64,000 nucleotides of DNA from Engelhardtia mirabilis. GTDB lineage: Bacteria; Planctomycetota; UBA1135; GCA-002686595. The stretch is taken from NCBI GenBank assembly GCA_007751255.1, contig CP036296.1:1612001-1676000 (forward strand). Reading direction: 5' to 3'. Shown one piece after another: positions 1 through 64,000 of the stretch. Positions within the stretch are counted from its first letter, which is position 1. Each line of letters starts with the position of its first letter. The position numbers were made by a program, and so were the translations under genes. Below the pieces are notes generated by a model. That model saw only the letters and a list, made by a program, of their open reading frames with translations. It did not search any database and was not told the origin of the DNA.

Positions 1-2
1 AG

Positions 3-1106
3 CGCCTGCCCGGGCAGATCGAGGTGCGCCGCGCCGAGTTGCCGGCCGTCGCCGGCGCGGGAGTCGGCATCGTCGCCCTGGGCGTGTCGCCCGCGGCTTC
101 GGGTACGTGGACCCGCGTCGACGTTCTGGTGGAGCTCGCGGGCGAAGGCGCCCCTGGCGCCGAGCTGAGCGCGAGCCTGGACGGCGTGGCCCTGGTCGCC
201 GGCGACGGGTTGCACGGCTCGATGGATCGAAGCAGCGCGGCCCCGGACCGCTCGCAGTTGCTGCTGCGCGATCTGCCGGCCGACGGCGGTCGGCTCGAGT
301 TGCGCCTGGGGTCCGGCGACGCCACGCCCCTGGACGACGTGGCGCGCCTGGACCTGCCGCGCCGTCCGCGCATCCGGGTCGACGTCGATCCGGGGCTGGA
401 GGCGATTGCCGCGGTGCTCGCCGCCGACGACGCGGTGCTGTTGGTCGCACCGGGCGCGGCGTCGGACCTGCGCGTGGTGCGGGGCGACGGCGAGGTGGAC
501 GGGCCGGCCCTGGTGCTGGCCAGCTCGGAGCTCCAGGAGGAGGCAATTCTTCTGACCCACCGCGAGGGGCTCGACTCGGGCGCGGCCCTGCGCGCGGCCC
601 TGGGTGAGCTCGGCCTCGACCGCATCGACGCCACCGAACTCGCGAGCCGCGCCGGCCGCGCGATCAGCGTCGGCGCCCGCCCGGGGCCGGAGCGGCAGGT
701 AGCCCTGTGGGAGGAGCTGCTCGATCCGGAGCGCTTCGATCTCGTGGAGAGCCGCGCCTTTCCGGTGCTGGTCGCGCGGTCGGTGCGTTGGCTCGCAGAC
801 CAGGACCCCTTCCTGCCCTACCTCGCCGCGGACCGGCCCCTGCCGCGCAGGCTCGCCGACCCGCGACCGCAGCTCACCTGGCAGCTCGCGCCGGTGCCCG
901 CCGTGGCCGGCGAACTGCAACTCGCGGACGGCTCTACCCACGCGGTCTCCCTGTTCGACCAGAGTGCGACCTCGTTGCAGCCCGCCGACCTGGCCGGGGT
1001 CGTCACCGCGCCCGACGGCTTCGACGCGGTGACCTGGATCCTGCTGCTCGCCCTGGCGCTGACCGCGCTCGAGTGGTGGCTGGTGCGGCGGGGGAGGATG
1101 CCCTGA
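3..1106 (+). CDS. Membrane-anchored protein of a vWA/BatA-type cluster, 5' end cut by window edge
   Basis: The reading frame is open to the left edge, so the N-terminus is missing; a GTG at 24 is the first possible start inside the window but is probably internal. The visible part is a beta-rich extracytoplasmic region followed by one C-terminal membrane helix (VTWILLLALALTALEWWLV) and a short basic tail. This architecture and the coupling to the next gene (stop and next ATG 2 nt apart) resemble the BatA/aerotolerance membrane proteins of Bacteroidetes and Planctomycetes, which normally carry an N-terminal vWA domain that would lie outside the window. The function is inferred from context only. 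Confidence 0.7.
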   Translation, partial: RLPGQIEVRRAELPAVAGAGVGIVALGVSPAASGTWTRVDVLVELAGEGAPGAELSASLDGVALVAGDGLHGSMDRSSAAPDRSQLLLRDLPADGGRLELRLGSGDATPLDDVARLDLPRRPRIRVDVDPGLEAIAAVLAADDAVLLVAPGAASDLRVVRGDGEVDGPALVLASSELQEEAILLTHREGLDSGAALRAALGELGLDRIDATELASRAGRAISVGARPGPERQVALWEELLDPERFDLVESRAFPVLVARSVRWLADQDPFLPYLAADRPLPRRLADPRPQLTWQLAPVPAVAGELQLADGSTHAVSLFDQSATSLQPADLAGVVTAPDGFDAVTWILLLALALTALEWWLVRRGRMP

Positions 1107-1108
1107 CC

Positions 1109-3625
1109 ATGGACGTCCAGTGGCTCCAGCCCGGCTTCGGCCTGGTCGCGCTCCTCGCCCTCGTGCCGTGGATCGGCCCCCTGCGCACTCGCGACCGCCT
1201 CCACGCCGGCGTGCGCTCGGTGTTGATCGTGCTCCTGGCGGTGGCCCTCGCGCGACCGGTGCAGGTGGTCGCCTCCGGTGCGTCCCACCGCGTGATCGTG
1301 TGGGACCGCAGCGCGAGCGTCACGCCCGACGCGGACCAGACCGCGCGGCGCTGGCTCGTGTCGGCGCTCGCGGTCGCCGACGGCGAGCGCGTGACCCTGA
1401 TCGAGCTCCCCGGCTCCGGCCGTGAAGCGTTGGAACTCCCCGAGGGTGTGCGCCACCTGTTGCTCGCCACTTCGGAGTCGAGTCCCCTGGGCGAGGCCAT
1501 CGCCATCGGCGCGCGGGCCGTGCCGATCGGTGCCGCGGGCCGCCTGACCGTCCTCAGCGACGGCCTGGCCACGGACGCGGACGGCGCGCGTGCGGCGGAG
1601 GAGCTGCGCCAACGCGGCCTGCCGCTCGATTGGGTCCGCCTCGAGGGAGCGTCCGGCGACCTGCGACCGGTGGGTCTCGCGCTGGACGGCGAGGCGCGGG
1701 TCGGATCCACCGCGCGGGTGCTGGCGCGGCTGGTGGGCGGTGGACAGGTCGTGGACTGCCGCTTGAGCGACGGCGCCGGCGAGCTGGCGCGCTCGGGTCC
1801 GACGGTCGTCGACGGCGCGATCGAGGTCGCCTTCGAGTTCGAGCCGCGCGCCGCGGGGTTCGTCGAGTTGGTGCTCGAGGTCGAGGTGCTCGAGGGCGTC
1901 GACCCGCGCGGCGGGGACGAGCGCCTGGCCACCACGGTGGCCGTGCAGGACCCCCTGCGCGTGCTCTACCTGGGCGAGCGCGTCCGCGGCGGCGCGGGCG
2001 AGCTGGCGCGCCTGGTCGGCCCCGGCTTCGACGTGCGTGACGGCGGCGACGACCTCGGTCCCGACGCCTTCGGCGAGACCGACCTGGTGCTGCTCGACGA
2101 TCGCCCGGCCGCGCGCCTGTCGGAGGAGCTGCAACGCTCCCTGAGCGAGGGCGTGGTCAACCGCGGCCTGGGCCTCCTGGCAGCGGGCGGCGAGGCGGCC
2201 TTCGGACCGGGCGGCTACCACGAGCAGCCGCTCGAGGCGCTCCTGCCCGTGGAGTTCGTCCAGAAGGAGGAGAAGCGCGATCCCAGCACGACCCTGGTCG
2301 TGATCCTCGACACCTCCGGTTCCATGGGCGGCGAACGCGTGCAACTCGCCAAGGAGGTCGCGCGCCTGGCTATCCGGCGCCTCTTGCCCCACGACAAGGT
2401 CGGCATCGTCGAGTTCTACGGGGCCAAGCGCTGGGCGGCGCCGATCCAACCGGCCTCCAACTCGATCGAGCTCGAGCGCGCCCTCAATCGCCTCAATGCC
2501 GGGGGCGGAACCGTGATCCTGCCGGCCATCGAAGAGGCCTACTACGGCCTGAAGAACGTGCGCACGCGCTACAAGCACGTGCTGATCCTGACCGACGGCG
2601 GCGTGGAATCCGGAGCCTTCGAGCCGCTGTTGCGGCGCATGGCCGACGACGGCATGAACGTGTCGACCGTGCTGATCGGTCCCGACGCCCACTCGGAGTT
2701 CCTGGTCAACATCGCCAACTGGGGCAAGGGCCGCTTCTACTCGGTGCCCAACCGCTTCAACCTGCCGGAGATCCTGCTCAAGCAGCCGGCCAGCGCGAAG
2801 TTGCCCGCCTACCGGCCCGGGATCGTGTCGGTCACCGGGCGCGGCGGTCGCGGCTGGTGGGGCGACGTGGATCCCGCCGGGCTTCCGCCCCTGGCCGGCT
2901 ACGTCGAGACCCGCGCGCGGCCGGGCGCCGAGCGCGTGATCGAGACCACCGACGAGGCCCACCCGCTGCTCGCGTCCTGGCGTTACGGCTTGGGTCGGGT
3001 GAGCGCCTTGACGACCGAACCCACGGGCCCGGGCACCGAACCCTGGCGCGACTGGGACGGCTACGGCCCGCTGCTGGCGCGGACCCTCGCGCGCACGGCT
3101 TCCGACACCGCCGCGCCCTTCGTGTTCGAGCTGATGGCGGACGCGGACGAGTTGGTCCTGGTGGCTGAGCGGCGCGGGGCAGCCGAGTTGTTGCCCGAGG
3201 CGGAGTTTTCTGGCGCCCCGTTGCCCGGAGCCCAGCCCCGCGCGCTCGCCTTCGCACGGGTCGCGCCCGATCGCTTCGAGGCGCGTTGGCTACCGGCGGC
3301 CCGCGAGCCGACGCAGGTCGTTGCCGGGGCGGCCGGCGGCGTCGGTCCGCGCACGCGCCTGGCCCACGCGCCCCTGGCCGATCCGTCCTTCGAACGACTG
3401 GTCGACCCGCGCGTCGACTCGCGCCTGGTCGAGTTGGTGGAGCGGACCGGCGGTCGTCTGCGCGACGCGAGCGCAGTCGGCTCCACCTCACCCCTGGGCG
3501 GCGGCGAGCGTCCGCTCGGGCTGCGCCGCCTGTGGCTCGCGGCGGCCCTCGCGGCCCTCTTCGTCTACCTCGCCGATGTCCTGGTCCGGCGGCGTCCGCG
3601 CCTGACCGCGGTCGTGACCCCATGA
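1109..3625 (+). CDS. vWA domain membrane protein with GATase1-like segment
   Basis: An 838-residue protein. Two N-terminal hydrophobic segments (about residues 8-22 and 35-50) precede a periplasmic part. Residues around 280-390 look like the class I glutamine-amidotransferase-like fold often found in these proteins. A von Willebrand factor A domain follows from about 395 to 560, with a complete MIDAS start DTSGSM at 401-406 and later LTDGG, so metal-dependent ligand binding is likely. A C-terminal membrane helix lies near 810-830. ATG 1109 was chosen because it follows the upstream stop by 2 nt and starts just before the first membrane helix. Its stop overlaps the next gene by ATGA. The probable role is a protein-protein interaction platform at the membrane; the partner is unknown. 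Confidence 0.85.
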   Translation: MDVQWLQPGFGLVALLALVPWIGPLRTRDRLHAGVRSVLIVLLAVALARPVQVVASGASHRVIVWDRSASVTPDADQTARRWLVSALAVADGERVTLIELPGSGREALELPEGVRHLLLATSESSPLGEAIAIGARAVPIGAAGRLTVLSDGLATDADGARAAEELRQRGLPLDWVRLEGASGDLRPVGLALDGEARVGSTARVLARLVGGGQVVDCRLSDGAGELARSGPTVVDGAIEVAFEFEPRAAGFVELVLEVEVLEGVDPRGGDERLATTVAVQDPLRVLYLGERVRGGAGELARLVGPGFDVRDGGDDLGPDAFGETDLVLLDDRPAARLSEELQRSLSEGVVNRGLGLLAAGGEAAFGPGGYHEQPLEALLPVEFVQKEEKRDPSTTLVVILDTSGSMGGERVQLAKEVARLAIRRLLPHDKVGIVEFYGAKRWAAPIQPASNSIELERALNRLNAGGGTVILPAIEEAYYGLKNVRTRYKHVLILTDGGVESGAFEPLLRRMADDGMNVSTVLIGPDAHSEFLVNIANWGKGRFYSVPNRFNLPEILLKQPASAKLPAYRPGIVSVTGRGGRGWWGDVDPAGLPPLAGYVETRARPGAERVIETTDEAHPLLASWRYGLGRVSALTTEPTGPGTEPWRDWDGYGPLLARTLARTASDTAAPFVFELMADADELVLVAERRGAAELLPEAEFSGAPLPGAQPRALAFARVAPDRFEARWLPAAREPTQVVAGAAGGVGPRTRLAHAPLADPSFERLVDPRVDSRLVELVERTGGRLRDASAVGSTSPLGGGERPLGLRRLWLAAALAALFVYLADVLVRRRPRLTAVVTP

Positions 3626-6600
3626 AGTCCATCCTGTCGACTCTGCTGGCGACGGCCCTGGCCGCCATCTCGATCTGCGGCGCGCCCCGGGCCAGCACCT
3701 CGGGAGTCTGGGGCGAGCCCCTGGATGCCCAAGTCGAGTCGCTGTTGCAGTCGGCGCTCGACGCCGGAACGCAGGCGGACGTCGAAGACCTGTACGTGGC
3801 CTGCATGGTCGAGCACGGTGAACTCGAGCCCCTCGCGAGGCGCCTCGACGAGCTGCTCGACGGCGCGGTCGAAGGTGAGCGGCGCCGGGCGGCGCTGCGG
3901 CTCGACGGTTACCTGGCCTGGCGGCACGGGGAGCTGGACCATGCCCTCGAGCGTTTCGAGGTCCTGGTCGACGACGAGAACGCGCTGGGTCTGACCGACA
4001 ACGACGCGCGCTTCGCCCGGGCGCGCCTCTTGGACGCCCAGGGTCGCACCGAGGCCGCGCTCGAGGCCTACGGCGAGTTGGTGTCCGAGCTGGACGATCC
4101 GGAGCTGACCACCCGGCTCCTGGTTCGCATGGCCCTGATGAGCATGGAGCAGGACGACGAGGGCGGTCGCGACGCCCTTTCGAGCTTCGCGCGCGAGGAG
4201 GGGCGTTCGGTCGACCTGGTCAACCGCGCGGCGATCGTGCTGGCGCTGTTGGGTCGGCCGGCGGACGCGATCGAGCTCTACGTGGTGGCGGGCGACGAGA
4301 AGGAGCGGGCCCGGGGCCAGTTGCGCGTGGCGGAGTGGGCCCTGCGCGCGGGCGACCTGCAGCGCGCCGAGACGGCGGCCTGGGAAGCGGTGGACCTGGC
4401 CAACGTCGCGCGCGAGCGCCGCTACGCCCTGACCCTGTTGACCGAGGCCCATCGGGCCGACGGAACCCTCGAGGCCCTGGTGGCGCGCTTCGACGCGGGG
4501 CAGGACGACCTGTCGTCCGAGGCGCGCGAGGTCTGGATCGAGCTGTTGCGCGAGACCGGGGCCTGGGACCAGGCCATCGCCATTGTGTCGACCGAGGGCG
4601 GTGCCGAAGCGTTCACCGACGACGAGCGCCGGTCCCTGCTCGAGATGTACCGCGAGGCCGGGCGCGAGGAGCAGATGATCGCGGCCTACCGCGAGCGCAT
4701 CGCCCTCGACCCGCGCTCGACCGTGTGGCGCGAGGGGCTGGCCCAGACCTTCCTCGAGCGCGGTGACCGGGCGGCGGCGGTGGCGGTCTGGGAGGACTGG
4801 CTCGGGGATCTGGGCGCAGGGTCCCGGCTGCTCGGCGCGCAGGTGCTGCGCGACATCGGCCTCGACGACCTGGCCGAGCGCAGCGCCGAGAGTGCCGTGG
4901 AAGAGGGCGACGACGTCCACGCGGCGCTCCTGTTCCTGTTCGATCTGCACCGCGTTGGCGGGCGTTTGGACCAGGCCCGGGCGAGCCTCGAGCGGCTCGA
5001 CGCGATCGCCGCTCCCGACGCCGCGGTGCGGATGCAGTTGGCCGAAGCCCACGAACGCCTGGGCGACAAGGCCCGGGCCGTGGCGATCCTGGGCGACCTG
5101 GTGGCGGCCCGGCCCCCGGGCGAGGCCGGCGAGGACGTGGAAATGCGCCTGGCCTGGCTCCTGTCGGAGGTTGGCGAAGAGGAACAGGCGCTGGTGGCCT
5201 GGCGCGAGCTGTGGGAACGCGTGCAGTCGGTTCCCAGGCGGCGCTACGTCGAGGACCGCATGATGACCGTGGCCGCGCGCCTCGGCTCCCTGGCCGACAT
5301 CGTGGTCGAGCTCGAGGAGAAGCTGCTCGAGGGCACGGCCAGCGAGCGCGACAGCGGCCTGCTCGTGCGGATCTACACCAAGGTCGGGGACGCGGTCTCC
5401 GCGGCCGAAGTGATCGAGGAGTACATGCGGCGCTCGGGCGGGGCGGAGTTGCAGTCGCTGACGGAGAAGGCGCGCGTCTACCTGAGCTGCAACGACTACT
5501 ACCACTACGAGCGGGCCGTCCGCCGCTTGATCGAGATCGACCCCGAGGGCGAGGCCGACTACTTGCAGCAGCTCGCCATGAGCCAGCTGGAACGGGGCCG
5601 TCCGGACGAGGCGCGCGCGGTGCTGACGCGGCTGGCGAGCCTCGACAGCGAGGCCTCGTCGGTGGAGTTCGAGGCCGGCGTGTTGGCCCTCTCGGGGATG
5701 CGGGCCGAGGCGATCGCCGCCTACCGCCGCGGGCTCGCGGCCCATCCCGAGCGCATCGACGGCTACCTGTTGATGTCCGGGCTGATGAAGGAGCTGGGCC
5801 AGAGTGACCTGGCCTTCGGCATGTTCCAGTACCTGGCAGAGACGGCGGACGGCGACGACCTGTTCACGATCGCCATCGACGGCATCCTGAACCTCTTGGT
5901 CGAGGCACCGCCGCGTCCGAAGGTCCTGCAGTGGGCCCGGCGGGTGACGCTCGAGCGCCTGGCCACGCGCCACGACAAGGCCTACCTCTACCAGCTCCTG
6001 GCCGACCTGGCACAGGAGAGCGGGGACCACGAGGGTCACCTGATCGCCCTGGAGAACTCCCTGGCCTCGTCGGGCCCGCGGCGGGGCTCGATCCTGCGCG
6101 AGCTGATGGACCTGTGCGCCGAGCAGGTGGCGACCTTCGGGGTCGAGGGTCGCGAGGCCCAGCCGGAGCGGCACCTGGCCTACGGTCGGCGCCTGGTCGG
6201 TCTGGCCGAAGCCGTGCCGCCGCAGGTCTACCTGGACCTGGGGGCGGCCTTCCTCGAGGCGCAGGACGAGGACAGCGCGGCGCGCACCTTCGACCTGACG
6301 CGCGACCTACCCGACGGCGTCCTGTACCAGCGTCAGGCGGCGGGTCGCTTCGAGGAGGCCGGCTACATCGAGCGTTCCACCTCGACCTACGAGTCGGTCC
6401 TCGCCACCCAGCCCGGGGACGTGTCCCTGTTGGTCAAGGTGGGCGAGCTCCACGAGCAGTTGGGCGAGGACGGGGAGGCGGCGAAGCTCTACGGCCGCGC
6501 CATGGACCTGCTCCTGCGCCGGCGCACGCTGGTCAGCGGGGCGACGAAGAAGAGCGAGGCCGAGAAGGACCCCTACGCCTGGGCACCCCGCAACCTGGAC

Positions 6601-9600
6601 GACTTCGGCCAGCACTACGAGCGGGTGCTGCTCGGCCTGTTGTCGACCGTCGAGGACGGCGGGCCCTATCTGGAGCTGTTGGCCGAGCAGGTCGCCGCCT
6701 TCCGTGTCGAGCTGCCCGAGGCCCTGGCCCAGCGCGCGGACATGGACGCCGCAGCGGGTGACGAGGCCGCCGATGGGGATGGCCAGCGGGACATGCCGCT
6801 GCTGTCGGAGTTCCCGCGCCTGGAGTCGCGCGCGGCGTTCCATCGCCGCGCGGCCCTGGCGGCCGGGCGACTGGGCCTGGCCGACGACTTCGATCGCGAA
6901 CTGGTTGCGGCCTTCGCCGGCGACGACGACCTGATCGAGGCCCTGGTGCGTGAACGGCTCCGGTGGGGGCTCGGCGATTCCGCGCGCGAGTTGATCGAGG
7001 CCAGTGACCGCAGCGAGGAGCAGCGGCGGGCGCTCTTGGTCAAGGTGGGAGAAGAGTTCGAGGCCGAGGCGAGCGGCCCGGTCCCCGTGGCCGAGGCCAG
7101 CCGGCGGATCCTGCCGCTGGTGATGGAGGGCCGCACCGACGAGTTGTCGACGCTGGTGCGTCGCGCCGATCTGCGCAAGGTCGAGTCCGCCGAGCTCGGT
7201 CACTTGACCGTGTTGTTCGCAGCGGCGCGTCTGTTGGGTGACGACGGTCTGCTGCTGCGGATCGGGCGCGAGTGGCTGCGCGCGCAGTTGTCCCAGAACC
7301 GCTCGTCCTACTACCTCGAGTCCACCCTGGACCAGATCGGCGCGGCACTGAACGGCGACTCGGAGCGGTCCCTGTACCGCTACTTCGTTTCCCTGGTGCT
7401 CGAGGACGTCGAGCACAACGCCCAGTTGGTGACACTGCTGCCGAAGCTGGCTGGGCGCTTCGACGAGCCGATCGTCGACCAGGAGGAGGTGCTGTCCCTG
7501 CTCGACGGCTACGGCGAGCGCTACGCCTGGGGCCTGGGCCCCGTGCTCGAGCTGCTGCCCTCCGCGGAGCGCGCCGGGGCCCTGCGCGGCATCTGGGACC
7601 GGATCGAGAAGACCAACCGCGCCACGCTGCTGGTCGATCTCGTGGCCGAGTTCCAGTCGGACCTGGGTGACGAGTTGGGCGCCTTCGCCACGGACGCCTT
7701 CGCGGCCTCGTTGGAGGACGCCGAGGACTACATCACCTACTCGATCTCGGACATGCTCGAGGTCGAGCGCAACCGCGAGGTCGTGCTCGCGATGGCCGAG
7801 GCGTTCGCGGCGGAGTACCCGACCAACGAGGCGGTCAAGGCCGTGATCGTGATCCAGGAGCACGCCCTCGGCATCGAAGGGGCGACCGAGCGCGCCGCGC
7901 GGACCTGGGTTGCCCTGGGCCGCGACGAGTCCGGCGACTACTACGTGAATCGCGCGCGGACGCGGCTCGCGGAGGAGTTCCTGCCCGAGGCCCTGGACGT
8001 CTTCGCCGCGGCCCTGGACGGGCGCGAGGACGAGGACGGCGCCTCGGCCGAGGTGGCCCTCGCGCGCATCGAGCTCTACCAGGGCGCCGACGAGGACGAG
8101 CGTGCGGACGAGCTGTTGGGCCAGGCGCTCGAGGCCTACCCGGAGGACCTCCCCCTGCTGCGGCGCCAGATGAGTCGGTTCAACGGGGAGGGGCGTCGGG
8201 CCCGAGCCTTGGAGTTGCAGGAGCGGATCGCCCGGTTGACCGAAGGAGACGACGACCGCAAGCAGGTCTGGGTGCGCGTGGCCGACGGCTGGGCCGCGCT
8301 GCAACAGCCCGAGCGCGAGCTGGCCGCGAGGCTCGAGGTGGAAGCACTCGGCGGCACGGACGAGAACACCGACAACCCCTTCGGGATCGTGATCCCGCCC
8401 GGGGTGACCTACTTCATCAACGGCGTGGCCTATCGCGGCGGCGAGACGGCCAAGGGGCTGCCCAAGACGATCGAGGACGTGAAGGAGGCGCTCGATGCGG
8501 GCGACGAGCAGGAAGCCCGGGTCGTGCTGCGACGTCTGTGGCGCAGTTTCCTCGTGGGCGAGACCGCCGATCGCTTCGCCTTCTTCGGCAGGTCGCCCAT
8601 GGCATCGCTCTCCTGGCCCCACGACCCAAAGGAGCCCGACGCCGAGGAGGCGCCCTCGCGCGGTGGCCTGGACGCTTTCCTCGAGTCGGAGCGCAAGGCG
8701 CTCGAGAAGGAGGTCGCCGAGGCCACGGGCGAGACCGAAGAGCAGGACGATCCCCTGCCCACGGCCTACGAGGTGATGGCCGAGAGCGACGTCCTGGTGA
8801 GCGAGATGGAGCGCTTCCTGCGCACGCGGCAGCCGCGTGAACTCGACTCTCTGCAGCCCCTGTTCGAGGGTCTGTTGGCGGCGAAGTGCCGGACCGTGGG
8901 CGAGGACGAGACCCTGGCGGCCCTGCTCGTGCGCATGAGGTCGGGGGCCGCGCGCAAGGGCGAGATGATCCAGCTCCTGGCCGCGCTCGACGAGCGGCCC
9001 GACGTGGCGGCGCAGGCCGGCGACGTGGTCTCGTCCCTGGTGCGGACCCTGAACCCCCAGGACGTGGCCCAGGTGCGTCGCCTGGCGCGCGTGTTGGTGC
9101 GCGCAGGTCGCGCCCGGGAGGCCCTGGGCTTGTACCGCTGGTGCGCCGTCCGAGCCGACGCCGGGGGCGGCCGCATGGTGGTCATCGGCGACGACGTCAG
9201 CTCGTCCGTGTCGGTCAATGAACTGGTGGCCGAGGCCAAGGAGCTCTTCGACGGCGAGGACCGGATCGAGCTGATCGAGGCGGCCCTGGCCTACGCGCAG
9301 CCCGGGGACTATCCCTGGTTGCGTGAGAGCTTCGAGCTGCTCGTGCTGAACACCTGGGCTGAAACGGTCGACGCCGATCAGGCCCTGGCGCGCACCCGAG
9401 CGATCTGCGATCGAGCGCGGGACCTCTCCACGGGCCTGCGCCGCACCGTCGCGGTCCGAGCCGCGGCGATCTACCTCGGTGCGGGCGAGCTGGAGCCCGC
9501 CCTGGAGGCGCTGGAGGTGGGCATCGCCAAGCTCGATCCCGAGCTCGTGGCCCAGCCCGAAGAGAGCTGGTACCGCACCGATCCCGAGCAGCCGGGCTAC

Positions 9601-10170
9601 CTGTCCACGGGCGACATGCGCCGGCTCTTTCCGAGCGACTTGGCGGCGGTTCCGGATGCTCTGCGTTGGCTGCGGATGTGCGCTACCACCCTCGAACAGT
9701 GGCTCGACGAGGACCGGGTCAACGAGCTTCCGGTGCTCCAGTCCCTCTACTTGATCGCCCTGCGCCTCGACGCACTGGGTCAGTCGGACGAGGCCGCGGC
9801 CCTGGTCGAGCGCCTGGCAGTCCGGGAGGGCGCGCCCTTTGCGTTGGAGCTGTGGACCATCGACGCCCTGCGACTCCTGGGCAGGACGGACGAGGCCGAT
9901 ACCCGCGAGCGCCGCTTGCTGGAGGACCGCCGCCTCCACGTGCAGCGGATCCCGGAGGTCATCGCCCGCATCCTCGAGCGGGAGGGACCCGAGGCGGCCC
10001 TGGCAGCGGCCGAGACGATCGCGGACGACACCCGCATGCCGGCCCTGCTCGATTCCCTGCTGGCGGCCGCCGAAGCTGCCGGTGACGAAGCAGCGCTGGC
10101 GCGCTGGCGCGGGGCCCGGGCGGCAGCCGAGTCGGCCCGCGAGGAACTCGAGGCACTCGAGGACGACTGA
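3622..10170 (+). CDS. Giant secreted TPR-repeat protein (2182 aa)
   Basis: Starts at an ATG overlapping the upstream stop (ATGA), giving a clear signal peptide (MKSILSTLLATALAAISICG). The rest is almost wholly helical, with dozens of degenerate tetratricopeptide-type repeats; units of the form 'A..(L)...G....A...(Y).....P' recur over the full length. An acidic, Lys/Glu-rich stretch lies around 1640-1720. TPR arrays are protein-binding scaffolds. Coupling to the vWA proteins matches the TPR partners of Bat-type clusters, but this one is far longer than the usual 250-700 residues. No catalytic domain was recognised. Confidence 0.9.
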   Translation: MKSILSTLLATALAAISICGAPRASTSGVWGEPLDAQVESLLQSALDAGTQADVEDLYVACMVEHGELEPLARRLDELLDGAVEGERRRAALRLDGYLAWRHGELDHALERFEVLVDDENALGLTDNDARFARARLLDAQGRTEAALEAYGELVSELDDPELTTRLLVRMALMSMEQDDEGGRDALSSFAREEGRSVDLVNRAAIVLALLGRPADAIELYVVAGDEKERARGQLRVAEWALRAGDLQRAETAAWEAVDLANVARERRYALTLLTEAHRADGTLEALVARFDAGQDDLSSEAREVWIELLRETGAWDQAIAIVSTEGGAEAFTDDERRSLLEMYREAGREEQMIAAYRERIALDPRSTVWREGLAQTFLERGDRAAAVAVWEDWLGDLGAGSRLLGAQVLRDIGLDDLAERSAESAVEEGDDVHAALLFLFDLHRVGGRLDQARASLERLDAIAAPDAAVRMQLAEAHERLGDKARAVAILGDLVAARPPGEAGEDVEMRLAWLLSEVGEEEQALVAWRELWERVQSVPRRRYVEDRMMTVAARLGSLADIVVELEEKLLEGTASERDSGLLVRIYTKVGDAVSAAEVIEEYMRRSGGAELQSLTEKARVYLSCNDYYHYERAVRRLIEIDPEGEADYLQQLAMSQLERGRPDEARAVLTRLASLDSEASSVEFEAGVLALSGMRAEAIAAYRRGLAAHPERIDGYLLMSGLMKELGQSDLAFGMFQYLAETADGDDLFTIAIDGILNLLVEAPPRPKVLQWARRVTLERLATRHDKAYLYQLLADLAQESGDHEGHLIALENSLASSGPRRGSILRELMDLCAEQVATFGVEGREAQPERHLAYGRRLVGLAEAVPPQVYLDLGAAFLEAQDEDSAARTFDLTRDLPDGVLYQRQAAGRFEEAGYIERSTSTYESVLATQPGDVSLLVKVGELHEQLGEDGEAAKLYGRAMDLLLRRRTLVSGATKKSEAEKDPYAWAPRNLDDFGQHYERVLLGLLSTVEDGGPYLELLAEQVAAFRVELPEALAQRADMDAAAGDEAADGDGQRDMPLLSEFPRLESRAAFHRRAALAAGRLGLADDFDRELVAAFAGDDDLIEALVRERLRWGLGDSARELIEASDRSEEQRRALLVKVGEEFEAEASGPVPVAEASRRILPLVMEGRTDELSTLVRRADLRKVESAELGHLTVLFAAARLLGDDGLLLRIGREWLRAQLSQNRSSYYLESTLDQIGAALNGDSERSLYRYFVSLVLEDVEHNAQLVTLLPKLAGRFDEPIVDQEEVLSLLDGYGERYAWGLGPVLELLPSAERAGALRGIWDRIEKTNRATLLVDLVAEFQSDLGDELGAFATDAFAASLEDAEDYITYSISDMLEVERNREVVLAMAEAFAAEYPTNEAVKAVIVIQEHALGIEGATERAARTWVALGRDESGDYYVNRARTRLAEEFLPEALDVFAAALDGREDEDGASAEVALARIELYQGADEDERADELLGQALEAYPEDLPLLRRQMSRFNGEGRRARALELQERIARLTEGDDDRKQVWVRVADGWAALQQPERELAARLEVEALGGTDENTDNPFGIVIPPGVTYFINGVAYRGGETAKGLPKTIEDVKEALDAGDEQEARVVLRRLWRSFLVGETADRFAFFGRSPMASLSWPHDPKEPDAEEAPSRGGLDAFLESERKALEKEVAEATGETEEQDDPLPTAYEVMAESDVLVSEMERFLRTRQPRELDSLQPLFEGLLAAKCRTVGEDETLAALLVRMRSGAARKGEMIQLLAALDERPDVAAQAGDVVSSLVRTLNPQDVAQVRRLARVLVRAGRAREALGLYRWCAVRADAGGGRMVVIGDDVSSSVSVNELVAEAKELFDGEDRIELIEAALAYAQPGDYPWLRESFELLVLNTWAETVDADQALARTRAICDRARDLSTGLRRTVAVRAAAIYLGAGELEPALEALEVGIAKLDPELVAQPEESWYRTDPEQPGYLSTGDMRRLFPSDLAAVPDALRWLRMCATTLEQWLDEDRVNELPVLQSLYLIALRLDALGQSDEAAALVERLAVREGAPFALELWTIDALRLLGRTDEADTRERRLLEDRRLHVQRIPEVIARILEREGPEAALAAAETIADDTRMPALLDSLLAAAEAAGDEAALARWRGARAAAESAREELEALEDD

Positions 10171-10193
10171 GAGGGAGGCGCTGACCTCCTCGA

Positions 10194-10628
10194 TCAGGGG
10201 CCTACCTGGCCCTGGGGTACTGACTCGCGGAGTCGCATGACCTCGGCCTCGAGGTACTTGGCGTAGCCGACAAGCGCCCGGCTCACTGGGTCGGTCAGGC
10301 CCTCTTCGCGCAGTACCAGGTCGATCGGGCCGGGATTGATGGAGCGCTGGAACTGTAGCGCGGCCGCAACCTCGTCGGCGGTGCAGTAGCCCTCGCGCAC
10401 GGCCAGGTCGCCGAGTCGCGTGAAGGGCTCGCGCTTCTGGATCGCGAGCAGGCCGACGAGTTGCTCCATCCGAAGGTTGCCGCGACGGATGAGTACCGAG
10501 CCCAGGGGCAGCCACTGGGGGGACTGGCTCCGCGTGCGGTAGTCCTGCGCCAGCTCCGGGCTGAGGGCTCGCTCGTCGATCAAGCGCTCCCAGAATTCGT
10601 CGCTCAGGTCCTCGTGGGTCTCTGTCAC
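10194..10628 (-). CDS. Small protein with GspE/MshE N-terminal-like domain
   Basis: 144 residues, no signal peptide. Residues about 40-100 have the pattern LGSVLIRRGNL...QL...L.IQ...F.RLGDLAVREGY....EV..AL.FQR, which is the repeated 'LG..L...G......L..AL..Q' motif of type II secretion ATPase N-domains (T2SSE_N/MshEN), here standing alone. In some relatives such domains bind cyclic di-GMP or a membrane partner; neither can be shown from the sequence. It converges on the TPR gene with only 23 nt between stops. The role is unknown. Confidence 0.65.
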   Translation of the reverse strand: MTETHEDLSDEFWERLIDERALSPELAQDYRTRSQSPQWLPLGSVLIRRGNLRMEQLVGLLAIQKREPFTRLGDLAVREGYCTADEVAAALQFQRSINPGPIDLVLREEGLTDPVSRALVGYAKYLEAEVMRLRESVPQGQVGP

Positions 10629-10913
10629 GGTCGGTCTCCTCGGTCAGGGCAGGTGGAATCTCTCCGCTCCGGTTCCGCAGCCCTTCCCGCTTCGGCCATC
10701 AGGCCCCCGCGCTGAAGCGGGATCCGGCCTTCGGTGGGCGCGTTCTCGCCTCGCGGGACAATTGCGACATTGTCGACCTCGGGCACCCCCGGCGCCCGCC
10801 GCAGTCCCATCTGCTGCGGTGTCGGCGAGCGCTCTCGGGATCACTTCTCTGGAGACGCGCGCCTCGCGGCGGGCCCGCCGCGGGCGGGCGATCCTCCCAG
10901 GCGCGCGAGACCT

Positions 10914-12824
10914 CTACTGCGGCCGGACCGTCGCCCCCAGGGCCGGCCCCGCGAAGACACCCAAACGCAGCGACGCGGAAAGGTGCTCGAGCAGCCGTTT
11001 TCCGCGCACGCTCGTCCCACGATGGTCGACCGGCGGCGACCAGACGGCGATCCCCATGCGTCCCGGCACCACGGCGACGATCGCTCCCGAGACGCCGGAC
11101 TTGGCGGGGATGCCGACGCTCCAGGCGAATTCACCAGACCCGTCGTGGAGGCCGCAGGTGTACATCACGCTGAGCGTGTCGCGCACGGCGCGCTGGCTGA
11201 GCAGGGGCGTCACGCCGGGGGCCGGGCGACCGCCGGCTGCGAGCAGCGCGCCCATGCGCGCCAGCCGAACGCAGTCGACTGTCACGCAGCACTGCTGGAG
11301 GTAGAGCTGCAAGGCAGCCTCTTCGTCGTCGACGCAGCCTGCCGCGCGCAGCAGGGCGGCGATGGCGCGGTTGCGATCGCCGGCCGTCCACTCGGCGTCG
11401 AGCAGCTCGGCGTCGACCCCGACTCGCTCGCCGGCCGCGCTGGAGAGGAACTCGAGCAGGCCCCGCAGCCGGGAGGCCTCGTCAGCGCCGGGGGCCAGGC
11501 CGGCCACGGTGATGGCACCGGCATTGCCCAGGGGGTTGAAGGGGCGCCCGCTGCGCTGGTCGAGCTGCACCGCGTGGAACGGGTTGCCGCTGGGTTCGAC
11601 CCCGACGCGGGCGTGGACCGCCTCTCGACCGAGCAGCTCGGTGGTGCGCGCGTAGGCGAAGGCGTTGGCCGTGGCTTGCATCGAGAAGCGCTCCGCGGAG
11701 TCGCCGCGCGCGACGACGGTGCCGTCGACGGTGCAGATCGCGACGCCGCAGCGCTCGGGGTCGACGCGCGCCAGCGGTGCCGCGTAGCTCGCCACCGTCC
11801 CGCGCCCCGCGACGTGGGGCACCTGTTCGAGGGCGTCGTCGATGGCCCGCTCCAGGTCCGCGGCCTCGTCGGTCGGGTGGTAGGCGGCGCTGCGCGGCCC
11901 GAAGACGTGCAGGCCGAGGCGCTCGTCCAGTTCGGCCAGGGCGGCGCGGGCGCGCAGGCTGGTGCCCGCCGCGTCGATCGGCGGCGAGAAGGCCGCCAGG
12001 CCCAGGCGGCCGGAGGCCACGGCGATCAGACCGCCGCTGACGCCGCTCTTGGCCGGCACGCCGAGGTCGAACAGGAAGCGGCCCATGGCGTCGTAGAGAC
12101 CGCAGGTAGACATGACCGCCAGGACGCGCTGGTTGGCCTCGGGCGAGAGGGCCTGGACCCCGGTGGTGGGGCAGCGGCCGTGGTTGGCGAGGGTCCCGGC
12201 CATGACCGCTAGCTCGCGCACGTCGACGAGCGTCGCGCACTGGCGAAAGTAGAGGTCGAGGGTGGCGTCGACGGGGGCGGTCAGCACGCCGAAGTAGCGC
12301 AGGAGGTGGGCGATGGCTCGGTTGCGGTGCCCGTGTTCCCGCTCCGAGAGCCAGACCGGCACGTCCACTCCCAGGGGGCCGCGTCCGGCGCAGGTGCCGA
12401 GGAAGGTCAGGAGGCCCGCCAGGTCCGCTCCGGCCTCCAGCAGCAGGCCGGTGACGGCTATGGCCCCGGCGTTGACCATCGGGTTGTGGGGCAGGTGGCT
12501 GTCCTGCTCGAGGCGGATCATCGAGTCGAAGGCCTGGCCCGTGGGTTCCACGCCAACGTGGGCGTGGACCACTCCTTCTCCGAGTTGGTCCAGGGCCCAG
12601 CCATACAAGAAGGGCTTGGAGAGGGATTGCAGGGTGAAGGCGTGGGCCTCGTCGCCCGCGCTCGCAGCCGGTCCGTCCACGGAGCAGGCCGCGACGGCGA
12701 ACAGCTCCGGGTCCACGGCAGCCAGTTCCGGGATGTAGGCGGCGGGCGCACCCCCGGCGGCTCCCGCGTGGTTCCGGTGGACCTGGGCCAGGAGGGCGCG
12801 CAGTCCGTCGAGCTGGTCGTCCAT
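10914..12824 (-). CDS. glsA: Tandem glutaminase: active domain fused to a probable pseudoenzyme domain
   Basis: 636 residues containing two complete serine-dependent glutaminase (GlsA) domains, about 1-308 and 315-636; the normal enzyme is one domain of about 310. The reaction is L-glutamine to L-glutamate plus ammonia. Domain 1 has the expected residues: catalytic S67-x-x-K70 (QSLSKPF), N118 (NPMVNAG), E161, N168, Y192, Y244 and the VPAKSGVSGG loop. Domain 2 keeps the fold signatures (NPLGNAG, E478, N485, Y508, IPAKSGVSG). However, the position of S67 is A384, that of K70 is N387, and Y244 is H560, so it should be inactive. The start is at ATG 12824; another Met lies 6 codons upstream. The gene is divergent from the transglutaminase-DUF2126 gene, 92 nt away, so the promoters face each other. 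Confidence 0.92.
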   Translation of the reverse strand: MDDQLDGLRALLAQVHRNHAGAAGGAPAAYIPELAAVDPELFAVAACSVDGPAASAGDEAHAFTLQSLSKPFLYGWALDQLGEGVVHAHVGVEPTGQAFDSMIRLEQDSHLPHNPMVNAGAIAVTGLLLEAGADLAGLLTFLGTCAGRGPLGVDVPVWLSEREHGHRNRAIAHLLRYFGVLTAPVDATLDLYFRQCATLVDVRELAVMAGTLANHGRCPTTGVQALSPEANQRVLAVMSTCGLYDAMGRFLFDLGVPAKSGVSGGLIAVASGRLGLAAFSPPIDAAGTSLRARAALAELDERLGLHVFGPRSAAYHPTDEAADLERAIDDALEQVPHVAGRGTVASYAAPLARVDPERCGVAICTVDGTVVARGDSAERFSMQATANAFAYARTTELLGREAVHARVGVEPSGNPFHAVQLDQRSGRPFNPLGNAGAITVAGLAPGADEASRLRGLLEFLSSAAGERVGVDAELLDAEWTAGDRNRAIAALLRAAGCVDDEEAALQLYLQQCCVTVDCVRLARMGALLAAGGRPAPGVTPLLSQRAVRDTLSVMYTCGLHDGSGEFAWSVGIPAKSGVSGAIVAVVPGRMGIAVWSPPVDHRGTSVRGKRLLEHLSASLRLGVFAGPALGATVRPQ

Positions 12825-12916
12825 GGCGCCGATTGTCGCCATCGGTCCGGTCCGGCGCCATGCGGGCGCAGCGTCGCTTGGTGAATCTGCGGGAACTCGT
12901 CTAAGCTGCGGCCCTG

Positions 12917-15900
12917 ATGGGAATCCGAGTCGCAATCAACCACAAGACGGTCTACCGCTACGACCGCTCGATCCGACTCGGGCCGCAGGTGGTGCGGCTC
13001 CGGCCGGCACCGCACTGTCGGACGCCGATCCTCTCGTACTCGTTGCGGGCGGAGCCGGCCAAGCACTTCATCAACTGGCAGCAGGACCCCCAGAGCAACT
13101 ACCAAGCGCGCCTGGTCTTTCCGGACAAGACGCGACACTTGGAGCTCGAGGTCGACCTGGTGGCGGAGTTGGAGGTGGTCAACCCCTTCGACTTCTTCCT
13201 GGAGCCCGCGGCCGAGACCTATCCCATCGAGTACGACGAGGGCCTGGCGCAGCAGCTCGTGCCGTACCTGAAGTCGGGGCCCCAGGGCGAGCGCTTCGAG
13301 CGCTACCTGGCCAAGTTCGACCGGGCCGAGGTCAAGACGATCGACTTCATCGTCGGCTTCAACCAGCAGGTCAACGCGGACCTGAGTTACGTGCTGCGCT
13401 ACGAGCAGAACCTGCAGACGCCGGAGGAGACCCTCGAGCTGGGCCGCGGCGCCTGCCGGGACTTCGCCTGGCTGCAGGTGCATCTGCTGCGGCGCCTGGG
13501 CTTCGCGGCGCGCTTCGCCTCGGGCTACTCGGTGCAGTTGGCCCCCGACATCAAGTCCCTGGACGGGCCCTCGGGTGTCAGCGCCGACATCGTCGACCTG
13601 CACGCCTGGGTCGAGGTCTACCTGCCCGGCGCCGGCTGGATCGGTCTCGACGGGACCTGCGGCCTGATGGCGGGCGAGGGGCACATCCCCCTGGCCTGCA
13701 GCGCCGAGCCCGAGGACGCAGCTCCGATCAGCGGCGCCCTCGACGAGTGCGAGGTCGAGTTCGAGATCGTGATGACCGTCGAGCGCATCGCCGAGAGCCC
13801 GCGGCACACGCGCCCCTACTCCGAGGAGACCTGGGAGCAGATCCTCGAGTGCGGGGCGGCGGTCGACCGCGAGCTGGAGCGCGGCGACGTGCGCCTGACC
13901 CAGGGTGGCGAGCCGACCTTCGTCTCGATCGACGACTACGTCGGCGAGGAGTGGACCACCGACGCCCTCGGCGATCGCAAGCGCTTCCTGTCCGAGGAGC
14001 TGGTGCGCCGCCTGCGCGAGCGCTGGTCCCCCGGCGGCGCCCTGCACTACGGACAGGGCAAGTGGTACCCGGGCGAGTCCCTGCCGCGCTGGGCCCTGGC
14101 CTGCTACTGGCGCACCGACGGCGAGCCGCTGTGGAAGGACCTGCGCTGGCTGGCCGCGCCCGACGACGCGGGCGCCGCCGGCGCCGACGAGGCGGGGGAG
14201 TTCGCCCGCGCCCTCGCCGCGCGCCTGGGCGCCGAGGTCGACCACGTGATCCCCGCCTACGAGGACCCGATCTACTTTGCCTGGCGCGAGGGCAAGTTGC
14301 CGATCAACCTCGAGCCCGGCGACAAGCGCCTCGAAGACCCGGAGGAGCGCGAGCGCATGCGGCGCACCTTCGACCGGGGCCTCTCGGTGCCGGTGGGGTG
14401 GGTACTGCCGATCGAGCGCGTGGCCCGCGGCGACGGCATGGTCTGGCGCAGCGAGCTGTGGATGCTGCGCGCCCAGCGCGTGCTGCTGGCGCCGGGCGAC
14501 TCGCCGGTGGGCCTGCGCCTGCCCCTGGGCTCGCTGCCCTGGACGCCCCCGTCGAAGCGGCCCGTGCCCGCGATCCCCGATCCCCTGGAGCCGCGCCAAC
14601 CCCTGCCGCCGCGCGAGGCCCTGGGCCAGCTGCGGGTGTCGGCGCACCTGGAGCCGCTGGAGCCCGGCAAGCAGCCGGAGCCCGAGACCCACGGCCGCGG
14701 CACCGCCGTCCCGGGCGAGATCCGCTCGGCCCTGACGGTGGAGTCGCGGGGCGGGCGGGTGCACGTCTTCCTGCCGCCGACACACACCCTCGAGGACTAC
14801 GTGGACCTCCTCGCCTCGATCGAGGAGACGGCCGCGGAGCTCGAGCAACCGGTCATCGTCGAGGGCTACGAGCCGCCCGCCGATCCGCGCCTGCGCGTGT
14901 TCAAGGTCACGCCCGACCCCGGCGTGATCGAGGTCAACGTGCAACCGGCGGCGAGCTGGGACGAGCTGGTCTCGATCACCACCGAGCTCTACGAAGAGGC
15001 GCGCCAGAACCGCCTGGGCACGGACAAGTTCATGGTCGACGGGCGCGTCGTCGGCACCGGCGGTGGCAACCACGTGGTGATGGGCGGCGTGACGGCGGCC
15101 GACAGCCCCTTCCTGCGGCGGCCGCACCTCCTGCGCTCGATCCTGGGCTTCTGGAACAACCACCCGTCGCTCAGCTACCTCTTCTCGAGCCTGTTCGTGG
15201 GGCCGACCAGCCAGGCGCCGCGCATCGACGAGAGTCGGGCGGACGGCATCTACGAGCTGGAGATCGCCTTCGCCCAGGTGCCCGAAGAGGGGCCGATCTC
15301 GCCCTGGATCGTCGATCGCATCTTCCGCGACCTGTTGGTGGACTCCTCGGGCAACACCCACCGCTCCGAGGTCTGCATCGACAAGCTCTACTCCCCCGAC
15401 AGCAGCAGCGGCCGGCTGGGTCTGGTGGAGTTCCGCTGCTTCGAGATGCCGGCCCACGGGCGCATGAGCCTGGCCCAACAGCTGCTCCTGCGCGCGATCA
15501 TCGCTCGCTTCTGGGACCGGCCCTATCGCGCGCCCCTGCGTCGCTGGGGTACAGCCCTGCACGAGCGGTTCCTGTTGCCCTGGTTCTGCTGGCGCGACCT
15601 CTTGGACCTGTTGGCCGAGGTCTCCGAGGGGGACCGCCGCCTCGACCCCGAGTGGTTCCGTCCGCACTTCGAGTTCCGCTTCCCGCGCATCGGCGCGGTG
15701 CAGTGGGATCGGACCGAGCTCGAGCTGCGGATCGCCCAGGAGCCCTGGAACGTGACCGGCGAGGATCCCGGTGGCGGCGGCACCGTGCGCTACGTGGACT
15801 CCTCGGTGGAGCGCGTGCAGGTGCGGGTCACGGGCTTCGACGAGAGCCGCTACGACGTGGCCTGCAACGGCGTGCGCGTGCCCCTGCACTCGACCGGATC

Positions 15901-16219
15901 TCCCGGCGAGTTCGTCGCCGGAGTCCGCTTCCGCGCCTGGCGGCCGCCGCGCTGTCTGCACCCGACGATCGACGTGCACGCGCCGCTGGTGTTCGACCTG
16001 GTCGATCGCTGGTCCGGCCGCGCGGTGGCCGGCTGCACCTACCACGTCAGCCACCCGGGCGGACGCCACCACGAGGAGCCGCCGGTCAACCACCTCGAGG
16101 CCGAGACGCGCCGCCGCGAGCGCTTCTTCGCCAACGGGCACACGCCGGGGCCGTTCGAGCCCGTCGATCTGGAGCCGAGCGCCGAGTTCCCGCTGACGTT
16201 GGATCTGCGCCGGCTCTAG
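12917..16219 (+). CDS. Transglutaminase-like protein with C-terminal DUF2126
   Basis: 1100 residues. Residues 1 to about 290 are a bacterial transglutaminase-like cysteine protease fold with N-terminal beta-sandwich (VYRYDRSIRLGPQVVRLRP) and a full triad: C180 (GACRDFAW), H229 (DLHAWVEVY) and D245 (GLDGTCG). The remaining roughly 770 residues are the DUF2126 type. This two-domain protein regularly accompanies circularly permuted ATP-grasp and alpha-E proteins in a module predicted by comparative genomics (Iyer, Aravind and colleagues) to make or trim an unknown peptide conjugate. Here those genes converge on it from the other strand. The 3' end lies in a 26-bp tandem repeat. The probable role is peptidase or transferase of that module in the cytoplasm; no substrate is known. 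Confidence 0.93.
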   Translation: MGIRVAINHKTVYRYDRSIRLGPQVVRLRPAPHCRTPILSYSLRAEPAKHFINWQQDPQSNYQARLVFPDKTRHLELEVDLVAELEVVNPFDFFLEPAAETYPIEYDEGLAQQLVPYLKSGPQGERFERYLAKFDRAEVKTIDFIVGFNQQVNADLSYVLRYEQNLQTPEETLELGRGACRDFAWLQVHLLRRLGFAARFASGYSVQLAPDIKSLDGPSGVSADIVDLHAWVEVYLPGAGWIGLDGTCGLMAGEGHIPLACSAEPEDAAPISGALDECEVEFEIVMTVERIAESPRHTRPYSEETWEQILECGAAVDRELERGDVRLTQGGEPTFVSIDDYVGEEWTTDALGDRKRFLSEELVRRLRERWSPGGALHYGQGKWYPGESLPRWALACYWRTDGEPLWKDLRWLAAPDDAGAAGADEAGEFARALAARLGAEVDHVIPAYEDPIYFAWREGKLPINLEPGDKRLEDPEERERMRRTFDRGLSVPVGWVLPIERVARGDGMVWRSELWMLRAQRVLLAPGDSPVGLRLPLGSLPWTPPSKRPVPAIPDPLEPRQPLPPREALGQLRVSAHLEPLEPGKQPEPETHGRGTAVPGEIRSALTVESRGGRVHVFLPPTHTLEDYVDLLASIEETAAELEQPVIVEGYEPPADPRLRVFKVTPDPGVIEVNVQPAASWDELVSITTELYEEARQNRLGTDKFMVDGRVVGTGGGNHVVMGGVTAADSPFLRRPHLLRSILGFWNNHPSLSYLFSSLFVGPTSQAPRIDESRADGIYELEIAFAQVPEEGPISPWIVDRIFRDLLVDSSGNTHRSEVCIDKLYSPDSSSGRLGLVEFRCFEMPAHGRMSLAQQLLLRAIIARFWDRPYRAPLRRWGTALHERFLLPWFCWRDLLDLLAEVSEGDRRLDPEWFRPHFEFRFPRIGAVQWDRTELELRIAQEPWNVTGEDPGGGGTVRYVDSSVERVQVRVTGFDESRYDVACNGVRVPLHSTGSPGEFVAGVRFRAWRPPRCLHPTIDVHAPLVFDLVDRWSGRAVAGCTYHVSHPGGRHHEEPPVNHLEAETRRRERFFANGHTPGPFEPVDLEPSAEFPLTLDLRRL

Positions 16220-16300
16220 CCGGGATGGATCTGCGCCGGCTCTAACCGGGATGGATCTGCGCCGGCTCTAACCGGGGCGGATCTGCGCTGGGGCCAGCCG
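16201..16300 (+). repeat. 26-bp tandem repeat copying the 3' end of the DUF2126 gene
   Basis: The unit GGATCTGCGCCGGCTCTA-[GA]-CCGGGAT starts at 16201, 16227 and 16253, with a decayed fourth copy from 16279. The first unit codes the last residues (DLRRL) and the stop codon; later units repeat this, stop included, in the untranslated region. It lies between converging genes. Confidence 0.9.
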
Positions 16301-16368
16301 CGGGGGAGCCCGCTTCTCTCCGGTAGCGAACCGCGGGGGGCAGGGTGCCCCCCCCGCGACCTCGCGCC

Positions 16369-18285
16369 TCAGTCCGCCTGGCGCTCGACGCGCACTTCGG
16401 TCATGAGCTGCTCGGTGCCGCCGCCGCGGTAGATCGTGCCCGAGGTCGGGGTCGCGTCGCGGTAGTTGCGCCCGCAGGCCACGCGCACGTGGTCCAGCTC
16501 CGCCAGGCAGCCGTTGGTGGGGTCGAAGCCCTGCCAACCGAACCAGGGCAGGTAGACCTCGGCCCAGGCGTGCGAGGCGTCGGACTGCAGGGTGTTCTCG
16601 TAGTCCTTGCTCGTGTCGATGTAGCCGACCCGGTAGCGGGCGGGCACGCCGATCAGTCGCGCCAGGCAGATCAGCAGGTTGGCAAAGTCCTGACAGACGC
16701 CGCGGCGCGTGGTGTAGACCTCGAACGGCGTGGTCTCGACGGTGGTCGAGCCCTGCACGTAGGCGTAGTCCTTGTTGATCGTCCGGTTCATGTCGAGCAG
16801 GGACTCGGCCAGGTCGTAGTCCTGGCGCTCGACGAAGCCCATGGCGTACTCGAACAGCTCGCGCAATTGCGTCTCGGGCAACTCGTGGGACAACAGGTAC
16901 GGCGTCATCATCTGACGCTGCCAGGGCATCCACACCAGCGGGATCGTGCTGCGCCGCACCGGCGAGTGGATTGTGCGGCGGGGGTCGACTCGCACCCTCA
17001 CCAGGCTGGTGCTGACCAGCTTCAGGGCCGAGTAGGGGCGCTCCAGGTCGAAGCTGGCCACCTCGTTGCCGAAGACGTCCTCGTAACGGTGCAGGCTGGT
17101 CTGGGGCTCGATCGCCAGGTCGTACTCGAGCAACTCCTGGAAGCGATCGACCACAGGCCGCAGGCGCAGGACGTGAGTGCTGCGCTCGATCGGCTTCTCG
17201 TAGCTGTAGCTCGTCTCGTGGTGGACGCGGTACAGGCGCGACTCGGAGTGAGAGCCGACCACCGTGCCGCCGGCGGAGTGAACGACCGGCGCCACGCCGC
17301 CCATGTTCTGGACCTGGACCAGGTTGGTCGCAGGCAGGGGCTTGGGCGGCAGGTTGCCCGTGGCGGACTGCTGGTGGGCCTGGGCGCCGTGCTCGGGACC
17401 CTGGGCCGTGGCGGGCGCCGACGAGGCCACCAGCGCCGGAGACGGAGCGGGCGTCGGCAGGTCGAGGCCGGGGGGCGTCGCCTCGGTCCCGGAGCTGTCC
17501 CACTCGATACCACCCCGGCGCAGGACCAGCATCTGTCCGGGCTGCAGGCCCGTCCACTCGTCGTCGGACAGCGCCGCCGTGGCGACGATGATCCCGGTCC
17601 GGTTCTCGTCGCGGGCGTCGGAGAGGTCGAGTTCGATGTCGTCGTTCTCGAGCACGGATGTCGCGTGGGGCGGCTTGCGACGGATCCAGTGCATCGGGTT
17701 GTAGAGGTCCTTGTCCTGGTAGACCAACAGGTCGAGACCGTCGCTGATCACGATGTTGGCGGTCCCCAGTTGGTTGACCTGGGTGAACCAGCCACGGATC
17801 CGCTCCCAACCGGCGTCGGCCAGACGACGCGCCCCCGCCTCGCGCAGGCGATCGAGCAGCCAGCACAGGATGTGCTCGCTGTCGGTGTGCCCGACCGGCC
17901 CGTGGACCTGGTCCAGGCCCAAGGGCAGGTTCGCGGCGTAGTCGCCGTTCAGCCAGCCGTTGTGGGTCAGCACCCAACTGCGGCCCGCGAAGCGTCGATC
18001 GAAGGGGTGGGTGTCCTCCTGGGAGACGCGCCGGGCGGCGCCGCGCAGGTTGCCCAGGAAGATCGTGGAGCGGAACCGCGGCCATTCACGCAGCATGGCC
18101 GTCATGGCGTCGTCGCCATGGGAGGTCGGATCCTTGATCGTCACGACCTCGAGCTCGTCGGGTGGATACCAGGCGACGCCCCATCCGAACTTGGCCGAGG
18201 AGCCGCCCGTCTGCTTGGACTGCCAACGCAGGGTGATCCTCGGCGTGGCCGGGGCATCGAAGGACATGGCCAGCAGGCGCGTCAT
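16369..18285 (-). CDS. Ntn-hydrolase (class II amidotransferase-like) fused to transglutaminase
   Basis: 638 residues, two enzymes joined by a Pro/Ala-rich linker (about 285-345). Residues 1 to about 280 match class II glutamine amidotransferases (GATase_6 type): GWGVAWY, NLRGAARR, THNGWLNGD and GHTDSEH are recognisable. The nucleophile expected as Cys2 (MCRLLA) is Thr2 here (MTRLLAMS). Residues about 375-638 form a transglutaminase-like domain with C531 (GVCQDFANL), H572 (SHAWAEVYLP) and D588 (FDPTNG). The ATG overlaps the alpha-E stop (ATGA), so translation is probably coupled. It is the last gene of the ATP-grasp/alpha-E operon. It presumably cleaves or transfers an amide in the peptide made by the module; whether Thr works as nucleophile after Met removal is unknown. 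Confidence 0.9.
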   Translation of the reverse strand: MTRLLAMSFDAPATPRITLRWQSKQTGGSSAKFGWGVAWYPPDELEVVTIKDPTSHGDDAMTAMLREWPRFRSTIFLGNLRGAARRVSQEDTHPFDRRFAGRSWVLTHNGWLNGDYAANLPLGLDQVHGPVGHTDSEHILCWLLDRLREAGARRLADAGWERIRGWFTQVNQLGTANIVISDGLDLLVYQDKDLYNPMHWIRRKPPHATSVLENDDIELDLSDARDENRTGIIVATAALSDDEWTGLQPGQMLVLRRGGIEWDSSGTEATPPGLDLPTPAPSPALVASSAPATAQGPEHGAQAHQQSATGNLPPKPLPATNLVQVQNMGGVAPVVHSAGGTVVGSHSESRLYRVHHETSYSYEKPIERSTHVLRLRPVVDRFQELLEYDLAIEPQTSLHRYEDVFGNEVASFDLERPYSALKLVSTSLVRVRVDPRRTIHSPVRRSTIPLVWMPWQRQMMTPYLLSHELPETQLRELFEYAMGFVERQDYDLAESLLDMNRTINKDYAYVQGSTTVETTPFEVYTTRRGVCQDFANLLICLARLIGVPARYRVGYIDTSKDYENTLQSDASHAWAEVYLPWFGWQGFDPTNGCLAELDHVRVACGRNYRDATPTSGTIYRGGGTEQLMTEVRVERQAD

Positions 18286-19280
18286 TGGGGGCTTTCCGGC
18301 GCGCTGAGCGACGCCTCGTCGAAGTCGAAGAACTCCACGTGCACCGCGTTGCAGACCTCGGCCAGGGAGTCGATCACCCGCGTCAAGGCCTCGTGCAGCT
18401 CGCCTTCGCGCATGTCCGCGACCTCGAGGCTGGAGACCATCGCGCGCAGTTGGCCGAGCATGCGGGGCGTGTTGCGCTGGGGCATCAGGACGGTGCTGCC
18501 CACCTCTTCGGCCAGGATGCGAGAGAGGGCATGCTCGGCCCGCTCGATGCAGTGCAGGATCGAGCGCGGGAAGGCCGGATCGCCGACCAGGAAGGTCGCG
18601 ATGTTCTTGCCCGAGAAGGAGCGGCCGCGCTTCAGGAAAGCCTCGATGCCGCTGCAGGAGCGCAGGATCGCGTGCCAAGGGCCGAAGTCGACCACGGTCG
18701 ACTCGTCCGCGTCGGCCACCGCTTCCATGTGGTAGCGCACGTCGAGGATCCGCGAGGTCATGCCGGCACGCTCGAGCTGCATGCCGAGCCGCATGAAGTC
18801 CAGGGGCTCCTCGTGCAGCATGGTGTCGGGCGCGGTCCCGCGGAAGCCCTGGATCGAGCGCTCCAGCGCCTCGAAGAAGTCGCTGCGGTCGACGTCGTAG
18901 CTGCGCTTGCTGCCAGGGCCCTGGAGCCAGAGCCAGATCAGGTTCACGCTCTCCCACATCTCGCGGCTGATCGTCTCGCGGATCGTGCGCGCGTTGTCCC
19001 GCGCGGCGCGGATCGAGCTGATGATCGAAGCCGGGTTCTCCTCGTCCCAGGTCAGGTAGCGCTGGACCAGCTCGCCGTCGGACGCGGCCCCCTCTCCGAA
19101 GCGCTCGCGGAAGCGCGGCATCTCGCCGGTCACCACCAGCACCGGCTCCCAGGACTCGGCCACGCCTCCGCCGGAATCGAGCACGTGAGACAGGTTGACG
19201 CCGATCGCTCCGGCGGTGTTGTCCGCGCGCTCGAGGTAGCGCAGCATCCAGAAACAGCTCTCAGCGACTCGCGAGATCAC
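18282..19280 (-). CDS. Alpha-E domain protein
   Basis: 332 residues, all-helical, matching the alpha-E (former DUF403) family from its first residues: [22 protein letters not shown] corresponds to the family's usual LSRVAESLYWMGRYLERAE. A GTG start at 19280 is preferred because the family begins here and because it overlaps the upstream ATP-grasp stop by 4 nt. The family is found next to, or fused with, circularly permuted ATP-grasp enzymes and is predicted to act with them in peptide-bond formation. The conserved Arg/Glu-rich helices suggest an enzyme or substrate-holding partner, but no reaction has been assigned. Both ends overlap neighbours, indicating a strictly co-translated unit. Confidence 0.92.
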
Positions 19281-20758
19281 GCTTCCACCTCGTCCTTCAG
19301 CACCCAGGTGTCCTTGGATCCGCCGCCCTGGCTGGAGTTGACCACGTAGGAACCCTCGGCCAGGGCGACCCGCGTCAGGCCGCCGGGCATGACCCAGGTG
19401 TGGTCGCCGGTCACGACGTAGGGGCGCAGATCGACCCGGCGCGCCGCAATCGAACGGCCGGCGTAGGAGGGGCAGGTGGACAGCTCGATCAACGGCTGCG
19501 CGACGAAGCCGCGGGGCTCGGCCTTGATGCGCTCGGCGTAGGCCTTGATCTCGCTGCGGGTCGCCGAGGGACCCATCAACATGCCGTAGCCCCCCGAGCC
19601 GTCGACCTCCTTGACCACCAGCTCGGAGAGGTGTTCGAGCACGTAGCGCAGGTCGTCCTCGCGGTGGCAGAGCCAGGTCGGCACCTGACCGAGGAGCGGT
19701 TCCTCGGAGAGGTAGAAGCGAATCATGTCCGGCACCAGCGCGTACATGGCCTTGTCGTCCGCGATGCCGTTGCCGAGGGCGTTGGCCAAGGTCACCCGGC
19801 CGGCCCGATAGGCGTCGAAGAGGCCGGGGACGCCGACCAGGCTGTCCTTGCGGAAGGCGCGCGGGTCGAGGAAGTCGTCGTCGATCCGGCGGTAGATGAC
19901 GTGGACCGGCTTGGCCCCGTGGGTGGTCTTGACGAAGACCTGGTCGTCGCGCACGAACAGATCGCCGCCCTCGACCAGGGAGCAACCCATGCGGCGGGCC
20001 AGGTAGCTGTGCTCGAAGTAGGCCGAGTTGAAGGGGCCCGGCGTCAGGACGACCAGGCGCGTCTCCTCCGCTGCGACCGGCGAGCAGGAGATCAGGGCCG
20101 AGCGCAGGCGGCCGGGGTAGTCGTCGACGCGCCGCACACGGGCCTCGCTGAAGACGCGCGGGAAGACGCGCTTGAGGACCGCGCGGTTCTCCAGGACGTA
20201 GGAGACGCCGGACGGCACGCGGGCGTTGTCCTCGAGGACCAGGAAGCTGCCATCGGCGGCCCGGATCAGGTCGATCCCCGCCACGTGGACATAGGTGCCG
20301 CCCGGGGGGCGCACGCCCTTGGCCTGGGGCAGCCAGCTCTGGGAGGTCTCGACCAGCTCTCGGGGCACGATGCCCTCGCGCAGGATCCGTTGGTCGCCGT
20401 AGACGTCCGCCAGGAAGGCGTTCAGCGCCGCGACCCGCTGGATCAGGCCACGCTCGATCCCGGCCCACTCGGAGGCGGGCAGGACCCGCGGAATGGTGTC
20501 GAAGGGGAAGGTCTTCTCGACCCCGCGTTGGTCGGAGTAGACCGAGAAGGTGATCCCTCCTCGCCGGAAGGCCTCGTCGGCCAGGCGCTGGCGGCGTCGG
20601 AACTCGTTCAGACCCAGGGTCTCGAACAGGTCGATCACCCTCCGGACGTCCGCTCGGGGGTCGCCCTCGGGCGCGAAGAGCTCGTCACGGGTGCCGGGCG
20701 GCGGGCAGTAGCCGTCGAAGAGTGCGCCGCGGAGGGAGGATTGGCTGCGTTCGCTCAT
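19277..20758 (-). CDS. Circularly permuted ATP-grasp type 2 protein
   Basis: 493 residues, the usual length. The hallmark E176[12 protein letters not shown] segment with its acidic metal-binding residue, HVAGIDLIR before it, GSGGYGML and RPYV downstream identify the CP-ATP-grasp_2 (former DUF404/407) family. ATP-grasp enzymes form acyl-phosphates and then amide bonds. The module predicted for this family (ATP-grasp, alpha-E, transglutaminase, Ntn hydrolase) is thought to build a peptide tag or small peptide. It is the first gene of a three-gene operon with 4-nt overlaps. The 192-nt gap to the divergent channel gene holds the promoter; no operator was recognised. Assignment to the family is firm, but the substrate is unknown. 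Confidence 0.94.
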
Positions 20759-20950
20759 GGGGTAGATGCGGGGGCGAGTATAGAGTCTGGCCCTGATCCG
20801 ACGGCCAAGTTCGCGGCGCGAGGCGTCGGCCCGCTCCGGTGGTCCCCACCTCGGCGCAACCGGCGCAATCGCATCGATCGACCTGCTTGGCCGCCAGTCG
20901 AAAGCGCCGGCGTGGATCGCTGCGGTCGGTCCGGGCTAGGCTGCTGCGAC

Positions 20951-22495
20951 GTGTCCCGAGCCTTCCTGCAGCTCCAGTCCGCCTTTCACGACCCTCGGGC
21001 TCGCTCGAACCGCATCGTCGAGGCGACGATCTGGTCCCTGATCCTGGCGTCCATCGCCCTGATCGTGGCCGACGCGAGCCTGGCGCCGGGGAGCCCGGCG
21101 CGGCCGCTCCTGGGGCTCGTGGACCGTGCGCTCCTGGGGCTGTTCGCGCTCGAGTACGTGCTACGGGTCGCCACCTACCAGCCCCCCGATCTACTCGTCT
21201 TCCGCCGACCGCGCGCCGCGCGTCTGCGGGTCCACGTCACCGCGCGGGTGCGTTTCGCCCTGCGTCCGATGATGCTGGTGGACTTGATCACGATCGCGGC
21301 CCTGGTGCCGCAGTTGCGTGGACTGCGCGCCCTGCGACTGCTGCGCCTGCTGAGGACGGTCAAGGTCTTCCGCTATGGCAACCCATTCAGCGGCCTGCTC
21401 CACGCCTTCGAGCGCGACCGCTTCCTGTTCGCCCTGGCCCTGTCCTTCCTGGCCCTCCAAGTCCTGTTCGGCGGCGGCAGCCTGTTCCTGATCGAACGTG
21501 ACCTCAACCCCGCGATCGACACCTTCGGCGAGGGCTGCTGGTTCGCCATCGTCACGATCACGACCGTCGGATTCGGCGACCTGACGCCCCTCTCGACCCT
21601 GGGCCGGGTCGTGACCAGCGTCCTGATGGTCGGCGGCATGTTCACGCTCGCGCTCTTCGCGGGCATCGTCGGTCACAGCCTGCTCAACGCTGTTCTCAGC
21701 GTGCGCGAGGAGCAATTCCGCATGGGAAGCTATTACAACCACGTCGTCGTCTGTGGCTACGAAGAGGGGATGCACCTCTTGATCGACACCCTCGTCGCCG
21801 AGTACGACCCGGACGAGACCAAGATCGTGCTGATCGCCGATCTGGAGCGACCGGCGGAGATTCCGGCAGAGCTCTATTGGGTGCGCGGGGATCCGACCAA
21901 GGAGAGCGAGCTGGACAAGGTCCGCATCGATCGCGCCGCCGCCGTAGTGGTTGCCGGGGCGCGCCGCAGCAGCCCCCAGCAGGCCGATGCGGTGACACTC
22001 TTGACCGTCTTCACGATCCGCTCCTACCTGGCCAAGCGCGCGTCCGACGCACCGCGCCAGAACGAACTCTACCTGGTGGCCGAGATCCTGGATTCGGAGA
22101 ACGTCGAGCACGCGCGCGCGGCGGGGGCGGACGAGGTAATCGAGACCAGGCGCCTGGGCTTCTCGCTCTTGGCCCATGCCATCGAGCACCACGGAACGGC
22201 TGACACCCTGAGCCAAGTCGTCTTGCGCGGCGAGTCGTCGCTCTTCGCGGGCGCGCTGCCGGAGGGGCTGGACAGTGCAACCTACGGCGAGATGACCGCG
22301 GCGCTCGGCCTGCGCGCCAAGGGCGGGTTGGTGATCGGCGTAGCCCACACCGAGACGGGCGACGAGCGGGTCAATCCCCCCGAGGAGCTGCGCCTCGAGC
22401 CGGGGATGCACGTGCTCTACCTGGCATCGGAGCGGCTGCTCGAGCCGCCGAAGGCTCTCAGGCGGACCCGCCCCCGGCGGGGCGAGTCGGCCTGA
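20951..22495 (+). CDS. Voltage-gated-type K+ channel with RCK/TrkA-N domain
   Basis: 514 residues from a GTG start placed just before the first membrane helix region. Six membrane segments are visible (about 25-230). The S4-like helix has regularly spaced arginines (RGLRALRLLRLLRTVKVFR, 123-141) and the pore has the K+ filter TTVGFGD (204-210). The cytoplasmic part from about 262 begins VVVCGYEEG, an RCK/TrkA-N nucleotide-binding fold, followed by a TrkA-C-like region. Conduction of K+ across the inner membrane, gated by voltage and a cytosolic ligand, is expected. The layout is like Kch/BK-type prokaryotic channels. It stands alone, divergent from the ATP-grasp operon. Confidence 0.88.
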   Translation: MSRAFLQLQSAFHDPRARSNRIVEATIWSLILASIALIVADASLAPGSPARPLLGLVDRALLGLFALEYVLRVATYQPPDLLVFRRPRAARLRVHVTARVRFALRPMMLVDLITIAALVPQLRGLRALRLLRLLRTVKVFRYGNPFSGLLHAFERDRFLFALALSFLALQVLFGGGSLFLIERDLNPAIDTFGEGCWFAIVTITTVGFGDLTPLSTLGRVVTSVLMVGGMFTLALFAGIVGHSLLNAVLSVREEQFRMGSYYNHVVVCGYEEGMHLLIDTLVAEYDPDETKIVLIADLERPAEIPAELYWVRGDPTKESELDKVRIDRAAAVVVAGARRSSPQQADAVTLLTVFTIRSYLAKRASDAPRQNELYLVAEILDSENVEHARAAGADEVIETRRLGFSLLAHAIEHHGTADTLSQVVLRGESSLFAGALPEGLDSATYGEMTAALGLRAKGGLVIGVAHTETGDERVNPPEELRLEPGMHVLYLASERLLEPPKALRRTRPRRGESA

Positions 22496-22543
22496 AGCGC
22501 GGACCGCAGGGCGCCGCTCTCCACGCCGCGACGGACCCGACGA

Positions 22544-23011
22544 TCAAGTCAAGTCGAGTCCCATGAAGGCGCTCGTCGGGCTCTCGACGTAGTCACCGAA
22601 TGGGCCGCAGGTCTCGAAGCCGAGCTTGGAATAGAGGGCCCGCGCGGGGGCGAAGGCGTCCATCGCCCCGGTCTCGAGCAGCAGCTGGCGATAGCCGCGA
22701 TGGCGAGCCTCGCGGATCAGATGGCGGGCCATGGCCTCGCCGATTCCCTGGCCTCGCTCGCTGGCCAGGGTGTGCATCGATTTGAGTTCCCCACGGTCCT
22801 CGCCCAACTCGCGCAGCGCCCCGATCGCCACCAGACGCTCCCCGCGCCGCCCGCCGAAGAGGGCTACGGAGCAATGGTCCAGACCGGCTCCGTCCAGGGC
22901 GTGGACGCCCTCGGGCGGAGTTGTTGCCCGGGCAAAGCCGAGGTGGACCTCGACCAGGGCACGCACGTCGTCGGCCTGCGGGCTTACGGTCGCGATCTCG
23001 AGGTTGTCCAT
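22544..23011 (-). CDS. GNAT family N-acetyltransferase
   Basis: 155 residues. The acetyl-CoA-binding motif A is clear: LKSMHTLASERGQGIGEAMARHLI (R/Q-x-x-G-x-G/A as RGQGIG), followed by ARHRGYRQLLLETG and the C-terminal ARALYSKLGFETCGPF, the usual GNAT end. The substrate is not predictable. ATG 23011 was chosen over a longer upstream frame because the family begins with strand 1 (LEIATVSP) there. It converges on the channel gene and is divergent from the histone-like gene. Confidence 0.87.
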   Translation of the reverse strand: MDNLEIATVSPQADDVRALVEVHLGFARATTPPEGVHALDGAGLDHCSVALFGGRRGERLVAIGALRELGEDRGELKSMHTLASERGQGIGEAMARHLIREARHRGYRQLLLETGAMDAFAPARALYSKLGFETCGPFGDYVESPTSAFMGLDLT

Positions 23012-23358
23012 GGAGCGGTGGGGGGGAGCCTGGGGTCCAAGTGCAGCGTCGGCGTGGGGGCGCCCTGCTGGGGCGACGCCGGGGCAGCTTACACGTCCCA
23101 AATCGAGGGCGGGAAGGCTCTGGCTCAGCTACCGGGTGTGCGTCGACGGGGTCGAGTCGAACCTGGACAAGCCAATGCCGGACCGAGTTCGGGACTAGCT
23201 CGAGACCTGATCCGGGAATGGCCCAGGGGCGATAGCTGACTTCACGTTCGCTATCGCTTAGCGGATAAGACATCCTTTTTGCCCGGGTCGGCCACTGTGT
23301 CGATTCGCTCTCCCCTACATCTAGAGTCCCCCTCTCTCATTCTCTCCACGGAATCAAC
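23012..23358. other. Intergenic region between divergent genes
   Basis: 347 nt without a convincing gene. It must contain the promoters of the acetyltransferase (minus) and the histone-like gene (plus). The last 60 nt before ATG 23359 are pyrimidine-rich and less GC-rich (CTCTCCCCTACATCTAGAGT). No repeat or RNA was recognised. Confidence 0.6.
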
Positions 23359-23844
23359 ATGCCCCAACGTGATATCAAGTCCGAGATCTCCGACCGTTTG
23401 AACGCCGTCATCGACGAGCTCTATGACCTGATCGCCGCCGCTGCCTCCGACGCCGTTCAGGAAGTTCTGGGGACGGCAGGTAGCTCTTCGAGCAGCCGCG
23501 GCACCGTCAAGCGCTCGACGAAGAAGCGCTCCGCCAAGAAGGGCGCGAGCAAGAAGCGTTCGACCAAGAAGCGCTCCGCGAAGAAGAGCGCGAGCAAGAA
23601 GCGCGGAACGAAGAAGTCCGGGCGCCGAGTGCGTCGCTCGACCGCCGACGTAGAAGCCGTTTCCAGCGCCATCGCAGCGCAACTGCGCCAGACGCCCGGC
23701 GTCAGCGTCAGTGAACTCGCCGCTTCGATGGGCGCCGACTCGGTCGACCTCAAGCGCCCGATCGCGCTGATGCTCGATGCCGGCAAGATCCGTAAGACCG
23801 GCGCCAAGCGCGGCACGAAGTACTTCGCCAAGGGCCGTAAGTAG
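23359..23844 (+). CDS. Histone-H1-like Lys-rich repeat protein with C-terminal winged helix
   Basis: 161 residues in three parts. Residues 1-45 form an amphipathic acidic helix (EISDRLNAVIDELYDLIAAAA). Residues about 48-98 are a basic low-complexity stretch built on TKKRS/AKK units (KRSTKKRSAKKGASKKRS..), like histone H1 tails or AlgP. Residues about 100-161 look like a small winged-helix domain (VEAVSSAIAAQLRQTPGVSVSELAASMG, then LMLDAGKIRKTG.KRGTKYF). A DNA-binding chromosomal or regulatory protein is the best reading; Lys-rich tails of this kind bind DNA without sequence preference. The Lys codons AAG dominate the repeat. A short inverted repeat (CCGGCG-CT-CGCCGG) follows at 23851. Confidence 0.8.
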   Translation: MPQRDIKSEISDRLNAVIDELYDLIAAAASDAVQEVLGTAGSSSSSRGTVKRSTKKRSAKKGASKKRSTKKRSAKKSASKKRGTKKSGRRVRRSTADVEAVSSAIAAQLRQTPGVSVSELAASMGADSVDLKRPIALMLDAGKIRKTGAKRGTKYFAKGRK

Positions 23845-24048
23845 GCCCGACCGGCGCTCGCCGGAATGATCGAGTTCCGTACATCGGAAGGCTCGATCCC
23901 CTCGAGTCCCAACCTGAGGAAGCTCGGAACGCAGCGCGCCGGATCAGCCGGGGCTGCGCCGGGCTTCCTGGCGTTCGGGGGCACGCTGGGACGAAGGGCG
24001 TGACGCCGGTCGAGCGAGCAGCGAGCGAGGGATCGCAGGGGAACCGAG

Positions 24049-24082
24049 GGAGCCCGGACGTCGCCACCGACGCCCGGGCTCC
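24049..24082. terminator. Strong hairpin between convergent genes
   Basis: GGAGCCCGG (24049) pairs with CCGGGCTCC (24074), and inside it CGTCG pairs with CGACG around a CCAC loop. It lies 30 nt downstream of the minus-strand gene ending at 24112. No T-tract follows on either strand, so the termination mode is uncertain. Confidence 0.6.
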
Positions 24083-24111
24083 ATTCACGGCCCTGCGGGA
24101 TCGGACCCGCG

Positions 24112-24759
24112 TCAGTTGATGCTGAAGCTGTTGACCGTCACCGGAGCGAAGCCGCCCTGGATCGTCGAGATGCCGAACCCCTGCTCGATCGGGCCGAGCG
24201 GGATGGTGATATCGGGCAGGTCCACCTGGAGCGCCGCGCAGAAGCCCAGCTCGACCCCGGCGGCGAAGCTGAGGTCCCCGAAGTTGAACCGGAAGCCATC
24301 GAGCAGGGCGATCGTGCTGCCATTCGGCAGCTTGACTCCGACGGTCAGGCCGGCGATCCACTCATTGCCAGGATTGACCGGGATGGTCTCGGTCCAGTAG
24401 GCGTTCAGGTAGATCGAGTCGCCGCCCGAGTAGGCGCCGGGCGCGGTGGGGCAGGGCTTGGGGTTGAAGGCACAGCAGGCGCCGACCTCGACGAGCGAGT
24501 TCTCACCGCTCGGGTTGCTCGGGCCAGCTCCGATGCCGAGGGCGACCGTCTCCGCCGACGCCGGAGCGATCGGGAAGACCCGCGTCTTCAGCAGGCCCAC
24601 GCCGAGGCCGGGGATCTCGACTAGCGTGCCTGCGTCGGCGTCAACCAAACTCACCACGGGCCGTGCGGCGCGGTCGGTCGGCGCCGGCTGTTCGGCTGCG
24701 ACAAGGGCGGCGGCGAACAGCAACGATCCGGCGGCGAGGGCGAGGGATGCAAGTCTCAT
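24112..24759 (-). CDS. Secreted protein of unknown function
   Basis: 215 residues with a clear signal peptide (MRLASLALAAGSLLFAAALVAA). The mature part is beta-rich with a Cys pair (GACCAFNPKPC) and repeated hydrophobic/Gly strands (NFGDLSFAAGVELGFCAALQVDLPDI), compatible with a small extracellular beta-sandwich. No family was recognised. It is followed by a strong hairpin terminator. Confidence 0.75.
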   Translation of the reverse strand: MRLASLALAAGSLLFAAALVAAEQPAPTDRAARPVVSLVDADAGTLVEIPGLGVGLLKTRVFPIAPASAETVALGIGAGPSNPSGENSLVEVGACCAFNPKPCPTAPGAYSGGDSIYLNAYWTETIPVNPGNEWIAGLTVGVKLPNGSTIALLDGFRFNFGDLSFAAGVELGFCAALQVDLPDITIPLGPIEQGFGISTIQGGFAPVTVNSFSIN

Positions 24760-24873
24760 GGGGTTCTCTGCTTTGGAGTGATGCGAGTAGAGAGGAACGC
24801 GGGATCAGACTAGCGGCCCGCCGCATTCTGGGGCGTGCTAGATTGCCCACCTCAGAACTCCCCCGCCGGCCGA

Positions 24874-25905
24874 ATGCTCCACGAAACCGCCCTTGAAGTG
24901 GCCGCAGCGAACCTGCGCCAAGTGCTCGACCACGCCATCGAGCACCGGCCCGAGTCTGGCGCTCTGGTGGTCTGGGACGGCGAGTCGGAGCTTTCCAACC
25001 TGCTGGCCGAGGCCTACCGACGCTGCCTGCCCCAGGCGCAGTTCGTGCGCTTCGACGGCGCCGATCCGCAGGCCGTGCGCGAGCTCTTCGAGGGGCTCGG
25101 CGCCGGTGACCTGGCCGTGCTGATCCAGTCGACCAGCTTCCGCCTCGACGCCTTCCGCATCCGCATCGAGCTGTTCAAGCGCGGACTGAAGGTGATCGAG
25201 CATCCGCATCTCGCGCGCATGACCGGCCCGCAGGCGCGGATCTACGTGGACGCCCTCGCCTACGACCGCGACTACTACCGCGGTGTCGGCCACGCCTTGC
25301 GCGAACGCATCGATCGGGCCACCCGTTGCGTCGTGGACAGTGGAGCTGCGGATGGTCCCCACGACCATTTGATCTTCCCCGTCGGCTTCGAGCCGGCGAA
25401 GGTCAACATCGGCGACTACACGGACATGGCCAACGTGGGCGGGCAGTATCCGATCGGCGAGGTCTTCACCGAGTCCGCCGACCTGGAGGCGGTCCACGGC
25501 CGCGCCCGCATCGCCTTCTTCGGTGACACGGCCTTCACGGTCAATCGACCCGAGCGACCGATCACGCTGGTCGTCGAGCGGGGGCGGGTGGTCGGCGCCG
25601 AGGGGGCCACGCCCGAGTTCGAGCGAGTCCTGGACCAGATCCGCGTGGACGACGGCGACGTGCGGGTGCGCGAGCTGGGCTTCGGCATGAATCGTGCGTT
25701 GACCAGCGAGCGCACGGTGAGCGACATCGGCACCTTCGAGCGCATGTGCGGCGTGCACCTCTCGCTGGGGGCCAAGCACGCCACCTACAACAAGGCCGAC
25801 ATCCGCAAGAAGTCCGCTCGGCACCACGTGGACGTCTTCGTGATCACCGAGTCGGTGCAACTCGACGGCGAGGTCGTGTACCGGGATGGAGCGTGGACCG
25901 TCTGA
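24874..25905 (+). CDS. Aminopeptidase T (M29)/NicX-like metalloenzyme
   Basis: 343 residues from ATG 24874; a GTG 13 codons upstream is also in frame. The C-terminal half has the metal-binding signature of the M29 aminopeptidase / 2,5-dihydroxypyridine dioxygenase superfamily: GEVFTE (Glu ligand), ELGFGMN (Glu), HLSLGAKHATYN and HHVDVFV (His/Asp ligands). The N-terminal part is the usual Rossmann-like domain. Peptidase and ring-opening dioxygenase members share these residues, so the reaction cannot be decided here. It is a single gene, divergent from the secreted protein at 24759, and ends before a hairpin terminator. Confidence 0.75.
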   Translation: MLHETALEVAAANLRQVLDHAIEHRPESGALVVWDGESELSNLLAEAYRRCLPQAQFVRFDGADPQAVRELFEGLGAGDLAVLIQSTSFRLDAFRIRIELFKRGLKVIEHPHLARMTGPQARIYVDALAYDRDYYRGVGHALRERIDRATRCVVDSGAADGPHDHLIFPVGFEPAKVNIGDYTDMANVGGQYPIGEVFTESADLEAVHGRARIAFFGDTAFTVNRPERPITLVVERGRVVGAEGATPEFERVLDQIRVDDGDVRVRELGFGMNRALTSERTVSDIGTFERMCGVHLSLGAKHATYNKADIRKKSARHHVDVFVITESVQLDGEVVYRDGAWTV

Positions 25906-25914
25906 GCCGCCAGT

Positions 25915-25949
25915 CCGCGCGCCGCCGAGAGAAACCCGGCGACGCGCGG
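25915..25949. terminator. Hairpin terminator between convergent genes
   Basis: A 13-nt arm, CCGCGCGCCGCCG (25915-25927), pairs with CGGCGACGCGCGG (25937-25949) with one mismatched position. It sits in the 52-nt gap between two converging stop codons and could serve both. Confidence 0.65.
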
Positions 25950-25957
25950 TGGAGAAC

Positions 25958-27214
25958 TCAGGGCGTGTTGGCGTAGATCAAGTGACGCGAGGGTAGGGCG
26001 CTGCCCGTGAACGGCGGCGCGATCGCGGCCGGCAGCGCGACCGAGAAGTTGCTCGCGGTGTCGATCAGATTCTGGGAGAGCAGCGAGGTCACCGCCCAGC
26101 CAGCGGCTGTCGAGCCTCCGTAGTGGAACTCGAGGAAGTTGCCGGTCGACGTACCCGTGACGGCGCAGCTGTCGTGGTAGCCGAAGACCCCTTCCTCGAC
26201 GAAGGCGCGCTCGGGGCCGGGGTAGGAAGCCGTTCCGGTCCAACTGCCGATGCTGGTGGTCAGCATGTGGATCCAGGGATAGCCCAGGACTGCCGTGTCG
26301 AGCGAGTCGAAGCGACTCGGCAGGCCGTCGGTCCCGAGGCAGCTACCGATGCCCGTGTAGAGGCTGATGGTGTTGCGAAGGCTCCCGAAGGCGAGGGGGC
26401 AGGTGCAGACCGCGATCAGGGGGGTCAAGCCGCCACTCGTCAGCCGCTCCTCCGAGACGCAGGTCGGGCTGCCCTGGGCCGCCACGCGAACGGCCTCCGA
26501 GAACAGCGGGCCCCCCGGGCGCGGCGAGGCCGAGGGCACGAAGGGGTTGGTGGTCGAGACGGGCCCGACGATCGAGTAGGTCGTGGTGGGGTGGAAGACG
26601 CCCGGCTTGTCCGAGTGGAGCGGGTCGTGGATGTACCGATCGCAGCTGTGGTGCAGCACGATCGACGACTCGAAGGTGTTCGTGTCGCAGTTGAGGGCGT
26701 AGTCCACGTAGCCGTAGTAGAACGCCGTCGGATAGGGGCCGAGGCAGGGGGCCGCCAGGCAGGTGGGCGGGGCGCCGGCCACCGAGGAGACGTCGACCTT
26801 GGCAGCGAAACGCCAGACCTGGTAGTTGCTCCCGGAGGTCGACGTCTCGTTCCAGGTGCGCGTGTAGTCCAGGCGGATCGGGAAGCCCGAAAGCAGCGGG
26901 TTGTCGAGGCAGTCGAGGACCGAGAACTGCGCGAAGAACTCGCCGCAGCCCGCCAACTCGGGCGGCGACAGGATGATGCGGATGCACTCGGAGCTGACCA
27001 CGTCGCAGCTGTCGGTGCAGAAGCCACTGCCCTGGAAGTCGATCGGCGGGAGCAGCGGCAGGTTGGCGCTCACGTCGCTCCAGCAGGTGGAGCTCGATAG
27101 CCCGTCCGGGCCGAAGCACTGCGCCTGGGCCGGTGCGGCCCAGGTGAGCTGGGCCGCGAGGGCGACCGAGAGGGCGAGCGGGCGTGCGAGCGGAGGGAGG
27201 GGCTGGTAGGTCAT
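25958..27214 (-). CDS. Secreted Cys-rich protein of unknown function
   Basis: 418 residues with a signal peptide ending AAPAQAQ (about residue 32), chosen with ATG 27214. The mature protein has many cysteines in pairs (CFGPDGLSSSTC, CTDSCDVVSSEC, CLAAPC, CVSEER..CTC), suggesting disulfides and an exported location, and Thr/Ser/Gly-rich beta segments. No domain was recognised. The next gene upstream is also a secreted protein on the same strand, 37 nt away, so they may be co-transcribed. Confidence 0.75.
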   Translation of the reverse strand: MTYQPLPPLARPLALSVALAAQLTWAAPAQAQCFGPDGLSSSTCWSDVSANLPLLPPIDFQGSGFCTDSCDVVSSECIRIILSPPELAGCGEFFAQFSVLDCLDNPLLSGFPIRLDYTRTWNETSTSGSNYQVWRFAAKVDVSSVAGAPPTCLAAPCLGPYPTAFYYGYVDYALNCDTNTFESSIVLHHSCDRYIHDPLHSDKPGVFHPTTTYSIVGPVSTTNPFVPSASPRPGGPLFSEAVRVAAQGSPTCVSEERLTSGGLTPLIAVCTCPLAFGSLRNTISLYTGIGSCLGTDGLPSRFDSLDTAVLGYPWIHMLTTSIGSWTGTASYPGPERAFVEEGVFGYHDSCAVTGTSTGNFLEFHYGGSTAAGWAVTSLLSQNLIDTASNFSVALPAAIAPPFTGSALPSRHLIYANTP

Positions 27215-27251
27215 GGTTCTCTCGGGAGTCGGGGGGCGGACGATCGGTCGT

Positions 27252-28235
27252 TCAGATCTGCACGTCACCGATCGTGATCGAGATCCCGTTGGTGGTCACG
27301 AACTGGGGCGGCAGCAGCACGGCCTGGGCGTAGATGGTGACGCCGATCAGCACGGGGTCGTTCGGAATGGGGATGTTGTGCGTCTGCTGGAAGTTCGGGA
27401 TCTGACCGAAGAGCACACTGAGGGCCGGGGTGAAGCCCAGCAACAGAGAGCAACCGGCCAGCGGAATCGAGCCCGGAGCGATGTCGATCCCCAGCGCGTA
27501 GCTGGCGTTGAAGGTCGGCGACACGATCTGGTAGCCGAAGGCCCAATTGCCGATCTGGGGCAGGTTGCTGCGCAGGGCCACCCAGGGCGGACCACCGGGG
27601 CCGCCGTTGGAACCGTAGGGCGTCAGCGTCGCGGAGCCGGACGGACCGGCGCAGGCGGCACCGTAGGCGCTGGAGGAGATCGGCGAGGGCGCGCCCGAGA
27701 CGCGCTTGGCAGAGGTGGGTGTCCAGAAGGCCGAGCCACCCAGGTCCTTCAGCGTCACGTCGGTGCGAGTCTTCGCGATCAGGTCCCCGACCTGGGCGTG
27801 CAGGTCCAGGTGGAAGTCGCTGGTGGGGAAGGGCACCCCGAACTGGATCGGCGCGATCAGGGCCGCGGTCACGAAGGTCTCGCCCGGCAGCAGCTGCGCC
27901 AGCAGCAGCGGGTCCGCGTCGCCCGCGGCCTCGCCCGGCTGGAGGGTCAGCCCGGCTCCGAAGGGATCGAGTAGCTCGAAGAAGAAGCTGCCGAGAAGCT
28001 GGGACGACTCCCCGTACCAGAGCCCGCCCTCCCAATCGTCGGTCAGCGAGAGGGGCTCGGTCCCGGTGTTGACCACGATGCCCCAGCGGGTCGACGTCTG
28101 GAGTGCGAAGTTCGGGTCGAGGTCGATCCGGTCGAACGTGATGTAGTCGAAGGACTTCTGCAGCGCCGAGGCGGCCGGCGCGGAGATCGACAGGGTCAGG
28201 GCGATCAGGAGCGTGGACGTGGTCGCGGAACGCAT
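27252..28235 (-). CDS. Secreted protein with shared C-terminal beta domain
   Basis: 327 residues, with a signal peptide about 1-25 (MRSATTSTLLIALTLSISAPAASA). The N-terminal half carries strands such as FDRIDLDP and WGIVVNTGTEPL. The last 125 residues match, by pattern, the C-terminal ends of other exported proteins in this window: GSIPLAG.., then IPIPNDP.LIG..IYAQAVL and a final TTNGISITIGDV. This domain probably has a common export or surface role. Function is otherwise unknown. Confidence 0.75.
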   Translation of the reverse strand: MRSATTSTLLIALTLSISAPAASALQKSFDYITFDRIDLDPNFALQTSTRWGIVVNTGTEPLSLTDDWEGGLWYGESSQLLGSFFFELLDPFGAGLTLQPGEAAGDADPLLLAQLLPGETFVTAALIAPIQFGVPFPTSDFHLDLHAQVGDLIAKTRTDVTLKDLGGSAFWTPTSAKRVSGAPSPISSSAYGAACAGPSGSATLTPYGSNGGPGGPPWVALRSNLPQIGNWAFGYQIVSPTFNASYALGIDIAPGSIPLAGCSLLLGFTPALSVLFGQIPNFQQTHNIPIPNDPVLIGVTIYAQAVLLPPQFVTTNGISITIGDVQI

Positions 28236-28567
28236 GGGGCAATCCGGGGTCGAGTGACTGTCGTAGGCGGAGGAGCCCGCGTGGGTGGGGGAGGCGATCC
28301 AGGCTAGCCATCGCGGCTAGGACCGTGCATCTGCATGCGATCTTGGCTGGTGGATCGAGGAGGGGGGAGCGAGAAGGGGCACGCGACGATCCGTCCCTTG
28401 CCCCTCGCCGCGCACACCGTTGCCCGGGCACCGCCATCGACGGGCCCCTGTCGATCCGCCGCGGCGAGGGATTGGTCCCGTCCCCGTGCCCCTCGAGAGC
28501 TACGATCCTCGCTCGCCGGCCGGCTCGATCTCGCCCTCGGCGCGCACCACCGCCGAGGGGCTCCCAC
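28236..28567. other. Intergenic region between divergent genes
   Basis: 332 nt between the secreted-protein start (28235) and the transhydrogenase ATG. Open frames here lack a Shine-Dalgarno and family similarity and look like GC-driven extensions. A GAGGGG just upstream of 28568 is a good ribosome-binding site. No repeat was seen. Confidence 0.6.
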
Positions 28568-29989
28568 ATGATCGAGACCGACGTCTGCATCCTCGGCGGG
28601 GGGCCTGGTGGCCTCGCGGCCGCCGCCAACCTCGCGCTCCACGGGCGCAGGGTCGTCGTGGTCAACGCCGGACCTCTGATGGGTTACGGCATCGAGGGCG
28701 CTTTCCGCTCCAAGGCCGCGTTCGAGATCACGCGACAGTACGTCTACGCATCCCTGCGTCCCGACGTATTCGAGGCCGCACGGCCGCCGTCGCTCGAGGC
28801 GGTCCTGCGCGGAACCCAGCGGTCCGCCGAGGGCCTCAACGTTTCAGTGGTCGACCGGCTCCAGCGCCTGGGTGTGGAAGTGATCGAGGGCCGCGGCGTG
28901 ATCGAGGACGCCCAGACCGTCCTGGTGGGCGGGCGGCGCGTGCGGGCCAAGGACTTGATCATCGCCACCGGCTCGCGCCCGCGCGTGCCCGAGGGGATCG
29001 TGCCGGACGACCGCCGCGTGCTGACCAGCGACACCGTCAACCGTTGCATGGAGCTGCCGCGCACCCTGGCGATCCTGGGCGCCGGTGTGATCGGCTGCGA
29101 GTACGCCAGCATCTTCGCCGCCCTGGGCTCCGAGGTGACCCTGGTCGATACCCAGCCGCGGGTACTGGGTTCGGAGGATCCCGACCTCTCCGCCTTCATC
29201 ACCCGGGCCTTCGTGGAGCGCGGCATCAAGGTGCTCTCCTCGACCCGCTTCCAGGGTATCGAGCGCACCGCCGATGGCGTGCGGACCGCGCTGCCCGAGG
29301 GTCGCGTGCTCGAGACGGGCGCCGTGCTGCTGGCCATCGGCCGCGTGGCCTGCACCGACGGCATCGGCCTGGAGCGCATCGGGGTCGAACGCGCCAAGGG
29401 CGGTTGGATACCCACCGACGGATCGATGCGGACGAACGTCCCGCACGTCTACGCGGTCGGCGACGTCGGCGACCGCGGGACGCCGGTCGACCTGGCCCTG
29501 GTGCACGTGGCCCAGGCCGAGGGGGTCTGCGCGGCCCACCACATCCTGGGCGAGGAGTTCGACCAGTCGATGGACCACGTGCCCTACATCATCTTCACGG
29601 TGCCGATGATCGCAGGTGCCGGCCTGTCCGAGACCGCGGCCCGCGAGCGACATGGCGAGGTGCGCGTGGGCAAGTACCCCTACGGCCGCAACCACCGCGC
29701 CCACGCGATGCACCCGGCCCTCGGCTACGTGAAGCTGATCGTGGGGCCCGTGGGCGACGACCGCATCCTGGGCGTGCGCGTCGTCGGGCGCGACGCGGAC
29801 ACCTTGATCGCGGCCGCGTCGATCCTGATCGAGCGCCAGCTGCCCTACACCTACCTGATCACGTCGATCATGCCCCACCCGTCCCTGATCGAGTGCCTGC
29901 AGGGCGCGGCGCACATCATCCAGGGTGACGCGCTGACCTACGAAGAGGGCGAGGAGTACGACTTCTTCGACCTGATCCGCCGGCAGTGA
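28568..29989 (+). CDS. sthA: Soluble pyridine nucleotide transhydrogenase-like flavoprotein
   Basis: 473 residues. FAD-binding GGGPGG at 10-15, ATGSRPR, the NAD-binding GAGVIGCEYAS near 170, YAVGDV near 295 and the dimerisation domain ending with MPHPSLIE (HP..E) show a pyridine nucleotide-disulfide oxidoreductase of the Lpd/SthA type. The redox-active CxxxxC of dihydrolipoamide dehydrogenases is absent: the equivalent stretch is GIEGAFRSKAAFE. This fits SthA-type electron transfer between NADPH and NAD rather than disulfide reduction. The start is an ATG 9 nt after GAGGGG. A terminator hairpin follows directly. Confidence 0.82.
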   Translation: MIETDVCILGGGPGGLAAAANLALHGRRVVVVNAGPLMGYGIEGAFRSKAAFEITRQYVYASLRPDVFEAARPPSLEAVLRGTQRSAEGLNVSVVDRLQRLGVEVIEGRGVIEDAQTVLVGGRRVRAKDLIIATGSRPRVPEGIVPDDRRVLTSDTVNRCMELPRTLAILGAGVIGCEYASIFAALGSEVTLVDTQPRVLGSEDPDLSAFITRAFVERGIKVLSSTRFQGIERTADGVRTALPEGRVLETGAVLLAIGRVACTDGIGLERIGVERAKGGWIPTDGSMRTNVPHVYAVGDVGDRGTPVDLALVHVAQAEGVCAAHHILGEEFDQSMDHVPYIIFTVPMIAGAGLSETAARERHGEVRVGKYPYGRNHRAHAMHPALGYVKLIVGPVGDDRILGVRVVGRDADTLIAAASILIERQLPYTYLITSIMPHPSLIECLQGAAHIIQGDALTYEEGEEYDFFDLIRRQ

Positions 29990-29996
29990 GAGGCGT

Positions 29997-30022
29997 GCGG
30001 TACGGGCCGAAGCCCGTACCGC
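29997..30022. terminator. Perfect hairpin with CGAA tetraloop
   Basis: GCGGTACGGGC-CGAA-GCCCGTACCGC, 11-bp perfect stem, 8 nt after the stop of the transhydrogenase gene. No T-run follows. The converging minus-strand gene ends at 30172. Confidence 0.75.
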
Positions 30023-30171
30023 GCACCGAGCCGTCGGCACCGTGGCGCAATCGGTCCGACGACTGTTCGAGATTCCCCGACGGTTGCCGGGATCCGCGTC
30101 CAGCGGGCGAGAGGCGGCCCCACACCGCCGCTCGGACGTACCGCACGCGGATGCCGGCGACCGCAGGGAGA

Positions 30172-33100
30172 CTATTGGCCCAGCACGACTTCGAGTCCGT
30201 TGCTGAGCGCGCCGAGGCCGAGGAACGGTCCCGCGAGTTCCAGGCTCAGCGCCTGGAAGTCGACCACGGCACCGGCCAGGCTCGGATCCAGCGGCACCGT
30301 GAGGGGCAGTGTGGAGCCGCCACCTGCGTCCGTCGGCGTCGCGAGCAGGAGCTTCGGCGAGGGCAGCAGCACCCCGCAGTCACCCGACGGCGCCAGGGCG
30401 CCCAGGGACCCATCGAAGAACCAGAGGGCACTGCCGAGGGGCAGGGCGTTCTCGATCGCGAGGGCGAAGGATCGGCCCAGGGACGCCGCCCCACTGGCGA
30501 GGGAGAGGGAGGGGACACCTCCAGCGCCGGCGCACCCGGCACCGATGGGCGTCACGGCGAAGCCGCCGGTGGCGCTGAGCGGGATCGAGTGGAGCTCGAC
30601 GCCGTTCAGACCGTCGGTGGCCGCGAACAGCAACCGGTTGCCCAGTTGGATCCCCGGCCGCGGCTCCGAGCTCTTGGCTCCCAGGGCGATGTCAGTCAGC
30701 GCCTGCGTGCCGGCGGCGCTGCCGTCGGTGACCCACCACTCCTCGCCATTGGCGTCTTGGTTGGTGAAGAGCAAGCGCTGGTCGGTACCCGCCGCCCAGA
30801 AGTCGGCCAGGCCGGCAGCATCCAAGGGCGACGGCAGGTCCACCGCCAGCTGGGTGCCCGCGGGGGTGCCGTCGGTCACCCACAGTTGCCCGAAGTGGAA
30901 CGAGTCCGGGGGTGATTGCACGGCGAAGAAGGCCCCGTTGCCGGCGACCGTGAACTCGAGCGGGAAGCCCGAGCCCGGCCCCGGCTGGGTGTCCGCGAGC
31001 AACATGGTTCCGGCGGCGGTGCCGTCGCTGACCCAGGGCTCGCGCCCGTTGGCAGGGGTGGTGACGCTGAACAGCACCAGATCTCCCAGGGTCGTCAGCT
31101 CGCCGAAGCCGCCCTCGCCGGCGCCCAGGGTGAAGAAGTTCACCGTGCCGGCCGGAGTCCCGTCGGTCTTCCAGAGTTCGCCACTCGAGCCGAAGGCAGG
31201 CGTGAAGTAGGCCAGGCTGTCGCCCACCGCGATCTGGGCCAGCAGGGTGTCGTCCGGCCCCGGGGTGAGATCGGCCAGGAGGGCGGTCCCGGCCACGGTG
31301 CCGTCGCTCGACCACAGTTCGAGGCCCTCGGGCCCGTCGGCCTGGAACAGCAGGCGGTCACCGATCCGCTCGAGCACGCCGAACTTCGAGCCGGGGCCGA
31401 GGGGCGAAGTCGCCTTGATCTGAGTGGTGCCGAAGTCGTCGACACGCCACAGGGCGCTGCCGCCGTTGCCATCGGCCGCCAGGAAGAACAGGGCCTCGCC
31501 CATGGGCACCAAGTCGTTGAAGAAGAACGACTCCGAGGAGCTCGGGCCGGGGACCAAGTCCACGACCAGCGAAGTGCCGGCCTCGGTGCCGTCGGTCGAC
31601 CAGAGCTCGATGCCGAAGTCGGGGTGGTTGGCGCGGAAGAAGACCCGGTCGCCCACGAGGGTGAGGTTGTGGGGCTTCGACCCGGGGTCGCTGCCGAGCG
31701 GCCCATCGTTGAGCGGGTTGATGTCCTTGACCAGTCGGGTTCCCGCGGTCGTGCCGTCGGTGATCCAGAGTTCGGCCCCGGTGGAGCCCTCGAATGCCTG
31801 GAACAGCACACGGTCGCCGAATCGCAGGAACTCGGTCGGGTCCGAACCGTCGCTCAGCCCCTCGTCGCCGATGTTGAGCAGCAGGCCGGTCTGCACCCCG
31901 TCCGTGGCAGCGGGTTCGATCCCGAAGACCGGGAAGTTCTGGCCGAAGACCACGCCGCCGCTGGCCGGCAGGATCGTGGGTTTGGAACCGATGATCCCGA
32001 CACCCGGTCCGGGGGTGAGATCGGCCACGAGGGCGGCGGTGGCGCTGATCGGATCGAAGCTCCAGATCTCGGTGCCATGCACGCCATCGTCGGCGCGGAA
32101 GAAGATCTGGCCGAGGGTGGTCACGAACTCGACCGGCAGGGACTGCCCCGTCGGGTTGATCTCAGCGGCGAGTTGGGCGAGGGCGCCGCCCCCGGTCGTG
32201 CGGCACAGCTCGAAGCCGCTGCCGCCCACGTTGCCGGAGTAGAAGAGGTCGTCGCCGAGCGCGACCCCGGGAAAGTAGTCGACCCGCTGGCCGCCGGACT
32301 GGCCCGACAGGTTCACGGGCTGGGTTCCGCCGGGCGTGCCGTCGGTCTCGAACAGACGCGGCGTCGAAGCCACGTTGCCGGCCGTGAACCAGACCTTGGT
32401 CGCACCCTGCACCGACCAGTAGGTGTTGAAGGTCGGTTGCAGCAGGAAGGTACCGCCCGGCGTGCCGTCGCTGGACCACCAGCCCGTGGGGTTGGTGCCG
32501 GATCCGGCGGACGCGAAGATCACCCGCGAGCCCACTTCGGCCTCGTGGCCGAGGCTGGCGTTGAACGAGTGCAGGGTCAGGGTGGCGACGACGACGGCGC
32601 CGCCAGGGGTGCCGTCGGTGGCCCACAGATCGGTGGTCCCGGAGCCTGCGAAGAAGAGCTTGCCGGCGCCGGCGAACAGGTGCTGGACGCCCGAGGCCGG
32701 CCCTGGCTCCAACTCATGGAACAGCGCGGTTTGGCCGCTGGCCAGGTCGTGGCGCCACAGTTCGGTCCCGGAGTCCTCGAGGCCAGCGAGGAACCACACC
32801 GCGCCGCCGAAGACGGTCAAGTCGTGGGGCTCGTCGGTCCAGTCGAGCGGCGCGGCCACCCGGACCGTGCCCGCGGGGGTGCCGTCGCTGCGCCACAGGC
32901 CGACGCCGACGCCCAGCTCGTCGATGGCGCTGAACAGGTCGCCGTTGGCCAGGAACGTGCTCTCGTGCTCGTTGAGTGCGGCCGGGTGGAGCTGGATCGT
33001 CCCCGCTGTCGTGCCGTCCGAGCGCCAGATGCGGTAGCTGACCCCGGTCTCGGCGTCGATGCCGCCGAAGTAGACCAGGTTGCCGTTGCTCGCGAAGCCG

Positions 33101-33231
33101 CCGTTGTAGCTTCCGACCACGGCCGGGTCGGTGTTGATGTCGGAGACCAGGGTGCCTCCGATCAATTGCGCGTGGAGCGGCGAGGCCAGGGCGAGACTGG
33201 ACGCGAGGATCAGGGTCGATCGCAGATGCAT
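30172..33231 (-). CDS. Large secreted ELW-x-x-DGT-x-x-GT repeat protein
   Basis: 1019 residues with a signal peptide (MHLRSTLILASSLALASPLHA). The body consists of at least 15 repeats of about 45-50 residues containing [E/L]LW.[ST]DGT..GT (for example ELWKTDGTPAGT and LWRSDGTPAGT), each preceded by a strand such as 'L.FFAA.....G.'. Such repeats form beta-propeller-like blades in ELWxxDGTxxGT-containing exported proteins of Planctomycetes and Bacteroidetes. The last 120 residues are the C-terminal domain shared with other secreted proteins here (PLDPSLAG..VDFQALSL, LSNGLEVVLG). Probably surface or extracellular; ligand unknown. Confidence 0.9.
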   Translation of the reverse strand: MHLRSTLILASSLALASPLHAQLIGGTLVSDINTDPAVVGSYNGGFASNGNLVYFGGIDAETGVSYRIWRSDGTTAGTIQLHPAALNEHESTFLANGDLFSAIDELGVGVGLWRSDGTPAGTVRVAAPLDWTDEPHDLTVFGGAVWFLAGLEDSGTELWRHDLASGQTALFHELEPGPASGVQHLFAGAGKLFFAGSGTTDLWATDGTPGGAVVVATLTLHSFNASLGHEAEVGSRVIFASAGSGTNPTGWWSSDGTPGGTFLLQPTFNTYWSVQGATKVWFTAGNVASTPRLFETDGTPGGTQPVNLSGQSGGQRVDYFPGVALGDDLFYSGNVGGSGFELCRTTGGGALAQLAAEINPTGQSLPVEFVTTLGQIFFRADDGVHGTEIWSFDPISATAALVADLTPGPGVGIIGSKPTILPASGGVVFGQNFPVFGIEPAATDGVQTGLLLNIGDEGLSDGSDPTEFLRFGDRVLFQAFEGSTGAELWITDGTTAGTRLVKDINPLNDGPLGSDPGSKPHNLTLVGDRVFFRANHPDFGIELWSTDGTEAGTSLVVDLVPGPSSSESFFFNDLVPMGEALFFLAADGNGGSALWRVDDFGTTQIKATSPLGPGSKFGVLERIGDRLLFQADGPEGLELWSSDGTVAGTALLADLTPGPDDTLLAQIAVGDSLAYFTPAFGSSGELWKTDGTPAGTVNFFTLGAGEGGFGELTTLGDLVLFSVTTPANGREPWVSDGTAAGTMLLADTQPGPGSGFPLEFTVAGNGAFFAVQSPPDSFHFGQLWVTDGTPAGTQLAVDLPSPLDAAGLADFWAAGTDQRLLFTNQDANGEEWWVTDGSAAGTQALTDIALGAKSSEPRPGIQLGNRLLFAATDGLNGVELHSIPLSATGGFAVTPIGAGCAGAGGVPSLSLASGAASLGRSFALAIENALPLGSALWFFDGSLGALAPSGDCGVLLPSPKLLLATPTDAGGGSTLPLTVPLDPSLAGAVVDFQALSLELAGPFLGLGALSNGLEVVLGQ

Positions 33232-33419
33232 GGCAGGGGCCGATAGGGACGTGGAAGGGGTCCAAGGCCGCGCGGAGCCGGGAGAACTCCCGCGGCACCC
33301 CCGCAAGCGACCTCCCGCTCCGACCCTCGCGGGGAGACTTCCGATCTCCTCGCACCCCCCCCGCCCCCGCGCCCGCCCCGACGCCAGGAAGGACGCGGCC
33401 CGCTCGGAAGCCCGGGGAG

Positions 33420-33911
33420 TTCGTCGCGATGAACTCGTCGACCACGTTCGCCACGGCGCCATAGGGGCCCGTCGCGGCCCAGTAGCTGATCGTCCGCGAG
33501 AGGGCGACCTTCCTTGCCCTCGGCCAGGGTCAAGGTCTCGAGCGGGATGTCGGCGGCGCCCGCGTCCTGATCGGGCAGGCTCGAGGCCCCGGCGACGATC
33601 AGGTCGACTAGCGGTTGCTTGGCGGCACGGGAGCCGATGTTGGCGGTCTGGACGTCCACGTCCAGGTTGCCGAAGGGGTTGTCGTCACGCTTGGCGATGG
33701 TGACAAAGCCGCTGTTGTAGGCCGTCAGGTGCTGGTGCACCGAGCCGGCGAAGACCAACCCGGTGACGTCGTAGACGACGACGGGCTCGTTGACGAGCAG
33801 GCCCGCGGGGACCGCGGTGTCGGCGGGGACACTGGCGGCCGAGCTGGGGTGCCAGGACCAGAGAAGGACTGCGGCGGCGGCGAGCTGGGTCAGGCTGCTG
33901 AAGCGGATCAT
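33420..33911 (-). pseudogene. Secreted protein gene broken by an apparent 1-nt frameshift
   Basis: Starts at ATG 33911 with a signal peptide (MIRFSSLTQLAAAAVLLWSW..). The frame codes a sensible beta-rich protein to about 33515 (..PLETLTLAEGK). It then turns into Arg/Gly-rich out-of-frame translation. Removing one G in the AAGGAAGG run (plus 33507-33517) restores a natural continuation, KVALSRTISYWAATGPYGAV and then ANVVDEFIATNSPGF. All three frames stay open further on, so the true end is not visible; a poly-C tract at about 33355 may hold a second error. It is either a recent mutation or a sequencing error. No family was recognised. Confidence 0.6.
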
Positions 33912-34093
33912 CGTTCCCTCCGCTCGCGCCCGCCCAGGCACCCGTCGGGCGGGGCATGTGACTCGGCCGGTCTTCGAGGCCGGCGCCCCGCGCGGCCGGC
34001 TGGGCGCTGTCGTCGGTGATCGGCCGGAGCGGCGAATCAAATGCCCCTGGGCCCGTGCCACGGCCGCAGCCGTGGCCCAGACTCGGCGCGCCC

Positions 34094-34738
34094 ATGGATC
34101 CGCGCCAGACCCACGCCACCGTCGGCGACCGCTGGACCGCGCCGGGCGCGGGCGAGCACTACGCCGGCGGCCGCTGGCGCTCGAGCCGGGCCGCCGGACG
34201 CGATCCCCGCCTGGTTCGACGAGCCCTGCTGCGCCACGCGCGGGGGCTGCGGCTCGAACGCGTGCTCGACGTGCCCTGTGGGGCAGGGCGCCTGCGACCC
34301 GTCCTCGAGGGCACGGGCGCGTCGACCGTCGGTGTGGACGTCTCGCCGGAGATGTTGGCCGCGGCTCCCGCGGGTCTTCGCATCCAGGCCTCAGCCTGGG
34401 CCCTACCCTTCGCCGACCGCAGCTTCGACGCGGTCGTGTGCTGTCGCCTGTTGCACCACGTGGCCAGTGACGACGAGCGCGCCGGCCTCCTGGGCGAGCT
34501 GGTGCGGGTCAGCCGCGGCCTGGTGCTGGTGTCGTTCTGGGATTCGAGTTCCTGGCACGCTTGGCGGCGTCGAGCGGGCCTGCGCCGCGCGACCCATCCG
34601 GACACGCGCGTGGCCCTCGAACGACGGACGCTGGAGCGGCTCATCGAGGGGGCCGGCGCACGGGTCTTGGGCTTCGAGCACAGCCTGCGCTTCGTGTCCC
34701 AGCAGGCCTTCGCGATCGCGCGGCGGGAGGCGGACTGA
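34094..34738 (+). CDS. Class I SAM-dependent methyltransferase
   Basis: 214 residues. Motif I VLDVPCGAGRL (58-68), VGVDVSPEML (acidic ribose-binding residue), the ALPFADRSFDAVVC motif and LLHHV mark a class I methyltransferase of the Methyltransf_11 type. The next gene starts at the base after its stop, so the two are one unit. The partner is an LPS-kinase-like protein, which suggests a cell-envelope glycan or lipid as substrate, but this is inference. ATG 34094 was chosen because the fold starts after a short lead; an upstream in-frame start adds only Pro/Arg-rich sequence. Confidence 0.87.
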   Translation: MDPRQTHATVGDRWTAPGAGEHYAGGRWRSSRAAGRDPRLVRRALLRHARGLRLERVLDVPCGAGRLRPVLEGTGASTVGVDVSPEMLAAAPAGLRIQASAWALPFADRSFDAVVCCRLLHHVASDDERAGLLGELVRVSRGLVLVSFWDSSSWHAWRRRAGLRRATHPDTRVALERRTLERLIEGAGARVLGFEHSLRFVSQQAFAIARREAD

Positions 34739-35572
34739 GTGCCCGAGCTGCGCCACGGGATCGAGCAGGGCGAGCTGCGCCTGCGGGCCGGGCGCGGTGC
34801 CGCGGCGCGCGCGGAGGCCTTGGCCCTGGGCGCGCAGCTCGCGCGCGCCGACGAGCACCGCGCCGAGTTCGTGCCCTTCGCCGGGGAGCGGGCCTACCTC
34901 AAGGCCAGTCCCCTGCGCGGCCGAGCGAGTCGGCGCCACGCCCTGCGCGCGGGGCTGTTGCGCGCCCGTGTTCCGCGCATGGCCGAGTACGCCAACCTCA
35001 CCTGGCTGCGGCGCGCCGGCTTCCGCGCCCCCCAGCCCCTCGCGGCCGGGGTCCTGTGGCGTGGCGGCGCGCCGCGCTTCCAGTTCCTGCTGACCTGTGC
35101 CGTCCCGGCGAGCGTGACCCTCGACGTCGCCCTCGCCGCCGCCGCGGACGACGAGCGCGGGCTCCTGGTCGACGAGCTGGCGCGCGAGGTCGGTCGCCTG
35201 CACCGGCTCGGCTTCGTCCACCGGGACCTCTTCCCCCGCAACCTGCTGGTGGTCGAACCGGTTGGCGGTCGGCGCCTGGTGCTGATCGACTGCTGGGCCG
35301 GGGGGCGCGGCTGCCAGCGACGCGGACCCCTCTACGACCTGGCCTGCCTGATGCTCGAGGGCGCCGACCTGTTCACCGTGGCCGAGCAGCGGCGGCTGCT
35401 TGACGGCTACCTGACCGAGCGTCGCGCGGGCATTGGGCTGCCGCAGCTCGTGGGCGGGGTCGTTCGTCGTCGCGACACCCTGGTGCGCGGCCTGGAGCGC
35501 GATCCCCGCCGTCTGCGCGGCAAGCCCATGCCCGGCCCCTGGCCCCCGGCGGCGCTGACGGTCCGCGGTTGA
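34739..35572 (+). CDS. Lipopolysaccharide (Kdo/WaaP)-type kinase
   Basis: 277 residues from a GTG immediately after the methyltransferase stop. The kinase-like core has the catalytic loop HRDLFPRNLL (about 160-169) with D as catalytic base and the metal-binding VLIDCWAG (about 180-187, in place of DFG). RRHALRAGLLRARVPRMAEYANLTWLRRAGFRAPQP matches the N-lobe of the WaaP/KdkA/Rio-like family. These enzymes phosphorylate inner-core sugars of lipopolysaccharide at the cytoplasmic face. Together with the methyltransferase it suggests envelope glycolipid modification. Confidence 0.82.
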   Translation: MPELRHGIEQGELRLRAGRGAAARAEALALGAQLARADEHRAEFVPFAGERAYLKASPLRGRASRRHALRAGLLRARVPRMAEYANLTWLRRAGFRAPQPLAAGVLWRGGAPRFQFLLTCAVPASVTLDVALAAAADDERGLLVDELAREVGRLHRLGFVHRDLFPRNLLVVEPVGGRRLVLIDCWAGGRGCQRRGPLYDLACLMLEGADLFTVAEQRRLLDGYLTERRAGIGLPQLVGGVVRRRDTLVRGLERDPRRLRGKPMPGPWPPAALTVRG

Positions 35573-35594
35573 AGCGCGCCGGACGCGCCCCGCG

Positions 35595-36968
35595 TCAGTC
35601 GGTGCCGCGCGCCGTCCCGTCGACGGCCTGCGAGCGGCTCCTGCGCGGTTGGCCGATCAACGCGTCCGAGATGCGTCCGAAGCGCCGGTAGGCGCGCATC
35701 ATCGCGTGGGCCTGGGGATCCATCAGGCGCATGGCCAACAGCCCCGGCGCCACCAGGCTCGGCCCGGGCTCGATCCGCAGGCTCGCCGCGAGGGTGTAGT
35801 CCCCGGGCAGGGTCTCGACCGTGTGCCACCAGAAGGCGGGTACCCGCAGCATGTCGCCGGGCCGCAAGTCCGCCTGCACGCGCGGGATCCCGAGGTAGCC
35901 ACCGAACCCCCGGCGGCGTTGGATTTCGTCGGACTCGCGCACGTCGATGTTGCTGCCGGTGTAGTTCGTGCTGCGTTTGACCCGCGGGCGCATGGCCGGC
36001 GAGTAGATCGGATCGGTCAGGGTCCAGCGTTTGCGACCCCGCGCCAGCACGAAGAAGTTGTCGCCGCCCTCGGTGTGCCACAGGGAGTAGGCGCGTTCGG
36101 GTTGCACCAGGAGCTGCGCGCTGAAGACCTTGCCCACGGCCAGGCGCGAGCGCAGCCAGTGGCCGCGGTTGCGCTCCCAACCGCTGATGCGCTCCCAGTG
36201 GGCCAGGTCGAGGTCCCGCAGCAAGCTGCCGCCGTCCGCGTGCATCACGTCTTCGGCCACCACGAAGCGCGCGGGACCGCCGCGCCGGATCGACTCGGCC
36301 ACCTCGCCCAGGGTGCCCAGGCGGAAGTCGTAGTAGTGGTGGGCCTTGGTGGGGCGGGTCTGGATCGGGTCCGGACGATCGAGGGCGGCGTTGATCGGCC
36401 CCGTGCAATGGCCCCAGCCGCGCTCGAGGTAGTCGAGGCTCCAATCCATCAGCGGCAGTCCCCGGGCGGCCCCCCGGAGCACGTAGGGAATCCTCAGCCG
36501 CGTCAGGAAGTCCTGATCGATCGGGCTGACCTCGTCGGCGCGAAAGACCGGCACCGGGATCGGTCCGAAGCGCCACGGCTCGCTCGCCAGGCGCCGGTTG
36601 ATGCGCTCCAGTTGCTTGTCGTAGCCGCGGCGCAGGAACCCCTCGGCGTAGCAGGCGTCGCGGGTGGGCGAGTAGACCGGCGTGCCCCCGTGAGCGAGGC
36701 CGATGTAGTAGAGCCAGAAGCGCAGACGGTCGACGAGGGGCACCTCGACCGCTCGGCTGGCCGCGCGGAAGCGCTGGGCTCGGGCGCGCAGGGACCAGTC
36801 CGGCCCCGCCGCCTGGAGCGGCGTCGCCGCGGCCGACGCGGGCCCGTGCGAACGCGATTCGCTCGAGTTCAGGTCGCAAGCGTTGGACTGCCCGTCGCCC
36901 TCCGCGCCGTGTCGGTCGACCCCCACGACCGAGGAGCGAGGCAGCCCGAAGGGGGGCGGCTCGTCCAT
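35595..36968 (-). CDS. JmjC-like cupin (Cupin_8) dioxygenase-type protein
   Basis: 457 residues. The C-terminal two-thirds have the JmjC/cupin_8 pattern: WHTEGGDNFFVLARGRKRWTLTDP (His-x-Glu in the iron-binding position, near 297) and PGDMLRVPAFWWHTVETL (second His near 381). This suggests an Fe(II)/2-oxoglutarate hydroxylase with HxE...H ligands. The first 60 residues are low-complexity and poorly conserved in type, so the true start may lie downstream. It converges with the LPS-kinase gene (22 nt between stops). The substrate is unknown; relatives hydroxylate proteins or small molecules. Confidence 0.78.
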   Translation of the reverse strand: MDEPPPFGLPRSSVVGVDRHGAEGDGQSNACDLNSSESRSHGPASAAATPLQAAGPDWSLRARAQRFRAASRAVEVPLVDRLRFWLYYIGLAHGGTPVYSPTRDACYAEGFLRRGYDKQLERINRRLASEPWRFGPIPVPVFRADEVSPIDQDFLTRLRIPYVLRGAARGLPLMDWSLDYLERGWGHCTGPINAALDRPDPIQTRPTKAHHYYDFRLGTLGEVAESIRRGGPARFVVAEDVMHADGGSLLRDLDLAHWERISGWERNRGHWLRSRLAVGKVFSAQLLVQPERAYSLWHTEGGDNFFVLARGRKRWTLTDPIYSPAMRPRVKRSTNYTGSNIDVRESDEIQRRRGFGGYLGIPRVQADLRPGDMLRVPAFWWHTVETLPGDYTLAASLRIEPGPSLVAPGLLAMRLMDPQAHAMMRAYRRFGRISDALIGQPRRSRSQAVDGTARGTD

Positions 36969-37092
36969 GCTGTGAACGCTAGGCCGGCGGCGTGAAGCCG
37001 ACTACCGATCGAGCGAAGGCAAATGCGCGCTCAGCCCCGAGCGGGGCCCGCCGGGCCCGTAACAATCCAGTAGCGCCGCGCGGCCGGTCCAC

Positions 37093-37797
37093 TCAGCGCG
37101 GCGCCTGGTGGGGGTGCTGCGGGTCCCCGTCCAGGTCCATGCGCGCGTGCTGCATGAAGAAGCGCCAGTGCATGGTCAGGGCGCACAGGACGGCGACGTG
37201 CCACAGCTCGTGTGCCTCGAAGACACCGGGCCACAGGTTCGGCCAGTCGAGGGCCAGCATCACGGCGCCCGCCGAGTAGGTCACCCCGCCGAGGATCAGC
37301 AGCCGCACGTCGGCGCTCCCCGCGCGCCGCCAGACCACCAGGCCCGCAGCGCCGGCGATCCAGCCCATGGTCAGGTAGACCGAGGTGGCGATGCCCCTCG
37401 GCAACGAGTCGTAGTAGACGGCGAAGAGCGTGATCCCCGTCGCCGCGACCAGCCACATGGCAGCGAGTACGCCCCAGCGGCGGAAGCCACGGAAGAAGAA
37501 GGTCTGGATCGGCGTGTGGGTCCCGGCGATCAGCGCGAAGATCCCGGCCTGGTCCAGGCGCCCGAGCACGTCGCGTCCGGTCGATTCCGTCGACAGCAGG
37601 TGGTAGACGCCGCTCATCGAGAGCAGGAAGACCGAGGTGAAGGCGAAGACCGAGAGGCTGAAGGTACGCCGCCAGTCGCCGGACGCGCGGCGCAGCAGGG
37701 GCACGGTCAGGACGGCGAAGACCACGGCTCCGCCCAGATGGCTGATCGCGTTGAAGGGCTCGTGGAAGCCCGGAATCGAGGTCACCTGCGCTGTCAT
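37093..37797 (-). CDS. Hemolysin III / PAQR family membrane protein
   Basis: 234 residues, seven hydrophobic segments. Family signatures are in place: AISHLGG near 18-22, the first Ser/His pair SMSGVYHLLS (H66), LDQAGIFALIAGTHTP and the C-terminal HELWH (H196, H200). These form the zinc-site His/Asp set of PAQR-type hydrolases, although bacterial members have no settled substrate. The C-terminal tail is His/Asp-rich (DLDGDPQHPHQ). It is a single gene in a run of minus-strand genes. Confidence 0.9.
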   Translation of the reverse strand: MTAQVTSIPGFHEPFNAISHLGGAVVFAVLTVPLLRRASGDWRRTFSLSVFAFTSVFLLSMSGVYHLLSTESTGRDVLGRLDQAGIFALIAGTHTPIQTFFFRGFRRWGVLAAMWLVAATGITLFAVYYDSLPRGIATSVYLTMGWIAGAAGLVVWRRAGSADVRLLILGGVTYSAGAVMLALDWPNLWPGVFEAHELWHVAVLCALTMHWRFFMQHARMDLDGDPQHPHQAPR

Positions 37798-37855
37798 CGC
37801 CGCGAGATGCTAACGCGGCTCGCGGCAGCGGCCGGGATCGGTCTCGGACGGGTTG

Positions 37856-39103
37856 TCAGAAGCTCGCCGGGATCAGGCTGGTCGCGCTGGGCGCCCCCAG
37901 GAAGAGTTCGAGTCCGGTACTCAGATAGAGACCCTGTAGCCACAGGTTGACGCCCGCCGCGCCCGGCACCGAGGCCACCGGAAAGGAGAAGGTCTGCTCA
38001 CCGCTGGCCGGCAGGGCGCCGAGCAGCGTGAACACGCTCGTGATCGGATCCACGACGAACGGGTCGAGTTCGCCGGCGAGGGGCACCGAACCCGGACCCA
38101 GGGCGACCGCCAGCAGCACCAGGTCCCCGCCTTCACCGGTGAGGTCGAGCTGCACCTGGCCGCCGAACCGCACCGGTGAGGACGCCACGGACGAGCGCGC
38201 CGTGCCGGGCAGGGGCAGGTGAACGCCCGCCAGCAGCTCGATCTCCTGGCCCGGGACGCCATCCACGCAGGTGGCCAGGGTCGCCTTGCCGAAGTCGCCC
38301 GCGCCGAAGGTGCAGTCCAGTGCCAGGAACGCCGGCACGGGGATCGTCGCGCTGGGCTCGAGCAGGATGCCGCTCCCGCCGTCGCCGGCGTCCTTGCACT
38401 TGGTCATGAACTGGGTCGAGATCGTGACCCCGTTGCCCCCGTCGCCGGGCGCGAACGTGCAGCCGCTTGCGAACAGCACCCCACCTGTCACACGGGCCCC
38501 GTGCCCGCCGTGGCCGAGCTCGCCGAGGGCACCCTGGGCCCCTTGGAACAGGCTGTCGTAGGCCTGCACGAAGGCGTTGAAGGACTCCAGCCCGCTGCCG
38601 GCGCCGGGGAAGCCGGCGGGAGAACCGCGGAGCTCACAACCGGCGAACACGACCTGTGCGCAGTCGGTCAGCGCCAGGCCCTCGGGCGCGAAGCCCTGGC
38701 CGATGTTGCCGTTGCGGATCACGCAGTCGACCCACTCCACCGTGCCGAGGGTCGAGGTCACGCTCGAGCCCGGCTCGAACAGGGGCGTGCGCAGCTCCAG
38801 ACCGCGGATCAGGATGTCCTGGCCGGCCGCCGTGCCCGAGATCTCGGCGCGCCCGACGACGACCGGCGCGGCCCCGGTGTCGGCGACGATCGTGAGCCCC
38901 TTGGCGCTGATCGTGAAGCTCGAGTAGGTGCCGTCCTCGACCAGGATCAGGTCGCCGTCCTGGGCCGCGAAGATCGCCTCCTGCAGGTCGGTGAAGGCAC
39001 CGGGCGCGCCGCTGGCGTCGACCACGTGCACCTGTCCGAGGGCGAGGGCCGCCGCGGGGAACGCGAACATCGACGTCAGGGCGAGGACCTGGATCGAGGG
39101 CAT
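37856..39103 (-). CDS. Secreted parallel beta-helix protein with shared C-terminal domain
   Basis: 415 residues, signal peptide 1-22 (..FAFPAAALALG). Residues about 25-270 have the beta-helix pattern of Planctomycete exported proteins: FTDLQEAIFAAQDGDLILVEDGTYSSFTI, then repeated strand turns (LRGSPAGFPG, CVIRNGNIGQ, CTFAPGDGGNG). The last 120 residues correspond to the common C-terminal domain (GSVPLAGELDPF.., SVPGAAGVNLWLQGLYL, STGLELFLG). The broken gene at 52022-52680 looks like a relative. Extracellular or surface; no catalytic residues were recognised. Confidence 0.82.
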   Translation of the reverse strand: MPSIQVLALTSMFAFPAAALALGQVHVVDASGAPGAFTDLQEAIFAAQDGDLILVEDGTYSSFTISAKGLTIVADTGAAPVVVGRAEISGTAAGQDILIRGLELRTPLFEPGSSVTSTLGTVEWVDCVIRNGNIGQGFAPEGLALTDCAQVVFAGCELRGSPAGFPGAGSGLESFNAFVQAYDSLFQGAQGALGELGHGGHGARVTGGVLFASGCTFAPGDGGNGVTISTQFMTKCKDAGDGGSGILLEPSATIPVPAFLALDCTFGAGDFGKATLATCVDGVPGQEIELLAGVHLPLPGTARSSVASSPVRFGGQVQLDLTGEGGDLVLLAVALGPGSVPLAGELDPFVVDPITSVFTLLGALPASGEQTFSFPVASVPGAAGVNLWLQGLYLSTGLELFLGAPSATSLIPASF

Positions 39104-39244
39104 GGTCGGGCCTGGGGTTGGATCGGTGGGACGGATCGGTCGGTCGCCAGTCTAGGGCCGGCGCGCGCGCGCACTCTTGCAGGAGTTCTACCCGGGCCCG
39201 CGGTCAGGCGCGCTAGGCTCGCGCGGCCGCCTGGCACCCTGACC

Positions 39245-41191
39245 ATGGGCACGAATCGAACCCCGACCCTGCTTCTTCTGGCCCTGGCGGCCCTGGTACT
39301 CGGTGGCGCCTGGTGGTTCATCGACGGCAGGGACAGTGAACCGTCACAGCCCGGCCCGACGCCTGCGATCGAGTCGGTCGGCGGGGCGGAGCGCTCGGAC
39401 CCGCCGCTGAGCGCGCCAGCTTCGACCGCGATCGAGGGGGCGCGCGGGCAGCTCCCGGCCGAGGCCACACGCGCATCCGAAGCGCCGGACCCCAACCAGG
39501 CGTCCCCGAACGTGCACCCGCAGCGACGTTTCCGGGTTCACGTCCTCGACCAGGACGGCGCGGTGCATGGGGCCGAGAGCGGGACCTTGACCGTCAACGT
39601 GTGGCATGACGACGTCGGGGACTACGTCGACGTGCAGGTGCGGGAGGGGCTCTTCAGCCTCGACGAAGCGCCCGACACTCGCGTCACCGCCAACTCCGGT
39701 CAACTCGGCGGCCGGGGCGTGCTGCCTGTCGAGCCCGACGCCGCCGATCAAGCGCCCGACCTGCTCCTGGTCCGCTGGTTGCCCGCGACCACCCTGCGCG
39801 TGGTCGACGCGGGCAGTGGCGCCGACCTCTCGAGCGTGGAGCTCTACCCGCGCGGCGGCATGCGCCTGATGCTGCCCTTGCACCCCGGACCGGTGGCGCC
39901 GGAATTGTTGATGCACGGCGACTCGCCGATCGAGTTGGAGCTTTCCGACTTCCAGTTCGCGAGTCCCCTGGCCGCGGTCTACGCGCGCACCGCGGCCCAC
40001 GCCTGGGGCTTGACCCAGGTCGACCTGCAACGGGGCGGCGAGACGCGCCTGGCGTTGATCCCCGGCGGCGACCTGGAGGTGAGCCTCGTGGGCGATCGGC
40101 CGGCACCGGGCTCCTTCGTGCGGGTGCGGATCCGCGAGGGCGCGCCGCCCATCGCCGAGGCGATGATCCTCGGCGAGGGGCGGCCCGTGACCTTCACCGG
40201 CATGCCCGTGGGCGACCTCTTCGTCACGGTGGAACTCGGCGATCGGAGCGCGAAGCCCGTGCTCCAGGGTCAGGGGCAGGTGGAGATCGTCGCCGGCGCC
40301 ATGTCGCGCCTTCAGATCACGGTCGAGCGTCCGGCCGACGTCGAGCCCGCGCCCCTCGCTGGCGTCGTCGTGCTCCCGCCGGGTTGGGAACTCGATGCGA
40401 AGGTCCTCGCGCTCGGACTCGTCGGTGGATCCATCTTCGACCCGCAGGAGAACTTCAACCTCGACCTGCCCGCCGAGCCCCGCCTCGGTACCCAGGACGA
40501 GTACCCCTTCGACGCGGGCCTGCTGCGGCCGGGTCGCTGGGTGCTCTCGATCGATCCCTTGGGGATCGCCATGGCCGTAGACCTTCCGCCCGAGGGTCTG
40601 CGCGACGTGCGCTTCGAGGTCGGCGCGCCGGGGGAACTCTTGGTGCGCGTGGTCGACTCCCAGTCGGGTCTCGAGCTCACGCCGCTGAGCCTGACCTGGC
40701 ACACGCCGCGCCCGGAGAACTCGGGCGGCTTCTCGTCCAGGGGCGCGGTCTACGACGAGGAGCGCGGCGGCTACGTGATCCGCGCGCCCATCGGCGAGCT
40801 CGTGATCTCGGCCCTCTTGGACGGCTACGCCGCCCCCGACGAGACGGTCACCGTGGGACCGGGCTCGCGCGTGCACGTGCTCGAGCTGGAACGCCTGCAG
40901 GGGGTGCGGATCGTCGCGCGCGAGGGGGAGCGGGAGTTCCCGGTGAACCCCTGGAAGACGACCGTGCGTGCGATCGACCACGAAGGTCGCATGACGACCG
41001 CCGGGCAGACCAGCACACTCGGTGGCGATGGCTCGGCAGTGGGGTTCGCCGCCGTGTACGTGGACCGTCCGGGCGAGTACGGCGTGACGGTCCCCGCGAT
41101 CCCCGGCTTCCTGCCCCCGGGCGAGCGGGTCGTGGAGGTCCGCGCCCACGAGTTGACCGAGCTGGTGATCGAGCTCGAGCGCGAGCCCTGA
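39245..41191 (+). CDS. Membrane-anchored protein with carboxypeptidase-regulatory-like beta domains
   Basis: 648 residues. An N-terminal hydrophobic helix (TPTLLLLALAALVLGGAWWFI) acts as anchor or signal, followed by a Pro/Ala/Ser-rich linker to about residue 90. Then come several beta-sandwich repeats with the CarboxypepD_reg/Cna-B-like pattern (for example RFRVHVLDQDGAVHGAESGTLTVNV, TTLRVVDAGSGADLSSVELYPRGG and LLVRVVDSQSGLELTPLSL). Such chains occur in many Planctomycete exported proteins and are thought structural. The downstream esterase begins 38 nt later on the same strand and may be co-expressed. Confidence 0.78.
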   Translation: MGTNRTPTLLLLALAALVLGGAWWFIDGRDSEPSQPGPTPAIESVGGAERSDPPLSAPASTAIEGARGQLPAEATRASEAPDPNQASPNVHPQRRFRVHVLDQDGAVHGAESGTLTVNVWHDDVGDYVDVQVREGLFSLDEAPDTRVTANSGQLGGRGVLPVEPDAADQAPDLLLVRWLPATTLRVVDAGSGADLSSVELYPRGGMRLMLPLHPGPVAPELLMHGDSPIELELSDFQFASPLAAVYARTAAHAWGLTQVDLQRGGETRLALIPGGDLEVSLVGDRPAPGSFVRVRIREGAPPIAEAMILGEGRPVTFTGMPVGDLFVTVELGDRSAKPVLQGQGQVEIVAGAMSRLQITVERPADVEPAPLAGVVVLPPGWELDAKVLALGLVGGSIFDPQENFNLDLPAEPRLGTQDEYPFDAGLLRPGRWVLSIDPLGIAMAVDLPPEGLRDVRFEVGAPGELLVRVVDSQSGLELTPLSLTWHTPRPENSGGFSSRGAVYDEERGGYVIRAPIGELVISALLDGYAAPDETVTVGPGSRVHVLELERLQGVRIVAREGEREFPVNPWKTTVRAIDHEGRMTTAGQTSTLGGDGSAVGFAAVYVDRPGEYGVTVPAIPGFLPPGERVVEVRAHELTELVIELEREP

Positions 41192-41229
41192 AGCCTGCTG
41201 CTCGGGCGCGCGCGGCGTAGAGTGCCTGG

Positions 41230-42555
41230 ATGCTCAGCCTCGCCCTCGCCCTGACGCTGCTCGCGCCCCCCGTTCAGGAATCCGCCCCCGCGCCGACCAA
41301 GGTCTTCCTGCTCGCCGGTCAGTCGAACATGGAGGGCTACACCAGCTCCGCGTGGGTGCGCGAGTACGCCCCCGAGTTGGTCGAGCCGCGCGACGACGTG
41401 TGGTGTTCCTGGCGCGGTGCGTGCGGCCCCCTCGCGCCGGGTACCGGCTATGAAGTCGGGCTCGAGCTGAGCCTCGGCCGCGCCCTCGGCGAGCGCTTCG
41501 AGGCCCCGGTGCTGCTGGTCAAGGTCGCCGTGGGCGGCACGACCCTGAGCGACGACTGGCGTCCGCCGAGCACCGTCGCCCGCGTGGGCGGGGAGATCGG
41601 CTACCTCTACAAGGCCATGGCCCAGCGCCTGCGCCGCGTCCTGTCACAACCCCAAGCTGCCTGCCCCGAGGCCCTGGCCGGCGGCTCCTTCGAGCTGGGC
41701 GGCTTCGTCTGGCTGCAAGGGGAGAGCGACAGCTTCGAGGGGCGCGAGCATGGTTACGAGGCCTCCCTGCGCGAGCTGATCGCCGACGTGCGCGCGGCGA
41801 CGGCGACGCCTGCCCTGCCGGTAGTGGTCGTCCAGATCAACGACTCCGGAGCCTGGGACGACAACGGCGGCGGCGGTCCGGTGGTGCGTGCGGCCCAGGC
41901 GGACGTGGTCGCGGCGGACCCCCGTGCGGCGCTGGTGGTCACGTCCGACCTGGACCCGGGCTACCACTACACCGACGGCGACCACGTCACGATCGGCTAC
42001 CGCGTGGCGCAGGCCCTGTGGCCCCTGTTGGAGGTGCCTGCGCCCACCGATCTGGAGGCGCTGCACGCCGCTTGGGCCGAGCAGGAACGGCTGTTCTTCC
42101 CCGGCCGCGGCCCGCGCCCGCCGCTTCCGCAGCTGCACCTCTCGGACCTCGATTGGCTCTCGGCCACCTCCGGCTGGGGCGGCGATCCGCGCCGCGACCA
42201 ATCGATCGAAGGCCGGCCCCTGTCGCTCGACGGCGAGGCCTTCGCCAGGGGCATCGGCACCCACGCCGAGTCGGACATCGTGTTCGCGCTCGAGCCCGGA
42301 TATGGCCGTTTCGTCGCCGTCGCCGGCCTCGACGACGAGGTCGCCGGACGCGCGGTCTGCAGCGTGGTGTTCCAGGTCTTGATCGACGGTGAGGTCGCGG
42401 TGAGCTCGCCGACGCTCCGCACCCAGGAACGCTGGCACTTCGACCTGCCGATCTTCGAGGGCGCGGAACAACTCACGCTGAGGGTGTTGGAGGCCGATTC
42501 CGGCATCGACAGCGACCATGCGGATTGGGTCGACTGCGGCTTCATCGCGCGTTGA
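41230..42555 (+). CDS. SASA-type carbohydrate esterase with C-terminal NPCBM domain
   Basis: 441 residues with a signal peptide (MLSLALALTLLAPPVQESAPA). The SGNH/SASA catalytic block I FLLAGQSNMEGY (nucleophile S32), VKVAVGGTTL, the FVWLQGESD block and the C-terminal DGDHVTIGYR (D..H) are complete, as in sialate O-acetylesterases and acetyl-xylan esterases. Residues about 300-441 match the NPCBM carbohydrate-binding module (GIGTHAESDIVFAL, FVAVAGLDDEV and SVVFQVLIDGE). It is expected to be secreted and to remove acetyl groups from polysaccharide, probably algal or plant sugars. Confidence 0.9.
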   Translation: MLSLALALTLLAPPVQESAPAPTKVFLLAGQSNMEGYTSSAWVREYAPELVEPRDDVWCSWRGACGPLAPGTGYEVGLELSLGRALGERFEAPVLLVKVAVGGTTLSDDWRPPSTVARVGGEIGYLYKAMAQRLRRVLSQPQAACPEALAGGSFELGGFVWLQGESDSFEGREHGYEASLRELIADVRAATATPALPVVVVQINDSGAWDDNGGGGPVVRAAQADVVAADPRAALVVTSDLDPGYHYTDGDHVTIGYRVAQALWPLLEVPAPTDLEALHAAWAEQERLFFPGRGPRPPLPQLHLSDLDWLSATSGWGGDPRRDQSIEGRPLSLDGEAFARGIGTHAESDIVFALEPGYGRFVAVAGLDDEVAGRAVCSVVFQVLIDGEVAVSSPTLRTQERWHFDLPIFEGAEQLTLRVLEADSGIDSDHADWVDCGFIAR

Positions 42556-42621
42556 TCCTTCTTGGCATCCGAACGCTCGAGCGTCGACGACTCGATCTGT
42601 CGACGCCCATCGGCGGTGTCC

Positions 42622-43611
42622 TCAGGGAGCCGGGTTCAACAGGAGGGCCGCGCGCCGCATGGCGTCCGCGACCCGTTGGGCTGCCTCACTGTCGGCGTGG
42701 GAAACGCGCAGGTCGTGGCCGACCTGGAAGTAGCCGTCCCCGATGCCCAGGCGTTCGCGCTCCCGGGCGAAGCGCCGCTTGAGAGACTCGTCGCCGAGGG
42801 GCAGTTCGTGGCAAGCCTTGCAGTTGCCGAACAGGGCCCGGCGCGCGTCGCGGTCCATCAGTCCCCCTGCATCGGCCACCATCGCCGCAGTCGAACGGGA
42901 GTCGAGGGCGAGCTCCACGAAACGCGCGGCGCCGTCGTCGAGCAGGGCTGCCACCGGCGTCGCGAGCTCGGCGACCCGGCCGTACCGATCGGCCAGCATC
43001 TCCGCTCGCTCCTTCAGCGTGAGCGGGTTGGTGTCCGCGGGGATGTTGAAGACCGAGGCCTGCTCGTGCATGCAGGCGAGCAGGTCGAGTAGGGCCACGG
43101 TCAACCGCGCGTCGTCACTGTCGTCGCCCTCGCAGCGCTGCCGAATCGTCGCCAGCTCCGTTCGCGGCCGAGCGTCCGACAGCCGCGGCAGCCGGGCGAA
43201 GCGCAGGTTGGCGGCGAAGCTCGCCCAAGCCTCGATCGGTTGCGTGGAAGCGTCGACCACGGCGGCGCCGGCGAAGGCGCGCTCCTGGTCCAAGGCCAGG
43301 ATCGCCGTGGCGGCCGGCGCCAACCCTTCGAGGGGCTGGCAGGCGATCACGAGCGACGTCGAATCGGCGGGCGGAGCGAGCCGCGCCCGGAACAACCGCA
43401 CCTCGCCCGTCGAGGTGGTCCCGGTGGCACGGTCCACCTGGGCCAAGCGCGCCTCGCTGGCGGGCTCCATCGGCGCGAACTCGACAAGTTCGAGACCGAG
43501 GGCGGCGCCAATCCGCTCGCACTCATCGGCGCCATCGGGTTCCGCGGGTCGCAGGGCGAGCAGCGGCGGCAGGGCGGAACACAGGAGCAGGCAACTGAGG
43601 GCGCTCTTCAT
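42622..43611 (-). CDS. Secreted single-heme cytochrome c-like protein
   Basis: 329 residues with a signal peptide (MKSALSCLLLCSALPPLLAL). One heme-binding site CKACH (C264, H268) lies in the C-terminal part, preceded by a helical region (GGLMDRDARRALFGN). A distal Met cannot be assigned with certainty. The N-terminal 150 residues are mixed alpha/beta without a known family. An exported electron carrier or a redox sensor is possible. It is divergent from the SGNH hydrolase gene. Confidence 0.72.
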   Translation of the reverse strand: MKSALSCLLLCSALPPLLALRPAEPDGADECERIGAALGLELVEFAPMEPASEARLAQVDRATGTTSTGEVRLFRARLAPPADSTSLVIACQPLEGLAPAATAILALDQERAFAGAAVVDASTQPIEAWASFAANLRFARLPRLSDARPRTELATIRQRCEGDDSDDARLTVALLDLLACMHEQASVFNIPADTNPLTLKERAEMLADRYGRVAELATPVAALLDDGAARFVELALDSRSTAAMVADAGGLMDRDARRALFGNCKACHELPLGDESLKRRFARERERLGIGDGYFQVGHDLRVSHADSEAAQRVADAMRRAALLLNPAP

Positions 43612-43795
43612 CGGTGGTCGGGGTCGGGCGGCCGGGGGAATCCAGGGTGGCGGCCCACGCTAACCGCGGCGGATTCGCCAGGGGTCCGCCGATCTCCGAG
43701 CCTTCTGGTCCGCGGATCTGCCGCGGACCGCGGCTTCGAGCCTGCCGCCGTGGGATAGGCTCGACGCTCGGCCGCGCGCGCGCCGCCCCATTGCC

Positions 43796-45280
43796 ATGGC
43801 ACGAGCACCCATTCCGCAGGCGCAACGACGGTCGACGCCGAGTGCCACGACCGCGGGTACGGCCCTCGCGGTGGGGCCGCGCACGATCAGCTTCGTGGGG
43901 CTGCTCCTGCTCGCCGAGTTCGCGCTGAGACACCTGGGCGGCTACGGGCTCCAGACCCTGTTCGAGAATTCGCCGCGCTACAGCTGGCAGTTGATCCCGC
44001 ACCAGGCGCGGCTCGGGCAGACCCTGCGGGTGCGGGAGTACGTCAACGGTCAGGGCTTTCGGGACGGTCGCGACTGGTCCGAGCTGTTGGCGCCCGATGG
44101 GGGGGCAGGGCCGCTGCGGGTCGCCGTGCTCGGCAACTCGCTGACCTACGGAACTGGCGTCGAGGTCGAGCAGACCTGGCCCCGCGTCTTGGAGGCCGCG
44201 CTGGACGGAGCCCTGGGTCCGGGGCGCGACGCGGTCGTGATGAACTTCGCGGTCGCCGGCTACACCTTCGAGCAGATGGCGCGCGTGTTCGACGACCAGG
44301 TAGCACCGGGCCAGCCGGCGTTGGTCCTGTGGCCCGTCACCGCGCGGGACATGGGGCTGATGGCACCGACCCGGGAGTTGGCCGACTATCCCCTGCGACG
44401 CCTGGTGGTACGGACCGCGATCCACGACATGCTGCTCGACTCGCTCCTACGTAACCGCATCGCAGACATCCGCAGCGAGCCCGAGCCCGGTGCGGACGGG
44501 GTGCGTCGGGGGTTCTGGGTGGCGTTGCTGGACGCCACTTCGGCCGTGATCGCGGACGAGCTCGAGGCCGGGGTCCAGGCAGCGGCGATCGCGCAGCTGA
44601 AGGCAGCGGTCGGGGTCGCCTGCGCCGGCGCGCCGGAGACGGACGTGCCGGGCATCCTGGTGTCGGTCTTCGAGCGCTTCGCGCGCGATTGGGCACCGGA
44701 CGACGCGCGTGGGCTGCTGCTCTCCCTGTGGTCGGCGTTCGAGTCCAGCACGCCCGCCGAGGTGTGGGACTTCATGCACCACGACTTCATCCAGGACCCA
44801 CACGCGGCGCGCCACGCCGGGCTGCGGCGGATCCGCGGCGCGCGCCTGGCGGAGATCGTGGAGCGGGTAGAGGGTTGGGGCGGAGGTCTGGTCGTGATCG
44901 GTCTGCCGACCACCGACCAACTGGTCAGCGAGGCACCTGGTCCGACGGCCTACTGGCGCGACGAGTGGCTGCCCGCCCTTGCGTCCGATGGCGCGAGCGC
45001 GAGGGTCGTGGACGCGGCGGCGGCCTTCGACGCACCGATGGCCGAGCTCGCCGCGGCGATCCGCGAGCGGGGTTACGTGCGCGCGGGCGAGATCGAGCGA
45101 GTCACGGCCGACTACGCGGGGTCGGGGTCGACCTTGGTGCAGCTCGACGATCCGTGGCACTACAACGCCGACGGGCACCGCTTGGTGGCTGCGGCGGTCG
45201 CGCGGGTCGTCGGACCGCTGCTCGACCTCGAGCTCCCCACGACGGACGGCGAGGCGACCACGGCCCGGACCGCGGACTGA
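43796..45280 (+). CDS. SGNH/GDSL hydrolase with N-terminal membrane anchor
   Basis: 494 residues. An N-terminal helix (ISFVGLLLLAEFALRHLGGY) anchors it or serves as a signal. The SGNH block I is AVLGNSLTYGTG with S115, and the C-terminal block is DDPWHYNADGHRLVA (D452, H455). Residues 71-92 (LGQTLRVREYVNGQGFRDGR) match the 'N..G.R' region seen in alginate O-acetyltransferase-like SGNH proteins of Planctomycetes. It is predicted to be an extracytoplasmic acyl-ester hydrolase or transferase; the substrate is unknown. Confidence 0.8.
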   Translation: MARAPIPQAQRRSTPSATTAGTALAVGPRTISFVGLLLLAEFALRHLGGYGLQTLFENSPRYSWQLIPHQARLGQTLRVREYVNGQGFRDGRDWSELLAPDGGAGPLRVAVLGNSLTYGTGVEVEQTWPRVLEAALDGALGPGRDAVVMNFAVAGYTFEQMARVFDDQVAPGQPALVLWPVTARDMGLMAPTRELADYPLRRLVVRTAIHDMLLDSLLRNRIADIRSEPEPGADGVRRGFWVALLDATSAVIADELEAGVQAAAIAQLKAAVGVACAGAPETDVPGILVSVFERFARDWAPDDARGLLLSLWSAFESSTPAEVWDFMHHDFIQDPHAARHAGLRRIRGARLAEIVERVEGWGGGLVVIGLPTTDQLVSEAPGPTAYWRDEWLPALASDGASARVVDAAAAFDAPMAELAAAIRERGYVRAGEIERVTADYAGSGSTLVQLDDPWHYNADGHRLVAAAVARVVGPLLDLELPTTDGEATTARTAD

Positions 45281-45314
45281 CCGGGTGGGTCGAGACGTGC
45301 CGTCCGCCTCGGCC

Positions 45315-45335
45315 AATACTTAGGTATTGACCTAA
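45315..45335 (+). promoter_or_regulatory. Operator of the ArsR-SRPBCC operon (two overlapping palindromes)
   Basis: AATAC-TTAG-GTATT (45315-45328) and TTAGGT-ATTG-ACCTAA (45320-45335) are both perfect inverted repeats in an AT-rich island 28 nt before the GTG start. ArsR-family repressors bind such imperfect palindromes in their own promoters, so autoregulation is likely. Confidence 0.72.
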
Positions 45336-45363
45336 CTGAAGTCGCGGGGCAGTATCGCTCCCC

Positions 45364-45699
45364 GTGAGCCCCGCCACCGAGTCCCTCGACCGAGTCTTCC
45401 AGGCCCTGGCCAACCCCACGCGACGAGCGGTGGTGGTGCGCCTGGGACGCGGACCGGCCCCGGTCAGCGAACTCGCGGCGCCCTTCGACATGTCCATGCC
45501 CGCCTTCTTGCAGCACATCCAGGTGCTGGAGGCCAGCGGCGTGGTGCGCACGAAGAAGCGTGGGCGAGTACGGACCGTGAGCGTGGTGCCGGCGCGCCTG
45601 ACGAAGGCCAGCGCCTGGCTCGAACAGCAGCGCAGCCTCTGGGAGGCGCGCCTCGATCAACTCGACGATTACCTCGGAGAGATGCAGGCGAACCCATGA
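45364..45699 (+). CDS. ArsR-family transcriptional regulator
   Basis: 111 residues from a GTG. The winged helix-turn-helix has the standard signature FQALANPTRRAVVVRLGRGPAPVSELAAPFDMSMPAFLQHIQVLEASGVVRTKKRGRVRTVSV. No metal-binding ELCVCDL motif is present, so it belongs to the metal-free subgroup that pairs with SRPBCC/AHSA1 proteins. Its stop overlaps the next start (ATGA). The palindromic operator upstream suggests it represses itself and its partner gene. Confidence 0.92.
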   Translation: MSPATESLDRVFQALANPTRRAVVVRLGRGPAPVSELAAPFDMSMPAFLQHIQVLEASGVVRTKKRGRVRTVSVVPARLTKASAWLEQQRSLWEARLDQLDDYLGEMQANP

Positions 45700-46193
45700 G
45701 CGAACTACCCGTGACGGACCCCGAGTTGGACCTCGTCCTCGAGCGCGTCGTCGACGTGCCGCCCGAGTTGGTTTGGAGGGCCTGGACCGAGCCCGAGCAC
45801 CTCAAGCGTTGGTTCACGCCCGCGCCCTGGACCACGGTCGAGTGCGAGATCGACCTGCGGCCTGGCGGCGCCTTCTCCACCGTGATGCGTTCGCCCGGGG
45901 GCGAGGAGTTCCCCAACGAGGGCTGCTATCTGGAGGTGGTTCCAGCGAGACGCCTGGTGTGGACCAACAGCCTCATTCCGGGCTACCGTCCCGCGCTGCT
46001 GGATCGGCAGGACGACATGTCCTTCGCCTTCACTGCGTTCATCTTGCTGGCACCCGAGGGGACCGGTACCCGGTACACGGCCATCGCCATGCACTCGACG
46101 GCTGCGACGTGCTCGAAGCACGAGCAGCTGGGCTTTCACGAGGGTTGGGGCAAGGCACTCGACCAACTGGTGGCCTTGGCGAAGTCCATGTGA
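45696..46193 (+). CDS. SRPBCC/AHSA1-domain protein
   Basis: 165 residues. The pattern LERVVDVPPELVWRAWTEPEHLKRWFTPAPW..ECEIDLRPGGAFS..M and the C-terminal GWGKALDQLVALAKS is typical of START-like AHSA1 proteins, which have a hydrophobic ligand-binding cavity. It is the usual partner gene of this ArsR subgroup and is translationally coupled by a 4-nt overlap. The ligand or client is unknown. Confidence 0.9.
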   Translation: MSELPVTDPELDLVLERVVDVPPELVWRAWTEPEHLKRWFTPAPWTTVECEIDLRPGGAFSTVMRSPGGEEFPNEGCYLEVVPARRLVWTNSLIPGYRPALLDRQDDMSFAFTAFILLAPEGTGTRYTAIAMHSTAATCSKHEQLGFHEGWGKALDQLVALAKSM

Positions 46194-46369
46194 GCCGGGA
46201 GGGCGTCGGGGTCGAAGGTCCCATTGGAGGGGTCGACCCCGGCGCCCCCGCGGCCCGCGGGGTCTGCTAGGGTCGTGCCTCGGGGGTGTGACGATCGAGC
46301 TCCTGTAGCAGCTCAGACGCCTGCTCCCTCTTGCCCCCGGGGTCACGGCCCCGCAGCCTTGGAGTTCCC

Positions 46370-47995
46370 ATGCAACGTGTTCGCCTCGCCCTCGCGCTGG
46401 TCGGTCTCGGCCTCGGTTCCTTCGGCGAGCCTTCGCAGGCGCAGCAGTTCTGCTCGGGTCCGGTGCATGGCTCGCCCCTGGCCGAGTCGGGCGCCTTCGG
46501 GGGCAACCAAGCCCTGTACGTCGTCGGGACCGTGCCCCAGGGCGGATCCGATCACCGCGTCGCCACCTTCGACGGCAGCGCGTGGACCCTGCTCCCCGGC
46601 GGGTTCGACGGGGCGATCGCGGCCCTGGCGGAGACTTCGCTCGGTCTGGTCGTCGGCGGCTCGTTCACCTCCGTCGACGGGGTCGCGGCTGCGCGGGTCG
46701 CGCGCTTCGACGGCGTCCTGTGGCAACCCCTGGGCGCGGGCATCGGTTCCGCCGGCACGGACGAGGTCCGGGCGCTGCTCGAGTTGGGGGGCGAGCTCTA
46801 CGCGGGTGGTATCTTCGCGACAGCGGGCGGCACGGCAGCGTCGAACATTGCGCGCTTCGACGGCGCCGCCTGGCAGCCCCTCGGGCCCGGCCTGGACGGC
46901 AGGGTCGAAGACCTCGCCACCTTCGCCGGCAACCTGGTCGCCGCGGGGTCGTTCTCAGGCGTCGGCGGCGCGGCTTTCCAGAATGTCGGCCGCTGGGATG
47001 GCCTGACCTGGGCGCCCCTGGCTCCGACGAACCTGCCCGCGGTGTTCGACCTCGAGCGCAGCGGCGATCGCCTCTACGCGGCCGCGGGCGGCGTCTACCG
47101 TTTCGGAGGTGTCGATTGGAGCGACCTGGGGCAGATCCAGCTCTCGACGTCGATCGCGGCCAGCACCGTGGCCGTGCGCGACGGCGTGCCCTTCGCGGCC
47201 GGCGAGTGGAAGACCTTCTGTCAGGCCTTCTCGGGCGGTCCGTGCCTGCAGACCGCGCGTCTGGTGGGCGGTATCTGGCAGCAACTCGGCCACGACGAGC
47301 TACAGCCGGTGCTCGCCAACCTCTCCCTGGCGACGTTCCAGGGCGCCGTCTACCAGTCGGGTAGCAGCGACGGCTTGACGAGCTACTCCGCCGAACCGCA
47401 CCTGTCGTTCCTGAGTCCGAGTTCGGCCCTTTGGTACGAGGACCGCACGATCAGCCTGTGGGGGAGCTGTTTCGACCCGGTTCAACCGGCGACGGTCACG
47501 TTCGGGAGCTCGCCCCCGCTGCTGGGGCAGGTTCAGAGCGCGAACCAGGTCCAGGTGACGATCCCCGCGGGGCACCTCGTAGAAACGGGGCAGCTCGACG
47601 TCACGTTCGACCACGCGGGTACCTCCGTCGCGATTCCCGGCGGCCTGCTCGCGGCGCCCGGGCTCACCGCCTCGGTCACCGAGTTCATCGGTCTGCAGGC
47701 GAACCTGATGGTCAGCTCGGGCGGCGCCAGCGGGACGGCCTGGCTGTTGTGGAGCCCGAACCTCGCAGGCCCCCTCACGATCCCCGGTGTGCACGGTAGC
47801 TTCGGCCTCGATCCGCTCTTCTACGGTGTGCTGGGCACCGTCTCCCTGAGTTTTCTGCCGAGCCTCGCGGTGCCCATCCCCGCCGGCGCGTTCCCGTCCG
47901 GCACCGAGTTCCACGCCCAGGCTGCCGTGCTCTGCCTCCCGCCGGCTGGCCCGCAGGTGGCCTTCTCCAACACAGCGACGATCGTCCTTCCGTGA
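46370..47995 (+). CDS. Secreted beta-propeller protein with TIG-like and shared C-terminal domains
   Basis: 541 residues, signal peptide 1-25 (..GLGSFGEPSQAQ). Residues about 45-300 hold kelch-like repeats of the form 'VARFDG..WQPLGAGI......V.AL...GG.LYAGG.F..AGG', typical of delta-60-like propellers. Residues about 345-430 look like an IPT/TIG beta sandwich (ALWYEDRTISLWGSCFDP, ..VQVTIPAGHL). The final 110 residues are the shared C-terminal domain (VPIPAGAFPSGTEFHAQAAVL, FSNTATIVLP). It is likely extracellular. A strong hairpin follows at 48033. Confidence 0.82.
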   Translation: MQRVRLALALVGLGLGSFGEPSQAQQFCSGPVHGSPLAESGAFGGNQALYVVGTVPQGGSDHRVATFDGSAWTLLPGGFDGAIAALAETSLGLVVGGSFTSVDGVAAARVARFDGVLWQPLGAGIGSAGTDEVRALLELGGELYAGGIFATAGGTAASNIARFDGAAWQPLGPGLDGRVEDLATFAGNLVAAGSFSGVGGAAFQNVGRWDGLTWAPLAPTNLPAVFDLERSGDRLYAAAGGVYRFGGVDWSDLGQIQLSTSIAASTVAVRDGVPFAAGEWKTFCQAFSGGPCLQTARLVGGIWQQLGHDELQPVLANLSLATFQGAVYQSGSSDGLTSYSAEPHLSFLSPSSALWYEDRTISLWGSCFDPVQPATVTFGSSPPLLGQVQSANQVQVTIPAGHLVETGQLDVTFDHAGTSVAIPGGLLAAPGLTASVTEFIGLQANLMVSSGGASGTAWLLWSPNLAGPLTIPGVHGSFGLDPLFYGVLGTVSLSFLPSLAVPIPAGAFPSGTEFHAQAAVLCLPPAGPQVAFSNTATIVLP

Positions 47996-48032
47996 TCGAT
48001 CCGGGGTAGCAACCGCCGAGCCACCAACGACT

Positions 48033-48060
48033 CAGGCCGGACCCCGAGGGGTCCGGCCTG
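48033..48060. terminator. Perfect 13-bp hairpin between convergent genes
   Basis: CAGGCCGGACCCC-GA-GGGGTCCGGCCTG lies 37 nt after the plus-strand stop and 68 nt before the katG stop, with no T-tract. A bidirectional terminator is likely. Confidence 0.75.
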
Positions 48061-48128
48061 ATCGACTCAACCCAGTCGGCTACGAACCGAGGTCGCCCGC
48101 GAGCGGGCGAGCAGGACTCGCGGCGCAA

Positions 48129-50972
<2,844 letters not shown>

Positions 50973-51701
50973 CTACCGTTGGACGGTCGACCGCTGCTCG
51001 CGCTCGTAGAGACCCTGGACCACCGGCCGGATGTGGTCGGTCCAGATGGCATAGCCCGCTTCGTTCAGGTGCAGGCGGTCTGCGCGGAAGTAGCGCGCAT
51101 CGGGCCGGCCGTCGGCGTCCGCGAGGTCGGCGGTGGGATCGATGAACTCGAGCCGCTCGTCCGCGTCGCACACGGCTCGAATCCGCCTGTTGGCGTCGCG
51201 GACCGTCTCGATGTGCTGCTCACGGGCCAGGGTCGGGGTGATCGCGATGTAGACGATGGGCAGGTCAGCATCGGACGCGCGCAGTGCCTCGACCAGTAGG
51301 CGGAAGAGCTCGACGACCTCGTCAGCTGACTTGGCGTCGCTGCCAGCGAGGTCGTTGGTCCCGCTGAAGACGACCGCCAGACTCGGATCGTGCTTGCCGA
51401 CCAGGACGTCGGAGTAGCGCACCGAGTCGGCCAGCCGCGATCCACCGAAGCCGCGGTTGAGGACGGGGACCGGATCCATGTCCTCCTGCAGGCTGCTCCA
51501 CAGGCGAATGCTCGAGCTGCCTACGAAGACCACGCCGCCCTTGTCGAACGGGCGCTCGAGGTCCTGCCGTTCGAACGCCTCGATCTCCTGAGCCCAAGGG
51601 GTCGGGGCCTCCTGCGCCGGTGCGGGTAGGGTTCGGTGGGATGGGCGGCAGGCCGCGGCCATCAAGGCGGCGACGAGCGCGATGCGAAGGAATGCAGGCA
51701 C
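50973..51701 (-). CDS. GDSL/SGNH-type lipoprotein hydrolase
   Basis: 242 residues. The N-terminus has a lipobox (LMAAAC, C18). Block I is FVGSSSIRLW (nucleophile in G61-SSS), block II NRGFGGSRL (oxyanion Gly), block III GTNDL (Asn) and block V DRLHLNEAGY (Asp, His), all as in GDSL esterases acting on acylated glycans or lipids. The protein is expected on the outer side of a membrane. The start region abuts a decayed copy of the mobile repeat (51715-51818). Confidence 0.9.
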   Translation of the reverse strand: MPAFLRIALVAALMAAACRPSHRTLPAPAQEAPTPWAQEIEAFERQDLERPFDKGGVVFVGSSSIRLWSSLQEDMDPVPVLNRGFGGSRLADSVRYSDVLVGKHDPSLAVVFSGTNDLAGSDAKSADEVVELFRLLVEALRASDADLPIVYIAITPTLAREQHIETVRDANRRIRAVCDADERLEFIDPTADLADADGRPDARYFRADRLHLNEAGYAIWTDHIRPVVQGLYEREQRSTVQR

Positions 51702-51714
51702 CGGGTCAACCTAA

Positions 51715-51818
51715 TGTCCGGACTCAGGAACTTGGCATCACTTCCCGGACCCCGATCGCCGCTGGAGTCGTTGCACACTCCTTCGAGTGTCGCAGCGGAA
51801 ACGCGTCGTCGGCGCGCC
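51715..51818 (+). repeat. Decayed copy of the palindromic mobile repeat
   Basis: From TGTCCGGACTCAGGAA to GTCGTCGGCGCGCC this matches the reverse complement of the 106-bp units at 54976-55187 over their whole length, with roughly four of five positions identical by eye. It is flanked on the left by CTAA, a decayed form of the CTAG seen at the other copies. Confidence 0.8.
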
Positions 51819-52021
51819 TGGCCCACATCCGTCACCAGGATCCGCGCCCAGCACGCCCAACGGGCGGCCAGCGGCCGCCTCTCACCGGCTGGCGGCACCG
51901 TGAAGACCGACCCGTCCTCAGCGGGGCGTGAAGCCTCAGCCGCGGGCCCTCGGCACCGCGACCACCCACGACCCCACCAACCCAAGCCAAGTCCCCAAGC
52001 CTCCGGGCATCCTCGGCATGG
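51819..52021. other. Non-coding stretch
   Basis: About 200 nt (320 nt with the repeat) between the GDSL gene start and the broken beta-helix gene. No gene, hairpin or further repeat was recognised. Confidence 0.5.
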
Positions 52022-52680
52022 CTAATCCCGGCCCTCAGCTGGCTCCGAAGACCCGACCACCTCTTGGCCCGTGCCTCCCCGGACGGTCGTGCCCGCCAAG
52101 GTCACCTTGCTCTGCCCGGTGACTTCGAGCGCATCTCCACCCCAGCCGCCCATGGCGGAAGCCCCGTCCGGTTGGGCCGGGCCGCCCTCGATCAAGCAAT
52201 CCACGAACACTACCCGCGACGCGCCTTCGACGTGGGCCGCGTCGGCATTGATGACCTCGTGGACCGTGATGTTCGACCGGAAGATGACCAATTGATCGAC
52301 GTCGAAGGTGTTCAGGGCGCCGTCGAGGTTCACGTCCGATACATCGCAGTCGTCGATCTGGGACCGGCCGGGGATGGCCTGGGGCTTGACCGAGTCGGGG
52401 CTCAGGTGGGCCAGGTCGAAGCGCGGGATGTCCTGGATCACCATGTCGCCGAGCGCCGGACGCGGGCCAGCAGGGTTGCCGATCAAGCTCAGTTGTCGTC
52501 GATCGTGGTGCGCGCTTGGGCACCCGGTTCGATCAGCAGCATGTTGCCCGACGAGACGAACGCGACCGCGGCAGCTACCGAAGTGAAGTCGGCCTGTCCG
52601 TCATCGTCGACGGTCCTGGTGGTCTGAGCCGAGGCCGGCAGAGCGGTGTCGGCGCAGGCGAGCGGGAAGGTTGAAGTCGA
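52022..52680 (-). pseudogene. Broken secreted beta-helix-like protein gene
   Basis: An exported-protein start (..FPLACADTALPASAQ) is followed by TTRTVDDDGQADFTSVAAAVAFVSSGNMLLIEPG, the same pattern as the N-terminus of the beta-helix protein at 39103-37856 (FTDLQEAIFAAQDGDLILVEDG). The frame ends at a TGA at about 52489. The continuation (LSLIGNPAGPRPALGDMVIQDIPRFDL) lies in another frame that stays open to 52022. Residues 'DVSDVNLDGALNTFDVDQLVIF' and 'VVFVDCLIEGGPAQPDG' again resemble beta-helix turns. A frameshift near 52490-52500 therefore splits the gene, and the C-terminal domain is missing. The upstream initiation region is not convincing, supporting decay. Confidence 0.65.
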
Positions 52681-52699
52681 AGTGAGGCTTGTCTGCAAG

Positions 52700-53052
52700 G
52701 GGAAGGGCTTGGGAGTACTCTCGGCCCAGCCGAAGGGCGATTGCGGTCTTGTAGAGAGCCGGAGTCCAGGAGAACGGGCTCGCCCCAGGGCTTCCAGCGG
52801 CGATCGGGGTGGGCTGCGCCCCCTCCCGAGGCCATTCCCTGAAGGGGGCACGTCCCCCGAGGGGCCAGCGCGGTGGGCCACTGCCGTGGATGCCCGCGCA
52901 CGCCAGCTGGTTCCGGCCCGGAACGAGAGCGGGGGTCCCGACTCGAGTTCCGATCACAGGGGGTGGATCACGAGGCAGCTGTGGACTACTTGGCTCGAAT
53001 CAGGGCGGCCTGAGTCGCCGTCCCCGTCCCCCGAATCGAAGCGTCCCCATCC
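52700..53052. other. Non-coding stretch upstream of the candidate selenoprotein gene
   Basis: About 350 nt with GC-driven open frames on both strands but no recognisable protein. It should hold the promoter of the gene starting at 53053; no clear Shine-Dalgarno precedes that ATG. Confidence 0.5.
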
Positions 53053-53571
53053 ATGCGAAACCCTCTGATCGTCCTAGGCGCGATGCTGGTCGCATCCTGC
53101 GCCGCCCTGAGCACTGGCCACTCCAAGGAGCTGGTCTACGTCGTCGAAGCCACCGGCGGCGCCTGAAGCGCTGGAGTCAAGGCCCGTGCGGCCATGAACA
53201 GCGTCGAAGGCATCGATCGACTCCACATGAGCGGCGCCCGCGCCGTCTTCGTCCTCGAACCCGGGAGCGACCTGGACCAGGCGGCCATCGCTGCCGCCTT
53301 CGAGGACCGCGGCATGCAGCTCGAGTCCCTGGAGTACGTCCAACGACCGCGGGCGCGCGGGGTCGTGACGGTCGACACCGGAGTGACATGAGCGGTCACC
53401 GCTGGCAAGGTCCGTGCGGCCTTGATGAACGAAACCGGTGCGATCGACGTCTACTTCGAGGATCAGATCGAGATCCTCGTGGCCAACCCCGATGACTTCT
53501 CCGTGGACGCGGTCCGCGAGGTGCTGACCGCGAACGAGATCGAGTTCAGCGAGGTCAAGACGGCGGGCTGA
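53053..53571 (+). CDS. Candidate lipoprotein with two HMA-like domains and two selenocysteines (in-frame TGA)
   Basis: A 173-codon frame with TGA at codons 38 (53164) and 113 (53389) and a terminal TGA at 53569. Residues 1-16 are a lipoprotein signal (lipobox VASC, C16). Two related domains follow. Domain 1 reads VVEATGGA-U38-SAGVKARAAMNSVEGIDRL. Domain 2 reads VVTVDTGVT-U113-AVTAGKVRAALMNETGAIDVYF. Both resemble heavy-metal-associated/MerP domains (GMTC..C....V..A......G......), with Sec near the second metal-binding Cys and no Cys left in the mature part. Each TGA is followed by a hairpin with the same CGUGC loop, and a strong terminator lies 30 nt after the third TGA. Reading it as a pseudogene is possible but would need two TGA mutations at equivalent sites. 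Metal or thiol binding at the cell surface is inferred. Confidence 0.65.
53178..53196 (+). promoter_or_regulatory. Putative bacterial SECIS hairpin 1
   Basis: CAAGGCC-CGUGC-GGCCAUG: a 7-pair stem with one A-A mismatch, starting 12 nt after the TGA at 53164-53166, with the loop at +19 to +23. Bacterial SECIS elements lie in this range downstream of UGA and expose a G in the loop. Confidence 0.5.
53406..53424 (+). promoter_or_regulatory. Putative bacterial SECIS hairpin 2
   Basis: CAAGGUC-CGUGC-GGCCUUG: a 7-pair stem with one G-U pair, starting 15 nt after the TGA at 53389-53391, with the loop at +22 to +26. The loop is identical to hairpin 1 and the stem differs by pair-conserving changes. 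Confidence 0.5.
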
Positions 53572-53601
53572 GAGCCGACGGGGCTCGAGTTCGCACCAGA
53601 G

Positions 53602-53630
53602 GGAGCGGCGGTGCTTGGCGCCGCCGCTCC
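53602..53630 (+). terminator. Terminator hairpin after the candidate selenoprotein gene
   Basis: GGAGCGGCGG-TGCTTGGCG-CCGCCGCTCC, a perfect 10-bp stem followed by TTCTC. It lies 30 nt after the third TGA (53571), marking that as the real gene end. Confidence 0.8.
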
Positions 53631-53744
53631 TTCTCGATCAGGGGCGAACTGCGGGCGGCGGACGCCGGATCCGAAGTCGGTGGAGCTGGCTTCCGAGCGT
53701 CGCCTGCGGGCGGGCCGATGTCCTTGGGGTTAACCTGCATCCCA

Positions 53745-54236
53745 ATGACCTCACTGCCGTACTTGGCGGGCTACTCGGAGTCGCTGCGAACCCAGGCCCT
53801 CGAGCTGCTCGAGGCGGGGGAGCTGGCCGACCGACTGCGCGCGCGCTATCCCGATCGGCACGACGTGCGCTCGAACAAGGCGCTCCAGGTCTACGTCCAG
53901 GAGCTCAAGGCGCGCCACATGAAGACCTCCGCGCCACTGGGGCAGGTGCAGTTCGACGACCGACTCCACGTGATCCACGGAGCGCTGGGCCTCCACACCA
54001 CGAGTACGCGAGTCCAGGGCGCCAAGCTCCGCAAGCGCCGCTCGATCCAGGTGGCGAGCCTGTTCAAGGACACGCCGCCCGAGTTCCTGCGGATGATCGT
54101 CGTGCACGAGTTGGCGCACATGAAGCACGGCGAGCACGACCGCGCCTTCTACCGTCTGTGCGAGCACATGGAGCCGGAGTACCACCAGCTCGAGCTCGAC
54201 CTGCGTCTCTTCCTGACCGCGAGTGAGTGGGCCTAG
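53745..54236 (+). CDS. YgjP-like zinc metallohydrolase
   Basis: 163 residues. The zinc motif HELAHMKHGEHDRAFY (H121, E122, H125, with H131 as likely third ligand) and the preceding strand region (RSIQVASLFKDTPPEFLRMIVV) match the YgjP/M48-like family (former DUF45). In that family the Glu activates water for peptide or other amide hydrolysis. It is cytoplasmic, with no signal. ATG 53745 was preferred over an in-frame start 9 codons upstream because the family starts near it. The stop codon TAG is part of the CTAG that flanks a mobile palindrome, so the last residues may have been altered by its insertion. Confidence 0.82.
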   Translation: MTSLPYLAGYSESLRTQALELLEAGELADRLRARYPDRHDVRSNKALQVYVQELKARHMKTSAPLGQVQFDDRLHVIHGALGLHTTSTRVQGAKLRKRRSIQVASLFKDTPPEFLRMIVVHELAHMKHGEHDRAFYRLCEHMEPEYHQLELDLRLFLTASEWA

Positions 54237-54347
54237 TGTCCTGGATCAGCAATTCGGCGTCACTGCCGGGGCTCCGATCGCCGCTGGCGTCGCCAGCGGC
54301 GATCGGAGCCCGGGAAGTGACGCCGAATTGCTGATCCAGGACACTAG
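54233..54347. repeat. 107-nt near-perfect palindrome bounded by CTAG (mobile repeat, inverted pair)
   Basis: From TGTCCTGGATCAGCAATTCGGCGTCACT at 54237 to its reverse complement ending at 54343, symmetric about the T at 54290, with only a few mismatches (TGCCGGGG against TTCCCGGG). CTAG lies on both sides (54233-54236 and 54344-54347), compatible with a TA or CTAG target duplication as used by IS630/Tc1-type transposases. No transposase is encoded, so it would be a MITE-like element. Confidence 0.85.
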
Positions 54348-54455
54348 GATCACGGCCTGCCGAAGGTCGCAGTGGGCGTAACGAGTCCAGCGATCGTCCG
54401 TCGCGCGCCGGCCCTTGCTCGAGTCGGCCGCGGATTCGAAGGAGACTCACGCCCA

Positions 54456-54866
54456 ATGATCCGAAACATCCTCGCTGTCGTCATCGGCCTCGTCGCAGGC
54501 ATGGCCGTGAACATGGCGCTCGTCTTGCTGAACGTCTACGTGCTCTATCCCATGCCCGAGGGCACGAGCATGCAGGACCCCGAGCAGTTCAACGCGTACC
54601 TCGGCACACTGCCGGCTACGGCCTTTCTCGTCGTGTTGGCGGCGCACCTCGGCCAGTCCTTCGTAGGGGCGTGGACGGCCGCGCGGCTGGGTGCTTCACG
54701 ACCGATGGCGCTCGCGATGATCGTCGGCGCGCTCTCGCTGGCGGCCGGCGTCGCGAACATGATGACCGTCGACGGACCGTCCTGGTTGTCCGTCGAGCTG
54801 CCGCTGTACCTGGTGGTGGCCTGGCTGGCCGGCCGGATGGAGGTCCGGCGGCGCGCCGCTGCCTAG
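54456..54866 (+). CDS. Small four-helix membrane protein
   Basis: 136 residues with four hydrophobic segments (about 4-30, 50-72, 78-100 and 106-125) and a basic C-terminus (RMEVRRRAAA). GGAG lies upstream of the ATG. No family was recognised with certainty; the size and helix pattern resemble small membrane proteins of unknown role. The gene is enclosed by two copies of the mobile repeat, and its stop TAG again belongs to the repeat boundary. Confidence 0.7.
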   Translation: MIRNILAVVIGLVAGMAVNMALVLLNVYVLYPMPEGTSMQDPEQFNAYLGTLPATAFLVVLAAHLGQSFVGAWTAARLGASRPMALAMIVGALSLAAGVANMMTVDGPSWLSVELPLYLVVAWLAGRMEVRRRAAA

Positions 54867-54975
54867 TGTCCTGGATCGGAAATTCGGCGTCACTGCCCGG
54901 AGGTCCGATCGATGCTGGCTAGTGTCCTGGATCAGAAATTCGGCGTCACTTCCCGGAGGTCCGATCGATGCTGGC
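54864..54975. repeat. Two direct 56-bp copies of the left part of the mobile repeat
   Basis: Units start with TAG at 54864 and 54920 and differ at only two positions. Each begins TAGTGTCCTGGATC[GA]G and ends CGATCGATGCTGGC, a variant arm that diverges from the full palindrome after TCCCGG. Confidence 0.88.
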
Positions 54976-55187
54976 TAGGCGCGCCGACGACGCGTATCCG
55001 CTGCGATACTCGGAGGAGGCGCAACGACGCCAGCGGCGATCGGAGCCCGGGAAGTGACGCCGAATTTCTGATCCAGGACACTAGGCGCGCCGACGACGCG
55101 TATCCGCTGCGATTCTCGGAGGAGGCGCTGGCGACGCCAGCGGCGATCGGAGCCCGGGAAGTGACGCCGAATTTCTGATCCAGGACA
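54976..55187. repeat. Two direct 106-bp copies of the mobile repeat in reverse orientation
   Basis: Units start with TAGGCGCGCCGACGACGCG at 54976 and 55082 and end CTGATCCAGGACAC. They differ in a few positions around the central GGAGGAGGCG segment. The TGTCCTGG end is the outer, right-hand end on this strand. Confidence 0.88.
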
Positions 55188-55276
55188 CCAGGGGAGTACG
55201 GCAGCGCTCGATTCGAGCGCGAGCTCGACCGTGTCGCAGCCGCCGGGATCGGGCGCAGCGACCTACAAGGGCTTCC

Positions 55277-56887
55277 TCAGCGCCTGCCCTGCCGCGTGAC
55301 GATCGGCACGTAGCCGACCTCGAGGCCCTTCGGCGGCTCGACGATCAGCGCGGGATCGAGCGATGCCAGCTCGCCGAGGTCGGGCGGCGGCAGGTACTCG
55401 CGGTCCCGCGTCCAGGCGCGGTGGAGGAGTTCGACTCGGTCCTGGAGCTGCTCGCGCTCCTCGTCGGACAGGTCCGCGTTCAGCAGTGCGGGCTGGTCGG
55501 CGAAGCGGTACCAGTGGTACGTCACCACGCTCCCGTCTCCGAGCTCCGCCTCGAACGGCCCCGCCACGGGGCCGGGCTCCGACCAACAACCGTCCTCGGG
55601 CGTGGTGTACGGGGCGGGATCGTGGGCCTCTGTCGGCACGAAGGAGGCACGCTCCAGGTCGCGCCGCACGGGCACGGCGTTGCGGCGAACCGGGTTCCAG
55701 ATCGGCCCGCCATCGCCGTCCTCGAGCTCGAAGAACTCCGGCAGGGTGAACAGGGGGGCGTCCTTCTGCTGCTTCGGTCGAGCGACCCACTCCTGCGACC
55801 AGCGGTAGCCGAAGGTGTGGTCGTCCAGGGCGACCGGCTCGGCGAAGGAGCTCCACGCGATCGTCCGCTGCTCTTCGTTCGGCGTGTCGTCCGCGTGGAT
55901 CTTCCAGGTCGACCAGCCGTGGCCGGGAATGGTGTGGAGCCTCCCCGCCTCGGGCGCGATCGCCCCGGAGGCCGGCTCGCCGCCGTCGAACCAGGTCTCG
56001 ACCGCATCCCAGAGGGCGAGCCGCTTGTACGACGTGATGCGATGGACGAGGACCGACGCGTCGTCCCCGTTGAGCGGGAAGCGAGTCGGCGCCGAGCGCG
56101 CGTAGGCCCGCTCGCGTCGATCGAGTTCCAGGGTCGCCGGGATGTACTGGGTCTCCATCTGCAGCGCCCGGCCCGGATCGGACGGCATCGCGTCGAGGAA
56201 GATGCCGGCGAGGTCCGGGCGATCGATCGTGTGCTGGGAGAAGAAGTAGGGCGTGAAGAACGCCACCGGCCCCTTGAAGTTGGCCGTGTTCAAGAAGAGC
56301 GTCCAGCTCTGGTCGCCGGTCGGGACCGGATGTCCGGCGGTCGTCGCCTTCGGCTCGGTCAGCGGCAGCGGCAGGTAGCCGTAGCCGAAGAGCTCGCCGC
56401 AGGTCCCCTGGGCCAGGTTCAGGCCGTCGGGCGGCCAGATCACCCAGGGGCTGAGCTGAGCCACCCCGTACTTACCCCGCGGCTCGTCCCAGTCCCGTCC
56501 CTTGCCGGCGCCCGGTCCGTTGGCCCAGGTCGCGAAGTTCAGGGTCACGCCACCCATGATGAATTTGGGCGTAGCCGTCGCGAAGCGCGTGTCGCGCCAC
56601 CAGCCGAGGCCGCCCTCGATGTCGGAGTACAGCTTGCCCTCGAGCTCGCGCTCGGGCTTCTGGGCGAACATCCAGGTGCCGAACAGCCCGGTCTGGAAGC
56701 GATTGCCGGGCCACTCTTCCAAGAGCGGCCAGGCCGCGACGTACATCGAGAAGCCTCCGCCGTACTCTGCCGAGGGCGCCTCGTTGGGGACCCCGAGGTA
56801 GCCGTGCATGAGCTGCCCCGAGGCGGGGGCCGCGAGCGCCACGGCGATCGAGGCGCAGATTGCGAGCGAGGTGCAGGAACGATGCAT
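55277..56887 (-). CDS. Secreted protein of unknown function (536 aa)
   Basis: A signal peptide (MHRSCTSLAICASIAVALAAPASG) is followed by a Trp/Tyr/Pro-rich globular protein without low-complexity regions. Conserved-looking stretches such as YGYLPLPLTEPK, GDQSWTLFLNTANFKGPVAFFTPYFFS and TYHWYRFADQPALLNADLS suggest an enzyme or sugar-binding protein, but no family or catalytic motif was recognised. It stands alone just downstream of the repeat cluster. Confidence 0.75.
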   Translation of the reverse strand: MHRSCTSLAICASIAVALAAPASGQLMHGYLGVPNEAPSAEYGGGFSMYVAAWPLLEEWPGNRFQTGLFGTWMFAQKPERELEGKLYSDIEGGLGWWRDTRFATATPKFIMGGVTLNFATWANGPGAGKGRDWDEPRGKYGVAQLSPWVIWPPDGLNLAQGTCGELFGYGYLPLPLTEPKATTAGHPVPTGDQSWTLFLNTANFKGPVAFFTPYFFSQHTIDRPDLAGIFLDAMPSDPGRALQMETQYIPATLELDRRERAYARSAPTRFPLNGDDASVLVHRITSYKRLALWDAVETWFDGGEPASGAIAPEAGRLHTIPGHGWSTWKIHADDTPNEEQRTIAWSSFAEPVALDDHTFGYRWSQEWVARPKQQKDAPLFTLPEFFELEDGDGGPIWNPVRRNAVPVRRDLERASFVPTEAHDPAPYTTPEDGCWSEPGPVAGPFEAELGDGSVVTYHWYRFADQPALLNADLSDEEREQLQDRVELLHRAWTRDREYLPPPDLGELASLDPALIVEPPKGLEVGYVPIVTRQGRR

Positions 56888-57332
56888 TGGGGGGTCAGGC
56901 TCCGAGGGGGGTCATCCGCGACCCAGCGCAGGCATCGGCGGCGAGGCGGCGCGAGGATCGTAGCTCCCCTTCTGGACCGCTGGGGGTGTGCCCGGCAGGC
57001 CTGCTCGATGGGGCGTCCGTCCCCGCGGTGGCGAGGGGGGCCACAGGCAGCCGGCTCTGGGCGAGTGTGCCTTGACCGCTACCTCGACGACGGTCCAAGG
57101 ACGAGTCCCCGGCGTTTGCTCGAACTCCTCTGACGGTCCCTCGACGCGACCTCACCCAGCCCTCCCCCGTACTCCCAAGGCTTCTCCGCCTCGAATCCGC
57201 CTTATCCGAGAGAATCGTGTCGGCAACTGGCACGCGAATCGGGATGGACCCTTGGACGCGCCCGGCCCCTCGCGGAACAGGTCCCGACGGCTGACGGCGC
57301 GCCGAGCCCAACCCCACTTCGAAAGAGACTCC
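56888..57332. other. Intergenic region between divergent secreted-protein genes
   Basis: 445 nt. Open frames here are extensions without similarity. It should contain promoters for both neighbours. CGAAAGAGACTCC just before GTG 57333 provides a ribosome-binding site. No repeat or hairpin stands out. Confidence 0.55.
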
Positions 57333-58838
57333 GTGAGACTCCTGCCCCCCAGCGTCGCCGCCCTCGGCCTCCTGCTCCTCCTCGCCCCCCAGGCACCGGC
57401 CCAGTGGACCTCCAGCGGGCTCTCGGTCGATCGCGCTGCCGTGGCCAGTGCCGCCCTGGGGGACCTGATCTTCTTCGGCGGCGGCCTGCTCGACTGGTCG
57501 GGTGGGGGGCACATCGTGGGCAGCGACGTCGTGGACATCTACGACGCGGCGACGGGGGCCTGGTCCGTCGCTCAGCTCTCGAGCGCGAGGGGTGAGGTCG
57601 CGGCCACGACCGTCGGCCAACTCGTCTTCTTCGCCGGTGGCGGCAACGTGGTCCTGTCGAGCGATGTGGTCGACATCTACGACGCCTCGGTCGGACCGCC
57701 GAGCTCGCCGGCCGCGTGGTCGACCGTCCAACTCTCGAAGGCGCGCAGCGGAATCTCGGCCGTGACCGTCGGAGATCGAGCGCTCTTCGCTGGCGGCCGG
57801 GCCGAGGATGGCGTGACGACCCTGGTCGACGTCTACGACAGCAGCGTGGGGCCGCCCAGCGACGCCGCTGCGTGGTCGACGACCGACCTCTCCTCGGCAC
57901 GCCAAGGCATCGCCGCCGTCTCCGTCGACGGAGTGGCCCTGTTCGCAGGTGGGCGGGTGCCCGGTGTCGGGTTCTCGGCCACGGTCGACATCTACGACGG
58001 CGCCACCGGAACGTGGTCCACCCAGTCGCTCTCCCAGGCGCGATCGCTCGGCCTCCACGCGGCCGCGCGGGTCGGCCATCGGGCGTACTTCGCCGGCGGA
58101 GTCGTCTCGGCGTTCATGCCGGCCATCATGTCTTCGGTGGTCGACGTCTACGACGCCCAGTCCGACAGCTGGTCGACCCTGACGCTCGTCCTTCCGCGCG
58201 ACTCCATCTCCGTGGCCGGAGTCGGCGGCCGCGTGCTGTTCGCCGGAGGTCTCCCCGCCAACGCCGGAGGCACCGACCTGGTCGAGATCTACGACGTCGG
58301 GAGCGAGTCCTGGCTGTGGCCGGCCCAGCTCTCGGAGCGTCGCCACGAGGCCGCCCGCGGCGTGGCCCACGGCCGCGCGGTCTTCGCCGGGGGCAGCCCG
58401 GGTCCGCAGGTGCCGGCGACGGCGAGCGACGCCGTCGACATCTACACCCCCTGCACGCCGGTCGGGGCGCTCGAGACCGTGCGTCTCGGGACGCCGCCGA
58501 ATCCCGCGGCGCTGCTGCCTGGCACCACGAGCGCTCCGGTGGTCGCGGAGACTTGGGACCCCGTGATCGACCACAGCAGCTTCCTCCCGGGCGCCGTGCT
58601 CGACTTCGTGGCGATCGGACTGACGCCGTCGGATGTGCCCTCGCCGCTGGGCACCCTGCTGTGCGGCGCGGCGCCGATCTCGATCGTCACGGGTGCGCCC
58701 GGTGAGCCCTTCGGCTTCGAGATCCCGGCCGACTGCGGCTTGGCGGGCACGGTGCTCTGCACCCAGGGCGGTTCGATCGACGCCGCGTTGGTCGTCGGGC
58801 TGACCAACGCCCTCGACATCACGATCGGTACCTTCTGA
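57333..58838 (+). CDS. Secreted kelch-repeat protein
   Basis: 501 residues from a GTG with an AAAGAG ribosome site; signal peptide 1-24 (..LGLLLLLAPQAPAQ). Seven repeats of about 50 residues have the kelch pattern '[SG]..VDIYD....WS...LS.AR....A..VG....FAGG', enough for a complete seven-bladed propeller. A C-terminal region of about 125 residues follows, with a final LTNALDITIG that resembles the shared end domain of other exported proteins in this window, although less clearly. Extracellular binding is the likely role. Confidence 0.87.
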   Translation: MRLLPPSVAALGLLLLLAPQAPAQWTSSGLSVDRAAVASAALGDLIFFGGGLLDWSGGGHIVGSDVVDIYDAATGAWSVAQLSSARGEVAATTVGQLVFFAGGGNVVLSSDVVDIYDASVGPPSSPAAWSTVQLSKARSGISAVTVGDRALFAGGRAEDGVTTLVDVYDSSVGPPSDAAAWSTTDLSSARQGIAAVSVDGVALFAGGRVPGVGFSATVDIYDGATGTWSTQSLSQARSLGLHAAARVGHRAYFAGGVVSAFMPAIMSSVVDVYDAQSDSWSTLTLVLPRDSISVAGVGGRVLFAGGLPANAGGTDLVEIYDVGSESWLWPAQLSERRHEAARGVAHGRAVFAGGSPGPQVPATASDAVDIYTPCTPVGALETVRLGTPPNPAALLPGTTSAPVVAETWDPVIDHSSFLPGAVLDFVAIGLTPSDVPSPLGTLLCGAAPISIVTGAPGEPFGFEIPADCGLAGTVLCTQGGSIDAALVVGLTNALDITIGTF

Positions 58839-59074
58839 GGTCTGTCGCCGTGTCGAGCTTCGCAGCCCAGCTCCCGGCCTCGGGTGATCTCGCCCAGCTC
58901 CAGTTCGCGGTGGCGCCGGCCGGCCGGTCGGGAACTCAGGCTAGCCGCCCGGGCGCGTGCCCGGGCGGCGGCGGCGTGGTTCGGCGGCGCGCTCGGTCCA
59001 ACACGGTCCGGCGGCAGCCATCGAGCTGGAGATCCGCTTGCGTGAACCTCGCTTCGCACTCAAGACTGGGAGCG

Positions 59075-59704
59075 ATGTCCGATCCGCGCAGTCCGCAGCC
59101 CCGACGGGACCTGACCCGCTTGGTCGGCGCCCTCGACAACGGCGAGCGTGAGGCCGCCCAGGAGCTGCTGCCGCTGGTCTATGGCGAGCTGCGGCGGCTG
59201 GCCGCCTCGCGGTTGGCCAAGCTCTCCCCGGGCCAGACGCTGCAGGCGACGGCGCTCGTCCACGAGGCCTACCTGGAGCTCGTTGGCACGGCGGATCCCG
59301 GCTGGCAGGGCCGCGCGCACTTCTTCGGGGCGGCGGCGCGAGCCATGCGGGATCTGCTCGCCGACCATCTCCAGCGCAAGGGCAGCCTCAAGCGCGGCGG
59401 GCACCTGCGGCGGCTCGACGCGGACGTCGACCTGGAGCCTGGGCACCGCGGGCCGAGCCTGGACGACCTCGCGGTGGAAGATGCGTTGCAGGAGCTCGAG
59501 GCCGGCTATCCACGGCAGGCCGAGGTCGTGACCTTGTCCTTCTTCGGTGGGCTCTCGTCCGCCGAGGTCGCTGAAGTCCTGGGGCGCTCGACCCGCACGG
59601 TCGAGCGCGACTGGCGCTTCGCGAAGGCTTGGCTGAACGCGCACCTGAGCGATCCCGATGGTCGTCCGGGCGTCGATCTCGATCAGGTGCCGCGCCGTGA
59701 CTGA
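59075..59704 (+). CDS. ECF-family RNA polymerase sigma factor (Planctomycete type)
   Basis: 209 residues. Region 2 (LLPLVYGELRRLAASRLAKLSPGQTLQATALVHEAYLEL) and FFGAAARAMRDLLADHLQRK are the signature of the ECF group usual in Planctomycetes and Acidobacteria. Region 4 (VVTLSFFGGLSSAEVAEVLGRSTRTVERDWRFAKAWL) is a helix-turn-helix for the -35 element. GGGAG precedes ATG 59075. The gene overlaps the following kinase by 8 nt, so phosphorylation by that kinase may control its activity, as proposed for this sigma group. Confidence 0.93.
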   Translation: MSDPRSPQPRRDLTRLVGALDNGEREAAQELLPLVYGELRRLAASRLAKLSPGQTLQATALVHEAYLELVGTADPGWQGRAHFFGAAARAMRDLLADHLQRKGSLKRGGHLRRLDADVDLEPGHRGPSLDDLAVEDALQELEAGYPRQAEVVTLSFFGGLSSAEVAEVLGRSTRTVERDWRFAKAWLNAHLSDPDGRPGVDLDQVPRRD

Positions 59705-62363
59705 CCCCCTGGACGCACAGGATCGCGAGCGACTGGTCGAGCTGTTCGACGTCGCGGCGGAGTTGACCCTCTCCGAGCGCGAGGACCTGATCGAGCGGGA
59801 GTGCGGTTCGCGACCCCAACTGCGCGGGGAGCTGGAGAAGCTGATCGCCACACTGGATGGGGAGGACGTGCTCGAGCGCATGCGGAGCGGCGGCGCTCCG
59901 TCGGTCGGGGCCCTGAGCGGCTCGAGCGTCGGGCCCTATCGGCTGGGCGATTTGATCGGCGACGGGGGAATGGGGGAGGTCTACGCCGCGGAGCGCCTGA
60001 GCCCCATCGTCCGCCGCGTGGCGCTCAAGGTCATCAAGCCGGGCCTGAACTCGGTCGAGGTCCTGGCGCGGTTCGAGGCCGAGCGCCAGGCGCTGGCGCG
60101 GATGTCGCACCCCAACGTCGCGTGCGTCTACGACGGCGGCGCGACCGATCAGGGTCGTCCGTACTTCGCGATGGAGCTCATCGACGGGGAGCCGATCACG
60201 GGCTACTGCGACCGTCGGCGCCTCTCGACCCGGGCGCGCATCGAGCTGTTCCTCGACGTCTGCGAGGGCGTTCGCCACGCGCACCAGCGGGGCATCATCC
60301 ATCGGGACCTGAAGCCGTCGAACCTCCTGGTGGCGACCGAGGACGGAGTTCCGGTCCCGAAGGTGATCGACTTCGGCATCGCCCGCGCGACGACGGGCCG
60401 GCTCGCGGAGCGCACCCTGCAGACCCAGCTCGGTCGGGTCGTCGGGACGCTGGACTACATGAGCCCGGAGCAGGCCGACCCGGGCTCGGCGGAGATCGAC
60501 ACCCGCTCGGACGTCTACTCCTTGGGAGTCGTGCTCTACGAGCTGCTCAGTGGCCTGCGTCCATTCGAGCTGACCAGCGCGGGAGACGTGCCCCTGTCCG
60601 ACCTCCAGCGGCGGATTCGGGAGGACGATCCGCCGACGCCGAGCACGCGCCTGCGCCGCCAGACGGACACGGCGACGGCTGCCGGGCCGCTGCGTGGCAC
60701 CGACGGGCACGCGCTGATCCGCCAGCTCGCGGGGGATCTGGACCACATCTGCCTCCGCGCCCTGGAGAAGGAACCCGGCCGGCGCTACCAGTCGGTGGGC
60801 GAGTTGGCGGACGACCTGCGGCGGTACCTCGCCCACGAGCCCGTGGTCGCGACTTCCGCCGGGGCCCTGTACCGCGCGCGCAAGTACGTGCGTCGCCACC
60901 GCGCGGGCGTCTCGGCGGGTGTGGTGGTGGCCGCCGCGATCGGCGTCGGGGCCTTCGGCTTCGTCAGTGGCCGGCTGGAGGCGGCGGCGAAGGGCCGGCA
61001 GCTGCTGGAGCTGGAGGATGCGCGCGTGCTGGCCCAGCTGGTCGATCGAGCGGATGACGAGCTCTGGCCGCCCTATCCCGGCGGGGGGCGTGTCGAGGAG
61101 ATGGGAGCGTGGGTCGATCAGGCCCGTGCCCTCGCAAACCGCCGCGATCGCCACGTGCGCGCGCTGGAGACGATTCGGGCGCGCGCGCTTCCGGCGAGCG
61201 AGCCCGAGGGTGACCGGCGCGATTGGGGCTTTCAGAGCTACGACGACCAGCTCCTCCACGACATGCTCGCGGACCTCGTGAGCGGGCTGGAGGTGCTCGA
61301 GAGCGAACTGCTTGATGACCGTCCGCGCAGTGAGGTCGAGGCGCCAGGCCCGCACGGCTGGAGCGTCCCGCAGCGGATCGCCTACGCGGGGCTGATCGAG
61401 GCCAGCCTGGCTCCAGGTGGCGAGGTCGCAGCCGCCTGGGAGGCCGCGCTGCCCGAGATTCTCTTGGACTACCCGGGACTCGAGCTCCAGCCGCAGCCGG
61501 GGCTCTTGCCGATCGGTCGCGATCCGCGATCCGGTCTCTGGGAGTTCGCGCACCTGTTGACCGGCGCAGCGCCGACGCGCGGCGAGGACGGCGTGCTCGA
61601 GATCGATGCAGAGACCGGGCTCGTCCTCGTGTTGCTGCGTGGCGGCACCTTCTGGGCGGGGGCGCAGCGGGAGGACCCCGAGTTGCCCAACTACGACCCC
61701 CAGGCCAACCCCGGCGAGAGCCCCGTGCGAGAGGTCGAGCTCGCGCCGTTCTTCATGTCGAAGTACGAGATGACTCGCGGGCAGTGGGCCCGCTTCACTG
61801 GCGATCAAAGGAGTCTCAGCGAGGCCAACGGCCCGCAGGCGGCCGAGCGGCCGGCCCAGTGGGTCAGTTGGAACGACTGTGATCGGGTGACGGCTCGCCT
61901 CGGACTCGAGCTTCCCGACGAGCAGCAGTGGGAGTACGCAGCGCGCGGAGGCACGGATTCGCCCTGGTGGACCGGCGACGAGGAGGGCTCCCTCGAGGGT
62001 CGAACCAACCTGCTCGACAGCAGGACAGCCGCGCTGTGGCCGTATTGGGCGAGCAGCTCGCATCCCGCACCCTGGGACGACGAAGACGTCGGGACTGCTC
62101 CGGTCTGGCGCTCGTCGCCCAACGGCTTCGGACTGCACGAGGTGACCGGGAACGTCCTCGAATGGACCTCGAGCCTGGCCTTCCCGGTGGAAGCGGGATC
62201 CGGCGTGGATCTGAGCCGTGTCCCGCGCCGCGCTCGCGGAGGCTGCAACCGGATGGGGACCCACGCGGCCCGCTCGGCCTTCCGCGAGCTGGGGAACATG
62301 CCGGACTTCGCCATGGGCACGCTCGGGTTGAGGCCGGCGATGTCGATTGTGGCCGACGGTTGA
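59697..62363 (+). CDS. Membrane Ser/Thr protein kinase with C-terminal FGE/SUMF1-like domain
   Basis: 888 residues from GTG 59697, overlapping the sigma gene. Residues 1-75 are a small helical N-region. The kinase domain, about 80-370, has the loop GDGGMGEVY, K111 (VALKVIK), catalytic HRDLKPSN (D204), DFGIA (D225) and YMSPEQ. One membrane helix lies at about 403-425. The extracytoplasmic part ends in a formylglycine-generating-enzyme-type domain from about 640 (RGGTFWAGAQ, KYEMTRGQWARF, LPDEQQWEYAARGG, GFGLHEVTGNVLEWTSS, RARGGCN). This domain probably acts as a ligand or sugar sensor rather than an enzyme. The pair with the ECF factor suggests a transmembrane signal route. Confidence 0.93.
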   Translation: MTDPLDAQDRERLVELFDVAAELTLSEREDLIERECGSRPQLRGELEKLIATLDGEDVLERMRSGGAPSVGALSGSSVGPYRLGDLIGDGGMGEVYAAERLSPIVRRVALKVIKPGLNSVEVLARFEAERQALARMSHPNVACVYDGGATDQGRPYFAMELIDGEPITGYCDRRRLSTRARIELFLDVCEGVRHAHQRGIIHRDLKPSNLLVATEDGVPVPKVIDFGIARATTGRLAERTLQTQLGRVVGTLDYMSPEQADPGSAEIDTRSDVYSLGVVLYELLSGLRPFELTSAGDVPLSDLQRRIREDDPPTPSTRLRRQTDTATAAGPLRGTDGHALIRQLAGDLDHICLRALEKEPGRRYQSVGELADDLRRYLAHEPVVATSAGALYRARKYVRRHRAGVSAGVVVAAAIGVGAFGFVSGRLEAAAKGRQLLELEDARVLAQLVDRADDELWPPYPGGGRVEEMGAWVDQARALANRRDRHVRALETIRARALPASEPEGDRRDWGFQSYDDQLLHDMLADLVSGLEVLESELLDDRPRSEVEAPGPHGWSVPQRIAYAGLIEASLAPGGEVAAAWEAALPEILLDYPGLELQPQPGLLPIGRDPRSGLWEFAHLLTGAAPTRGEDGVLEIDAETGLVLVLLRGGTFWAGAQREDPELPNYDPQANPGESPVREVELAPFFMSKYEMTRGQWARFTGDQRSLSEANGPQAAERPAQWVSWNDCDRVTARLGLELPDEQQWEYAARGGTDSPWWTGDEEGSLEGRTNLLDSRTAALWPYWASSSHPAPWDDEDVGTAPVWRSSPNGFGLHEVTGNVLEWTSSLAFPVEAGSGVDLSRVPRRARGGCNRMGTHAARSAFRELGNMPDFAMGTLGLRPAMSIVADG

Positions 62364-62371
62364 CGTCGGTG

Positions 62372-62390
62372 GGCGATCCTCGCGATCGCC
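62372..62390. terminator. Hairpin between convergent genes
   Basis: GGCGATC-CTCGC-GATCGCC, a perfect 7-bp stem 8 nt after the kinase stop, without a T-run. Confidence 0.5.
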
Positions 62391-62446
62391 GCAGACGCCG
62401 TCGGGCGAGCCGGAGACGCTCCCGTCCATTCGGGGCCGCGTGGCCG

Positions 62447-63394
62447 CTACACGCCGGAGCTGAAGACGCCGACCACGGCCGACGACGCTAGGGGCGCGAG
62501 CAGGGTCCCCAGGCGCGCGAGCTGACCCGACCAAGAGATGGAGAGTCCATTGCGCTCGAGCCAGGCGTCGGGGTCGTCCGCTGCCGCGCTGGCGGCAGCA
62601 CCGAGGCGGCGGCCGACGACCTCGAGCGCAGCGGCGGCGGGGAGGTAGATCGCGGCGAACATCAGCGAGTAGTAGGCTCCGGCCGACAGGGTGCCTGCGG
62701 CCACGAGGCCGTCGAGCCCTGCTGCGCCGCTCCCATCGACGCCGTTCATGAGCGCGAGGAGCCAGGTGTAGGCCGACTCGGTCATGAAGCTGACCAGGGC
62801 GCCCATCGAGCCCACCTGCCACGGGGCCTGCCGGACCGCGGCCGCGATCGAGGTCGAGGCCACCAGGCAGGCCGCGGCGCAACCGCCGATCAGCAGGAAG
62901 ACCGCCACTCGCCATTCCACGTGGGCCACGAACTCGGCCGAAGAGAAGGCCGCTGCCCCGCTTCCGTCGAAGGATTCACTCAGCGCCGGCCGGATCGACG
63001 CGGCGCGAGCTTCGAACGCCAGCGCGACGACGTAGACGAGGGTGGCCAGGGCCAAGGCGCCGGGGCCGACCCATCGAGCGCGGGGGCCGAGCGCGACGGT
63101 CGGCTCGGGTGCGTCGGTCGTGGCATCGGGCTGCGTCGTCTGCGGGCGTCCCTCCCCATCTCGCCATGAGTAGCCCTCCGCGGAATCAGGATCGAGCCCT
63201 GGGGTCGGAGTCGCGAGGCTGGCGAGCGATCTGGCCCCGGAGGGGGCGGTCGAGAGACCCTCGTCGGGCTCGGATCGAGCTGGCCAGGGGGATCGATTGC
63301 GAGCCTCCTGCCCGGCTCTGGCCTTCGCCGCGGCGATGATCGCGGTGCTCCCTCCCTCATCGGGGCCGGGTCGTGTAGCTGGGCCGAACCTCAA
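62447..63394 (-). CDS. Membrane protein of unknown function, start uncertain
   Basis: Up to 315 residues. About 105 Pro/Ala/Glu-rich polar residues come first, then four hydrophobic helices (for example PGALALATLVYVVALAFEA and VAVFLLIGGCAAACLVASTSI). No ATG or GTG occurs in frame before the first helix; the only candidate is a TTG at 63394, which would overlap the upstream cupin gene by 38 nt. The coding assignment rests on the membrane helices and on the lack of any better frame. No family was recognised. Confidence 0.6.
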   Translation of the reverse strand: MRFGPATRPGPDEGGSTAIIAAAKARAGQEARNRSPWPARSEPDEGLSTAPSGARSLASLATPTPGLDPDSAEGYSWRDGEGRPQTTQPDATTDAPEPTVALGPRARWVGPGALALATLVYVVALAFEARAASIRPALSESFDGSGAAAFSSAEFVAHVEWRVAVFLLIGGCAAACLVASTSIAAAVRQAPWQVGSMGALVSFMTESAYTWLLALMNGVDGSGAAGLDGLVAAGTLSAGAYYSLMFAAIYLPAAAALEVVGRRLGAAASAAADDPDAWLERNGLSISWSGQLARLGTLLAPLASSAVVGVFSSGV

Positions 63395-63920
63395 CGACGA
63401 CGCTCGACTCCGGATCGAACGTGTGGCAGCTCTCGATGTCGCGTCCGTAGGTGTGCAGCGACAGCGTCAACGCGTCGGTCGGGTTCTCGATGCGGTGGTA
63501 CTCGTCGTGCGGCGGAAGCACGCTCGTCACCGCGCCCTGTTCGGCGCGCAACGAGCAGGTCGGCGCCAACTCCGCGCGATCGGGGTCGCAGCCGTCGTCC
63601 AGGCGGTCGTAGGTCGTGACCTGCAGCGCGCCCTCGACGACCGCGACCGTGCCCCAGGTGCCGTGGTCGTGGGGGAGGCTGTCCCCGCCCGGCGGCCAGG
63701 CCATGACGATCACGACGATGCCGCTGCCGGGATCCTCGTACAGCAGGTGTCGACCGTGCCGAGCACCGTCGGGGGCGCGCACGCGCTGGTCGAGGACGAA
63801 GCCTCTCGCCAGCAGCTCACGCATCGCCTCCTCGACGGCGCGGACCGTGGACCTGGGCGAGCGGTGCGCAGCGCCGATCTCGGCGATGCGGTCGAAGTAG
63901 CGAGTGAGTTCCGGATCCAT
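63357..63920 (-). CDS. Cysteine dioxygenase-like cupin protein
   Basis: 187 residues. The cupin core has PHDHGTWGTVAVVEGAL with H84 and H86, and a later His (H142 in EYHRIENP), the three-His iron site of type I cysteine dioxygenases and related thiol dioxygenases. The family's usual N-terminal helices are present (LTRYFDRIAEIGAA, VRAVEEAMRELLA). It would oxidise a thiol such as cysteine to the sulfinate with O2; the exact thiol is not known. The start ATG at 63920 has 80 nt upstream inside the window. Confidence 0.83.
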   Translation of the reverse strand: MDPELTRYFDRIAEIGAAHRSPRSTVRAVEEAMRELLARGFVLDQRVRAPDGARHGRHLLYEDPGSGIVVIVMAWPPGGDSLPHDHGTWGTVAVVEGALQVTTYDRLDDGCDPDRAELAPTCSLRAEQGAVTSVLPPHDEYHRIENPTDALTLSLHTYGRDIESCHTFDPESSVVVEVRPSYTTRPR

Positions 63921-64000
63921 GTCGGTTGTCGTGTTGCGGCGGCGCTGGATCCTCCGGCGCAGTCCGTGCGATCGTCAACGGTCGCGCGGGCGAATCGCCG

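Follow-up and report, generated by a model that had tools for sequence, protein, structure and literature searches.

The two-ligand motif of HMA domains is GMxCxxC, and the domains of CopA, ATP7B, CopZ, Ccc2a and ZntA all use it with two cysteines. MerP is also an HMA protein. Selenocysteine (Sec, U) in a domain of this kind therefore appears to have been reported already, since a MerP row stands in the table of selenoproteins from the Global Ocean Sampling set (figures 2, 1 and 0; PMC2398784); the MerP passage in that source, compared by its table row, is silent on two domains or two Sec. A 2026 review (PMC13188914) contains several near entries, namely NF041115 (UxxU), NF045648 MbdU, a Sec-containing MerT and a Sec cation ATPase. 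Its Table 1 gives NF041115 as a putative mercuric reductase with the motif UxxU and 2 Sec, and MbdU, credited to Haft and Tolstoy 2025, as a metal-binding double selenoprotein with the Sec motif CU. Few of the selenoprotein families listed there hold more than one Sec.

The family that we describe here resembles each of these and coincides with none of those compared. Like NF041115 (UxxU_metal_bind), it would consist of small HMA-type metal-binding selenoproteins with two Sec, but in NF041115 both lie in one domain as UxxU, whereas here there is one Sec per domain and no UxxU. MbdU, by its name, shares metal binding and two Sec and differs in its Sec motif. NF045683, a MerT/CopZ fusion-like heavy metal transport selenoprotein, has by its name a Sec in an HMA/CopZ-like domain, as does our family, together with a MerT part that our family lacks. 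Our protein gave no match at E 1 to NF041115, MbdU or MerP (TIGR02052, cut-off 92.55 bits) and no match to NF045683; nine other members gave none to MbdU at E 0.01. Among the relatives, L022, L027 and L029 score 17.5, 18.7 and 55.1 bits against NF041115, all below its cut-off of 95 bits, and L029 reaches 56 bits against NF045683 (cut-off 375 bits) and 46.5 bits against MerP. Scans of 13 members with NCBIfam and Pfam do not place the family among the families listed, at most 25 in number. By names and motifs, a family of tandem HMA proteins with a single Sec in each domain is absent from the 119 families in Table 1 of PMC13188914; the literature comparison also covered PMC9312934, PMC1088965, PMC4807772 and PMC12013277 by word matching. 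No title on such a family stood among the papers listed, and a description in Haft and Tolstoy 2025 is possible. It is uncommon for a new selenoprotein family to come with strong comparative evidence.

The gene lies on the forward strand at 53053-53571 of the window, by which we mean the whole 64,000-nucleotide stretch of the Engelhardtia mirabilis genome (G000; 6.95 Mb in 2 contigs) that was analysed. With TGA read as Sec, the frame, which contains neither TAA nor TAG, translates into 172 residues followed by a terminal TGA (53569-53571), and the read-through protein begins MRNPLIVLGAMLVASC. The two internal TGA codons, at 53164-53166 and 53389-53391, correspond in the translation and in the alignment of homologues to Sec38 and Sec113. 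A preliminary description of this DNA had reported one frame with two TGA codons, no TAA or TAG and a third TGA at its end, and it was correct in both coordinates and wording. Standard annotation would presumably end the gene at codon 38. The first 16 codons (53053-53100) encode a putative signal peptide, predicted by motif only, that ends in LVASC, which we take to be lipobox-like; its C16, the single cysteine of the read-through protein, aligns with a cysteine in the nearest relatives. Because that cysteine stands at the end of the signal peptide, the mature protein would have no free thiol, as the preliminary description had also noted. That description had further placed a strong terminator after the third TGA. 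There is a very stable, terminator-like hairpin at 53598-53634 on the same strand (-35.2 kcal/mol, z -6.2), but it has no clear T run, and a terminator scan that requires one found no terminator 3' of the gene.

In the predicted model the protein folds as two copies of a six-element domain, beta-alpha-beta-beta-alpha-beta, comprising residues 25-99 (53125-53349) and 103-171 (53359-53565), and U38 and U113 each lie in the loop before the first helix, where HMA domains (PF00403) have their ligand loop. This agrees with the earlier view that the TGAs occupy equivalent sites of two homologous domains. The best fold matches of the predicted single domains are metal carriers: in the model the domain fold resembles that of the single HMA chaperones CopZ, Ccc2a and the ZntA N-terminus, and CopA (1p6t) and ATP7B (2rop, 7si3) share with it both the fold and the tandem arrangement. 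The relative placing of the two domains differs from that in the tandem HMAs, so that only single domains match well and whole-length overlap is poor (TM 0.31, rmsd 14). In contrast to all of these proteins, each domain here has one Sec and no second cysteine or Sec in its loop, and GMxCxxC is absent; with the second Cys of CxxC missing, a single domain lacks the classic two-ligand site.

Sequence-level support for the HMA relationship is uneven. Pfam gave no match to the window protein, although the relatives L027 and L029 exceed the PF00403 cut-off of 24.8 bits (28.4 and 84.8 bits), and NCBIfam returned two chance-level rows only (E 0.022 and 0.036). A first PDB sequence search found CopA at E 1.5e-6 with an alignment that held the HMA-scoring rows L027 and L029; when these two were removed and four others added, the best PDB match was MerP at E 0.1. 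We therefore rely on the predicted fold and on profile-profile comparison with tandem HMA relatives (98.8%). Taken on these grounds, the HMA-like reading of the preliminary description holds for fold and profiles and finds no echo in Pfam or NCBIfam, and a tandem HMA-like fold is very probable.

The Sec machinery, whose presence the preliminary description had left to be sought, is complete in G000: a tRNA-Sec (70 bits, above the cut-off, with ARAGORN in agreement), SelB (313 bits), SelA (461 bits) and SelD (318 bits), the gene for the last adjoining selA and containing one TGA of its own. Sec is used by nearly the whole lineage. Since tRNA-Sec was found in 138 of the 154 genomes of the class, its presence in 28 of the 30 genomes with two-domain genes (the other two being 72% and 64% complete) does not discriminate. 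The TGA of selD (L034) is early and in frame, at 1531-1533, and by eye a CGCA-GGUCU-UGCG hairpin follows it, with its loop 33 nt past the TGA.

A bacterial SECIS is a hairpin directly downstream of the UGA, at a set distance, with G (and U) in its loop. Candidates that fit this rule follow both TGAs: GGCC-CGUGC-GGCC at 53181-53193 (loop 53185-53189), 18-30 nt from the T of the first TGA, and CAAGGUC-CGUGC-GGCCUUG at 53406-53424 (loop 53413-53417), 18-36 nt from the T of the second. In the family each TGA is likewise followed by a hairpin with a covarying stem and mostly the loop CGUG[CA], which mostly starts at 22 (site 1) or 25 (site 2) counted from that T, and the four loop-adjacent pairs form in 30 of 30 class genes at each site. 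The comparison was widened to 103 Sec sites, made up of 60 from the 30 class genes, 17 from 12 other class loci and 26 from 14 phylum loci (L103-L116); dropping the terminal TGA of L109 and removing two duplicates left 101. CGTG occurs at +16 to +40 in 89 of these 101 distinct sites, distant two-TGA and single-TGA relatives included, and by eye several of the 12 sites without it have a different loop, with GG or GGU. The pairing statistics refer to the 89, using the best-paired CGTG where a site offered several. Stems there averaged 6.06 pairs, whereas 72 other CGTG occurrences in the 30 class genes averaged 0.65; the six inner pairs formed in 500 of 534 cells, against at most 434 in shuffles; and in alignment A2 (32 sites) 93.2% of cells paired, against 53.1% or less with the partner slid. 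Hairpin energy by itself is unremarkable in the window (z -1.73 at site 1, -0.91 at site 2), with only a mild excess. In the class genes CGT encodes 59 of the 60 loop arginines, as opposed to 12 of the 202 arginines elsewhere, so that the RNA seems to dictate the near-invariant arginine of each domain. Two RNA elements in one short mRNA would in this way fix residues of the protein.

Homologues that span both TGAs are numerous. Fifteen of 61 near genomes match the read-through protein, and the best 13 of the matching rows (the window and 12 other genera) have exactly two TGA each. At E 1e-3, 40 of the 154 class genomes match the family profile; 30 of these hold genes covering both domains (31 genes, E 1.5e-26 or better), two TGA being the only stops in every one, and four further class genomes (G140, G136, G133 and G139) have more distant two-TGA members. 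In the phylum, 57 of 392 sampled genomes match, with two-TGA homologues in other classes among them. The named homologue loci are MAGs, several of them labelled Planctomycetota (L118, L120, L122, L125), and a pattern-based search of named genomes with the window protein found no relative. In a MAFFT alignment with U entered as C, all 42 two-domain sequences, drawn from 41 genomes, have U in both Sec columns, as do 46 of 46 once four UxxxC tandems (L063, L107, L108 and L112) are added. The 42 comprise a first set of 39, plus L109, L113, L114 and L142, which have the same layout and had been omitted from it, minus L063; outside both alignments are L143 (a UxxxC tandem), L110, L111, L115 and L116 (other layouts), one-TGA rows and L100. 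The other columns conserved at 90% or more among the 39 are one Gly, two Arg and two Leu. The two-domain homologues that were read carry two TGAs only, so that the other stops or frameshifts that the preliminary description had named as evidence against its reading did not appear in them. TAA or TAG is listed for the weak phylum rows G160, G210, G320 and one of G401, and an L032 row of the near-genome search overruns the TAG stop of a one-Sec gene. L100 (G090:C73) is a cut third gene copy whose start is identical to that of L099 and whose frame breaks within the first domain.

Selection on the protein appears to continue past both codons. Between the TGAs and after the second, dN/dS is 0 to 0.12 in seven close pairs, which fall within genera g65 and g22 and hence are not independent; in the short stretch before the first TGA it rises to 0.85 in the same pairs. 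Values of 0.10 to 0.88 between and after the TGAs in seven more distant pairs, where dS is high, we read as saturation, and both pairs with the window gene as a member (0.37 to 0.88) are probably saturated.

Cysteine at the U positions, which the preliminary description had proposed to look for, was not seen in any close homologue. The best matches without a stop have E 6e-9 in the 154 class genomes (all four such rows read) and 2.2e-7 in the 392 phylum genomes (8 of 30 such rows read), and all of those read were distant or ordinary HMA proteins. Distant HMA relatives do have Cys at the Sec place. One of them, L091 (G078:C673), has GMSC and comes from an 81% complete genome in which tRNA-Sec was not found; a change from Sec to Cys is possible there.

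When the domains are placed separately in a tree, built from 26 of the 30 class genes (after removal of four near copies) and three single-Sec domains, 25 first domains group together (support 91/95), as do 25 second domains (98/90). The tandem duplication therefore looks old, with both Sec sites apparently kept since. The two domains of L063 (= L029), which has UxxxC in both, group with each other instead (99/79); we thus regard it as the product of a separate duplication and, while it is one of the 30 class genes in our counts, as a cousin instead of an orthologue.

The reading frame, the two conserved UGAs, the hairpins and the machinery support the earlier interpretation as a selenoprotein with two Sec, and from these sequence data Sec is almost certainly inserted at both UGA sites. 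As a whole, the explanation that we favour, and hold to be reasonably likely, is that the gene encodes an exported lipoprotein built of two HMA-like domains in tandem, in which SelA, SelB, SelD and tRNA-Sec would decode each internal UGA by means of its own downstream hairpin. Each domain would then offer one selenolate where HMA domains have their first metal-binding Cys, with no other thiol in the mature protein, and the two selenolates would most likely hold one soft ion, Hg(II), Cu(I), Ag(I) or methylmercury, bridging either from one domain to the other or from one molecule to a second. The lipoprotein could in this manner scavenge soft metals at the cell envelope or hand them over. Because of the fold, the position of Sec and the absence of other thiols, we consider soft-metal binding to be probably the main role. 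If so, selenolate by itself would stand in for thiolate in the capture of soft metals by a natural protein, and it could be tested directly why cells use Sec for metal binding.

As each domain lacks a second ligand and gene context gives no guidance, some room is left for a redox role, in which the two Sec would form a diselenide or catalyse sequential peroxidase or thiol exchange reactions on an HMA-shaped scaffold. The pair of Sec without any other thiol and their joint retention since the apparently old duplication would suit this, and most uncharacterised selenoproteins are considered likely to be redox proteins (PMC13188914). A frame that we take by eye to be catalase-peroxidase-like is located some 2.5 kb upstream, on the opposite strand (48129-50534), but it is not common to the neighbourhoods of relatives in 21 regions, nor did greedy frame calling reveal any conserved gene neighbour in them. 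The best fold matches of the predicted domains, moreover, are metal carriers, and the protein has no CxxU or UxxC motif. We judge a redox role unlikely, though it is the strongest of the alternatives to soft-metal binding. An operon context was rejected: nothing was common to at least three regions save proteins of one genus, common repeat-type or kinase-like proteins and the shadow of the gene itself on the opposite strand. The catalase-peroxidase-like frame has a lipobox-like N-terminus, LLIAAC, and would be an exported form.

An envelope reservoir or carrier of selenium or Sec, for which the Sec content itself would be the point, is improbable: the four TGA of an HMA protein from another class (L139) would fit it, but there are just two Sec per molecule in the window protein, and in the 46 aligned sequences Sec is confined to the two ligand positions. 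Low-level readthrough of UGA with another residue (Trp or Cys), or a changed code, without any Sec being made, is less probable still, given the full machinery and the hairpin that follows each UGA, whose stem covaries and whose loop is nearly fixed. The terminal stops of the 30 class genes are TGA in 14, TAG in 13 and TAA in 3, and TGA also terminates the catalase-peroxidase-like and kinase-like frames of the window, so that a changed genetic code was rejected. A chance open frame or a pseudogene, as the end of the frame at codon 38 under the standard code and the many long spurious frames of this GC-rich DNA might suggest, is ruled out for practical purposes by the 42 of 42 two-domain sequences that share these two stops and have none besides, and by the low dN/dS across both TGAs in close pairs.

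Small HMA proteins with Sec also occur in the genomes of the family. From its 81 genomes we took 24 candidates with an HMA match starting at profile position 9 or later and a frame of at most 100 codons, picked because they were cut there; in all 22 that were read (L149-L167, L032, L095 and L102) a TGA stands at the first Cys place, with the motifs GMTUxxxC, PUGGC or GLHUGxWC, and most have a lipobox-like start. Sec-HMA lipoproteins would therefore be common in these genomes. More tentatively, and with less confidence than we attach to soft-metal binding by the window protein itself, one may envisage a selenium-based soft-metal system of the Planctomycetota envelope, in which Sec occupies the first ligand place across a whole radiation of HMA lipoproteins that hold one, two or four Sec. 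The tandem two-Sec family would be its endpoint, a thiol-free clamp of two selenolates on one ion (Hg(II), methylmercury or Cu(I)) whose near-invariant arginine in each domain is dictated by the need for the SECIS loop to read CGU.

The window genome itself contains a second Sec-HMA lipoprotein (G000:C1, about 509894-510205; L102:1363-1674), with the motif PUGGC and a CGUGC-loop hairpin after its TGA. In another class of the phylum, L139:252-956 is a predicted HMA tandem with four TGA, UxxxU in each domain. Further arrangements among HMA-like relatives are adjacent UU in L110, UxxxU in L116, L159 and the first gene of L138, and UxxU in L151 and the second gene of L138.
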